Origin: an uncultured Bacteroidales bacterium
GTDB taxonomy: Bacteria; Bacteroidota; Bacteroidia; Bacteroidales; Muribaculaceae
Assembly (NCBI GenBank): GCA_902776955.1
Contig: CACYSG010000013.1
Coordinates: 1 to 42,991 of the forward strand
Direction: 5' to 3'
DNA: 42,991 bases
The notes beneath the pieces were generated by a model. The model did not search any database. It was not told where the DNA came from and saw only the letters and a list, made by a program, of their open reading frames with translations. Shown piece after piece: positions 1 through 42,991 of the stretch (within the stretch, counting starts at the first letter, position 1; each line of letters starts with the position of its first letter). Made by a program: the position numbers and the translations under genes.

Positions 1-858
1 ATGGAAGAGACTCCCCGCGTGGAGTGCACCGACCCCATCGACCGCGTGGAGGATGCCCTGAACAACATCATCCCCGAGAGCGCCAACGACCCCTACGACA
101 TGTATCAGGTCATCAGCGCCATCGTCGATAACGGTGAGTTCCTCGAGGTTCACAAGGACTTTGCCAAGAACATCATCGTCGGCTTCGCACGCTTCAACGG
201 CCAGGCTGTCGGCGTTGTCGCCAACCAGCCCAACTGCATGGCAGGTGTGCTCGACGTGAACGCCTCCAAGAAGGGCGGCCGCTTCGTTCGCTTCTGCGAC
301 GCCTTCAACATTCCTCTGGTAACCCTCGTTGACGTGCCCGGCTTCCTGCCCGGTACCGGTCAAGAGTACAACGCCGTCATCATGAACGGTGCCAAGTTGC
401 TCTACGCCTACGGCGAGGCTACCGTGCCCAAGGTAACCGTTACCCTGCGCAAGAGCTACGGCGGCTCGCACATCGTGATGAGCTGCAAGCAGCTGCGCGG
501 TGACTTGAACTACGCATGGCCAAGCGCCGAGATCGCCGTTATGGGTGCTGCCGGTGCTGCCGAGATTCTCTACGCCAAGGACAGCAAGAACTTCAAGACC
601 CAGGCCGAGGAGGCCAAGGCTGCCGGCGACGAGAAGAAGGCCAAGGAGCTGCTCGAGCAGGGCAAGAAGTTCATCCAGGAGAAGGAGGACGAGTACAACA
701 ACCTCTTCTGCACGCCTTACAATGCAGCCCGCTATGGCTACATCGATGACGTGATCGAGCCGAGGAACACCCGCTTCCGCGTGATCCGCGCCCTGGAGGT
801 ACTGCGCACCAAGAAGTTGACCAATCCCACCAAGAAGCACGGTAATATCCCCTTGTAA
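1..858 (+). CDS. mmdA: Methylmalonyl-CoA decarboxylase / propionyl-CoA carboxylase carboxyltransferase subunit, C-terminal part
   Basis: This is the carboxyltransferase subunit that moves the carboxyl group from methylmalonyl-CoA to the biotin carrier, the first step of sodium-pumping decarboxylation in the succinate-to-propionate pathway. The 285 residues seen match the C-terminal half of a family that is usually about 510-520 residues, so the gene enters from outside the window; the ATG at base 1 is probably an internal Met. Family signatures include FAKNIIVGFARFNGQAVGVV (about 54-73), VTLVDVPGFLPGTGQEYNAV (about 105-124) and the stretch around KSYGGSHIVMSCKQLRGD (about 149-166). A charged Lys/Glu-rich insertion follows at about 195-235. 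Only 2 bases separate its stop from the OadG-like gene, which supports one operon. The related acetyl-/propionyl-CoA carboxylase beta chain is the alternative, but the downstream OadG, biotin carrier and OadB genes favour the decarboxylase. Confidence 0.93.
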   Translation: MEETPRVECTDPIDRVEDALNNIIPESANDPYDMYQVISAIVDNGEFLEVHKDFAKNIIVGFARFNGQAVGVVANQPNCMAGVLDVNASKKGGRFVRFCDAFNIPLVTLVDVPGFLPGTGQEYNAVIMNGAKLLYAYGEATVPKVTVTLRKSYGGSHIVMSCKQLRGDLNYAWPSAEIAVMGAAGAAEILYAKDSKNFKTQAEEAKAAGDEKKAKELLEQGKKFIQEKEDEYNNLFCTPYNAARYGYIDDVIEPRNTRFRVIRALEVLRTKKLTNPTKKHGNIPL

Positions 859-860
859 TC

Positions 861-1868
861 ATGAGTAAAAGAACATTGATACTCGCCCTGTTGTGCGCCA
901 TCCTCGCACTTCCCACGTTGGCCCAAGGCCGCAAGAACGTGCGCATCAACGAGGTGATGGTACAGCAGGACAGCACGGGCGGCAACGGATGGGTCGAGTT
1001 CTACAACTCGTCCTACAGTTCGACCGCCGTCGAGCAGATGTTCATCACGACCTTGAGCCGTGAGGAAATCCAGAGCGTCTTTGACAAGAACAAGGGCAAC
1101 AAGAAAAAGCCCAAACAGATTCTTGTCGAGCTCTGTGAGGCCCAGCCTATGGACATCTACGAGATTCCCCGTGGTGATGAGCGTCACACCAAGATCGCTC
1201 CCCGCACCCACTTCGTCATGGAAGCTGACGGTGACCCCAAGTCGGGCACCTTCCACATGCCCTTCACCTTCACCCAGGGTAAGGACAATTACATTGCATT
1301 GTATGACGTGAATGGTGACCTGGTTGACGACGTGACGGTTCCCGCCTCGCTCAACTATGGCGAGACCTACGCCATCAAGGCCGAAGGACGCCTGCCGAGC
1401 ATCCTTGGTGACGGCAAGACCGAATGGACCGTCAAGGACGGCAAGACCATCGAGACGGCAGTTACTAAGGGTAACTACAACATCCGTGAGGTGAACGAGA
1501 ACATCGAGGCCTTCCACATCAAGGATCCCCATGGCTACTGGATCGCCCTGCTCGCCATGTCGGTAGTGTTCATCGCCCTGGCTCTGCTCTACATCTGCTT
1601 TAAGTTGTTCGGCAAATTCGCCAGCAGGAATCTCCAGTCCGAGGACAAGAAGCAGCAGGCTGCCGCACCCGAAGCCGTTAAGGCTGTTGCCGCACCCGCT
1701 ACCGGCGACCTCGATGGCGAGAAGATGGCTGCTATCTGCTTCGCGTTGTATCAGCATCTCAATGCCCACGACAACGAGAGCGGCGTCCTGACGCTCGCTC
1801 CGCGTGACAATTCGTCATGGGCCAACAAAGCTGGCCTGATGCGTGAAATACCCGTTATCAAGAAATAA
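861..1868 (+). CDS. OadG-like gamma subunit of sodium-pumping decarboxylase with N-terminal lamin-tail-like domain
   Basis: This 335-residue protein occupies the gamma-subunit (OadG/MmdD) position of the decarboxylase operon. It starts with a signal peptide (MSKRTLILALLCAILALPTLAQG) followed by an exported domain of about 200 residues. That domain opens with VRINEVMVQQDSTGGNGWVEFYNSS and contains YIALYDVNGDLVDDVTVP, a pattern like lamin-tail (LTD) domains. One membrane helix lies at about residues 228-250 (WIALLAMSVVFIALALLYIC), then an Ala/Pro-rich linker and a short cytosolic tail. Classical OadG is only about 80-100 residues with one helix and a Pro/Ala tail, so the membrane and tail part is the OadG core and the N-terminal domain is an addition. 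The OadG call rests mainly on topology and operon position; the LTD call is from pattern memory. Confidence 0.75.
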   Translation: MSKRTLILALLCAILALPTLAQGRKNVRINEVMVQQDSTGGNGWVEFYNSSYSSTAVEQMFITTLSREEIQSVFDKNKGNKKKPKQILVELCEAQPMDIYEIPRGDERHTKIAPRTHFVMEADGDPKSGTFHMPFTFTQGKDNYIALYDVNGDLVDDVTVPASLNYGETYAIKAEGRLPSILGDGKTEWTVKDGKTIETAVTKGNYNIREVNENIEAFHIKDPHGYWIALLAMSVVFIALALLYICFKLFGKFASRNLQSEDKKQQAAAPEAVKAVAAPATGDLDGEKMAAICFALYQHLNAHDNESGVLTLAPRDNSSWANKAGLMREIPVIKK

Positions 1869-1893
1869 TCACCATTAAAAATCATTCACTCAA

Positions 1894-2325
1894 ATGAAGG
1901 AATACAAGTATAAGATCAATGGTAACGAGTATAATGTTGCCATCGATAACATTGAAGGCAACATCGCCCACATCCAGTTGAACGGTGCGGCCTATGACGT
2001 TGAACTGCCCGAACAGCCCAAGGCTGCTCCCGCCGTTAAGCGTGTCGCCGTGAGCGATGCTCCCGCTGCCGCTCCCAAGCCTGCCCGCAAGGCCGCTCCC
2101 GCCGCAGCTGGTGGTCACGTGATCGAGTCACCGCTGCCCGGCGTCATCAAGGACATCTTTGTCAAGGTGGGCCAGCAAGTGAAGGCCGACGACGTGGTTT
2201 GCATCCTCGAGGCCATGAAGATGGGCAACGAGATTCATGCCGGCGTTGACGGTACTGTCAAGAGCATCGAGGTTTCGAAGGAGGATTCGGTACTCGAGGG
2301 TAACACTATCATGGTAATCGGATAA
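1894..2325 (+). CDS. mmdC: Biotin carboxyl carrier subunit of methylmalonyl-CoA decarboxylase
   Basis: This 143-residue protein carries the biotin that shuttles CO2 from the carboxyltransferase to the membrane decarboxylase. The C-terminal half (about 74-143) is a biotinyl/lipoyl-attachment domain with the classical EAMKM site, Lys109 being the predicted biotinylated residue. A Pro/Ala/Lys-rich flexible linker at about 40-72 lets the domain swing. The N-terminal 35 residues form a small beta-rich segment of the type seen in biotin carriers of this family. It lies 25 bases after the OadG-like gene and 105 bases before the beta subunit, all on the same strand. It would be biotinylated by BirA, which is not in the window. 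Confidence 0.92.
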   Translation: MKEYKYKINGNEYNVAIDNIEGNIAHIQLNGAAYDVELPEQPKAAPAVKRVAVSDAPAAAPKPARKAAPAAAGGHVIESPLPGVIKDIFVKVGQQVKADDVVCILEAMKMGNEIHAGVDGTVKSIEVSKEDSVLEGNTIMVIG

Positions 2326-2430
2326 TTAATTTAGTTGATAGTCCAGCGTTTCTAGTCACTAGTTGGCAATCGCTTCCTAGAGACCCAAAACCAGAAACGA
2401 GGGGCTAGAAACCATAAACTAGTTAAATCC
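2326..2430 (+). repeat. Degenerate CTAG-rich intergenic sequence before mmdB
   Basis: The 105 bases between the biotin carrier and the beta subunit contain several imperfect copies of motifs such as TTTCTAGTCACTAG, CTAGAAACC and AAACTAG. These resemble the heptamer units GAAACTA and GGGACTA that form clean arrays at 27272-27320 and 37946-37994. Here the periodicity is mostly lost, so this is called a decayed copy. It ends about 7 bases before the mmdB start codon. Confidence 0.4.
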
Positions 2431-3585
2431 ATGGTACTGCTTGACAATTTCCTGTTCACTAAGTTGTTGGACTTCTGGCATTTTACCGGATTCTACAACT
2501 TTGAATGGACCAACCTGATTATGATTGTGGTGGGATTGTTCTTCATCTTCCTCGCAATCAAATATGACTTTGAACCCATGCTTCTCGTGCCCATCGGCTT
2601 CGGTATCCTGATTGGCAACATTCCTTTCCAGCCGGGTAACGAGATCGGCATCTATGAGGACGGTTCGGTGCTCAACATCCTATATCAAGGTGTGAGAAAC
2701 GGCTGGTACCCGCCACTCATCTTCCTGGGCATCGGCGCGATGACCGACTTTAGCGCCTTGCTGGCCAATCCCAAGCTCATGCTTGTGGGTGCAGCGGCAC
2801 AGTTCGGTATCTTCGGCGCCTACATGATTGCCCTCTTCCTGGGATTCATGCCCGACCAGGCAGGTGCGATTGCCATCATCGGTGGTGCCGATGGCCCCAC
2901 CGCCATCTTCCTGTCGTCAAAACTGGCGCCCAACCTGATGGGTGCGATTGCCGTGAGTGCCTACAGTTACATGGCGCTCGTGCCGGTGATCCAGCCGCCC
3001 ATCATGCGCCTGCTGACGACCAAGAAAGAGCGCACGATGCGCATGAAGCCCGCCCGCAAGGTCAGCCAGCTGGAGAAGATCGTTTTCCCCATCTTCGGCT
3101 TGATCCTCACCTGCTTCGTGGTGCCTTCGGCTATCCCCCTGCTGGGTATGCTGTTCTTCGGCAACCTGTTGCGTGAGAGTGGCGTGACCAAGCGTCTGGC
3201 CAACACCGCCAGCAACGCCATGACCGACATTGTGACCATCCTCCTGGGTATGACCGTGGGTGCCTCCACTCAGGCATCGCAGTTCCTGACCAAGGAGACC
3301 TTGTTCATCTTCTTCCTCGGTTTCTGCGCCTTCATCATCGCCACCTGCTCGGGTGTGCTGTTCGTGAAGATCTTCAACCTCATCTTGCCCAAGAGCAAGA
3401 AGTTGAACCCGCTCATCGGTAATGCCGGCGTATCGGCAGTGCCCATGGCAGCACGCATCAGCAACGACCAGGGCCTCAAGGCCGATCCCAGCAACTACCT
3501 GCTCATGCACGCCATGGGTCCCAACGTGGCCGGCGTGATTGGTTCGGCAGTTGCCGCAGGTGTCCTCCTGGGCTTCCTGGGATAA
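2431..3585 (+). CDS. mmdB: Sodium-translocating decarboxylase beta subunit
   Basis: This is the integral membrane subunit that decarboxylates carboxybiotin and couples the reaction to Na+ export. At 384 residues it fits the OadB/MmdB family (about 375-430). It is strongly hydrophobic with about nine membrane segments. The family signature IIGGADGPTAIFLSSKLAP is at about residues 149-167; its Asp is the residue implicated in sodium and proton handling in the Klebsiella OadB literature. A second conserved stretch, GNAGVSAVPMAARISNDQG, is at about 330-348. The ATG was chosen because it gives the normal N-terminus. A strong terminator at 3630-3680 closes the operon. No pyruvate or oxaloacetate-specific alpha subunit is seen, so methylmalonyl-CoA is the likeliest substrate. 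Confidence 0.94.
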   Translation: MVLLDNFLFTKLLDFWHFTGFYNFEWTNLIMIVVGLFFIFLAIKYDFEPMLLVPIGFGILIGNIPFQPGNEIGIYEDGSVLNILYQGVRNGWYPPLIFLGIGAMTDFSALLANPKLMLVGAAAQFGIFGAYMIALFLGFMPDQAGAIAIIGGADGPTAIFLSSKLAPNLMGAIAVSAYSYMALVPVIQPPIMRLLTTKKERTMRMKPARKVSQLEKIVFPIFGLILTCFVVPSAIPLLGMLFFGNLLRESGVTKRLANTASNAMTDIVTILLGMTVGASTQASQFLTKETLFIFFLGFCAFIIATCSGVLFVKIFNLILPKSKKLNPLIGNAGVSAVPMAARISNDQGLKADPSNYLLMHAMGPNVAGVIGSAVAAGVLLGFLG

Positions 3586-3613
3586 TAGACGTTAGACGTT
3601 AGACATTAGATAG
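3586..3613 (+). repeat. Four-unit heptamer tandem repeat
   Basis: Directly after the mmdB stop codon there are four consecutive 7-base units: TAGACGT, TAGACGT, TAGACAT and TAGATAG. Each unit begins with TAG. The array has the same 7-base period and TAG phasing as the arrays near 27.3 kb and 37.9 kb, although the other four bases differ. Confidence 0.8.
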
Positions 3614-3629
3614 TCTAATCATCATTTTG

Positions 3630-3680
3630 AGAATAGTTAATAGTTGTGGCTCTCGGCCCGCTATTAACTATTCTTTTTTT
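3630..3680 (+). terminator. Rho-independent terminator of the decarboxylase operon
   Basis: Arms AGAATAGTTAATAG (3630-3643) and CTATTAACTATTCT (3661-3674) form a perfect 14-bp stem around a 17-base loop. A run of seven Ts follows. It lies 45 bases after the mmdB stop. Confidence 0.85.
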
Positions 3681-3756
3681 ACTCATGTGACAAGATTTAT
3701 CGGTGCCGTCAACAATAAATAACCAAGAAATATAACAGAATAACTGATATTTGTTA

Positions 3757-3764
3757 TAACTTTG
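3757..3764 (+). promoter_or_regulatory. Bacteroidota -7 promoter element
   Basis: TAACTTTG matches the -7 consensus TAnnTTTG and lies 48 bases before the ATG at 3813. No clear TTTG is seen 19-21 bases upstream, so the call is moderate. Confidence 0.5.
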
Positions 3765-3812
3765 CAAAAATTATTAATACAACATCAACAATTCATAAAA
3801 AAGCGAGAAAAG

Positions 3813-4325
3813 ATGAAAAAGATAGTATTGATGACCATATTGCTGGTGACGGCTTTCACCGTCGGCGCTCAAGAGAAGACGTTAATCGCTTATCTTTGCG
3901 GCGATTCCACTTGCTCCTACATCCTGAACCAACCCAGCGGTGCCACAGTCATGACGCTGTCCTGTGATGAGCCATACATGTTCAACCTCTCATCGCCTCA
4001 AGACGGATGGTGGAAAATCAACGACCTGTGGAATGCCGCCGACGATGAGGACACGACATCGCTTGCGGGCTCTGACACGGGCGAATATTGGATTCATTTC
4101 TCGGCGCTCGGCCTGGACTCGAGCAACTATGGCGGGCAAGAACTGCACTTGCGTGCCGCTCCCCACGAGGATGCCGACATCGTTTTCACCTTTAATGAGG
4201 AACTCTTGCTCATGCCCCTGGACGTTGATGGCGACTGGGTCAAGGTCATGGTGGATGGCTGCGACATCGTCGGCTGGATAGAAAACGAGTGGCTGTGCAG
4301 CAATCCCTTGACCAACTGCTGCTAA
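3813..4325 (+). CDS. Small exported protein, possibly with an SH3-like domain
   Basis: This 170-residue protein begins with a signal peptide (MKKIVLMTILLVTAFTVGAQ). The in-frame TTG further upstream was rejected because it overlaps the promoter element and would precede the signal peptide. The mature part has four or more cysteines (YLCGDSTCSYIL, SCDEPYM, and the C-terminal NCC) and many acidic residues. The C-terminal part, roughly LHLRAAPHEDADIVFTFNEE to WVKVMVDGCDIVGWIENEWL, has the layout of a bacterial SH3 domain (an LRA.P start, a DGDWVKV strand, then GWIE.EWL). I do not recognise a named family. It probably sits in the periplasm or on the surface. The next gene also encodes a small exported protein. 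Confidence 0.7.
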   Translation: MKKIVLMTILLVTAFTVGAQEKTLIAYLCGDSTCSYILNQPSGATVMTLSCDEPYMFNLSSPQDGWWKINDLWNAADDEDTTSLAGSDTGEYWIHFSALGLDSSNYGGQELHLRAAPHEDADIVFTFNEELLLMPLDVDGDWVKVMVDGCDIVGWIENEWLCSNPLTNCC

Positions 4326-4394
4326 GGACAGCCATTTATTTATTGATTTATTTATTTTACTGTTATATCGATTATCTTTTAAATGTTTGCAATT

Positions 4395-4955
4395 ATGAAA
4401 AATCTTCGACTCATCCTTCTCACCACTTGCTTGATTACTGTACTCACAGTAGCTGCTGAGCAGCCCGACCCTGTCATCGCATCGATCCAGACAGCCTACC
4501 AACAGGCCAAGGAATCCACCAAGAAGAACAAGGGCATGGGCAACGAAATGGTTACCACGCTCGATTATACCGTGCGTAATAACGGTAAAACCACCGAGAC
4601 GCTTCACTTCTTCTACAACACGGTCCAGGGCACCTATTGGCTTGCCGAAGGCGATGACAGTGATCCTCATTTCAACTATTATCCTCTCTATTTCGTCACC
4701 CGCAATTACAATATCGGGAAAAAGAAATACTACGAGGAATTCCTTTACGACTCTAACCAGAGGCTGATATTCGCTTTAACGCAAGACTACGACGAGAACG
4801 GCAAGCGCTTTGACCGCCGCTTCTATTTCCAGGACGGAAGCATCTACCACGTCATCGGTCCAGAGCCCACCCCCTTCATGGTGGATAATGTCATCTATCA
4901 GGCCAATGAACTGAGACTCGCCTTTGATTGGATCATAAGAAACCCCAAAGAATAA
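4395..4955 (+). CDS. Small exported protein of unknown function
   Basis: This 186-residue protein starts with a signal peptide (MKNLRLILLTTCLITVLTVAAE). The ATG at 4395 is preferred to the one at 4383 because it gives a conventional basic n-region. The mature part is rich in aromatic and charged residues with repeated strand-like stretches (TLDYTVRNNGKTTETLHFFY, KKYYEEFLYDSNQRLIFALT, RFYFQDGSIYHVIG), which suggests a beta-rich periplasmic domain. No catalytic motif is recognised. It follows the other small exported gene by 69 bases and is closed by the hairpin at 4977-5016. Similar proteins are scattered in Bacteroidales as hypothetical proteins, which is a family impression rather than a match. 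Confidence 0.65.
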   Translation: MKNLRLILLTTCLITVLTVAAEQPDPVIASIQTAYQQAKESTKKNKGMGNEMVTTLDYTVRNNGKTTETLHFFYNTVQGTYWLAEGDDSDPHFNYYPLYFVTRNYNIGKKKYYEEFLYDSNQRLIFALTQDYDENGKRFDRRFYFQDGSIYHVIGPEPTPFMVDNVIYQANELRLAFDWIIRNPKE

Positions 4956-4976
4956 AACAACAAGCCCTTAAAAAAT

Positions 4977-5016
4977 AAGCCCTATGTTTGACTTTGACGG
5001 TGCAAACATAGGGCTT
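4977..5016. terminator. Bidirectional terminator between convergent genes
   Basis: Arms AAGCCCTATGTTTG (4977-4990) and CAAACATAGGGCTT (5003-5016) pair perfectly over 14 bp with a 12-base loop. GTTTTCTT follows on the plus strand and a run of Ts follows on the minus strand (AAAAAA at 4971-4976 in plus reading). It can therefore stop both the exported-protein gene and smpB. Confidence 0.85.
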
Positions 5017-5052
5017 GTTTTCTTAACCTTAAAATCTCAACGTGTCTGCGGG

Positions 5053-5520
5053 TTAGTGCTTGAACATGCGGTCGATGGTGCGCTTGTCCTCGCGCTCCTT
5101 AATGGACTGGCGCTTGTCGTACTGGCGCTTGCCTCGTGCCAGGGCGATGACCAATTTGGCCAGGCCGCGCTCGTTGATGAACAAACGCAACGGGACGATG
5201 GCGATACCGGGCTGCTGGGTGTCGCGGGCGATGCGGCGAATCTCCTTACGGTTGAGCAGCAGCTTGCGGTCGCGGTGGGTCGTGTGGTTGTTATAGGAGC
5301 CGTAGCTGTACTCGGCAATATACATGTTCTTGACCCACACCTCACGATTAATGACCATGCAATAGGCATCGGTCAAGCCGCACTTGCCTTGACGGATGGA
5401 CTTGATCTCGGTACCGGTGAGCACAATGCCCGTGGTGAAGGTCTCGATGATCTCGTAATCAAACGTCGCCTTGCGGTTCTTGATATTGATCGTATTTTGA
5501 TTTGTCTTGTTCGAAGCCAT
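5053..5520 (-). CDS. smpB: SsrA-binding protein SmpB
   Basis: SmpB binds tmRNA and delivers it to stalled ribosomes for trans-translation. The 155-residue length is typical. The sequence shows the expected order: [39 protein letters not shown], then [18 protein letters not shown], and [22 protein letters not shown], followed by the basic C-terminal tail [20 protein letters not shown] that enters the ribosomal mRNA channel. Its start codon lies 12 bases after the stop of the YIP1-like gene, so both are probably transcribed from the promoter near 6100. The tmRNA gene itself (ssrA) was not found in the window. Confidence 0.97.
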
Positions 5521-5532
5521 TGTTCAATTACC

Positions 5533-6081
5533 TTATTTAATGATGAACAAATCCAGGATAATGCTGAGCAGCAGCGGCAGGCCCAGCAACAGCGTCGAGG
5601 AAACGACGACAAACTTGGCCACCTTCTCTTTCTTGACAAACAGATTGTCGGTGCCCCGATAGGCCATCCAGGGCAGATAGAGCATCAAGAACAGCACAGG
5701 CGTGAAGTCGCTGGGCAGGAGATTGCGCAGCAACATGAGCAATATCAGGAAGATGAGATTATACAGGATATAATCGTTCAACCTGGCAGTGGCCCCCTCG
5801 GTCTTCACCAACTCAGGATAAAAACCACCCAGCAGGTAGATGATGATGTAATAGCTGATGAAGTAGGTCGAGAACATGACAATGCCTGTCATCAAGCAGG
5901 TGCTGAACGACAAGGTGCGGTCATAAATCATCGGCACAAAGCACGACAGGGCCAGTACACACAGTAGCGGTAAATAGGCACTGCGCATCACCTTACCCAT
6001 CGGAATATTTGAGTCGTTGATGACCTCCCAGCCATATTTAGGGGCTGTTATCACACAAAATATGTTATGCCAAATGCTCAT
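5533..6081 (-). CDS. YIP1-like polytopic membrane protein
   Basis: This 182-residue protein has about five hydrophobic segments (PLLCVLALSCFVPMIYD, TGIVMFSTYFISYYIIIYLL, ILYNLIFLILLMLLRNLL, FTPVLFLMLYLPWMAY, and FVVVSSTLLLGLPLLLSIIL). The N-terminus MSIWHNIFCVITAPKYGWEV resembles the opening of bacterial YIP1/DUF1282 proteins (a short amphipathic segment, then SP+.EWEVI). The start at 6081 was chosen over an upstream codon because it is an ATG just downstream of a good -7 element. Molecular function of the bacterial family is not established. It appears to head a two-gene unit with smpB. Confidence 0.75.
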   Translation of the reverse strand: MSIWHNIFCVITAPKYGWEVINDSNIPMGKVMRSAYLPLLCVLALSCFVPMIYDRTLSFSTCLMTGIVMFSTYFISYYIIIYLLGGFYPELVKTEGATARLNDYILYNLIFLILLMLLRNLLPSDFTPVLFLMLYLPWMAYRGTDNLFVKKEKVAKFVVVSSTLLLGLPLLLSIILDLFIIK

Positions 6082-6099
6082 ATTCAAAATTTGCGGCTG

Positions 6100-6107
6100 C
6101 AAAGATA
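6100..6107 (-). promoter_or_regulatory. -7 element of the YIP1-smpB promoter
   Basis: Read on the minus strand this is TATCTTTG, an exact TAnnTTTG match, 19 bases before the start codon. The upstream minus-strand sequence (GCATTTCGCTCGACTTGC) resembles a sequence I associate with many Bacteroidales promoters, but no canonical TTTG lies at 19-21 bases. Confidence 0.65.
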
Positions 6108-6305
6108 CATAAAATTAGTGCAAGTCGAGCGAAATGCCAAAAAATTATTTTTTTTGGGCATTCCCGAGACGCCGCCTAATTTATCTAAAAAACTTAAAAA
6201 ACCTTCTGTTTACGAAACCAAATTCAAGGTCACTAGAATTCACAAATGCAAAAACCATGCCATCACATTCATTTCTTCCGAAAAAATTAAAATAATGGCC
6301 ATTTC

Positions 6306-6336
6306 TTTGAATTGACACAATTTATCATTACCTTTG
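6306..6336 (+). promoter_or_regulatory. Promoter of the nitroreductase lipoprotein gene
   Basis: TTTG at 6306-6309 and TACCTTTG at 6329-6336 are separated by 19 bases, an ideal Bacteroidota -33/-7 promoter. The start codon is 57 bases downstream. Confidence 0.85.
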
Positions 6337-6392
6337 CCGCAAAGGAATGAATTATTAAGCTTTTTTACTCACCACAAAAAACTCAAAAAGAC

Positions 6393-7025
6393 ATGAAAAA
6401 ATCATTATTCGCATTTGCCGCCGCACTACTCATGCTGGGTGCTTGCAATCCTCAAGTCGAAGAGAACAAGAACGAGGCTCCCGAGGTAGACAAGGGCCAG
6501 GCAGCCATCGAGAACATCATGACCAGGACCAGCATCCGCCAATTCAAGGAGCAGCCCGTCGAGCAGGAGAAAGTCGACATCATGCTCAAGGCCGCAATGG
6601 CAGCGCCGACGGCTGTCAACCTGCAGCCCTGGCACTTCATCGTCATCACCGACAAGAAGGCTATCGGTCTGCTCTCGGGCAACCAGCCCACCAACGCACC
6701 GCTGCTCATCGCCGTGTGCGGTAACACCGACAAGACCACAATGGAGAACGGCAACAAGTTGCCCGACTTCTGGGTTCAGGATGTCTCGGCCGCTACCGAG
6801 AACCTGCTCCTCGCCGCCCACGCCCTGGGACTGGGTGCCGTATGGACCGGCGTTTATCCCGTTATGGAGCGCACCGCCGAGGTCGCTAACGTGCTGAACT
6901 GCCCGCCCAACATCATTCCCCTGGCTGTCGTGCGCATCGGTTATCCCGATGAGGCCCCCGAGCCCAAGAACAAGTTCAAGGAGGAAAACATCAGCTACAA
7001 CAAGTTCGGCGGCAAGAAAGAGTAA
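6393..7025 (+). CDS. Nitroreductase-family lipoprotein
   Basis: This 210-residue protein has a lipoprotein signal peptide with lipobox LGAC, so Cys18 should be acylated and the enzyme tethered to the envelope. After a charged linker it shows the nitroreductase fold: TRTSIRQFKEQPVEQEKVDI (about 45-64), then KAAMAAPTAVNLQPWHFIVI (about 67-86) with the FMN-phosphate-binding Arg/Ser region near its start. The stretch ATENLLLAAHALGLGAVWTGVYP (about 134-156) is the second flavin-binding segment, and the end has VRIGYPDEAPEPKNK. Members use FMN and NAD(P)H to reduce nitro groups or quinones; the substrate here is unknown. Most family members are cytosolic, so the lipobox is notable. It has its own promoter and terminator and looks monocistronic. 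Confidence 0.9.
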   Translation: MKKSLFAFAAALLMLGACNPQVEENKNEAPEVDKGQAAIENIMTRTSIRQFKEQPVEQEKVDIMLKAAMAAPTAVNLQPWHFIVITDKKAIGLLSGNQPTNAPLLIAVCGNTDKTTMENGNKLPDFWVQDVSAATENLLLAAHALGLGAVWTGVYPVMERTAEVANVLNCPPNIIPLAVVRIGYPDEAPEPKNKFKEENISYNKFGGKKE

Positions 7026-7047
7026 TCTTGTCAACCTCATCTCATGC

Positions 7048-7090
7048 AATAGGCCTGCTCCTGTCGAGCGGGCCTATTCACTTTATCTCT
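7048..7090 (+). terminator. Terminator after the nitroreductase gene
   Basis: Arms at 7048-7060 (AATAGGCCTGCTC) and 7066-7078 (GAGCGGGCCTATT) form a 13-bp stem with one G-U type mismatch and a 5-base loop. The following CACTTTATCT is only a weak T tract. Confidence 0.65.
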
Positions 7091-7163
7091 AATGTAATAA
7101 CACCTACATCGTAATCCCCAATTTGATCATATTTTGAGACTACACTCGTTATAACGTTGCCTG

Positions 7164-7324
7164 TGTAGGGCCTCGCCTTGGTGTGGCCGTTCGTTTCCTC
7201 AAAAAAATGCTGATTACTTCCAATTTCGCTGATTATCACTAAAAAATCAGTGTAATACGCGTAATCAGCGTTTTTTGATTATTGTACCGGTGACATGGCG
7301 GCCACGCCAAGGCGAGGCCCTACA
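7164..7324. repeat. Inverted-repeat element R1, copy 1
   Basis: Left arm 7164-7188 (beginning TGTAGGGCCTCGCCTTGG) and right arm 7300-7324 (ending GGCGAGGCCCTACA) are complementary at 24 of 25 positions. They enclose 111 bases of AT-rich DNA with further partial complementarity, such as CGCTGATTATCACT facing GCGTAATCAGCG. A second copy lies at 23804-23940. Confidence 0.85.
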
Positions 7325-7337
7325 TCAGCGACCAACG

Positions 7338-7359
7338 GAGACGCAAAATTTTGCGTCTC
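7338..7359. repeat. Perfect 22-base palindrome
   Basis: The sequence reads GAGACGCAAAA followed directly by its exact reverse complement TTTTGCGTCTC. It lies 13 bases after R1 copy 1. The equivalent place after R1 copy 2 holds a different, longer hairpin (23951-24008). Confidence 0.85.
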
Positions 7360-7397
7360 TACAGGGTGGATGAATTGATTATTATTAGCTGTCAGGT

Positions 7398-7499
7398 AAA
7401 AAATCCGATATATGCTGTGACCCCTTGAGCAAAGATAAATTGAGGAGTTTTTGGGCTTAAGGGGCTTACCGTAACAGACGAGCAGGCTGTCGGCCTGCA
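7398..7499 (-). repeat. Interspersed repeat R2, copy 1
   Basis: Read on the minus strand this stretch matches 24342-24444 on the plus strand at roughly 85-90% by eye. Shared blocks include CCCCTTAAGCCCAA, ACTCCTCAATTT, TTGCTCAAGGGG and ATATATCGGA. Its outer end carries a REP-like palindrome (GCAGGCTGTCGGCCTGC, 7482-7498). Confidence 0.85.
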
Positions 7500-7560
7500 T
7501 TACCCGCATTTTACAGGACATTAAAAATTGATTATCAATGATTTGACGAGCACCAATCGA

Positions 7561-8721
7561 TCAAAACAGGAACGTGTGGTACATCTGGGGGAAATACTGG
7601 CCTGCGGGAGCAAGAGCCACCTTCACCAGCTCATAGAAGATGAAGTACAGGTTCAGGAAGGCCATCACGGCAAACGGTATCCACTTGCGCTCGCGCCACA
7701 GGTAGACCAACGTATAGCACACCATCACCAGGAACGCCCCGCGCAGCAGGTCGCCCGGGCGCCTCAAGTAGAGCGTCGTGTTGGCAAACACATTGAGGAA
7801 GGCGATGTGCAATATCGAGAAGCGATAAAGTGCAGCGATGAAGGCGTCACCCTTGAACATGCGCATGATCGACGGATAATACCAGATGAACATCATGCAG
7901 GTGATGATCGGGAACAACCTCGCCGGGCCAATCCAGGTCCTGAACAGATACTCCAGATTATTGCTGGCGAACAGGCGATAGTAGTGGCCGTAGCCGAACA
8001 GGCTGGCAAACTCCCCTACCCGCTGGAATATCCACTGGATCCACTGCGGGAACTGACCCAAAACGGCACAGACCACCAACAAGGCGATCGGAACCCATTT
8101 CGACATGCGTGGCACGCGGATGAGCGGCACCAAATACAACGGAAGCAAGAGGAACGACATCCGGTGGATTGTCATGGCCAGCAGCGTCAACAGCAGGTAT
8201 ATCCAGAAGCGCCGACGCACAATCAGCTCGACCATGATGACAAAAAGGCACTCGATGACCGCCTGACGGATCGTATTCATCCATTGGATATAATAGGGAC
8301 CCAAAAAGATGCACAAGCCTATCCACGGCAAGAGTGCTTTGCGATGACGCAGGGCATAATAGAGCAAACAAATCTGGGCGGCGGCCCAAAATGCGAAGTA
8401 CAGGGCAAAATGAGCTCCGGCACGTCCCAGCGCATTGGTGATGAAGGCGAATCCTGGCTCGAAATCCTCGCGGGAGTACTCACCCAGTGACTGCATGCTC
8501 ACGTAGTAGCCGTAATACATGTTATAGTCCCATGCCGTGAGCCACCGCACCGACGACACCGCGACATAGAAGAGTATCGCCACCATGATTTCCCAGGAAT
8601 AGAAGGGCAGCTCTGCCCCACCCTTGGCTGGCGCCAGACGCTGCTCCCGCCGGTTTACAAGCCATCCCAATCCAGCCATCACGGCAGCAGAACCAGTATA
8701 GACAATCAGACTGAGAATCAT
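7561..8721 (-). CDS. EpsG-like polytopic membrane protein
   Basis: This 386-residue protein has about ten hydrophobic segments and fits the EpsG family, whose members are proposed polymerases or export factors in exopolysaccharide assembly. Typical features are the early region with SSVRWLTAWDYNMYYGYYVS (the V.Y..G.D...Y position), PGFAFITNALG, and a loop with WMNTIRQAVIECLFV, which matches the N.IRQ motif of the family. It starts 28 bases after the sprA stop and is probably co-transcribed with it. No glycosyltransferases or other capsule genes lie nearby, so it is an orphan EpsG and its role cannot be set from context. Confidence 0.75.
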   Translation of the reverse strand: MILSLIVYTGSAAVMAGLGWLVNRREQRLAPAKGGAELPFYSWEIMVAILFYVAVSSVRWLTAWDYNMYYGYYVSMQSLGEYSREDFEPGFAFITNALGRAGAHFALYFAFWAAAQICLLYYALRHRKALLPWIGLCIFLGPYYIQWMNTIRQAVIECLFVIMVELIVRRRFWIYLLLTLLAMTIHRMSFLLLPLYLVPLIRVPRMSKWVPIALLVVCAVLGQFPQWIQWIFQRVGEFASLFGYGHYYRLFASNNLEYLFRTWIGPARLFPIITCMMFIWYYPSIMRMFKGDAFIAALYRFSILHIAFLNVFANTTLYLRRPGDLLRGAFLVMVCYTLVYLWRERKWIPFAVMAFLNLYFIFYELVKVALAPAGQYFPQMYHTFLF

Positions 8722-8749
8722 AGCGCCGACAGATTAATCACACATTCTA

Positions 8750-11700
8750 TTACTTAACCAGTGACATGTTGATTGACAAGCCGTAGTTGAAGTTGGTCGT
8801 GGGATAGGACGACGTCGAGACTAGCGGCGTGTTGGACTGATAATCGAAATAGGCACCCAGGGTGATGCGCTTGCTCATCACATAGTTGGCGGTAAAGTTC
8901 ATGGTCCATGTGCGAGTGCCGCTGTTGGCTTGGGCGGTATTGTTCTCAAACTTGCGGATGAGCGACGTGTTGTCGGCCATCTTCATGTTGAGGCTGAAGG
9001 TCAAGTCGTTGTTCACGTTCTGCTGTTGCGTCTTCAACTTCAGCACTTTGTTGAAGTTGGCAATCTTGTAGCTACCGCCCAGGGTGAAGCCCGAGCTCGA
9101 AGCCTCTACCAGCTGTCCGGCCGACGTGTTGAGCGTGAGCGTGCGCTGGCGTTCATACTGCACGTTGAGCGACAGCTCATTGACAAATGTAGCCGTGAAT
9201 CCGATGACGGGTGCGAACTTCTCGGTAACTGTTACCGACGAGATGTTATAGGGTGACGACGGAACGGCCATTTCATTAATTTCGGTAAATCCCATGCCTT
9301 CACCGATGTCCACCCAGTCGCTGTAAGAATTATAGGAGCCGACCGAGTACACACACTGGTAGCTGTGGTTCAGGTTAAAGGACTTGAACACCTTCTTGAA
9401 GAACGGGATGCGCATCAAGCCGTCATAGGTCACACGCCAGTTGGGAAGAATGGCCTTAAACCCGGGGAACGGATTCAGATTAACCTTTTTGGGATCCTTG
9501 CCCGAATAGGCTGCTAAGAACGCGGGGATGAGCACATCACTGCTCGTCTCACCGATGTCTCCGTTAGCGGTGTTGAAGGTTTCACCCCTATATGGTTTAT
9601 CCGCAAGGAATCCACGATCGGGATAGGTGGAACCCTCGTAAAGACCTCTCAGGCGATCGCGAATGATAGGTATATAGTCCCTGAACTTATCAAATGTCTC
9701 GCTGCGGTAATTGTCGCTAGCGTCAAACGACTTGAACGCGGTGGCGAGAGCCATGTGGGTCTTGGTGTAACTGCCGCCGTAGAGAATCCTCGGATCGCCA
9801 TACAGGAGCTGAATCTGATTGGTGCGGTTATCGGTACGGTTGCCGGTGAGGGTAATCTTCAGTCCGGAGATGGGCTCAACCAGGATCTCGACATTGAACT
9901 CCTTGGTGACTGCATACAGTGCAGGAGACGTCTGGTTGGTATCACACATGAGCCATCCGCGTTCCTTAGCCCTCTCAATGTAGGACTGACCCACAAAACC
10001 GAAGGCAAAGTCCAATCCGGGCGACATGTAGTCATAGTGAGTGCTCTGGCCGAAGATGTCTCCGATCTCGTTTCTGAACTGCGGCACGTTCAACGATGTG
10101 GTGTGCTTGTAACGCAAATTGACGTTACGCAGGCTCATCAGCAAGCGGGTGGTATATTGCGCCGCTTCGGTGAAGAAATTCTTGGTCTCGGCTTTCTGCA
10201 CCTCAAGGATGGTGAACTTCAGGTTCTGGTCGCCCAGCGTCTGGATTTCGACATTATCCTTATCTTTTACCTTATACTCAATCTTGAACGGCTGGTCGTC
10301 GGACGTTGTGGCCGTTACCTTGACGTTCTTGACACCCAGTTTGTGGTTAATGATGATAGCGCTGTCAGGACTTAGCTTGAAGGAACGCTGGAATTTCTTG
10401 GGCTTTTCCTTCTTGGCTGGCTTCTGGCGGCCGGTGCTCTTGCTCGAGAAGCGTTCGTCAACCTTCTTGAAGTAAGGTACCTTGCTGTAGAACTGTTCAA
10501 AGTTGAGGCGACCGTCAAGTGAACGCACCGTCTGGTTGATGATGGTGTTACCCGATTCAATACCCGAAATCACAGTACCTCGATCCCAACGGTAAGTGGA
10601 ATTGTAGTTGGCATTTGCGGTAATCCAGCTAAGGATAGGAATCTGGTTAAACGGCGCCTTATAGGTTGCCGAGAAGGTCTGGTTATAGGCCCACGGGGTA
10701 CCCAAGCCCTTGATAGAATTCATCACCGTGTCGCGCCATTTAAGGTAATCATCGCGCATGCTGCGGTCCACAGCACCCACAGGCTCAAGAATATGGGCCG
10801 TTGTATTGCTGTTGAATGATGCCGACAGCGACTTGGTGATGGCCCATGTCACAGCAAACTGACGATCCCAAAGGAAATTCTTGCTCACCGACGGGAGCAT
10901 CTTGATAGTGATGCCGGTCTCGTTTCGAGTCAGCTGCTCATAGTAGTAGCGTGATATATTGGTATTGAAAGCGATGTTGGTCGGCAACCAGCGGAACTCC
11001 CAATCCTTGAAGAACTTCATGCTCTTGTTCTTGTCATCGATGAAATGCGAGAAGGGCTTGAAGGGCTTAATATAAGGTGTCCAACTATACTGCATCGAAC
11101 CACGGTAGTCGTTGGTGTTCTCATAGACATTATTGGGGTCGTTGAGATGCTGCTTGTTGAACGAGTAGTTGAAAGAGAAGTTGGTGGGATCCCAAGGCAT
11201 GGGATTCTTCATCGTCTTCACGTCAAACTTGAGACCCGATATCGAGAAGTTGCTGGCCGTGCGTTGAGTAACGGCATAATTCATGATGCTATCCCTCTGC
11301 TCCTTGGTTTCACAGATATCCAGTGACTCCTTGAGCCTAACGTCCTGGTCAAGAGGATTATACTTGGGTGTGGTCTTCTCGTTACTGTAGGAGTAATACA
11401 GGGGAGCGTGCAGCTTGACCTTCTCGGGAACGAAACGGCCCAGGTCGGTCTGTACGGCGATGTTGTACTGATTAAAGTTGTCCATACGACGGTTGGACAG
11501 GCTCTGGTCTACCGAGCCGAAGCCCTCGGTTTCCTTATGGAAGCCCATGTTGACCGTGGCAATGTCACTCATGTTGAGCGTCATCGTTGCCCTGGCAGCC
11601 CAGCCGCCCTCCGAGTCAAAGTCGGTCACACGCAACTCATCAACCCAGACGACGCAACTCTTGGTCGTGGGAGAATTATTGCGGACACCTATCAGCATCA

Positions 11701-14700
11701 CGCGCACCTTACTCAAGGACGGGTTACCCACGACATAGATCTTGTTATTGGGTCGATCCTCGTCAATATCCTGGAACCTGGTCGTATAGCTCACATCGGC
11801 CACGCCAGCCATCTTGGCGGCGTTACGGTTCTTCTTGGCGTTAATCAGTGCGTCGAGATTGATGTCGAGCATGTTTTCATCGGGCCAGACTGTCTCCCTG
11901 TCGGTCGTGCTGTTGGTGCTATAGCTGCCGGGAGGAGTCACGGTCAATGGAATCTCATACTCGTAGTAGTTGTTCTTCACGTCAGAACCCAGCCTGATGA
12001 ACAGGGAGACGTCACCATTGCGCAGGCCGGTCTCGTCGCCGATGATGGCCTCGTTGTGGACAAACATCTGCAGGCGTTTATACACGCGCAGGTCAAGGTC
12101 GGTATTGCGGTAAACACCACGGGCATCACCCGCATCAAGGTTATCGACCGACAACTGCATGGACTGCTCGTTGATCTGTCGAATCTGCGACTGGCCGCCG
12201 TCGATGATTCGTGACACGCCGGGAGGAAGAACGTAATTGACAGGCTCACGTGTCGAGTTCTCCTCGATGTTGACTTTATTGATGCTGATGCTACCGTTAG
12301 CCGGTTGGTTACCTCTCAAGTTGAGGTTATACTTGTAGTTGCGCCACTCTCCTCGCACGAGTTCAAGCGAGGCAAAGCGCAAGTGGGTCGTTGCCTTGAA
12401 TCCCGTCATGAACATACGCATGAAACGGATCGTCGAGAAATCCTGGATGCTACCCACCTTCTTATCATAATCGGCAAGGGGAATCGTGAACTGGTACCAC
12501 GTGGCCGTCTGTGTCTGTCCATTACGGGTGTGGACCTTGGCCTCCAGTTTGTCGGTGATGTAGTTCATGCCCACCTTGAACTTTTCGGGGCGGATCTCTA
12601 CGCGGTACTGGAAGTAGCGTTCATACTCGTTAAGCGTGTAATCCTGATTGACATCCTCGACATCGGGCGTCGAGCGTGACGTCTGATACTGGCCGTCGCC
12701 GGCGTCACTTTGGGACAACGAGTTGCCTTCGGTGCCGTTAAAATGTTTATATCGTTCCAGGATAGTCGCTCTGACATCATCGTAGTATTTAGCACGATAG
12801 AAGCAGTAGTTATCATTGGCAGGGTCATTGAGGGGCGAGAACGGATCCTCATTCATGGCTGCAAGCGTGGATTCAGACAATACGCCAGGAGCCCTCAGCT
12901 TATTCAGATAGTCGAGGTAGACCGAGTCCTCTTGCTCTTCAGCATTCGACAATCCGTCAAGACCGACATCTTGTTTGATGCGGGCGCCGTTGGTGTTATC
13001 AAAGGAATAGGTCAATGACGTCTGGGAGGAAACCTTACCCCAAACGGTCTTGGTCACTAACGACATGTCGTCGTTGATGGGAAGACCGTTCTCATAACTC
13101 TTTTTACCGTCCTTGAGGATATCCTCGCTCACCTCACCCAAGTTGAAATACAGATCGCCGCCTTCTTCATTGCCCAGGTCGGGGTCCATGAACGGGTCAA
13201 GCATCCAGAATTGGATGTACTCGATATTAGACTGCTCGAAGTTGGTGTTATCGATCTTGCGCATGATACCGCCCCACCTCTTCTCGGGAAATTGAAGAGT
13301 ACCGTCGGGGTTAATAAATTTGGCGTCGAGGTTATACGGGCCGCGCTCATTCGGGTAGAACGACAGGTTGAGCGTCTGGATGACAGAAGACTCACCATAG
13401 TTGAGCTCGCGGCCGGGATACACCTCGGTGAAGGCGACCTCGCGGGCATAGGGATAGGACAACGCTTCAAGGTCGTTCTTGATGTAGCCGGGGGCGTAGG
13501 AGGAGTTACGCTGGGTGAACAGGCGGTCCACATAGTACCATGCAAGCAGCGCACGGTTCTTGCCGTATTCAACGTTATTGGTGTATTCCGCTTCGGGGAA
13601 GAGCGGATCCTCGCCTGAATCATAGGGGGTCGATGACAATGACCACGCGAAGGGTGAGCGCACGTCAACACCTTGTTGGGTCGACTCAAAGTCGTCAATA
13701 TAGGAGCTACCCGAGTTGGAGCCGGTTTTGGCCTGATGGGGCACTAACTGGGCAAACTCTCCCAGGAACGACACACTCGACGGAGCCGCCGCATTAACGG
13801 TCGGGATCTTATTCAGCAAGTTTGTCAGCCACATGAATTGGCCGTTATAGGACATATTCATGCCCCAGATGGTGTTGTTCACCAACTCGCTACCGATAGC
13901 GACCTTGTCACCGATGGATTTCTCGCCATAGTGCATGACGGTACCGCCTATGTGGAAATTCTTGTTAAAGGCGTAATCCAGGTCCAGACCCAATAGTGTC
14001 TTGCGTTGCATGTTGAATGTGGACTGGTTCTCAAGCGTCACGCTGATGTTGGTACCGGCATCGATAATGCCCTGGTTGGTAATCGTCACGGTACCCATGG
14101 TATAATCCACGGTGTAGTCGCTGTTCTCGGTCAGCTCCTGGGTGCCAGCGGTAACTCTAACCGAACCACGCGCCACATTGGTGGCGTTAAGCCTGATGAC
14201 GTTACCCGAACTCGTCTGGTATTCACCGGCTAGGATAAATTTATTCTTGTCGCTGAACTGCTGGGCTACCGTGAGTGTTGAGTCGTACAACTCGGGATAG
14301 ATATAATCCTTGGCGAGATCGTCGTCTCTGAATTTCTTGCGCAAGTGCTCGCCAAACGGCTCTACAACAGGAAAGATAATCTTACCCGTTGATGATTGTA
14401 CCGTATATCCCTCGATATAGTCAAAGCGACCGTCGGAGTAAGGTTCCATGTTGGCATCCAAGCGGTCAAGGTTCATGACCTGAAGCAGCGTGGTGTCCTT
14501 GATTACTCCGGCAGGGATATAGATGAGCTCACTACCAGTGGTATCACTCAGGTACTTGATGTTGAGCTTGAAATTGTTCTTCTGAATCTGATAGGCACCC
14601 AGGGCATATACGTTCTTCATCGCCAAATCCCACATGCTGAATTCAGGCGATGACGTCGTTCCCTTAAGCATCTTGACATAAAGCGACTTGTCGGTAGGAG

Positions 14701-16219
14701 TAACCGTCTCAGAGAATTCTCCGACCTTATGGGGCTTGGGATCGTTGCGGTAAGTATATTCATAGGCCACGGCGAGAATCTCATCGCTCGCCAGGGCGGT
14801 CTTGAGCATGATATAACCCAAGTCGGCATTAAGGGTATACTCCGAGGGACTGAGCAGTCGGGCACTCTCGATGGGCTCATAATCCTTACCTCCCTCAAAT
14901 TTGTAGACTTCCAATGGCTTCAAAGCATCAGATGCAGAGCTCTTGTAACGGGCTTCAGGATAATCGTTCTTGATCTCTTTATACAACGTGTTGGCATCGT
15001 TGTCGGCTGGATACCCGGCTTTTCCAATCCAGTGAGGGTTGTGGATATGGATCTCATCGCCCTCGCCCAGGTCCATAAACGCCAAGATGTTGCGCGACTC
15101 ATTGTTATTGTTGCGCTTGTTGGTGATCCACACCTCGATACGGGTAATATGCACACCCGATTGCGGGCGCGGCAGCGTTTTACACCATTCGTCATAGTGA
15201 TCCCTGAAGAAGTGGGACAGGAAGAAGTTGCGGTTCTGGTCATATTTGTCCACCGGAATGCTGAACTCGGTAGTCTGTGAACCGCCCTTGGAGTTCACGG
15301 TCTGGGACTCACTGTTCTGCTGAGAGACAAGGGCTGTGGCGGTGAGTTTGCCGAACTGCAGCTTGGTCTTGATACCGAACAGCGCGGCGCTACCATGGAT
15401 CAGCGACGATCCGGTAGTCATGCTCACGTTACCAGCCTCGATATTCTTGATGATCTCGTCTTCCTTGCCCTCATAGGCCAACTTCAGGTTCTTGCTGTCG
15501 AAGTCAAAAGTCGCTCCCGTGTTATACGACATGTTGAAACGCATCTTGTCGCCCACGGTAGCGGTGATGTTCGCCTGGATTTTCTGCTCGAAGTCAAAGT
15601 AGGTCTTGCGGCGCTGGGTAATCGGCAGCGAGGGGTTGTCGGTGGAGTTGCTCTTCACACCCATATTGATGACGACCGAACCCGTGGTCTTGAGTTGAAC
15701 ACCACCGGGGCCGAACACGGTCTCGAGCGGGCCCATGCCAAATTGCATGTCAAGGAAGTTGAAGGGGTCCTTCTCGGTGTCCTGGGCACTCTCAGCGTTC
15801 TTTTGACGGTAATACTCCATCATCGAACGGCGGAAGTCGGCGTTGCTGTAGTCGTCGGGCGACATGATGTAAGGGGTGACGATGTCATAGTCTCCCAGCT
15901 TGGTGTGAACGACGTAACAGCCGGTCTCGGGGTCAAATTCTACTTCCGAAGTGATATTTGAAGGCGTCTTCAGGTCGGCGGCATATTCTCCCTGGCCCTG
16001 AACGTCCTCATAGGAGCGGGGAACCGTGGGCTTGACGTTAAAATGCAGGTCGATCTGCGGTGTCTGCTGCTGTTGTGCCGAGGGACGTGTGTCGGGAGGT
16101 GGCGGGGGCGGCGGCAATGTGCTGGTCACATATTGAGCCAGCGACAAGACGCTGCCGGTGCACAAAATGAAGAGCGCACCGATGATGGTATATTTTAAGA
16201 TCTTCTTTCGGTCCAACAT
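8750..16219 (-). CDS. sprA: Type IX secretion translocon protein SprA
   Basis: SprA forms the giant 36-strand outer-membrane barrel through which type IX secretion substrates leave the cell. The 2,489-residue length suits the family (about 2,300-2,500). An N-terminal hydrophobic segment (about residues 12-29, YTIIGALFILCTGSVLSLAQ) acts as signal peptide, followed by a polyproline run (36-42) and a disordered Gln-rich stretch. Conserved SprA stretches include PFNFLDMQFGMGPLETVFGP, INMGVKSNSTDNPSLP with ITQRRKTYFDFEQKIQ, and SYIDDFESTQQGVDVRSPFA. The protein ends in NFNYGLSINMSLVK, a beta-strand end typical of outer-membrane proteins. The ruvA-sprA adjacency is familiar from other Bacteroidota. 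Other type IX genes (porK-N, sov-independent partners, porV) are not in the window. Confidence 0.96.
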   Translation of the reverse strand: MLDRKKILKYTIIGALFILCTGSVLSLAQYVTSTLPPPPPPPDTRPSAQQQQTPQIDLHFNVKPTVPRSYEDVQGQGEYAADLKTPSNITSEVEFDPETGCYVVHTKLGDYDIVTPYIMSPDDYSNADFRRSMMEYYRQKNAESAQDTEKDPFNFLDMQFGMGPLETVFGPGGVQLKTTGSVVINMGVKSNSTDNPSLPITQRRKTYFDFEQKIQANITATVGDKMRFNMSYNTGATFDFDSKNLKLAYEGKEDEIIKNIEAGNVSMTTGSSLIHGSAALFGIKTKLQFGKLTATALVSQQNSESQTVNSKGGSQTTEFSIPVDKYDQNRNFFLSHFFRDHYDEWCKTLPRPQSGVHITRIEVWITNKRNNNNESRNILAFMDLGEGDEIHIHNPHWIGKAGYPADNDANTLYKEIKNDYPEARYKSSASDALKPLEVYKFEGGKDYEPIESARLLSPSEYTLNADLGYIMLKTALASDEILAVAYEYTYRNDPKPHKVGEFSETVTPTDKSLYVKMLKGTTSSPEFSMWDLAMKNVYALGAYQIQKNNFKLNIKYLSDTTGSELIYIPAGVIKDTTLLQVMNLDRLDANMEPYSDGRFDYIEGYTVQSSTGKIIFPVVEPFGEHLRKKFRDDDLAKDYIYPELYDSTLTVAQQFSDKNKFILAGEYQTSSGNVIRLNATNVARGSVRVTAGTQELTENSDYTVDYTMGTVTITNQGIIDAGTNISVTLENQSTFNMQRKTLLGLDLDYAFNKNFHIGGTVMHYGEKSIGDKVAIGSELVNNTIWGMNMSYNGQFMWLTNLLNKIPTVNAAAPSSVSFLGEFAQLVPHQAKTGSNSGSSYIDDFESTQQGVDVRSPFAWSLSSTPYDSGEDPLFPEAEYTNNVEYGKNRALLAWYYVDRLFTQRNSSYAPGYIKNDLEALSYPYAREVAFTEVYPGRELNYGESSVIQTLNLSFYPNERGPYNLDAKFINPDGTLQFPEKRWGGIMRKIDNTNFEQSNIEYIQFWMLDPFMDPDLGNEEGGDLYFNLGEVSEDILKDGKKSYENGLPINDDMSLVTKTVWGKVSSQTSLTYSFDNTNGARIKQDVGLDGLSNAEEQEDSVYLDYLNKLRAPGVLSESTLAAMNEDPFSPLNDPANDNYCFYRAKYYDDVRATILERYKHFNGTEGNSLSQSDAGDGQYQTSRSTPDVEDVNQDYTLNEYERYFQYRVEIRPEKFKVGMNYITDKLEAKVHTRNGQTQTATWYQFTIPLADYDKKVGSIQDFSTIRFMRMFMTGFKATTHLRFASLELVRGEWRNYKYNLNLRGNQPANGSISINKVNIEENSTREPVNYVLPPGVSRIIDGGQSQIRQINEQSMQLSVDNLDAGDARGVYRNTDLDLRVYKRLQMFVHNEAIIGDETGLRNGDVSLFIRLGSDVKNNYYEYEIPLTVTPPGSYSTNSTTDRETVWPDENMLDINLDALINAKKNRNAAKMAGVADVSYTTRFQDIDEDRPNNKIYVVGNPSLSKVRVMLIGVRNNSPTTKSCVVWVDELRVTDFDSEGGWAARATMTLNMSDIATVNMGFHKETEGFGSVDQSLSNRRMDNFNQYNIAVQTDLGRFVPEKVKLHAPLYYSYSNEKTTPKYNPLDQDVRLKESLDICETKEQRDSIMNYAVTQRTASNFSISGLKFDVKTMKNPMPWDPTNFSFNYSFNKQHLNDPNNVYENTNDYRGSMQYSWTPYIKPFKPFSHFIDDKNKSMKFFKDWEFRWLPTNIAFNTNISRYYYEQLTRNETGITIKMLPSVSKNFLWDRQFAVTWAITKSLSASFNSNTTAHILEPVGAVDRSMRDDYLKWRDTVMNSIKGLGTPWAYNQTFSATYKAPFNQIPILSWITANANYNSTYRWDRGTVISGIESGNTIINQTVRSLDGRLNFEQFYSKVPYFKKVDERFSSKSTGRQKPAKKEKPKKFQRSFKLSPDSAIIINHKLGVKNVKVTATTSDDQPFKIEYKVKDKDNVEIQTLGDQNLKFTILEVQKAETKNFFTEAAQYTTRLLMSLRNVNLRYKHTTSLNVPQFRNEIGDIFGQSTHYDYMSPGLDFAFGFVGQSYIERAKERGWLMCDTNQTSPALYAVTKEFNVEILVEPISGLKITLTGNRTDNRTNQIQLLYGDPRILYGGSYTKTHMALATAFKSFDASDNYRSETFDKFRDYIPIIRDRLRGLYEGSTYPDRGFLADKPYRGETFNTANGDIGETSSDVLIPAFLAAYSGKDPKKVNLNPFPGFKAILPNWRVTYDGLMRIPFFKKVFKSFNLNHSYQCVYSVGSYNSYSDWVDIGEGMGFTEINEMAVPSSPYNISSVTVTEKFAPVIGFTATFVNELSLNVQYERQRTLTLNTSAGQLVEASSSGFTLGGSYKIANFNKVLKLKTQQQNVNNDLTFSLNMKMADNTSLIRKFENNTAQANSGTRTWTMNFTANYVMSKRITLGAYFDYQSNTPLVSTSSYPTTNFNYGLSINMSLVK

Positions 16220-16279
16220 TTAACTTTTTTTAGCAACCTGTACTGACGCCGCTTCGCCAATCTATGCGCCGGGCTATTG

Positions 16280-16870
16280 TCACATCATCTTGAGCGCCAT
16301 TTTGATGGCCTGCTCAACCGTTAAATCGGGATGGCTGGAAATCAACGATTTAAGCGCCTTTTGGGAGGCTTGTTGCGTGAATCCCAGCATGACAAGTGCT
16401 GCAAGAGCCTCGTCAAAGACTTCACCCGCGGCAGCGCCGTTCTGTATTAATAACGTAGAACCGGTGGATTTTATTTTATCTTTGAGGTCAACTATTATTC
16501 TTTGGGCGGTTTTTGCTCCCACACCCTTGACGGCCTTGAACATGGCCACATTGTTGCTGGCGATGGCCTGTGAGAACTCTTCGGCGCTCATCGACGAGAG
16601 TATCATGCGGGCGGTGTTGGGTCCCACGCCCGATACCGAGATGAGCAACAGGAAGGCTTCGCGCTCACGCTTGTTGATGAAGCCGTAAAGCTGGTGGGCG
16701 TCCTCGCGGATGACCTCATAGACATAGAGCATGACGTCGCCCTGCCCCGCCCTCGTTATCGCGTCATAGGTCGATAGCGAGATGTTCAGCAGATAACCCA
16801 TACCGTGGTTGTCGACCACGACATAGGCGGGATTGAGTTCGGCCACCGAGCCTTTGATATAGTCTAGCAT
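16280..16870 (-). CDS. ruvA: Holliday junction branch migration protein RuvA
   Basis: RuvA binds four-way DNA junctions and loads RuvB for branch migration. The 196-residue length is normal. Domain I opens with MLDYIKGSVAELNPAYVVVD and NHGMGYLLNIS. Domain II carries the two helix-hairpin-helix motifs, LLLISVSGVGPNTARMILS (about 75-93) and MFKAVKGVGAKTAQRIIVDL (about 109-128). Domain III, which contacts RuvB, is the C-terminal EALAALVMLGFTQQASQKAL region with a linker before it. It lies 60 bases upstream of sprA and 61 bases after the secreted protease gene, all on the minus strand. ruvB and ruvC are not in the window. Confidence 0.97.
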   Translation of the reverse strand: MLDYIKGSVAELNPAYVVVDNHGMGYLLNISLSTYDAITRAGQGDVMLYVYEVIREDAHQLYGFINKREREAFLLLISVSGVGPNTARMILSSMSAEEFSQAIASNNVAMFKAVKGVGAKTAQRIIVDLKDKIKSTGSTLLIQNGAAAGEVFDEALAALVMLGFTQQASQKALKSLISSHPDLTVEQAIKMALKMM

Positions 16871-16931
16871 ATTCAGAATATAATAACAGTGTGAGTCAAT
16901 TCATTTGGGGAGGCTGCATCGTGCCGACGGG

Positions 16932-18959
16932 TCAATTCATGATGATGTCAGTAATCATGTTGATGTCGCTCACGCCGACCTCGCCGTCGCTGTTGGCGTC
17001 GGCACGGCGGCGCGTGCCGTCATCGTAACGGCCGCCCAGGATGATGTCGATCACGACGTTGATGTCACTCAGGTTGACCTCGCCGTCGAGGTTGACATCG
17101 CCGTTCTTGTCCTCGATGTGCAACACATAGCGCATGCCGGCGTTGACATCCAGTTTGCCGAATCCCCAGCGTGCCTTGTTGCCCAGACGCACTTGCCCAT
17201 CCTTATAGCTGGTGTTGCGCAGCACGTCGCGCACGTCGGCGACACTGAGTTCGGGGTTGGCCTGCATCCACAGGGCAATCGCTCCTGTAACAACGGGTGC
17301 CGACATCGAGGTACCCAGGTCGGGACAATAGGGATACTCCACGCCATCGACAAATACCGACGGCTGCCAGTACCTGATGTTGGGGGCTCCGGTGTCATAA
17401 CGGTTGGCCGACGAGATCACGACGCTACCGGGAGCGCACACGTCGGGACGCGCAATGCCGTTATAGTCAGGACCGTAGGAGGAGTAATACGAGATCTCGT
17501 AGGGCGTGCTGAAGTAGCGGAAGTATAACGAGCCGTCACGCAGGGGCACATACTGCTTGGTGTTGTAGGAGCCCACCGAGATGACGCTGTCGGTAGTCGC
17601 CAGGTCGCTGATTGAGCCTTGGGGCGTTCCGGTAGAAACCCACGGCAGCCCGTAATTGTTGAAGTAGGCATATTGCGATGTCCAGATGTCCAGATTGTCG
17701 AGTGCCGCTCCATAGTATTGGAAGCCCATGACGTAGTTGCCCGCATTGGCGGTCATGTCAACGGTCATGAGCGACGAGCCGTTACCTGTACTCTCGACAA
17801 CGCCATTGAACGAAACCCAGCCGGTATAGTACTGTGACAGCAGGGCATCGGTCTCGGTATTTATCTCGGCGGTCACACCGGTGACGGTGGAACCCAGCGA
17901 GCGGGATTTGTACACGATGTTGCCGGTCTGGGTGTCAACGACAATCAGGCGGGTGTTGAACGGTTTACCGTCACGGGTCCAGGCGTTGATACATCCTGTG
18001 CGCTTCAATCCGCGGTTGTAGCCGCTCAGCAGCACCGACACGGTGTCCTCTTGGGAAGACATCTGCTCATGGATGCACACGGTCTCGTCACCGTCGTTAC
18101 CGGCAGCGACAACAAACACGCGACCGGGACCGGCGAACTGCTCAAACACCTGGGAGAGGAAGGAAGTGCCGTCATGGCCACCCACGTTGGTGCCCAGACT
18201 GATGTTGACTACATAAGGCTTACCCATGCGGCGGGCATAGTCATCGATGTAGCTGATGCAGTGGGCCACGCGCACGTCGCTGAGTTCACCCTCGGGCATA
18301 CCGCACACCACGATATCGGCCTCGGGGGCGATGCCGTGCCAACCGTTACCCTGGTAGCTGCCGGCAGCGATGCCGGCAGTCTGCGTGCCGTGGGTCGTCA
18401 AGGGGTCGTCGGTCGTGAGCGGCTTGATGGTCTCGGGGCGCTCAAAGCTGCTTCCCGGCAGCTGGATGCGGTTGACCATCGTAGCACGGCCACTGTCGTT
18501 AAACGGCATATACACCGCCTTGACGCGCGTGTTGCCCTCATTGTCCCAGAAGTTGATGTGGTTGAAGTCAAAGCCGCAGTCGATCACGCCGACAATCACG
18601 CCCTTACCCGTGTAAGGCATGTCAAGCCTCTCGCCCTGCTGTACAGGATCAACGTGCGAATAGTAACGCACGCTGTCGCAATAGGTCACCAGGGGGATGG
18701 CGGCACTGGCATGCAGCACGCCCGAGAACGACTTGAGGTCGTAGGGCTTATAGCTGTTGGGAACCTCGGCGGTAATGATGCCGTCATACCTCGCGGTAAT
18801 TACCAGTCCCGCATTGCGCAACTGCGTCAAGCTCACCTCGTCGTCATTGACGGCGATGAATGCGTCATACTTATCATTGCTAGATGTCTGCGCGCCCACA
18901 GTGAGACGACACATCAACACCATGGCAAGCACGCACAAGTACAAAACCGACTTTTTCAT
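16932..18959 (-). CDS. Secreted S8 (subtilisin-like) serine protease with dockerin-like C-terminus
   Basis: This 675-residue exported protease starts with a signal peptide (MKKSVLYLCVLAMVLMCRLTVGAQ). The subtilisin triad is visible: Asp127 in VIVGVIDCGFDF, His190 in THGTQTAGIAAG and Ser551 in GTSMSAPVVTGA; Asn288 in VVAAGNDG is the oxyanion-hole residue. Residues 300-440, between the His and Ser blocks, look like an inserted beta-rich domain. The C-terminus (about 619-675) has two dockerin-type loops, NGDVNLDGEVNLSDINVVID and ADANSDGEVGVSDINMITDI. It is the first gene of the run protease-ruvA-sprA-epsG, with spacings of 61, 60 and 28 bases. Substrate unknown. No type IX sorting domain (CTD) is evident at its end. 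Confidence 0.92.
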   Translation of the reverse strand: MKKSVLYLCVLAMVLMCRLTVGAQTSSNDKYDAFIAVNDDEVSLTQLRNAGLVITARYDGIITAEVPNSYKPYDLKSFSGVLHASAAIPLVTYCDSVRYYSHVDPVQQGERLDMPYTGKGVIVGVIDCGFDFNHINFWDNEGNTRVKAVYMPFNDSGRATMVNRIQLPGSSFERPETIKPLTTDDPLTTHGTQTAGIAAGSYQGNGWHGIAPEADIVVCGMPEGELSDVRVAHCISYIDDYARRMGKPYVVNISLGTNVGGHDGTSFLSQVFEQFAGPGRVFVVAAGNDGDETVCIHEQMSSQEDTVSVLLSGYNRGLKRTGCINAWTRDGKPFNTRLIVVDTQTGNIVYKSRSLGSTVTGVTAEINTETDALLSQYYTGWVSFNGVVESTGNGSSLMTVDMTANAGNYVMGFQYYGAALDNLDIWTSQYAYFNNYGLPWVSTGTPQGSISDLATTDSVISVGSYNTKQYVPLRDGSLYFRYFSTPYEISYYSSYGPDYNGIARPDVCAPGSVVISSANRYDTGAPNIRYWQPSVFVDGVEYPYCPDLGTSMSAPVVTGAIALWMQANPELSVADVRDVLRNTSYKDGQVRLGNKARWGFGKLDVNAGMRYVLHIEDKNGDVNLDGEVNLSDINVVIDIILGGRYDDGTRRRADANSDGEVGVSDINMITDIIMN

Positions 18960-19038
18960 ATCATCACAGATATTATTTGTTATTAAACCCGAAAAGTTTC
19001 TAATGTTGTAATTTGAATAAACGACTTTTTTGAAACGA

Positions 19039-19046
19039 CAAAATTA
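19039..19046 (-). promoter_or_regulatory. -7 element upstream of the S8 protease gene
   Basis: Read on the minus strand this is TAATTTTG, matching TAnnTTTG, about 80 bases before the protease start codon. No clear -33 TTTG is seen. Confidence 0.45.
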
Positions 19047-19153
19047 CTATTTTTTTCGATGTGACACATTATTAATAGGCAATTAATACACATTTTTCAA
19101 CTCTTTCATCTGAATTTTGCAGCTCGACAAACCTAAGTTAACGCAACAAATGA

Positions 19154-19182
19154 GGGAGCGGCTGCTTGAAACAACCGCTCCC
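19154..19182 (-). terminator. Likely terminator of the TPR operon
   Basis: GGGAGCGGCTG (19154-19164) and CAACCGCTCCC (19172-19182) form an 11-bp stem with one wobble pair and a 7-base loop. It lies 31 bases after the TPR gene stop. The T tract on the minus strand is poor. Confidence 0.55.
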
Positions 19183-19212
19183 CTATAACACTCAGTCTAT
19201 TTATTCAAAAAT

Positions 19213-20838
19213 TTACTTCAGAGTCTTCACGTAGTCACGCAGCGACTGGTTGTCAGGATCATACTCGAGCCACTTCTGATAATAGGTCTTTGCAGTGGCC
19301 TTATCGCCCTTGGTGAAGTAGTAGGTAGCCAGGTAGTTATAGGCATACTTGAAATAGCGGGCATAGGAGGCCTTATCTTCCTTGGTCTCGAGAATCTGGA
19401 GCAACTCGTTGTAGGCTGCCAGAGCGGCACCGTTGTTGGTGTCTCCCTCGCGAACCTTAGCAACCTTAGCCTTCTGGTTCACGATCAGCACATTGCCGGA
19501 AACGAGCTTGTCAACCTCGTCGATGTAGTACTGCGACTTGTTCAGTGCGTCGGCCCTGGTGGCGGCATCGAGCGTCTCGGTGGTGGCGATGCCCAGGTAG
19601 TAGTTAGACAGGTTAAACAGGTCGTTGGACTTGTAGTTATCGCTGTCGACCAGACGCTGGTAGTACTCAGCAGCCTTAATGTAGTTCTCGGTCTCGGCAT
19701 AGCTGTCGCCCATGAAGCGGATCAGGTCGGCGTTGTTGGGGTTCAGCTCAAGGGCCTTCTCATAGGCGGTAATGGCCTCCTCGGGATGGCCGACGCTCTG
19801 CAAGGCCTGACCGTAGTCGGTATAGTCGCGAACCTCGTAGTTTGAACCCTGGGGAACAGCGTTGGCAAAGAACGAGCGTCCTGCCTCAACGGCCTCGGGC
19901 CACTTCTCGAGCTGTACCAGGTTATAGAGCTGCATACGCATCATGTAGAACACCTTGCTGTCGTTGGGATCCAACTTGTTAACCAAGCTCGTAGCCAGAT
20001 TATAAGACTCGTTGTACTTCTCACCGAAGAACAGCAGCTGCACGTAGCGCACCTCGTCCTGGGCAAAGTGGTTGGGGTTCTGGATGTACTTACCGTACTG
20101 CTCGGCGGCCTTTGCGCCCAGGTTGTCGGCGTAGTACTTCTCGGCGAGCTCACGCTGAACCAGTGCCGAGTTGGGAACCTTGGCCTGCAACTCCTCGAGA
20201 CGTCCGATTGCCATCTCGGGATTCACATTGAAATAGGTGTTGGCATACTTCACATAGGCCTCGATGTTGTTAGGATCCTTGTCGAAGGCCAACTCATAGA
20301 TGCCTGCCGCATTGCCCCAGTCCTTCTTGTCGGCCTTGGTGTCGGCCTCAAAGATGTAGCTGTCGGGATCGTCGGCGTTCCACTTGCGGGCATTCTTAAT
20401 GCATTTGTCGATGTCCTTGGCATAGGTGGTGGGATTGGCATCATAGTAGGCGCGGGCAATCTCTACCTCGAGCTTAGCATCCTTCTTGGAGAGCTTGCGG
20501 GCCTTCTCCAGAAGAGCCTTGACGTCACCGCCCTGCTTCAGAGCGATGGCTGCTTGACCCACGTAGTTGTAGGGATTGGATGCGTTGGCGGCAATACCCC
20601 TTTCAAAATTGGATGCTGCCTTGGCGATGTTACCCTGATGCAGCGCGATCTGTCCCAGATAGTAGAAGGCCTCGGCCTTGTCGGTGGTGGGAGCGTTGAG
20701 ATTGCGCTCGAGCAGTTCCTTGGCATTGTCAAGTTTGTCAACCTTGTAGTACTCAATACCGTCCTTGTAACCCTGTGCGTTAACCAGCAGGGACGCACAC
20801 ATCAACATGAGTGATGCAAAAAAGAATTTACGTTTCAT
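19213..20838 (-). CDS. Exported tetratricopeptide repeat protein
   Basis: This 541-residue protein has a signal peptide (MKRKFFFASLMLMCASLLVNAQ) followed by helical repeats along its length. Typical TPR units are AEAFYYLGQIALHQGNIAKA (about 55-74), HPEEAITAYEKALELNPNNA and NYIKAAEYYQRLVDSDNYKS, with a last unit near DKATAKTYYQKWLEYDPDNQ. TPR arrays are protein-binding scaffolds. It is the last gene of a three-gene minus-strand unit after the PstS-like lipoprotein (83 bases apart). In many Bacteroidota a TPR gene follows a PstS-like gene downstream of exbB/exbD/tonB genes; those energising genes are not here. Location is probably periplasmic. Confidence 0.88.
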   Translation of the reverse strand: MKRKFFFASLMLMCASLLVNAQGYKDGIEYYKVDKLDNAKELLERNLNAPTTDKAEAFYYLGQIALHQGNIAKAASNFERGIAANASNPYNYVGQAAIALKQGGDVKALLEKARKLSKKDAKLEVEIARAYYDANPTTYAKDIDKCIKNARKWNADDPDSYIFEADTKADKKDWGNAAGIYELAFDKDPNNIEAYVKYANTYFNVNPEMAIGRLEELQAKVPNSALVQRELAEKYYADNLGAKAAEQYGKYIQNPNHFAQDEVRYVQLLFFGEKYNESYNLATSLVNKLDPNDSKVFYMMRMQLYNLVQLEKWPEAVEAGRSFFANAVPQGSNYEVRDYTDYGQALQSVGHPEEAITAYEKALELNPNNADLIRFMGDSYAETENYIKAAEYYQRLVDSDNYKSNDLFNLSNYYLGIATTETLDAATRADALNKSQYYIDEVDKLVSGNVLIVNQKAKVAKVREGDTNNGAALAAYNELLQILETKEDKASYARYFKYAYNYLATYYFTKGDKATAKTYYQKWLEYDPDNQSLRDYVKTLK

Positions 20839-20921
20839 TGCAGTAACAATTTAATGTTAATATTTATTAGTTAGTTATGTTTAATTATCCATGTTGCAAC
20901 TTCCGTGCCAATCTGTAAGCA

Positions 20922-21911
20922 TTATTGCAGTTCAACAGTTCTGACCGGCTCGGCGGCAGGCAGAATGCCCGTTTGAAGAATAATCTTCTGACCGATCACT
21001 CCAGTCAGGAAGGTGAAGAAACCGTGGTCGAGCATTCCGTTATAGGATGCGTCGATGGCCCAGATGGAACGCACCAGGGGATAGTCTCCGCTGTAGATGT
21101 GAGCCTGATAGGGTTTCACGGCCTCAATCTTGTCGTCGCCGCGCAGGGGCATCACCTTGATGTGGTCGGTGAAGTCGATAACGGTCACCTCGTTCTGGGT
21201 CTTGAGCTGTTCATACTTCTCGGCGATGGGAATCTCGGCCTTCTTCAAGTCGCTGGTGATCCAGCTCACGCCGATGAAGCCGATAACGTTCTTATACTGC
21301 TGGACAGCGTCAAACACGTCCTGGCTGGAGCCTCTTGCATATACATTAGGCCCGAAATTACCGCCGTTGAGGAACTTATCCTTCATGTAATGCACAACCC
21401 CGGTGCCGGAGCCGTCAAACATCACCTTGATGGTGTCGTTCTTGAGCTTGGTGGGATATACCTCGCCCCATCGTTTCACCTTGCCGGTGAAGATGTCGCG
21501 CAGGTCCTCCATCGACAGCTCGTCGATATCGTTCTGCTTGTTGACGATGACGGCGATGGCATCGACAGCAATCATCTTTGAGCGGTAGCCACGACCCAGC
21601 TTCTTGAGACTCTTCTTCTGGTCGGGAGTCAGGTCATGAGAGATGATAATCAGGTCAACCCTGTTTTTGAACAACGAGTCGAGGGCGTCATGCTCATTGA
21701 TGTACTCGGGCATGATACTGGCCTCGGGATACTGGTATTCAAACACGGCAATCTCTTGCTCGAGCACACTCTCAAACGACTCGTCACACATGATGCGTGC
21801 CAAGCCACGAGTGCTGGTACTCTTGGGGTTATTGTGACCGCATGCAGCCATCATCATGGCCAGCACGAGGGCGGCAACCACCATGGGCAGATTATTTCTT
21901 CTTGTCTTCAT
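20922..21911 (-). CDS. PstS-like phosphate-binding lipoprotein
   Basis: This 329-residue protein belongs to the PstS-like periplasmic binding family. Its lipobox is MAAC with Cys24 as the predicted acylated residue. The family pattern is visible in SLFKNRVDLIIISHDLTPDQ (about 80-99), then AVDAIAVIVNKQNDIDELSMEDLRDIFTGKVKRWGEV (about 114-150) and DGSGTGVVHYMKDKFL, where SGT forms part of a phosphate-type anion site. No pstC, pstA or pstB gene is nearby. The gene overlaps the upstream small membrane-protein gene by 20 bases and precedes the TPR gene, so the three are almost certainly one transcript. The ligand could be phosphate or another anion. Confidence 0.88.
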   Translation of the reverse strand: MKTRRNNLPMVVAALVLAMMMAACGHNNPKSTSTRGLARIMCDESFESVLEQEIAVFEYQYPEASIMPEYINEHDALDSLFKNRVDLIIISHDLTPDQKKSLKKLGRGYRSKMIAVDAIAVIVNKQNDIDELSMEDLRDIFTGKVKRWGEVYPTKLKNDTIKVMFDGSGTGVVHYMKDKFLNGGNFGPNVYARGSSQDVFDAVQQYKNVIGFIGVSWITSDLKKAEIPIAEKYEQLKTQNEVTVIDFTDHIKVMPLRGDDKIEAVKPYQAHIYSGDYPLVRSIWAIDASYNGMLDHGFFTFLTGVIGQKIILQTGILPAAEPVRTVELQ

Positions 21912-22200
21912 TGCCTTTGTCCTCCATCATTTTAAGCCTCTCACTATAGGTCATGTACTGTTCTTCTTCCTCTTCATCATCATAGCGGCGCATGCCGTAG
22001 CTGTGCTCTCCCTTCACCTCACGATATCCGCGAAACAGGCCATAGGCGGCAAACGCGACAGCGAAGAACCAGCTCAGGTATCTAGGCAGGCCAAATAAAT
22101 TAATCGCCATCAAGACCGCTACGCCCAGGTAAAACAAGACCATGAAGATGCCGAAAAACATCCACAGCACTTGAACCACTCTTGATTGTTTCTTGCTCAT
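21892..22200 (-). CDS. Small membrane protein, first gene of the PstS-TPR unit
   Basis: This 102-residue protein has two predicted membrane helices, VLWMFFGIFMVLFYLGVAVLMAINLF (about 10-35) and LSWFFAVAFAAYGLFRGYRE (about 42-61). A cytosolic tail follows with an acidic run (DDEEEEEQ, about 74-81) and a lysine-rich end. I do not recognise a named family. Its 3' end overlaps the PstS-like gene by 20 bases in another frame, which points to translational coupling. It stands where ExbD/TonB genes stand in related operons, but it is not one of them. Confidence 0.75.
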   Translation of the reverse strand: MSKKQSRVVQVLWMFFGIFMVLFYLGVAVLMAINLFGLPRYLSWFFAVAFAAYGLFRGYREVKGEHSYGMRRYDDEEEEEQYMTYSERLKMMEDKGNEDKKK

Positions 22201-22284
22201 AAGATCTATTTTTTATTCACAGCATTGTTGCCAATCCTGCCGTTAGACTACCATTAGACAAAATGGTTTATAACTATCAAACGA

Positions 22285-22292
22285 CAAAGTTA
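22285..22292 (-). promoter_or_regulatory. -7 element of the PstS-TPR operon
   Basis: Read on the minus strand this is TAACTTTG, matching TAnnTTTG, 84 bases before the start codon of the first gene. The -33 box is not obvious. Confidence 0.55.
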
Positions 22293-22428
22293 ACATTTTA
22301 TCCTGAATTGGGCTGTTAAATTAATAAAAATTGTTGACTCTTTCCCTCAAAAAAACGATACATGACGCCTCCTGCAAGCCTGCATAGATGGAAATCAAGC
22401 CTTAAATGGTATAAATGTTAAGAAATTG

Positions 22429-22459
22429 TTGCACAATAAAAATTAATGGAGTATATTTG
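22429..22459 (+). promoter_or_regulatory. Orphan rightward promoter
   Basis: TTG at 22429-22431 and TATATTTG at 22452-22459 are separated by 20 bases, a good Bacteroidota promoter. No plus-strand gene follows before 33.8 kb. A terminator lies only 44 bases downstream. Confidence 0.7.
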
Positions 22460-22465
22460 CATCAC

Positions 22466-22535
22466 CTTAAATCAAACTTTTATTCATACTATTTTTCCTA
22501 GGGCACCTTCGTTGTGATAACGAAGTGCTTTTTTT
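22466..22535 (+). ncRNA. Candidate small RNA of about 70 nt
   Basis: Transcription from the promoter at 22429-22459 should begin near 22465 and stop at the hairpin at 22503-22528, followed by TTTTTTT (22529-22535). The stem pairs GCACCTTCGTT with AACGAAGTGC, with one bulged base. The 5' part is AT-rich and unstructured by eye and no short open frame with a convincing start is seen. It could be a free small RNA or a leader whose gene has been lost. The start site is inferred. Confidence 0.5.
22503..22535 (+). terminator. Strong rightward terminator
   Basis: A 10-bp GC-containing stem with one bulge and a 5-base loop (GTGAT) is followed by seven Ts. It ends the candidate small RNA. Confidence 0.8.
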
Positions 22536-22623
22536 CATACCCATACAGGATAACCACGCCTCACACGATAAAAGGGCTCAGCGGATAACTGCTGGGGACC
22601 GGTGTGGCCTCGCTCTAGGTAAC

Positions 22624-22659
22624 AAAAAAACCGGAGGATTGAATCCCCCGATTTTTTTT
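22624..22659 (-). terminator. Terminator of the YitT-like gene
   Basis: In minus-strand reading AATCGGGGGATT pairs with AATCCTCCGGTT (two wobble pairs), flanked by T runs on both sides. It lies 27 bases after the gene's stop codon and may work in both directions. Confidence 0.7.
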
Positions 22660-22685
22660 GATAACTGAATTGCATCAAGCACCGA

Positions 22686-23636
22686 TCACTCCACAGGAAG
22701 CGCGCGGAATCCGGTTCCCAGAATCTCGGAACTCTCGATGATGTTCACAAAGGCGTGCGGATCGATAAGATGCAGAGCCGAACGCAGCTTAATCATATCC
22801 GAACGGTCAAGGGTGACATAGACCATCTTGCGCTCCTTACCCTCGTAGAGGCCGCTACCCGTGATGCAGGTGCCGCCACGCTTGATATCGTTGATGATAT
22901 AGTCGCGGATGGGGTCCGGGTCATCGGTGATGATGAACATGGTCTTGTAACTCTTCATACCGTCAACCACAAGGTCAATCACCTTACCCTCGATGAAGAT
23001 GACAAGGATCGAATAGATGGGAAGGCGGATATCGTGGAAGGCGATAAGCGTGCTCAACGTGATGATGCCATCAACAATCATGACCAGCGTGCCCAGGGAA
23101 ATCTTGGTGTACTTGTGAAGAATCATCGAGATGATATCCGATCCGCCACTGGTAGCGCCCGAACGGAAGATAAGACCGATGGCCACACCATAGATGAGAC
23201 CGGCAAGTACGGTATTCAGGAAGTAATCGGGCATAAACCAGCCTCCGTTGAGAGGAATCTGGACCATCGACGGGCCTGCCGCGTTGACAATCTCGCCGTC
23301 GTGAATGACGGGGTTGTAGCCCCAAGTAGACTCCAGGATAAATGTGAACACAAAAATTAATGCGGTGGAAATGATGGTCTTGATACCGAACTTCGGGCCA
23401 AGAATCCACGTGCCGATGATCAGCAAGGGCACATCCATGCAGATGGCATAAAGTGAAATCTTCCAGGGCCACAAGGTGTTGATCACGTTACTCAGACCGT
23501 AAGTGCCACCAGGTGCCATGAGGTAAGGGTTAACAAACATCACATCGCCGACAGCAAACAGGGCGCTGCCGATGACCAGTAAAGTGTAGGCCCACACTTC
23601 ACGCCACAATTTCCTCTTGGGATCAATAGTAATCAT
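22686..23636 (-). CDS. YitT-family membrane protein
   Basis: This 316-residue protein has the two-part YitT layout. The N-terminal part holds about five or six membrane segments (for example VWAYTLLVIGSALFAVGDVMF, FLNTVLAGLIYGVAIGLIFR), with the conserved MAPGGTYGLSNVIN (about 37-50) and IFRSGATSGGSDIISMILHK (about 156-175) stretches. The soluble C-terminal part (about 225-316) matches DUF2179: SYKTMFIITDDPDPIRDYII, GTCITGSGLYEGKERKMVYV, and DPHAFVNIIESSEILGTGF. Family members are proposed transporters or regulators, but the substrate is not established. It is monocistronic with its own promoter and terminator. Confidence 0.92.
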   Translation of the reverse strand: MITIDPKRKLWREVWAYTLLVIGSALFAVGDVMFVNPYLMAPGGTYGLSNVINTLWPWKISLYAICMDVPLLIIGTWILGPKFGIKTIISTALIFVFTFILESTWGYNPVIHDGEIVNAAGPSMVQIPLNGGWFMPDYFLNTVLAGLIYGVAIGLIFRSGATSGGSDIISMILHKYTKISLGTLVMIVDGIITLSTLIAFHDIRLPIYSILVIFIEGKVIDLVVDGMKSYKTMFIITDDPDPIRDYIINDIKRGGTCITGSGLYEGKERKMVYVTLDRSDMIKLRSALHLIDPHAFVNIIESSEILGTGFRALPVE

Positions 23637-23729
23637 AAATTGTTTCTAAATTATTTATTCAAAATATAAGTCTTTATAAATCAGCACAATAAATGACAAT
23701 AATCAAATATGGTGCCGCGAATTCGGCCG

Positions 23730-23759
23730 CAAAGGTACACATTATTTGTCAATTGGCAA
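23730..23759 (-). promoter_or_regulatory. Promoter of the YitT-like gene
   Basis: On the minus strand TTG (23757-23759) is followed after 19 bases by TACCTTTG (23730-23737), a near-perfect Bacteroidota promoter. The start codon lies 93 bases downstream. Confidence 0.8.
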
Positions 23760-23803
23760 TTATTACTGTCCCGTAAAAATAAATTAATGCAGAAACTGCC
23801 GAA

Positions 23804-23940
23804 TGTAGGGCCTCGCCTTGGCGTGGCCGCTACGAGACAAGTAAAATAAACTACGAATTTCGCAAATTAAACAAATTGGCTTCCGCGTACTTATTTATCT
23901 CGAATTACACGAATTGCGGCACGCCAAGGCGAGGCCCTAC
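23804..23940. repeat. Inverted-repeat element R1, copy 2
   Basis: The left arm (23804-23828) carries the same TGTAGGGCCTCGCCTTGG start as copy 1, and the right arm (about 23918-23940) ends GCCAAGGCGAGGCCCTAC. The interior differs from copy 1 and instead contains GTAAAATAAACTACGAATT (23841-23859), whose exact reverse complement lies at 42823-42841. Confidence 0.85.
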
Positions 23941-23950
23941 CTCAGCGACA

Positions 23951-24008
23951 GGGGACGGCTCTTCTGGATGAAAAATGCCTGCATTTTTCGGACTGAAGAA
24001 CCGTCCCC
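23951..24008. repeat. Long hairpin next to R1 copy 2
   Basis: GGGGACGGCTCTTC (23951-23964) pairs with GAAGAACCGTCCCC (23995-24008) with one mismatch, and an inner stem pairs AAAAATGC (23971-23978) with GCATTTTT (23981-23988). No T tract follows, so it is called a repeat rather than a terminator. Confidence 0.8.
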
Positions 24009-24095
24009 CCGTAACCTCGCAACCTAGAGTCCACAGGTAAACCCATCAGGCCTATCTTAATGTCAAATGATTTGCGTCCAGTAAAATGCGGGAAA

Positions 24096-24359
24096 TGCAG
24101 GCCGAAGGTCTGCACAAGGCCAGTAGGCCTTGAATTGAAATAACACCATGGCGCGAGGGCCGTAGGTCCTCGTGGCTTGGTGAAAAAGACGCTATACTAA
24201 GCGGGCCCCGCAGGGGGCCACTAATGCTGGCTGTGAGTGGCCCTCTACGAGGCCCGTTCCGTTACACACTGGTCCCCCAGGCCACACAGGCCGACGGCCT
24301 GAGCGCCCTGGGGTTATGGCAAGTCAAGGCCGTCGGCCTTGTGCAGGTCGTCGACCTGC
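24096..24359. repeat. Cluster of REP-like short palindromes
   Basis: At least six 15-19 base palindromes with a 3-4 base centre lie in 264 bases: 24096-24114, 24116-24131, 24154-24172, 24287-24301, 24326-24340 and 24343-24359. Typical units are CAGGCCGACGGCCTG and AAGGCCGTCGGCCTT. A larger hairpin pairs 24202-24222 with 24236-24256 (21 positions, with three wobble-type differences). Confidence 0.8.
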
Positions 24360-24444
24360 TCGTCCGTTACGCTATGCCCCTTAAGCCCAAATAACTCCTC
24401 AATTTTTATTTGCTCAAGGGGTTACAACATATATCGGAATTTTT
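24342..24444 (+). repeat. Interspersed repeat R2, copy 2
   Basis: This copy aligns with the minus strand of 7398-7499 at roughly 85-90% by eye, from the REP-like palindrome at its left end through CCCCTTAAGCCCAA, ACTCCTCAATTT, TTGCTCAAGGGG and ATATATCGGA. The two copies are in opposite orientation. Confidence 0.85.
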
Positions 24445-24454
24445 CCCGGATGCT

Positions 24455-24490
24455 AAAAAAGAATTACGGGAGCCATCAGACTCCCGCAAT
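24455..24490 (-). terminator. Terminator of the proS operon
   Basis: ATTACGGGAG (24463-24472) pairs with CTCCCGCAAT (24481-24490), one wobble and an 8-base loop. On the minus strand it is followed by TCTTTTTT. It lies 60 bases after the proS stop. Confidence 0.8.
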
Positions 24491-24550
24491 CTTTTCTTGG
24501 ATAAGGAACAAAAAATGCTTTCCTGTGGATGAAAATACTTATTTTGTTCT

Positions 24551-26032
24551 TTAATAGTTGCGTGCGAACACTACGCGCTGCTTGCTGGGCTTGCCGGTGT
24601 AGATGCACTTGCCCTCTTCGGCAGGCTGGTCCATCGGGATGCAGCGGATGGTTGCCTTGGTCTCTTCCTTGATCTTGAGCTCGGTCTCGGTAGTGCCGTC
24701 CCAGTGGGCAAGAATGAAACCGCCCTTCTCGATCTGCTCCTTGAACTCGTCCCAAGTGTCCACCTTGAAGGTCATCTCCTCGCGGTGACGCAGGGCCTTG
24801 GTAAAGATGTTCTGCTGAATCTCCTCAAGCAGATCCTTAACGCGGTTCTCGATGCCGGCGAGTTGCTCGCTGCTCTTCTCGAGGGTGTCGCGACGCATAA
24901 CCTCGATGGTGCCTGCCTCGATGTCACGTGCACCGAGCACGAGGCGAACGGGAACGCCCTTAAGCTCGTAGTCGGCGAACTTGAATCCGGGGCGCTTGTT
25001 GTCGGCGTTGTCATACTTAACCGAGATGCCCATGCCGCGCAGGTTGGCAACGATAGGTTCAACCACCTTGTTGATCTCGTCAAGCTGGTCGTTGGTCTTG
25101 TAAACGGGAACGATAACCACCTGGATGGGTGCCAGATGCGGAGGCAGCACAAGACCGTTGTCATCGCTGTGGGTCATAATCAGGGCGCCCATCAAGCGGG
25201 TCGAAACGCCCCACGATGTGGCCCATACATCCTGCAACTTGTTCTCCTTGTCAATGAACTTCACGTCAAAGGCCTTGGCGAAGTTCTGGCCCAGGAAGTG
25301 GCTTGTACCCGACTGCAGGGCTTTGCCGTCTTGCATCATCGCCTCGATGGTGTAGGTCTCGAGGGCGCCGGCGAAGCGCTCGTTAGCGGTCTTCACACCC
25401 TTGAGCACGGGAAGCGCCATGTATTTCTCGGCAAAGTCGGCATAAACGTTCAGCATCTCGATAGCCTTGGCCTCGGCTTCCTCCTTGGTGGCGTGGGCGG
25501 TATGACCCTCCTGCCACAGGAACTCGGCAGTGCGCAGGAACAGGCGCGTGCGCATCTCCCAACGGAAGACGTTTGCCCACTGGTTGATGAGCAGGGGCAG
25601 GTCACGGTAGCTGTTGATCCAGTTACGATAGGTGTTCCAGATGATGGTCTCGCTCGTGGGACGGATAACCAATTCCTCCTCCAGGCGGGCCGAGGGGTCA
25701 ACAACGACACCCTTGCCGTTCGGGTCATTCATCAGGCGGTAATGGGTCACCACTGCACACTCCTTGGCAAAGCCTTCCACGTGGTCGGCCTCACGGCTAA
25801 GGAACGATTTGGGGATGAGCAGGGGGAAATATGCGTTCTGCACACCAGTAGCCTTGAACATGTCGTCAAGCTGACGCTGCATCTTCTCCCAGATGGCGTA
25901 GCCGTAGGGCTTGATGACCATACAACCGCGCACAGCCGACTGCTCGGCCAGGTCGGCTTTCACAACCAGTTCGTTATACCATTGAGAGTAGTTGTCGGCT
26001 CTCTTAGTTAAATCCTTTAATTCTTTTGCCAT
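24551..26032 (-). CDS. proS: Prolyl-tRNA synthetase (archaeal/eukaryotic-type)
   Basis: ProRS charges tRNA-Pro with proline. The 493-residue length and the lack of the large editing insertion of typical bacterial ProRS show the shorter archaeal/eukaryotic-type, which is common in Bacteroidota. Class II motifs are visible: motif 1 around [20 protein letters not shown] (about 34-53), motif 2 around [33 protein letters not shown] (about 147-179) and motif 3 around [21 protein letters not shown] (about 268-288). An anticodon-binding domain follows from about residue 305, and the C-terminal domain ends in the VVFARNY-type tail with a single aromatic end. It is the last gene of DUF4290-rimM-ompA-proS, 24 bases after the OmpA-like gene. 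Confidence 0.97.
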
Positions 26033-26056
26033 GTGTAATAATATAATAATGTGTTG

Positions 26057-26716
26057 TTATTTTTCTTTTGTGACGTGATGGATATTGATACGGCCCTTTT
26101 TGGCTTGCTGTATCATGGTCTTCTCAGGAACGAGAAACAGTTCGAGGCGGCGGTTGCGCTTGCGGTTCTCGACCGAGTTGTTGTCCACGATGGGGTCGGT
26201 GTCACCCAGGGCATACGGCACCACGTAGTCAACACTCCCGTTCTCGTCAAACCAGTCAAATATGGTGTTCACCCGCTGGCGGGTGAGGTTCAGCGTGTAT
26301 TCCGGGCTACCGGTGTTGTCGCTGTGCATGACAAGCAGCAACTTGTAGAACCCGGGGTTCTTCACCATCCTGAGGAATGGCTCCAACTGTTTCTCGCCCA
26401 GCTTGGACAGGACAGTGTCGTTAGGCTCAAACAGCTGGCTGGCAGGAATGGTGATAACGATAACCTCGTTGTCGCGCATGATCTCCACGTCATAATTTGA
26501 CTGCTTGAATGCCACAGCCATCTCATACTGGAAATCCTGAATCTTGTCGGCTTGCTTGTCGTTCTTGATCTCGGGCGTTAACAGGTTCTCGTCGAGGGAC
26601 ATGTCATAGATGTCATCCGAGTCGTCACGGGCACTGAGCGGTTGAGGGCACAACAGTTGCAGCAGCACCGTCAACACGAGAGTCATAAGTGATATCTGTC
26701 GTCGCATAGTTTTCAT
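26057..26716 (-). CDS. OmpA-family periplasmic protein
   Basis: This 219-residue protein has a signal peptide (MKTMRRQISLMTLVLTVLLQLLCPQPLSARD) and a C-terminal OmpA-like peptidoglycan-binding domain. Domain signatures are VITIPASQLFEPNDTVLSKL (about 92-111), then LLLVMHSDNTGSPEYTLNLTRQRVNTIFDWF (about 126-156) and a C-terminal NRKRNRRLELFLVP. The usual TD..G......LS..RA pattern is present as SDNTGSPEYTLNLTRQRV. The ATG at 26716 was chosen over an in-frame TTG one codon upstream. There is no barrel, so it is probably a soluble or peptidoglycan-associated protein. It starts 11 bases after rimM. Confidence 0.87.
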   Translation of the reverse strand: MKTMRRQISLMTLVLTVLLQLLCPQPLSARDDSDDIYDMSLDENLLTPEIKNDKQADKIQDFQYEMAVAFKQSNYDVEIMRDNEVIVITIPASQLFEPNDTVLSKLGEKQLEPFLRMVKNPGFYKLLLVMHSDNTGSPEYTLNLTRQRVNTIFDWFDENGSVDYVVPYALGDTDPIVDNNSVENRKRNRRLELFLVPEKTMIQQAKKGRINIHHVTKEK

Positions 26717-26727
26717 CAATCAAGGGG

Positions 26728-27264
26728 TTACACGTTCAAGTCAATCAAGCCCTCGGGTAAGGCCATGACCATTACTTTCTTTTCCAGATCAAATTCCACA
26801 ATCAGGTCGTCGGTCGCCGGAACCATCAGTTCCTGGCCATCGCGGTCGATGATGAACAGGGCGTTATCGGTCTGCTCGTCAACGTCAACGATCTCCCCCA
26901 CCCTGACGTGATTCTCGTCCTGAAGCTCAAAGCCGATGAAGTAGTCCAGCGGCAAGGCGTCGGCATCGGTCTCGTCATCAAGCATGTCATAGTCCCGCTT
27001 CAAGGCATAAATCTCATGATTAACCAGCTTGGTCGCTTCTTGCTCATTGGAGATGCCGTCGATGGTGAGCAATACCGTCTCATGGGACTTCGGGCGGCAG
27101 GCGTTGACAAAGAACGGCACGTAGATACCGTCAATTTCACTCACGAGGCAGGAAAAACCGGACAACACGTCAACATCGACATCGACAGTAGCCGATATCT
27201 CGCCAGCAATGCCGTGGGGCTTGTTGTACACTCCTATTCCTATGAGTTCCTCGCGCGTGATCAT
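26728..27264 (-). CDS. rimM: Ribosome maturation factor RimM
   Basis: RimM helps assemble the head of the 30S subunit with ribosomal protein S19. The 178-residue length is typical. The N-terminal RimM domain opens with IGIGVYNKPHGIAGEISATV, and the PRC-barrel part runs from about residue 95, with LPLDYFIGFELQDENHVRVGEIVDV and DGQELMVPATDDLIVEFDLE. In many genomes rimM lies by rpsP and trmD; here it lies between DUF4290 and an OmpA-like gene. A seven-unit heptamer array (27272-27320) ends 7 bases before its start codon, so the array would be the immediate 5' untranslated sequence within the operon. Confidence 0.95.
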   Translation of the reverse strand: MITREELIGIGVYNKPHGIAGEISATVDVDVDVLSGFSCLVSEIDGIYVPFFVNACRPKSHETVLLTIDGISNEQEATKLVNHEIYALKRDYDMLDDETDADALPLDYFIGFELQDENHVRVGEIVDVDEQTDNALFIIDRDGQELMVPATDDLIVEFDLEKKVMVMALPEGLIDLNV

Positions 27265-27271
27265 TGTTTTT

Positions 27272-27320
27272 TAGTTTCTAGTCCTTAGTTTCTAGTCCCT
27301 AGTCCCTAGTTTCTAGTCCT
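27272..27320 (-). repeat. Seven-unit heptamer tandem array before rimM
   Basis: In plus reading the array is seven exact 7-base units: TAGTTTC, TAGTCCT, TAGTTTC, TAGTCCC, TAGTCCC, TAGTTTC, TAGTCCT. In the direction of transcription these are GGGACTA, AGGACTA and GAAACTA units. It fills nearly all of the gap between the DUF4290 stop (27327) and the rimM start (27264). The same units occur in opposite orientation at 37946-37994. Confidence 0.92.
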
Positions 27321-27326
27321 TGGTTT

Positions 27327-27923
27327 TTATTTTTTCTTTTTCTTCTTGCCGGAGGGCTGGGCGGGTTTGACGATTTGATACTCATGCAGGTGGTGCGTCG
27401 ACGGGTCAAGGCGTATCACGCCGTGACTGAAACGCTCCAAATCCTTGAAAATCTTGGCATCTTCCACATCCTCGTTGTTGATCTGGAAGATGAGCTTTTT
27501 CATGTGGTTGGCAAGCAGCATGGCCAGCGCGTCTCGCTCATCGCCCTCGGGATAGGTGGCTGCACGCTCAATCATGCGCTCGATATTCTTGCCATAGTGG
27601 CGGAACATGATAGGCTCCAGCTCATACTTGATGGGGTCGGGCTTGGTGTCGAGGTTCTCCTCCCTGATGATGTCGTCAAAGGGGAAATCCACATCCAGTT
27701 GGAAACCGCTCATGATCATCAGGTGATCCCACAGCTTGTGCTGGTAATCGGTCTCGGCACGCAGCTGGGGGAACATGTTCGCCATGTTCTGGACGATGGT
27801 GTAGGCACAGCGGGTGCGCTCATCACGGTCCTCGATGGTGAGGCAGTGATCCACCATTTGCTGGATGTTGCGCCCGTATTCAGGCAGCACCAGTGTCTTG
27901 AGTTGTGAGTTATAAGTCAACAT
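27327..27923 (-). CDS. DUF4290 family protein
   Basis: This 198-residue cytosolic protein belongs to DUF4290, a family largely restricted to Bacteroidota and without known function. The N-terminal stretch MLTYNSQLKTLVLPEYGRNIQQMVDHCL is characteristic. A lysine tail (GKKKKKK) ends the protein. An in-frame TTG three codons upstream was rejected because it is part of the -7 promoter element; the ATG at 27923 matches the usual family start. From memory, DUF4290 often precedes murA and rimM; here rimM follows directly and murA is absent. The promoter at 27930-27960 leaves almost no 5' untranslated region. Confidence 0.88.
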   Translation of the reverse strand: MLTYNSQLKTLVLPEYGRNIQQMVDHCLTIEDRDERTRCAYTIVQNMANMFPQLRAETDYQHKLWDHLMIMSGFQLDVDFPFDDIIREENLDTKPDPIKYELEPIMFRHYGKNIERMIERAATYPEGDERDALAMLLANHMKKLIFQINNEDVEDAKIFKDLERFSHGVIRLDPSTHHLHEYQIVKPAQPSGKKKKKK

Positions 27924-27929
27924 ATTCTG

Positions 27930-27960
27930 CAAATATACTATACTTTATTATGTTTCGCAA
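27930..27960 (-). promoter_or_regulatory. Promoter of the DUF4290-rimM-ompA-proS operon
   Basis: On the minus strand TTG (27958-27960), 20 bases, then TATATTTG (27930-27937). The ATG of DUF4290 starts only 6 bases after the -7 element, so the predicted transcript is leaderless or nearly so. Confidence 0.75.
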
Positions 27961-28008
27961 GCCTTTTTCAACTTGCTCGCTGGGGTTTAGGTCTAGCGAT
28001 GACGGTTC

Positions 28009-28713
28009 CTAAATCCCTATCACCGGGTTCTTCGGCTTGGTGGCCTGGAACTCTTTGAGATAGAGCGGAGTGCTGTAAGCCACGTCGATGAAGGCTTGCT
28101 CGCGGTAAGCTTTCTCGGCCAGCGCCGTCATGTCAACGGCAACGGGTTTCACGCCGGCGATGAACTTGAATCTTTCATCGGCATACAGCTGGCGGGCCTT
28201 GTCGCTGCCGTTGCCCATCAGCACCAGCGTGTAGTCCTGCTCAAGCAGCGCATCAAACGAGTGCTCGTCGAGAATCATCGCCTGCGGCTCGAGCATGGCC
28301 TCCAGCGCCGGGTTATAGACGGCGGTATAGACCTCCATACGGCGCGCGTCGATCATCGGCACATAGAGGACCCGCTCCTCGTCGATGAAGTGGTTGAACA
28401 TCGTGCTCACCGTGAGCAACTGCAGCGTGTTCACCCCGATGAGCGGCACCTGCAGGCCGAAGGCCAACCCCTTGGCCTCGCTCAGGCCGATGCGCAACCC
28501 GGTGTAGGAGCCGGGGCCGATGCTCACGGCGACGGCATCGAGCGCCATCTCGCGCGAGCGCACATAGTCCAGCATCTCCTTGACATACTGACTCAGCAAC
28601 GTCGCGTGGGTCTGGCCTTCGTAATTCTCACGATGATCCAGCACTTGGCCCTCGCTCGTCAGTGCCACCGAGCAAACCTCGGTCGATGTCTCTATACTCA
28701 GGATGTTTGCCAT
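28009..28713 (-). CDS. tsaB: tRNA threonylcarbamoyladenosine biosynthesis protein TsaB
   Basis: TsaB partners TsaD in making the t6A37 modification of tRNAs that read ANN codons. The 234-residue length is typical. The ASKHA fold opening ILSIETSTEVCSVALTSEGQ (about 4-23) and the signature VAVSIGPGSYTGLRIGLSEAKGLAFGL (about 61-87) are diagnostic, as is VPMIDARRMEVYTAVYN (about 117-133). It lacks the metal-binding histidines of TsaD, as expected. It stands alone on the minus strand with its own -7 element. tsaD, tsaC and tsaE are not in the window. Confidence 0.96.
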   Translation of the reverse strand: MANILSIETSTEVCSVALTSEGQVLDHRENYEGQTHATLLSQYVKEMLDYVRSREMALDAVAVSIGPGSYTGLRIGLSEAKGLAFGLQVPLIGVNTLQLLTVSTMFNHFIDEERVLYVPMIDARRMEVYTAVYNPALEAMLEPQAMILDEHSFDALLEQDYTLVLMGNGSDKARQLYADERFKFIAGVKPVAVDMTALAEKAYREQAFIDVAYSTPLYLKEFQATKPKNPVIGI

Positions 28714-28734
28714 CTGCTCTATCTAAAAAACGTG

Positions 28735-28742
28735 CAAAGGTA
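28735..28742 (-). promoter_or_regulatory. -7 element of tsaB
   Basis: Read on the minus strand this is TACCTTTG, 21 bases before the start codon. A TTTG lies 23 bases upstream, slightly farther than the usual 19-21. Confidence 0.6.
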
Positions 28743-28821
28743 CGCAAAATTGTTCAAATCACCGCCAAATCACATGAAAAACCACGCTTTTGACTGTAAT
28801 CGTAGATGTAGAACGGGCCAA

Positions 28822-30393
28822 TTACGGGATGTTGTCGATATGGCCGGGATAGAGGGAATAGTGGCGGCCCAGGTATTGCCATTGCTGGCTGGGAAGCGCG
28901 TCGGTGACGGGCGCATCGGCGGTCTCGGGCCAGCTGACGATGGTATAGGGACCGAAGTTGACGGCCTTGCTGCCGTCGGCACTCGGTTTGCCGCCATCGT
29001 CCACGGCGCGGGCTATGACAGCTGGCTCATCGGGGAGGATGGCCTTCACAAGCTCGGGGTTGCCACAGCGGGTAAGATACCGCGAGAGCATGGCGGGCGC
29101 GACGAGTTTATCATTGAGCACGAGGGGCGTAACCTCGTTACGCAGGTACACTTTCAATATCGGGGCAAAGGGCGAGCGACCGTATCGGCTGTCGATGTCA
29201 AAAGCGCGCTTGATGCTGACGATGCCGGCGGACGACGTGCGGGCCTCGTCCATCATCGCGTGCTGAGCCTGCCACACCTCCTGGCGATAGCTGTGCATCG
29301 GCACATAGATGGCAGCGACTGCCACGACTGCCACGGCGGCGATGACCGTTCGCGCTGTCTTGCCCTCAACCAGCTGGTGATACATCTGCAGGAACAGAAC
29401 GGCACAAAGGATGGATATGCATGTCAGCTGCCACGACATCGTGTAGGCCACCAGGACGGCAAAAGCGAGGTTGACCAGGATGGCCACGATGATGACGAGA
29501 TTGCGACGCAGCACGTCAAGCACCACAGCGGGTTTTTTGGCCAACGCCACAGCGGCCGTCAACACCGTCAAGGGGAAAACGGGCACCTTGACCAGGTCAA
29601 CGAGCGCACGCAGGCGCACGGCATGGCCCAGGTCGTCCGAGCGGGTGAAGTTGGCTGGCGAGAGGACACATAAGGCCGTCCCCACCAGATAGGCAAACAC
29701 GAAAACGCGTCCCGTCATCGGCAGGTCTCGCCAATGCAGCAGCAGATAAACCATTAATCCCGCGGCAATGCCGATAGAAAAACTCTCCTGCATCGAGCCA
29801 GCCACCAGGGCCAGCAGGGCAATGAGGGCTGTTTGCCATAGGGGGAAAGGTCTGTCACTTTGACGGGTTTTGTCAAAGACGAGCAACAGCAGCAGGTTGG
29901 CGGCAGCGGTCCACAGGTAGTTGACCGAACAAGCCTCCGAACTGGTGAACATGCGCAACGCTCCCGGCATGAGTAGCCACACCACGGCAAACGCCACGAT
30001 GAGCAGCGACAGGCGCCGCCTGTCACGGCCATAACCCAGCGTTACGAGGCAGACGAAGAAAAGCGCGAACACCAGCGAGTTACAAATGGCAAAGGCGAGT
30101 TCGCTCTGGGTGCCGCTGAACCACTGCACGATGGCGTGAACCACAAAACGACCATTGTACCACAGGTAGCAAACGGCCTGAGACCTGATGGCGTCGGCCA
30201 GTGAGGTGACGGGATGGTCGTGGACAATAACATGCTCGCCGTTGTCGAGCACCACCAACTCGCTGACGGTGCTGAAGGCGAAATCATCGGTATTGAGAAT
30301 CAGCCACCTGTCCTGAATGAAAAACAGTATCGCACCCACCACAACGGCAAGCGGCAAGACCCAAGTTTTTATATTTCTTTTTACTGTACTCAT
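28822..30393 (-). CDS. Large polytopic membrane protein, DUF6056-like
   Basis: This 523-residue protein has about ten to twelve membrane segments and a C-terminal soluble domain (about 375-523) predicted outside the cytoplasm. The pattern near the N-terminus (NTDDFAFSTVSELVV, then CYLWYNGRFVVHAIVQWFSG) and LRMFTSSEACSVNYLWTAAANLLLLL recall DUF6056 proteins, which look like GT-C-type envelope glycosyl or lipid transfer enzymes. An Asp-Asp pair in the first periplasmic loop (TDD, about residues 35-37) fits such a fold. The family name is from pattern memory and the substrate is unknown. It lies 44 bases after the small Ser/Ala/Pro-tailed gene and is probably co-transcribed with it. Confidence 0.7.
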   Translation of the reverse strand: MSTVKRNIKTWVLPLAVVVGAILFFIQDRWLILNTDDFAFSTVSELVVLDNGEHVIVHDHPVTSLADAIRSQAVCYLWYNGRFVVHAIVQWFSGTQSELAFAICNSLVFALFFVCLVTLGYGRDRRRLSLLIVAFAVVWLLMPGALRMFTSSEACSVNYLWTAAANLLLLLVFDKTRQSDRPFPLWQTALIALLALVAGSMQESFSIGIAAGLMVYLLLHWRDLPMTGRVFVFAYLVGTALCVLSPANFTRSDDLGHAVRLRALVDLVKVPVFPLTVLTAAVALAKKPAVVLDVLRRNLVIIVAILVNLAFAVLVAYTMSWQLTCISILCAVLFLQMYHQLVEGKTARTVIAAVAVVAVAAIYVPMHSYRQEVWQAQHAMMDEARTSSAGIVSIKRAFDIDSRYGRSPFAPILKVYLRNEVTPLVLNDKLVAPAMLSRYLTRCGNPELVKAILPDEPAVIARAVDDGGKPSADGSKAVNFGPYTIVSWPETADAPVTDALPSQQWQYLGRHYSLYPGHIDNIP

Positions 30394-30437
30394 TTTTCGC
30401 TAATCAGGAGCCAACCAGGAAAGCGTTCTTCTCCAGC

Positions 30438-30935
30438 CTACTGAACAGGAGCAGGAGGATCTGTCTCAGGTGCTGAAGGTGCGGTAGCAGATGCTGAAGG
30501 TGCAGTCTTAGGTGCTGAAGGAGCAGTCGCAGATGCTGAAGGAGCACTCGCAGATGCTGGAGGAACATTCACAGGTTCTATGGGAACATTCACAGGATCT
30601 GGAGGACCGACAGGAATCGTCGGGATCTCTACAGGTTCATGAGGCTCTGATGCACCCATGCAACGGGGGAGCAGGAAGGCGCACGCTAATGCCACTATCG
30701 CTATAAGGACAACGTAGCGAAATGGGTAAATCATCCTGCCGATGAGGGTGGTCCTTATTCTGTCCCACTTATTGATATAAATATAAGTAACCTGTCTTGT
30801 GATCCCGTTAGCATCCGTTTCCAACCGACTCGATTCTGCGTAGCTGATGCCCAATGAATCCAAGTCACTCTTACAGGACGACAACTGGATGGAGTCCTCA
30901 CAAATCTTGTATCGATAATTGAAATGATCCGCCAT
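30438..30935 (-). CDS. Single-pass membrane protein with Ser/Ala/Pro repeat tail
   Basis: This 165-residue protein is unrecognised. Residues 1-65 are polar and probably cytosolic, with alternating basic and aromatic residues. One membrane helix lies at about 73-92 (YVVLIAIVALACAFLLPRCM). The remainder is an extended tail, first Pro/Val-rich (EIPTIPVGPPDPVNVPIEPV), then repeats of the APSASAT/APSAPKT type to the end. The tail is encoded by imperfect direct repeats of 15-21 bases (30465-30560), for example GATGCTGAAGGAGCA. There is no signal peptide, so the tail could be outside if the helix is a signal anchor. It precedes the DUF6056-like gene. Confidence 0.7.
   Translation of the reverse strand: MADHFNYRYKICEDSIQLSSCKSDLDSLGISYAESSRLETDANGITRQVTYIYINKWDRIRTTLIGRMIYPFRYVVLIAIVALACAFLLPRCMGASEPHEPVEIPTIPVGPPDPVNVPIEPVNVPPASASAPSASATAPSAPKTAPSASATAPSAPETDPPAPVQ
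30462..30562 (-). repeat. Imperfect tandem repeat encoding the Ser/Ala/Pro tail
   Basis: At least five imperfect copies of GATGCTGAAGGTGCAGT-like units (plus reading) follow each other inside the coding sequence. They keep the reading frame and encode ASAPSAxx repeats. Length polymorphism between strains would be expected. Confidence 0.75.
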
Positions 30936-30977
30936 AATTCAAATTGACTGTTGCATGAATGAAAAACGATTAGCCTG

Positions 30978-31009
30978 CAAAATTACTGATTCATCTCCAC
31001 TTTTACAAA
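30978..31009 (-). promoter_or_regulatory. Promoter of the Ser/Ala/Pro-tail protein gene
   Basis: On the minus strand TTTG (31006-31009), 20 bases, then TAATTTTG (30978-30985). This is a full Bacteroidota consensus. The start codon is 43 bases downstream. Confidence 0.8.
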
Positions 31010-31126
31010 CCATTCTTCACAATTAATCGGCCTAACTGTTTTTTTGATTTCTTGCACGCAACGCGATTCATTGATGACATCATTATTAGGACGCCATGCC
31101 TAGGAATCTCCAAAATAACGGTATCA

Positions 31127-33679
31127 TTAGAAGTTGAAGTGCAGCTGGATGCGCACGCCGCGGCGGTCGGTACCCGCATGGTCGCGGTAAGTCAGGCGCC
31201 AGACGTAATCCACACGCAATATCGTAAAAATGTTATCAATACCCACGCCCGCTTCCATATAGGGTTTGTCACCCAGCGGCAGGCAAGGAACATCCTCGGG
31301 GAACAGGAACACGTCACCTGTCTTGGCGGGGTTGTTCTTGTCGCTCAAGCTGCCCCACAAGCCCCTGAAGGTCAACACCTCGCGCAGGCGAAGCCGCTTG
31401 ATGAGCGGCAGACGGTTCATCAACACGCCGTTACCCCAATAGGTGAGGTCCCACGAGAGCGCCTGGTCGTTGATGAACTCCATGGGCTTCATCAGGGCAT
31501 AACTCTCGGGCTGGATGGCATAGCTCAGGTTGACATTGGGCATGACCAGGTCGGGATAAGCGACCTGGCTCCACAGTTTCTCGCCCTTGACGATGACGTC
31601 GGCATAGCCGAAAGCCGAGAACCAAAAGCGCTTCTGCAACGACAACTCGGTCTTGTTGAGTTCGTGAAGGCTGCCCATGAAGCCCTGCGGCATGTAGGTC
31701 TGGGTCAACGTGATGATGGGTGCATCCATATTGATGGGAATGCGATAGGAGCGGGACTGATAGAAAGTCTCGCCCGGCGCAAAGCGCAACTGGGCCGTGA
31801 AGCCGGCCTGGGTGTAACGCTGGCGCGAGGTGCCGTCGGCATAGTTGAACGGCACATACCGGGTAGCCTCGTGGATGTTGTGCTCGATGCCGAAGGCCAT
31901 CGAGAAGTGATTGTACCACTCGTGGCGGTATTCCAGGCGTGTGGTGCGCAGGTATTGCATCCTCACGTCCTTGTGGCGACGCAGCGTGAGGAAGACGTTG
32001 TCCTGATTGGTGTAGAGGTAGTGCTGGGCCAACTTGTCCACGTCATAGCGGTGGGTGAGCCTCAGGCTATGGATGGGAAACTCCTGGTCGAGCGATTTCT
32101 TGGGCGTGAAGGAATACTCGAGCGAGCCCATATACTTGAATTTCTTGTCACGGAATCCATAGGCCGCATAGGCGCGGGCAAACCAGTGGCGACTGAGGTT
32201 CACGGTCGTCATCCCGCCCAAACGCAACCTGAGGCCTTCGAGTGAATTGCCGCTGATCATGGTGTTCAGCGGTCCGATGTCAACTTTGCTGACTTTTGCC
32301 GTCGGCACGTAGCCGTTGACCATGACGACCACCACTTGCTCGGCCCAGTAGAACAGCCGTGAGCCGCGCAGCCGTTTCATCAGGGCGCTCATTGTCGCCG
32401 TGGTGGTGCGCGTCTCGGCAGGACGGTATTCCTGCCAGAATTCATCGGGCATGTAGGCGGCGCTCCCTTCTACCGAGCGGTCTCCCTTGAAGCTGAAAGC
32501 ACCGGCCTCGGGGCGCTCGAAGTTGTGGCCGCGGTAAGTGGTCTCGCGGCGGGCAAAGGCTTCGGGTATGCCTGGCAGGATCTTGAACGACACCTCGACA
32601 TCATCGCGCACCTTGAGGCGGGAGCCGTTCGGGGCACGTTCATAGTCCTGGACGACTCGCATGCGGTCCACATAGTTCAGGTTGATGTCATAGGGCACGC
32701 CCATCTCGACCCGCTTGATGAACATCGTGGTGTCCTCGAGCGAGACATAGAGGCGCCCCAGGAAGCCGAACGTTTGGGGCGTGAACGGCACGAAACTCAG
32801 CACTGCGCATCGCTCGCCACCCACGGTCACGGTGTCGTTGAGGTAAAACTTGTAGAAATCGACCGCTATGCGGGACAGCGGACTTACAAAGCGATTGGAC
32901 AGAAGGGTGACATCGTTCTGGAAAATGTCGATTTCGCCCATGAAGTCGTCGAGCACCTTCTTGACGTTCTCCTGGTCGATGTGTTCATCGATGCCGGCGC
33001 TACGGGTGCCCAGCACGAGGCGCTTGTGCCCCCCGCCGTCGCGGCTGTGGTAGTCGCGGGCAACGGTTTCCTTGATGCTCACAGGCAGCACGCGCTTGCC
33101 GGTGAGCAACGACGTGTCGGCATATTCCTCAATCCATCGTTGTTCCTCTCCCCCGCCCAGGGTCTTGCCTATGACTTCATCAAGGTTGCCCAGGCCGAGC
33201 ATCATGCGCTCATAGAGGGTGTAGCCGTAATGTGGCAGCCGCTTCGGGTCGTTGTCGTCACGGTGGGCGCGCAGCCGCTTGATCATGTCCACTGCGGGAT
33301 TATTCTTCTTGCTGTATTTCTCTTTTCCCTTCTTGACGACCACCTCGTTAAGTTCTACGCCAGCGGCCACCATGTCAATGACCACCACACTCCCCTGCCC
33401 CGTCTTGACCTCGACTTCACGGGGGCGATAGCCCATGGCCGTGACACGCAGCCGCGAGAAACGGGCTCGTGTGGTGATGGTAAATCCGCCCTTGTCGGTA
33501 GCAAGGGTTCCCTCGCTGGTGCCCACCAGGGAGATTGACGCATAGGCAATGCCCTCACGGGTCACCGAGTCCCTCACGAGGCCGGTGATCTGGGTCACAG
33601 CTTGCTGCTGACCTGCCGCCGCCAGCGCAGTCAACATCACCACAAATAGGCATCCGATATGTCGCAAAAAGCCCTTCAC
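31127..33679 (-). CDS. DUF5686 outer-membrane protein with carboxypeptidase-like regulatory domain
   Basis: This 850-residue protein has a signal peptide (MKGFLRHIGCLFVVMLTALAAAGQ) followed by a carboxypeptidase-regulatory-like (CarbopepD_reg_2) beta-sandwich at about 30-115 (ITGLVRDSVTREGIAYASIS, GFTITTRARFSRLRVTAMGY). The rest resembles DUF5686, with the conserved KKGKEKYSKKNNPAVDMIKR (about 116-135) and a C-terminal beta-barrel rich in alternating aromatic residues, ending RRGVRIQLHFNF with terminal Phe. Family members are surface or outer-membrane proteins of unknown function, often near TonB-dependent systems. The start is GTG; no other start keeps the full signal peptide. It is monocistronic, and diverges from the CYTH gene. 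Confidence 0.87.
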   Translation of the reverse strand: MKGFLRHIGCLFVVMLTALAAAGQQQAVTQITGLVRDSVTREGIAYASISLVGTSEGTLATDKGGFTITTRARFSRLRVTAMGYRPREVEVKTGQGSVVVIDMVAAGVELNEVVVKKGKEKYSKKNNPAVDMIKRLRAHRDDNDPKRLPHYGYTLYERMMLGLGNLDEVIGKTLGGGEEQRWIEEYADTSLLTGKRVLPVSIKETVARDYHSRDGGGHKRLVLGTRSAGIDEHIDQENVKKVLDDFMGEIDIFQNDVTLLSNRFVSPLSRIAVDFYKFYLNDTVTVGGERCAVLSFVPFTPQTFGFLGRLYVSLEDTTMFIKRVEMGVPYDINLNYVDRMRVVQDYERAPNGSRLKVRDDVEVSFKILPGIPEAFARRETTYRGHNFERPEAGAFSFKGDRSVEGSAAYMPDEFWQEYRPAETRTTTATMSALMKRLRGSRLFYWAEQVVVVMVNGYVPTAKVSKVDIGPLNTMISGNSLEGLRLRLGGMTTVNLSRHWFARAYAAYGFRDKKFKYMGSLEYSFTPKKSLDQEFPIHSLRLTHRYDVDKLAQHYLYTNQDNVFLTLRRHKDVRMQYLRTTRLEYRHEWYNHFSMAFGIEHNIHEATRYVPFNYADGTSRQRYTQAGFTAQLRFAPGETFYQSRSYRIPINMDAPIITLTQTYMPQGFMGSLHELNKTELSLQKRFWFSAFGYADVIVKGEKLWSQVAYPDLVMPNVNLSYAIQPESYALMKPMEFINDQALSWDLTYWGNGVLMNRLPLIKRLRLREVLTFRGLWGSLSDKNNPAKTGDVFLFPEDVPCLPLGDKPYMEAGVGIDNIFTILRVDYVWRLTYRDHAGTDRRGVRIQLHFNF

Positions 33680-33686
33680 AAGGCTG

Positions 33687-33716
33687 CAAAGGTAGTAAAA
33701 AAGTTTCTAGTTTCAA
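33687..33716 (-). promoter_or_regulatory. Promoter of the DUF5686 gene
   Basis: On the minus strand TTG (33714-33716), 19 bases, then TACCTTTG (33687-33694). The GTG start lies 7 bases after the -7 element, leaving a leader of about 0-3 bases. Confidence 0.75.
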
Positions 33717-33832
33717 TTCTCCAGTAAACATATAGTGTTGATGCACATTGTAGAGATACGACATTTTTCTCTTCCAGCTCCCGTTATTTCCCGGTTACAA
33801 TAAATAACAGGTAAATACGTTTTATAATATAT

Positions 33833-34288
33833 ATGAGCACAGAGATTGAACATAAGTATCTGGTGAAGAATGACTCCTACAAGCGGGAGGCCTTCAAGCA
33901 GAGCGAAATTCAGCAGGGATTCCTGTCGAGGAATCCCGAGCGGACGGTACGCGTGAGAATACGCGACGACAAGGGGTTTATCACGATCAAGGGGCGAGGC
34001 AACGGCGCCGCGCACCCCGAATTTGAATACGAGATTCCCCTCGAGGACGCCAAGCAGATGATGGCCCTGTGCGAACCTCCGGTCATTGTCAAAACGCGCT
34101 ACCTGGTTATGCACGAGGGCAACTGCTGGGAGGTGGACGAGTTCCATGGCGACCTGCGGGGCCTGGTCATCGCCGAGTTGGAGGTGCCCAGCGAGGACTA
34201 CCGCTACGGCCTGCCGCCGTTTGTGGGCCTGGAAGTCACAGGCGATCCCCGTTACTACAATTCCCAATTGGGCATTAACAACAAATGA
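33833..34288 (+). CDS. CYTH-domain (triphosphate tunnel metalloenzyme) protein
   Basis: This 151-residue protein is a single CYTH domain. The N-terminal ExExK motif is present as EIEHK (Glu4, Glu6, Lys8). Further tunnel residues are in ERTVRVRIRDDKGFITIKG (about 36-54) with the R.R and IK patterns, then EFEYEIPLEDA, KTRYLVMHEGNCWEVDEFHG (about 87-106) and LVIAELEVPSED with the acidic strand. Such proteins bind triphosphates with Mg2+ and act as tripolyphosphatases or inorganic triphosphatases; the substrate here is not known. It is followed by a 335-base gap with a palindromic element, so it appears to stand alone. Confidence 0.93.
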   Translation: MSTEIEHKYLVKNDSYKREAFKQSEIQQGFLSRNPERTVRVRIRDDKGFITIKGRGNGAAHPEFEYEIPLEDAKQMMALCEPPVIVKTRYLVMHEGNCWEVDEFHGDLRGLVIAELEVPSEDYRYGLPPFVGLEVTGDPRYYNSQLGINNK

Positions 34289-34327
34289 CTCGCACATTGA
34301 CCCATAAAACGCTAAGATATTAGAAAG

Positions 34328-34499
34328 CCCCACGCTAAGGCGCCAAGACGCTAAGTTATTAATATACAATTAGATGGATTCTGACAAATGAGATATGTCA
34401 TCATTCTATCATTATTCATTGCAGTAACAATTGTATATTTTGTATGACCACAAACAGCTATAAGATAAAAGCTTAGCGACTTCGCGCCTTAGCGTGGGG
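34328..34499. repeat. MITE-like nested palindromic element
   Basis: Outer arms 34328-34355 (starts CCCCACGCTAAGGCGC) and 34472-34499 (ends GCGCCTTAGCGTGGGG) are complementary at about 26 of 28 positions. An inner pair AATATACAATT (34361-34371) and AATTGTATATT (34429-34439) is also complementary, and a small hairpin TGACA/TGTCA lies in the middle. No open frame is inside. Confidence 0.8.
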
Positions 34500-34550
34500 T
34501 CTAACAGCTGAATAGAGTTACAACGGTTACGCTACGATGCTAAAAAACCA

Positions 34551-34588
34551 AAAAAACGGTGCGGCAAGGGTGGTCGCGCCGTTTTTTT
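34551..34588 (+). terminator. Terminator-like hairpin before the LptF/G gene
   Basis: AAAAAACGGTGCG (34551-34563) and CGCGCCGTTTTTT (34575-34587) pair over 13 bp with one wobble and an 11-base loop, followed by Ts. It separates upstream transcription from the promoter that follows. Confidence 0.7.
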
Positions 34589-34591
34589 CAG

Positions 34592-34599
34592 TAATTTTG
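34592..34599 (+). promoter_or_regulatory. -7 element of the LptF/G gene
   Basis: TAATTTTG matches TAnnTTTG and lies 24 bases before the ATG at 34624. No -33 TTTG is visible because the terminator stem occupies that place. It argues against the more upstream in-frame ATG at 34537. Confidence 0.55.
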
Positions 34600-34623
34600 C
34601 CGTTTGTTATCAATTTAGCATCC

Positions 34624-36582
34624 ATGCCGAAGATAAAGAAGCTATATACGTTCATGCTGTCCAGGTTCCTGCCGAGGTTCCTGATGACCTTCTGTATCTG
34701 CTTGTTTATCGTCATCATGCAATTCTTGTGGCGATACATCGACGAGTTGGTGGGCAAGGGACTGAGCATCGACGTGGTGGCCGAGCTCTTCTTCTATGCG
34801 GCCCTGTCGATGGTGCCGTTGGCATTGCCGCTGAGTATCCTGCTGGCGGCGTTGATGACCTTCGGCGACCTGGGTGAGCACATCGAGCTGACGGCCCTCA
34901 AGTCGTCGGGCATCTCGTTGACGACCATCATGAAGCCGCTGGCCATCCTGATCACGCTGGTGTCCATCGGGGCGTTCTTCTTCCAGAATAACGTCTTGCC
35001 ACAGTCACAGGTGAAGATGTGGACCCTACTGTTCTCGATGCGACAAACGTCCCCCACGCTGGACATCCCCGAGGGCGCCGTCTATAGCCAGATTCCGGGT
35101 TACAACATCTTTGTGCAGCGCAACGACAAGGAGCGCGACATGCTCTATGGACTACTCATCTATGACGTTTCCCAGGGGTCGATGTATCCCAGGATCGTGG
35201 CGGCCGACTCTGGCCGGCTGAGCATGACCCAGGACAAGCAGCACCTGGTGCTGACGCTCTACAAGGGCTCGTGGTATGAGGAAATGAAGTCGGGAGGTGG
35301 CGTGAACGGCATGAGCGGCGACCTCTACCGCCGTGAGACCTTCCACGACAAGGAAATCATGATTCCCTATGACGCCAACTTCACCCGCATGGACGACGAG
35401 ACGATGAAGTCGCAATACGTCGGCAAAAACATCACCGAGCTACAGCAGACCATCGACTCGGTGCGGCTCAAGGTGGACTCGGCGGCGACGTTTGTTCTCA
35501 CCAAGTTACGCTCGCAGCCCGTGTGCGGCGTTCCCCAGCAGCGCTTCGTGCAACGCGACGGCAAACCCTCGATGGAGCCCGTTCCCGAGGTCACCCTCGA
35601 CAAACCTGTCGACCTCAACAAACTCATCAAGGAACTGCCCGAGCATGAGCAACAGAACATTGTCAACCAGGCGATGATGCGCACTACTGCGGCGATGCAG
35701 GACCTGCAATTCCAGGGATATACCATCAACGACGATAATTACGTGATTCGCCGCCACCAGATTGAGCTGATGAAGAAATTCACGCTCTCGCTGGCCTGCC
35801 TGATATTTTTCTTCATCGGTGCGCCGCTAGGAGCCATCATCCGCAAGGGTGGCTTCGGTATGCCTATTGTCATCTCGGTGCTGCTGTTTATCGTCTATTA
35901 CATCATCGACAACATGGGCTACAAACTTGCCCGCGACGGCCGCTGGGAGGTGTGGCAGGGCATGTGGCTCAGTTCGGCGGTCCTGCTGCCGCTGGGCGTA
36001 TTCCTGACGCACAAGGCCGTCAACGACTCGGCGGTGTTCAATCCCGACGTGTGGCTCAACTTCATCCGCCGCGTCACGGGTCTGCACCAGACGCGCAAAC
36101 TCGCGGCCAAGGAAGTTATCATCAACGAGGTCATCCCGGCCGAGGCACTCGAGCTCATCAACGGCCTCAAGGCATCTTGCCAGCAGCTGCTTGACCGCTA
36201 CCCCGGTCGCCAGCGATATCTGGAATACTGGCAGCAGGGATATGACAAGGCGGCCATCAAGGCGCTGGCCGAAGAGGTGGACCGCGTGGTCGATTACTTG
36301 TCCAACTCCCGCGACCAGATGGTACTCAACAAGGCCATGGACTATCCCGTCATTCGCCAGCTGCTGACCTATTCCCCGTCGGCTATTGTAGGCAAGGCGG
36401 CAGGCACAGCGGCAGCGGTGCTGTTCCCCATCGGTCTGCCCGTGTGGCTCATCGGCATGAGACACCAGGCTAACCTCAAGCGCGACATCCAGCTCACCGC
36501 GAAGACCTGCGACCAGCTGGTGGCCATCTTTAACGGCGACTATGACCGCGAGATGGAATATCGGGAATTGGATAAGAGTTAA
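34624..36582 (+). CDS. LptF/LptG-family lipopolysaccharide export permease
   Basis: This 652-residue inner-membrane protein belongs to the YjgP/YjgQ (LptF/LptG) family, which extracts LPS from the inner membrane with the LptB ATPase. It has the expected order: N-terminal membrane helices (FLMTFCICLFIVIMQFLWRYID, AALSMVPLALPLSILLAALM), the coupling region with DLGEHIELTALKSSGISL (about 83-100), a periplasmic beta domain (about 135-300), and C-terminal helices (CLIFFFIGAPLGAIIRKGGFGMPIVISVLLFIVYYIID). Residues from about 474 form a cytosolic extension absent from E. coli LptF/G (about 360 residues) but common in Bacteroidota. The ATG at 34624 was chosen because it follows a promoter and gives MPKIKKLYTFMLSRFL. 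The stop lies in a 14-base tandem repeat; ribBA follows 71 bases later. Confidence 0.93.
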   Translation: MPKIKKLYTFMLSRFLPRFLMTFCICLFIVIMQFLWRYIDELVGKGLSIDVVAELFFYAALSMVPLALPLSILLAALMTFGDLGEHIELTALKSSGISLTTIMKPLAILITLVSIGAFFFQNNVLPQSQVKMWTLLFSMRQTSPTLDIPEGAVYSQIPGYNIFVQRNDKERDMLYGLLIYDVSQGSMYPRIVAADSGRLSMTQDKQHLVLTLYKGSWYEEMKSGGGVNGMSGDLYRRETFHDKEIMIPYDANFTRMDDETMKSQYVGKNITELQQTIDSVRLKVDSAATFVLTKLRSQPVCGVPQQRFVQRDGKPSMEPVPEVTLDKPVDLNKLIKELPEHEQQNIVNQAMMRTTAAMQDLQFQGYTINDDNYVIRRHQIELMKKFTLSLACLIFFFIGAPLGAIIRKGGFGMPIVISVLLFIVYYIIDNMGYKLARDGRWEVWQGMWLSSAVLLPLGVFLTHKAVNDSAVFNPDVWLNFIRRVTGLHQTRKLAAKEVIINEVIPAEALELINGLKASCQQLLDRYPGRQRYLEYWQQGYDKAAIKALAEEVDRVVDYLSNSRDQMVLNKAMDYPVIRQLLTYSPSAIVGKAAGTAAAVLFPIGLPVWLIGMRHQANLKRDIQLTAKTCDQLVAIFNGDYDREMEYRELDKS

Positions 36583-36612
36583 TAGATAAGAGTTAATAGA
36601 TAAGAGTTAATA
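36571..36612 (+). repeat. Three-unit 14-base tandem repeat spanning a stop codon
   Basis: GATAAGAGTTAATA occurs three times in exact tandem (36571-36584, 36585-36598, 36599-36612). The first unit encodes the last three residues (Asp-Lys-Ser) and the stop of the LptF/G gene. Its period is twice seven. Confidence 0.9.
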
Positions 36613-36653
36613 GATTTTTTTTTAGACTAATCATCCTTCTATAAGATATCATT

Positions 36654-37868
36654 ATGGATCAAATCAAACTGAATACCATCGACGAGGCTGTCGAACAATT
36701 GAAGCGCGGCGAGTTTGTTATCGTCGTTGACGATGAGGACCGCGAGAACGAGGGCGACTTCATCATTGCAGCCGAGAAAATCACCGAAGAAAAAGTTAAC
36801 TTCATGCTGCGTGAGGGACGCGGTGTCTTGTGTGCACCGGTTACCGCCGAACGCTGCCACGAGTTGGAACTCAATATGCAGGTTGACGATAACACGTCAA
36901 TGCTGGGAACGCCGTTCACGGTGACCGTGGACTTGCTCGACGGATGCACGACGGGCGTGTCGATGCACGACAGGGCCATGACCATCCGCGCGCTGGCCAA
37001 TCCCATGAGCAAGCCCCAGGACTTCGGCCGTCCGGGACACATCAACCCGCTGCGGGCCGTGGACAAGGGCGTGCTGAAGCGCGCAGGCCACACCGAGGCC
37101 TCGATCGACCTGATGCGCATCGCCGGCCTGTATCCCGCCGCTGCCCTTATTGAGATCATCAACCCCGACGGCACGATGGCGCGCCTGCCGCAACTCATCG
37201 AGGTGGCTAAGCGCTTCGATATGCCCATCATCTCAATCAAGGACCTTATCGCCTACCGCCTGCGCACCGAGCGCGTTGTCGAAGTGGGCGACGAGGTGGA
37301 TCTGCCGACCCAGTACGGCCACTTCAGGCTGATACCGTTCAGGCAGCTCAACAACGGCCTGGAGCACATCGCACTCATCAAGGGCGAATGGAAAGCCGAC
37401 GAGCCCATCCTGGTGCGCGTCCACTCGTCATGCGCCACGGGCGACATCTTCGGGTCGATGCGATGCGAATGCGGCGAGCAGCTCCACATGGCCATGCGCA
37501 TGATTGAGAACGAGGGCAAGGGCGTCCTCGTGTACATGAACCAGGAAGGACGCGGCATCGGTCTGATGAACAAAATCAGGGCCTACAAGCTGCAGGAGAA
37601 CGGATATGACACGGTCGATGCCAATGTGCACCTGGGCTTCAAGCCCGACGAGCGCGATTACGGCGTGGGGGCCAACATCTTGCGCATCCTGGGCATCACC
37701 AAGATGAGGCTGATGACCAATAACCCCGTCAAGCGCGTCGGTCTCGAGAGCTACGGCCTCGAGGTGGTCGAGAATGTGCCCATCGAGGTGCAACCCAACG
37801 CCTACAACGAGTTCTACATGCACACCAAGAAATCACGCATGGGACACGACCTCCACAATGTCGAATAA
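36654..37868 (+). CDS. ribBA: Bifunctional 3,4-dihydroxy-2-butanone 4-phosphate synthase / GTP cyclohydrolase II
   Basis: This 404-residue protein supplies both precursors of riboflavin. The RibB half (about 1-205) shows [17 protein letters not shown] (about 25-41), [28 protein letters not shown] and [12 protein letters not shown], then [19 protein letters not shown]. The RibA half (about 206-404) has [21 protein letters not shown], whose three Cys bind zinc (C-x10-C-x-C), then [20 protein letters not shown] and [18 protein letters not shown]. All expected catalytic stretches look intact. No FMN riboswitch could be seen in the 71-base gap upstream. It lies downstream of the LptF/G gene and may be co-transcribed with it. 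Confidence 0.97.
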
Positions 37869-37873
37869 GCTTT

Positions 37874-37908
37874 TAGGAATTAGAAATTAGAAATTAGAAA
37901 TTAGAAGT
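37874..37908 (+). repeat. Five-unit heptamer array (TAGAAAT type)
   Basis: Units are TAGGAAT, TAGAAAT, TAGAAAT, TAGAAAT and TAGAAGT, starting 6 bases after the ribBA stop codon. The period is exactly seven bases and each unit begins with TAG. Confidence 0.9.
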
Positions 37909-37944
37909 TCTAGAGCATCTAGAATATCTAGATTATCTAGAGCA
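37909..37944 (+). repeat. Four-unit nonamer array (TCTAGA type)
   Basis: Units are TCTAGAGCA, TCTAGAATA, TCTAGATTA and TCTAGAGCA, directly abutting the heptamer arrays on both sides. Every unit contains the palindrome TCTAGA. Confidence 0.9.
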
Positions 37945-37945
37945 T

Positions 37946-37994
37946 CTAGGGACTAGGGACTAGGGACTAGGGACTAGAAACTAGGGACTAGAAA
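37946..37994 (+). repeat. Seven-unit heptamer array (CTAGGGA/CTAGAAA type)
   Basis: The units are four CTAGGGA followed by CTAGAAA, CTAGGGA and CTAGAAA. These are cyclic forms of the GGGACTA and GAAACTA units found in opposite orientation before rimM. The array ends 10 bases before the ATG of the HD hydrolase. Confidence 0.92.
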
Positions 37995-38004
37995 CTAAAA
38001 CACG

Positions 38005-38634
38005 ATGAGAGATTTCGACGAGATCAGGGTATTTGTTGAGCGGGAGATTGTTCCTCGCTACGACAATTTTGACGCGGGGCATGGTCGCGACCATGTCCAC
38101 ACGGTCATGACCCAAGCGCTGCAGCTGGCACAGCACTACCCCGAGGTGGACCCTTGCTTGCTGCTTGTGGCGGCAGCCTATCATGACCTGGGCCTGGCCT
38201 ACGGTCGCGAGCACCATCACACCCACAGTGCGCGCATCATCCGCGAGGATGAGCGCCTCAAGCAGTGGTTCAGCGACGAGGAAATCGGCATCATTGCCGA
38301 CGCCGCCGAGGACCACCGCGCATCCAGCGGCCACGAGCCGCGCACCATCTATGGCCGCATCGTCGCCGAGGCCGACCGCATCATCGACGGCGAGACCATC
38401 GTGCGCCGCGCCCTCCAGTACGGGATGTCGCATGAGCCGGGACTGGACCGTGAGGGGCAGTACCGTCGCCTGATGGAGCACATGCGTGAGAAATATGACT
38501 ACGGCGGCTACCTCAAGCTGTGGATACCCGAGAGCGACAACGCCAAGCGCCTCGAGCAGTTCCGCCAGACGCTGGCCGACGAGGCGGCCTTCCGTCAAAT
38601 GTTTGACAAAATCTTCGATACAATCAATCAATAA
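38005..38634 (+). CDS. HD-domain phosphohydrolase
   Basis: This 209-residue protein has a HD-type metal-dependent phosphohydrolase domain. Metal ligands can be seen in DAGHGRDHVHTVM (about 23-35, the first His region), AAAYHDLGLAY (His60-Asp61, the HD pair) and a later Asp in AEADRIIDGE. The middle stretch HHHTHSARIIRED (about 70-82) resembles HDIG-like and YedJ/YpgQ-type proteins. Such enzymes hydrolyse phosphate esters, often of nucleotides; the substrate is unknown. The heptamer arrays fill the 136 bases between ribBA and this gene. The endonuclease gene follows 10 bases downstream, so both are probably one transcript. Confidence 0.9.
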   Translation: MRDFDEIRVFVEREIVPRYDNFDAGHGRDHVHTVMTQALQLAQHYPEVDPCLLLVAAAYHDLGLAYGREHHHTHSARIIREDERLKQWFSDEEIGIIADAAEDHRASSGHEPRTIYGRIVAEADRIIDGETIVRRALQYGMSHEPGLDREGQYRRLMEHMREKYDYGGYLKLWIPESDNAKRLEQFRQTLADEAAFRQMFDKIFDTINQ

Positions 38635-38644
38635 TGATAGTACA

Positions 38645-40444
38645 ATGAAAAAAACAATCACTTCTTTTCTCACACTGTTGGTCATCAGCTTGACAGCTGG
38701 GGCCGGTATCCCCAACGGCTACTACAACAACGCTGTCGGCAAGAGCGACGAGGCGTTGATGACTGCCCTCGAGGGCATTGTGTACAACCACACCGAGTTG
38801 AGTTACAGCTACCTGTGGATTGCGTTTGATTCCACCGATGTGGGAGATGACGGCTACTACATCGACATGTATTCCAACTGCAAGTACAACAACCAGTCGG
38901 CTCACCCCTCGGGTGCATCGGCAGTGGGCCAGGGTCTCAACCGCGAACACTCGTTCCCCAAGAGCTGGTATGACAGCGAGACGCCCACCTACACCGACCT
39001 TCACATGCTGCTTCCCGTTGACGCCTATGTCAACCAGCGACGCAGCAACCATCCCTATGGCGTGTGCGCCGCGGGTCAGACGTTCACCAACGGCGACCTC
39101 ACCATGCTGGGAAAGCTGGGCGAGAGCACATATAACGGCTACACTGGAACCGTCTATGAGCCCGATGACGAGTACAAGGGTGATCTTGCTCGCATCTACT
39201 TCTACATCGTCACCTGTTACAAGAGCAATGTGTCTCATTGGCCGGGCAGTGATCAGCTCGATTATGCCGCCAACGGCTACAAGGCGTTTTCCAACTGGTC
39301 TATCCAGATGCTCATGGAATGGCACCGCGCCGACCCCGTGAGCCCGAAGGAAATCAGCCGCAACGAGGCCGTCTATAAGGAGCAGGGAAACCGCAACCCC
39401 TTTGTCGACTGTCCCGAACTGGCCGAGTACATCTGGGGCACCCAGCAGCACACGTCATGGACGGGCGAGGGCTCTCACGTTGATCCCATCACCAAGCTGG
39501 TTCCCGTCATGCAGCCTGCCGACATGGCGGCCGTGACCGGCTCGTCGTTCCGCGCCGACTGGACCAGCGGCGGCGACGTGTCGAGTTACACCCTCAAGGT
39601 CAACCAGGTCACCGGCGGCGATGAAGGCCCCGCACTGTTGATGTCCGAGAATTTCACCAAGATTGTCGTCAATGCCGACGGTTGGGATGACATCAGCGGC
39701 CAGCTCGACAATTTCACCGACAACCCCGGATGGACGGGCTATAAAGTCTATAAGGCTCCCGGCAATGCCGTGAAATTGGGCACCTCCAACGCTGTTGGTT
39801 ACCTCGTCAGCCCCGAATTGACGCTCGCCTCTACCGTGACCGTCAAGTTCAATGCCCAGAGTTGGATTTCGTCAAACGGCACGAGCGATGGCAGCTCGAT
39901 CATCGTGTCCTGCGGCGACGTGAGCAAGACCGTCGCGCTGAGTGCTACTCCCGAGGAGTATATCGTTGTATTGAACGGTTGCACCGAGGACCACATCAAG
40001 CTGTCGACGACAGCCATGAAGAAGCGCCTCTATGTCTATAACGTCGACATCTACAACGGAGACCTCAACGCCAAGCAGGGTGCGCCCCGCCGCGTCGTCG
40101 TCGAGGATGGCGATTCGACCATGCGCATCGTCAGCGGCATCACCGACACCTGCTACATCGTTAGGAATCTGGCAACGGGTACGTTCAAGTATCTGGTCAA
40201 GGCCGTTTACACCGACGGAACCGAGAGCGACTGGTCGAACGTCGAGCAGGTAACCCTCACCGCTATGGGCGACGTTAACAACGACGGCCTGGTGAACGTC
40301 ACCGATGTCACGCTCCTCATCGGCTACGTCCTGAATGACGAAGGCGGCATCGTGATCGAGAACGCCGACCTCAGCAACGACGGCGATATCAACATCACCG
40401 ATGTCACACTGCTCATCAGTAAGGTACTGAACGATTCAGAATAA
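38645..40444 (+). CDS. Secreted endonuclease I-like protein with dockerin-like C-terminus
   Basis: This 599-residue exported protein begins with a signal peptide (MKKTITSFLTLLVISLTAGA). The N-terminal catalytic region (about 22-275) matches the endonuclease I (EndA/NucM) family: GQGLNREHSFPKSWYDSETP (His102 probably catalytic), then TDLHMLLPVDAYVNQRRSNH and later ARIYFYIVTCY. A middle part contains a fibronectin-III-like or choice-of-anchor-like beta domain (about 300-530). The C-terminus (about 542-599) has two dockerin-type loops, GDVNNDGLVNVTDVTLLIGY and NADLSNDGDINITDVTLLIS. The start at 38645 is preferred because upstream in-frame codons overlap the HD gene. It may digest extracellular DNA or RNA. 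Confidence 0.9.
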   Translation: MKKTITSFLTLLVISLTAGAGIPNGYYNNAVGKSDEALMTALEGIVYNHTELSYSYLWIAFDSTDVGDDGYYIDMYSNCKYNNQSAHPSGASAVGQGLNREHSFPKSWYDSETPTYTDLHMLLPVDAYVNQRRSNHPYGVCAAGQTFTNGDLTMLGKLGESTYNGYTGTVYEPDDEYKGDLARIYFYIVTCYKSNVSHWPGSDQLDYAANGYKAFSNWSIQMLMEWHRADPVSPKEISRNEAVYKEQGNRNPFVDCPELAEYIWGTQQHTSWTGEGSHVDPITKLVPVMQPADMAAVTGSSFRADWTSGGDVSSYTLKVNQVTGGDEGPALLMSENFTKIVVNADGWDDISGQLDNFTDNPGWTGYKVYKAPGNAVKLGTSNAVGYLVSPELTLASTVTVKFNAQSWISSNGTSDGSSIIVSCGDVSKTVALSATPEEYIVVLNGCTEDHIKLSTTAMKKRLYVYNVDIYNGDLNAKQGAPRRVVVEDGDSTMRIVSGITDTCYIVRNLATGTFKYLVKAVYTDGTESDWSNVEQVTLTAMGDVNNDGLVNVTDVTLLIGYVLNDEGGIVIENADLSNDGDINITDVTLLISKVLNDSE

Positions 40445-40468
40445 AGCTGACACGTGAACACTTTTCTT

Positions 40469-40509
40469 CGGGGATGCATCTGGTGGCAGATGCATCCCCG
40501 ATGCTTTTT
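40469..40509 (+). terminator. Terminator after the endonuclease gene
   Basis: CGGGGATGCATCTG (40469-40482) and CAGATGCATCCCCG (40487-40500) form a perfect 14-bp stem with a GTGG loop, followed by ATGCTTTTT. It lies 25 bases after the stop codon and separates the endonuclease from the Clp gene. Confidence 0.88.
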
Positions 40510-40576
40510 GGCATGGTGTTTGCTAGATTAAGCATGGTTTATAATAGCAATGACAGAATAACAGAGAAACATAACA

Positions 40577-42754
40577 ATGATACACAACCAGCACGACCAT
40601 CAACAACAGTACTGGAGACAGGACTTTGCCCTGCCCAAGGCAGGAGCAGACTTCCCTGACGAGGAGGAGGACGAGGACGATGACCTGCCCGGCGCGGGAC
40701 GACCCGACGACGGCGACAACCCCTCCTACCGCGAGACCCGACAGCGACGAAATGTCAGTCGAGGTGACAATTCGGCCACTCCCGTCATCGACAAGTACGG
40801 CAAGGACATCACACGCCAGGCCGCCGAGGGCGCTCTCGACCCCGTTGTGGGACGAGAGACCGAAATCGAGCGCTTGGCCCAGATCCTGAGTCGCCGCAAG
40901 AAGAATAACCCCGTGATGATCGGCGAGCCCGGCGTGGGCAAGAGCGCCATCATCGAGGGCCTGGCACGCCGCATCGTCGAGCGCCAGGTGCCCCGCACCC
41001 TGCTCGACAAGCGCATCGTCTCGCTCGACATGGCGGCCATCGTGGCCGGCACCAAGTACCGCGGCCAGTTTGAGGAACGCCTCAAGGCCGTTATCGACGA
41101 GGTGTCACAAAACAAGGATATCATCATGTTCATCGACGAGATCCACAACATCGTGGGCGCCGGCAACGCCAGCGGGTCGATGGACGCCGCCAACCTGCTC
41201 AAGCCAGCCCTGGCACGTGGTGAATTCCAGTGCATCGGCGCCACCACCCTCGACGAGTACCGCAAGAGCATCGAGAAGGACGGTGCCCTCGAACGCCGAT
41301 TCCAGAAGGTGATCGTCGAGCCCACCACGCCCGAGCAGACCCTCGAAATTCTCCACATCATCAAGGACATGTACGAGAAGCACCACGGCGTGAGCTATAC
41401 CGAGGAGGCCCTCAAGGCGTGCGTCACCCTCACCGACCGCTACATCAGCGACCGCTTCTTCCCCGACAAGGCCATCGACGCCATGGACGAGGCCGGTTCG
41501 CGCGTGCACATCACCAAGGTGGACACCCCCAAGGAGATTGAAGAACTCGAGCAGCGCATAACCGAGGCCCAGCAGAACAAGTTCAAGGCCGTACAGGAGC
41601 AGAACTTCGAGAGCGCAGCCAGCTACCGCGACCAGCAAGAGAAACTCAAGGACGAGCTGCAGGAAGCCAAGGAACGCTGGGAACGCGAGCTCGACAGCCG
41701 TCGCGTGACCGTCGACGAGAACCACATCGCCGAGGTCGTCGCCATGATGACCGGCGTGCCCGCCCAGCGCATCGCCCAGAGCGAGGGCATACGCCTGCTG
41801 GGCATGACCGACGAACTCAAGAAACAGGTGGTCGGCCAGGACGAGGCCATCGACAAGATTGCACGGAGCATCCGCCGCAACCGCGCCGGCCTGCGCGACC
41901 CCAAACGCCCCATCGGCTCGTTCATGTTCCTGGGACCCACGGGCGTCGGCAAGACCCTGCTGGCAAAAAAACTCGCCCAGTTCCTGTTCAACAGCGACGA
42001 AGCGCTCATCCGTGTGGACATGAGCGAATATATGGAGAAATTCAACGTCTCACGCCTCGTGGGCGCGCCTCCGGGCTACGTGGGCTATGAGGAGGGCGGA
42101 CAGTTGACCGAGAAGGTGCGCCGCCACCCCTACAGCGTCGTCTTGCTCGACGAGATCGAGAAGGCTCATCCCGACGTGTTCAACATGCTGCTCCAGGTGC
42201 TCGACGAGGGCAACCTGACCGATGGACTGGGACGCAAGGTGGACTTCAAGAACACCATCATCATCATGACCAGCAACATCGGCACCAGGGAGCTGAAGGA
42301 CTTCGGCGCAGGCGTCGGCTTCAACACCAGCGAGCTGACCAAGGAGCGCAGCGACTCGGTCATCCGCAAGGCCCTCAACCGCCAGTTCTCGCCCGAGTTC
42401 CTGAACCGCGTGGACGACATCGTGACCTTCGGAGCACTCAACCACGACTGCATCCTCAAGATCGTCGACATCGAGCTCGCCTCGTTCTACAAGCGCGTCG
42501 AGGAGAACGGCCTCAATCTCGAAATCACCGATGCCGCCAAGAACCTGGTTGCCGACCACGGCTTTGACATCCAGTACGGCGCACGCCCCCTGAAACGTGC
42601 CATCCAGAGCGAAATCGAGGACCCATTGAGCGAAATGCTCTTGCGCGAGGAGGCCAAGACCGGCGACACCATCGTCATCGACGTCAAGGACGGCAAGATC
42701 GAAGCCAGTGTCCGCCCCGCCAAGCAAAAGAAGAATAACCCGCAACCCGAATAA
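40577..42754 (+). CDS. clpC: ClpC-type AAA+ ATPase lacking the N-domain
   Basis: This 725-residue Hsp100 unfoldase feeds proteins to ClpP. Its first AAA+ module has GEPGVGKS (Walker A, about 116-123) and [10 protein letters not shown] (Walker B, about 181-190). A UVR-like motif ([22 protein letters not shown], about 336-357) marks the ClpC middle domain. The second AAA+ module has GPTGVGKT (about 453-460) and [20 protein letters not shown]. The ClpP-contact loop is present as AGVGFN (about 577-582). The usual double Clp-N repeat of about 150 residues is missing: residues 1-60 are instead an acidic low-complexity stretch ([19 protein letters not shown]). The start is isolated from upstream frames by a terminator, so truncation by a wrong start is unlikely. 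clpP is not in the window. Confidence 0.93.
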
Positions 42755-42767
42755 CTCTTCTTGTCGG

Positions 42768-42828
42768 CGAATTACGCGAATTTTACGAATTTAATCACTG
42801 TGACAATTCGTAAAATTCGCGTAATTCG
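42768..42828. repeat. Perfect 24-bp inverted repeat after the Clp gene
   Basis: Arms at 42768-42791 and 42805-42828 are exactly complementary, with a 13-base loop. The arms contain CGAATTACGCGAATTTTACG. It is AT-rich and not followed by a T run, so it is not called a terminator, although it could act as one. The flanking AATTCGTAGTTTATTTTAC (42823-42841) is an exact reverse complement of 23841-23859. Confidence 0.9.
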
Positions 42829-42848
42829 TAGTTTATTTTACTCTGTCT

Positions 42849-42991
42849 TGTCCTGAAATAGGTTGACAAAAATGTCAACATAATTTAGGACTAAATGAAG
42901 TACGATGAACGAAGGACAGATCACGAGAAATTACTAATTTTGCGTGATTATTGTGAGAGCGGCATCAGCCGCAGTGAGTTAGTTGCGAAGT
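42849..42991 (+). mobile_element. Left end of an insertion sequence, cut by the window edge
   Basis: The sequence TGTCCTGAAATAGGTTGACA at 42849-42868 looks like the terminal inverted repeat of an insertion sequence, starting with the TG that IS3-type elements have. It is followed by an internal GTTGACA/TGTCAAC palindrome and a transposase-like open frame. Base composition changes from the GC-rich neighbours to AT-rich. The family assignment to IS3 or a related group is tentative. Confidence 0.6.
42895..42991 (+). CDS. Transposase-like protein, N-terminal fragment
   Basis: An ATG at 42895 opens a frame without a stop to the window end, giving 32 complete codons: MKYDERRTDHEKLLILRDYC then ESGISRSELVAK. 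The segment EKLLILRDYCESGISRSELVAK reads like the first helix-turn-helix of an IS transposase or its OrfA. A small purine-rich sequence (TTTAGGA) precedes it. The codons are more AT-rich than in neighbouring genes. It could also be the DNA-binding part of another HTH protein, but its place just inside a TG-starting inverted repeat favours a transposase. Confidence 0.55.
   Translation, partial: MKYDERRTDHEKLLILRDYCESGISRSELVAK

What the first reader, a model, noticed from the sequence alone, without database searches (positions are those of the whole stretch)
27272..27320. Heptamer tandem arrays that abut start codons inside operons
Exact 7-base arrays of the same two unit types (GGGACTA and GAAACTA) occur before rimM (seven units, 7 bases from the ATG) and, in opposite plus-strand orientation, before the HD hydrolase at 37946-37994 (seven units, 10 bases from the ATG). 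In both cases the array runs in the direction of transcription and fills the 5' untranslated gap. A decayed relative ends about 7 bases before mmdB (2326-2430). A 7-base period puts stop codons in all three frames, so changes in copy number would leave coding unchanged but alter leader length and structure. I infer a possible copy-number dial on translation of the downstream gene.
Basis: partly seen in the sequence, partly recalled or inferred. Interest (0 to 1): 0.72.

Follow-up and report, generated by a model that had tools for sequence, protein, structure and literature searches.

The report
Heptamer spacer arrays between operon genes
A group of gut and rumen bacteria fills many of the short gaps between genes of the same operon with small repeated DNA words that differ by whole copies between relatives; this resembles known bacterial repeats but has an unusually regular build whose purpose is not yet known.

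Summary
The rimM array (27272-27320, minus) and the HD-gene array (37949-37997, plus) each have seven 7-mers and end 7 nt before the ATG. They belong to a genome-wide family: 96 exact hits, 0 in the reversed control. Of 67 arrays in stretches picked for arrays, 0 lie in predicted genes; 37 of 52 CTAG-type arrays lie between co-directional genes and point at the next start.

The copy-number dial is only partly supported. Array gaps of two sibling species often differ by whole units, but downstream genes are mostly housekeeping, and the unit is not conserved: at the rimM, HD and groES-groEL junctions other species carry other heptamers or none. What recurs is a build: YTAR core plus variable 3-nt spacer, AACTGA plus one variable base (both 7), or TCTAGA plus 3 nt (9).

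My best reading is slippage-evolving arms of intercistronic foldback spacers. RNA pairing is supported in a genus subset and not in the home genome. Known relatives are TAACTGA repeats (MacGregor 2015) and GGGAATC repeats (Rehm 2015). New variant of a known kind.

The parts
27272..27320 (-). seven-unit RRRACTA array (CTAG type) in the DUF4290-rimM gap (27265-27326)
   Evidence: Pfam of neighbours
27265..27271 (-). 7-nt A-rich stretch between the array and the rimM ATG
   Evidence: A-rich start context
37873..37906 (+). left arm: TTAGAAA/TTAGGAA 7-mer array, 4 nt after the stop codon of the ribBA-like gene
   Evidence: Pfam
37909..37949 (+). centre: TCTAGA plus 3 nt, 9-mer array; the palindrome is constant within this array and the triplet varies
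   Evidence: same pattern elsewhere in the genus
37949..37997 (+). right arm: GGGACTA/GAAACTA array, seven units, 7 nt before the HD-gene ATG at 38005
2326..2430 (+). decayed two-armed heptamer element before the oxaloacetate decarboxylase beta (mmdB-like) gene; folds better than its shuffles, z -3.9
   Evidence: Pfam
3586..3610 (+). TAGACGT 7-mer array starting right after the stop codon of the gene ending at 3585
36571..36615 (+). 14-mer GATAAGAGTTAATA array (two heptamers) overlapping the end of the gene ending at 36582

Best explanation
The arrays are arms, or surviving half-arms, of a family of short non-coding foldback repeats that occupy gaps between genes of one operon. Shown: 7-mer units have a conserved core and a variable spacer (YTAR plus 3 nt, or AACTGA plus 1 nt), and a 9-mer kind (TCTAGA plus 3 nt) occurs with them; TTAG-type units lie towards the upstream stop codon and CTAA-type units towards the next start; relatives often differ by whole units; the unit word differs between sites and species; the start-proximal end merges into an A-rich start region of the kind Bacteroidota use instead of a Shine-Dalgarno sequence. 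Inferred: copies spread between sites (a shared unit order argues for copying), then change by replication slippage; in the transcript the cores of the two arms pair as a ladder of short helices separated by unpaired spacers, making a structured spacer that marks off cistrons and may affect mRNA processing or stability. I do not claim a tuned copy-number switch.
For: Periods 7/14 and 9/18 make up 32 of 35 intergenic arrays in 20 home-genome stretches chosen without regard to arrays; Markov shuffles gave 0. YTAR core: 25 of 27 arrays in those stretches plus the window (6.0 expected, highest of 2000 permutations 14) and 21 of 27 in genus rimM/HD loci (5.9 expected, highest 14); only 5 of 13 in genus 20-kb stretches (2.5 expected, highest 7), several of which are AACTGA/CAGTT words. 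Deviations from the array consensus fall in the spacer: 19.0% against 5.3% in the core (85 home arrays), 18.2% against 6.0% (42 genus arrays); AACTGA-N 27% at N against 0-10% in the core (15 arrays). Polarity TTAG left / CTAA right: Fisher p 2e-4 in both home and genus sets. Arms of one gap pair better than swapped arms in 13 genus gaps (-19.9 against -15.0 kcal/mol, p 0.005). 3x3 internal loops 65 against 8.2 in shuffles (home) and 23 against 4.4 (genus). Unit order AAA-GGA-GGA-AAA in 17 of 27 arrays (5.0 expected, highest of 5000 shuffles 13). Whole-unit differences. A frequency 0.76 at -3, -6, -12, -13 against 0.58-0.64 when the set is slid (33 starts), the positions reported for F. johnsoniae (PMC6847099, one results section read).
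Against: In the home genome 27 two-armed gaps pair no better with their own arm than with swapped arms (-13.3 against -14.0, p 0.67), and pair even better with the reverse complement of their right arm (-16.7); home and genus together (40 gaps) p 0.027. Many gaps have one arm only. The rimM array folds weakly (z -1.96). Over all home array gaps the fold is only moderately better than in gaps without arrays (median z -2.25 against -1.53) and the antisense strand does as well (-2.07). Array gaps leave as many unpaired exterior nucleotides as their shuffles, so the idea that the hairpin folds the gap away failed. 3x3 loops follow from tandem YTAR+3 units, so they are not independent proof. Core position 0 changes mostly T>A in the home genome (16 of 21), which does not preserve pairing; in the genus 8 of 13 changes there keep a pyrimidine. 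The constancy of TCTAGA rests on an exact search pattern; units flanking such arrays match it at 24-33 of 52 per position. No transcript data.
Confidence: 0.42

Rival explanations
1. Neutral satellites: heptamers arise and expand by polymerase slippage and spread by conversion or rare copying, survive only in gaps because stops and frameshifts exclude them from genes, and do nothing.
For: 0 of 67 arrays in predicted genes; unit turnover at the same junction and junctions with none; whole-unit differences; heptanucleotides are reported as the most abundant class of longer simple repeats in most genomes surveyed (PMC4679880 introduction, read, citing Mrazek 2007, which I did not see).
Against: Slippage alone does not predict a conserved core with a variable spacer or consistent left/right polarity.
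Confidence: 0.3
2. One reading: unit number sets leader length and structure and so dials translation of the downstream gene.
For: Arrays abut starts; unit number differs between relatives; precedent of hmw1A in Haemophilus influenzae, where more 7-bp repeats lower expression (PMC8262952, passages seen).
Against: Mostly housekeeping targets, no evident phase to the ATG, short arrays, species-specific words, some arrays at stop codons.
Confidence: 0.1
3. Stop-codon fence: the TAR in each unit places stops in all frames to catch readthrough or frameshifted ribosomes between cistrons.
For: Sense stop in 27 of 27 home arrays (18.0 expected), 25 of 27 in genus rimM/HD loci (17.7 expected) and 9 of 13 in genus 20-kb stretches (7.8 expected); core position 3 changes are A-G transitions in 57 of 59 (home) and 29 of 29 (genus).
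Against: Antisense stops are enriched too (25 of 27, 11.5 expected; 24 of 27, 11.5 expected; 8 of 13, 5.4 expected); CAGTT-type left arms in another genus member have no sense stop.
Confidence: 0.08
4. Tandem binding sites for an RNA- or DNA-binding protein, as MacGregor proposed for TAACTGA.
For: Conserved cores at fixed pitch; TCTAGA with variable triplets repeated in 47 of 61 genus genomes.
Against: Different words at the same junction in other species. No candidate protein was sought.
Confidence: 0.07
5. REP-like elements moved by a RAYT / Y1 transposase.
For: Y1_Tnp family over its cut-off in 54 of 61 genus genomes.
Against: No significant correlation of Y1_Tnp number with any of four array counts (Spearman 0.04 to 0.25, lowest p 0.053; 61 genomes for three words, 37 for the fourth).
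Confidence: 0.03

Closest known systems
TAACTGA heptamer direct repeats of Beggiatoaceae, Cyanobacteria and a few Bacteroidetes (MacGregor 2015, PMC4679880; abstract, introduction, sections 10 and 23 and further passages read)
   Same: 7-mer direct repeats, mostly intergenic and, in the main genome, mostly forward just before starts; one reverse set right after a stop in Flexibacter litoralis; no pattern in downstream gene function, some essential; indels mostly in 7-nt steps between two close strains; some sets split by related heptamers. The AACTGA-N word found in 29 of 61 genus genomes contains the same AACTGA.
   Different: Here several words per genome, a YTAR core with variable spacer, left/right polarity, composite 7-mer/9-mer gaps, and word turnover at orthologous junctions.
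GGGAATC / GGGGAYT heptamers of Xanthomonas and Nostoc (Rehm 2015, PMC4692102; passages and discussion read)
   Same: Mostly non-coding heptamers, often between the same genes in related species with length and sequence variation; genes spread over functional classes; function unknown.
   Different: Those prefer four units with G-tracts and form quadruplexes in vitro; here 1 of 41 exact home arrays has four consecutive GGG units.
hmw1A heptanucleotide repeats of Haemophilus influenzae (PMC8262952; passages seen)
   Same: 7-bp tandem repeats upstream of a gene; copy number changes.
   Different: Phase-variable adhesin loci at a promoter, 13-24 repeats in the constructs named in the passages; here many operon junctions with 2-8 units.
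REP / BIME intercistronic palindromes (recalled; PMC3733652 seen only in a search listing)
   Same: Dispersed intergenic foldback sequences.
   Different: Here arms are tandem short units, and numbers do not correlate with Y1 transposases.

Membership tests
TAACTGA-type heptamer repeats (MacGregor 2015) | TAACTGA unit | tested here: not met
   Home units are RRRACTA, TTAGRRA and others; the three-unit pattern AACTGANAACTGANAACTGA has 0 hits in the home genome but hits in 29 of 61 genus genomes
TAACTGA-type heptamer repeats (MacGregor 2015) | direct 7-mer repeats, intergenic, forward and close upstream of start codons | tested here: met
   37 of 52 CTAG arrays forward between co-directional genes, 30 of those 37 within 30 nt of the start
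G-quadruplex heptamers (Rehm 2015) | four or more G-tracts at 7-nt pitch | tested here: not met
   1 of 41 exact arrays of at least three units
phase-variable contingency repeat (hmw type) | copy number varies within a species and alters expression of a surface gene | tested here: inconclusive
   Differences between species and between repeats in one genome seen; strain variation and expression out of reach; genes mostly housekeeping
REP / RAYT elements | association with a Y1 (RAYT) transposase | tested here: inconclusive
   No significant correlation of numbers across genomes; adjacency to a Y1 gene not tested
described RNA families (Rfam 15) | match at the curated gathering score | tested here: not met
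   0 matches in the window; related loci not searched

The most novel reading that the evidence does not exclude
A genus-wide class of intercistronic RNA elements in which geometry, not sequence, is conserved: ladder hairpins built of self-complementary 4- or 6-nt cores at 7- or 9-nt pitch with unpaired variable spacers, re-made with a different word at the same operon junction in different species, and able to grow or shrink by one rung.
Probability: 0.25. Interest if true: 0.75.

Novelty: new variant of a known kind. Interest (0 to 1): 0.52.

Why it matters
Intergenic heptamer repeats have been noted in scattered bacteria, and the two papers read that describe them leave the function open. 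This genus offers many species with different words at the same housekeeping junctions (rimM, HD, groES-groEL), so slippage, selection for stops, protein binding and RNA pairing make different predictions that can be tested by comparison and with simple reporters. The core/spacer pattern would also explain the 7- and 9-nt pitches as core plus spacer (4+3, 6+1, 6+3).

Tried and rejected
Gap-bridging by hairpin: exterior nucleotides no fewer than in shuffles; dropped. RAYT mobility: no significant correlation. Arm complementarity as a general rule in the home genome: swapped arms pair as well; kept only for a subset. Array phase locked to the start codon: not seen. G-quadruplexes: 1 of 41 arrays. 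Rfam: none in the window. In those 80 loci 87 arrays lie outside long ORFs by a simple ORF rule; of 80 arrays with an upstream ORF, 38 start within 45 bp of its stop codon, or overlap it, on the same strand. I read this as independent origin; not tested. Literature: searches of the open-access library listed nothing closer than MacGregor 2015 and Rehm 2015; several listings were cut (for instance 20 of 878 papers, 8 of 1,032), so absence from print is not shown.

Limits: genes were called by a home-made hexamer scorer, so start sites and gap lengths can be wrong (one case corrected: the HD gap of the species in L234). Arrays come from the window and 40 stretches picked because they hold arrays; searches use stretches picked without regard to arrays, and adds the window and the rimM/HD loci; the gap sets pool both kinds. 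The nine gaps were chosen by eye.

Full report
What is there. The window lies in a 3.23-Mb draft genome (123 contigs, 89.7% complete). Four of six named records followed up lie in genomes with the same size and array counts as members of this genus; they are MAGs titled uncultured Bacteroidales (RUG13867, RUG12435, RUG11775) and Muribaculaceae (RGIG2290, goat duodenum) (the match by equal counts is my inference, and that RUG means rumen is recalled). The rimM array is 27272-27320 (minus) and the HD-gene array 37949-37997 (plus); both have seven units and end 7 nt before the ATG. In the rimM array two units are AGGACTA. The HD gap is a composite: stop codon, TTAGAAA 7-mers (37873-37906), TCTAGANNA 9-mers (37909-37949), GGGACTA/GAAACTA 7-mers, ATG. 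The gap before the mmdB-like gene is a decayed two-armed version.

Beyond chance. CTAGNNNCTAG: 10 in the window against 0.20 expected. GRRACTAGRRACTAG: 96 in the genome, 0 in the reversed control. YTAGRRAYTAGRRA: 223 against 1. In 20 home-genome stretches of 20 kb picked without regard to arrays, 35 intergenic tandem arrays had periods 7 or 14 (17), 9 or 18 (15) and other (3); Markov shuffles gave none; coding sequence (327 kb) gave 11 arrays over all periods, 1 of period 7. 15 of 157 co-directional gaps of at least 20 bp carry a 7/14 array and 11 a 9/18 array; in the genus sample 9 of 138 and 0; in the sample from other families of the order 1 of 76 and 1.

Position and orientation. In 41 stretches (the window and 40 picked because they hold arrays) there are 67 arrays, 0 inside predicted genes. 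Of 52 CTAG-type arrays 37 are forward and 8 reverse between co-directional genes, 3 lie between divergent genes, 2 between convergent genes, and 2 at contig ends. Of the 37 forward ones 28 are nearer the start than the upstream stop and 30 end within 30 nt of the start; of the 8 reverse ones 7 are nearer the stop. Of 11 forward TTAG-type arrays 10 are nearer the stop. TTAG words lie left and CTAA words right (home 21/6 and 4/15; genus 11/0 and 0/5).

Spread. CTAGRRACTAGRRA occurs in 18 of 61 genomes, home included; all 18 are among the 37 of the same genus, none among 24 from other families. In 61 genus genomes, home included, TTTAGRG arrays occur in 31, AACTGAN arrays in 29 (0 hits in the home genome) and TCTAGA-N3 arrays in 47. 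TCTAGA-N3 arrays occur in 3 of 295 genomes drawn from the order: the home genome, one with a single hit, and one of another family (G277) with 83. The CTAGRRA search covered 37 of the 61 genus genomes, so two counts rest on the other three words for the remaining 24: 36 of 61 have at least 10 hits of one word, and 11 show none.

Turnover at fixed junctions. DUF4290-rimM: 29 species compared (home included), arrays detected in 5 with different words, three with a 4-nt stop/start overlap. ribBA-HD: 22 compared, arrays in 12 (one weak), two with a 1-nt overlap. groES-groEL: 30 compared, arrays in 13 with several words. These sets are the best-matching loci of each search (30 given, of 56, 54 and 52 genomes with a hit), less loci lacking one of the two genes. 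Sibling species G036 and G061 (mean protein identity 93%): in 200 kb of each, 85 syntenic co-directional gaps, arrays in both for 10 and in one for 4; length differences 21, 7, 14, -7, 28, -14 (multiples of 7), 0, 0, and 15, 8, 8, -57, 61, 47 (the 14 is corrected, because the script had misplaced one start). One of four similar repeats in contig C4 has one unit fewer; paralogous gaps in C20 have the same length of array and differ in unit type.

Build of the unit. Units contain YTAR in 25 of 27 home arrays (6.0 expected) and 21 of 27 from genus rimM/HD loci (5.9 expected); in genus 20-kb stretches 5 of 13 (2.5 expected, highest permutation 7), where AACTGA/CAGTT words occur. Deviations concentrate in the spacer (19.0% against 5.3% home; 18.2% against 6.0% genus). 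In the home genome 97 TCTAGA spacers show 23 different triplets, with 14 of 71 neighbours equal against 6.6 expected, so both slippage and free spacer change seem at work; that TCTAGA itself is conserved was not tested without bias, and units flanking these arrays match it at only 24-33 of 52 per position. A shared order (AAA, GGA, GGA, AAA) occurs in 17 of 27 arrays of at least four units, highest of 5000 shuffles 13, which argues for copies rather than purely local births.

Structure. Of nine gaps chosen by eye, the HD gap, the groES-groEL gap and the two-armed gaps fold better than shuffles (z -4.8, -2.5, and -2.5 to -5.9), the rimM array hardly (-1.96). Without choice the effect is moderate: 66 home array gaps median z -2.25 (antisense -2.07), 100 gaps without arrays -1.53 (antisense -1.08). 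Gap ends pair better with each other than with other gaps' ends (home z -5.0, genus -3.0 and -3.6, other families -1.8), but this includes ordinary hairpins. Restricted to array arms, own pairing beats swapped in the genus (13 gaps, p 0.005) and not in the home genome (27 gaps, p 0.67), where left arms pair better still with the reverse complement of the right arm (-16.7 against -13.3 kcal/mol; in the genus -6.0 against -19.9); both sets together p 0.027. Hairpins do not shorten the unpaired path from stop to start. Pairing is therefore supported for some words (AACTGA/CAGTT; TTAGC/GGCTAA; full CTAG palindromes) and only possible for the TTAGAAA...CTAGGGA composites.

Start context. For 33 array-proximal starts A reaches 0.70-0.82 at -13, -12, -6 and -3; the mean at that set is 0.76 against 0.58-0.64 when slid. 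Over the last 25 nt, A is 0.58 before 35 array-proximal starts and 0.39 before 512 others. These are the positive positions in Flavobacterium johnsoniae (PMC6847099, one results section read). So the array end supplies or tolerates a good start region; array phase itself seems free.

Targets. Pfam on all 33 array-proximal downstream genes plus 5 window genes: among the 33 are RimM, HD hydrolase, lipoate/biotin ligase, SHMT, cobalamin enzymes, FecCD, LytB (IspH), PanD, RF-1, GroEL, DnaJ, ETF-alpha, CinA, FtsX/MacB, peptidases, and a few surface-linked ones (SusD, capsule-type PGA_cap, a glycosyltransferase); 4 of the 33 had no family. I see no contingency-gene theme; no enrichment test was run.

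Verdict. Real, ordered, patchily genus-wide, and a new variant of the intergenic heptamer repeats described by MacGregor (2015) and Rehm (2015). The dial is possible but not favoured; a foldback, slippage-evolving spacer is my first choice, with neutral satellites close behind.

Noticed in passing
window 37909-37949; also L261:2574-2642, L058:2907-2966: TCTAGA-N3 arrays with variable triplets; 12 of 26 home arrays (two or more units) have exactly five units; 47 of 61 genus genomes and one genome of another family with 83 hits (G277).
   Followed up: partly
L253:18029-18149, L251:1036-1076, L244:9750-9818: A second kind of 9-mer array (CCGTTATTT, CCGTTATCT, CTCCGTTAT) in longer gaps (348-627 bp), without YTAR cores.
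   Followed up: no
L033:10619-10810, L040:5824-5991, L234 and L341 gaps: G+C-rich hairpin-like stretches next to TTTAGAG arrays, recurring in several genus members.
   Followed up: no
L033:1992-2019, 2177-2197, 7639-7666, 7847-7874: Longer repeated blocks in contig C4, four copies, each with a CTAG array.
   Followed up: partly
L071-L150: GRRACTA arrays in many phyla, often starting at or just after a stop codon; one array in a Pseudomaricurvus record (L146) has 94 units.
   Followed up: partly
window 30456-30564: 21/42-bp tandem repeat inside an ORF (30438-30935, minus); not examined.
   Followed up: no
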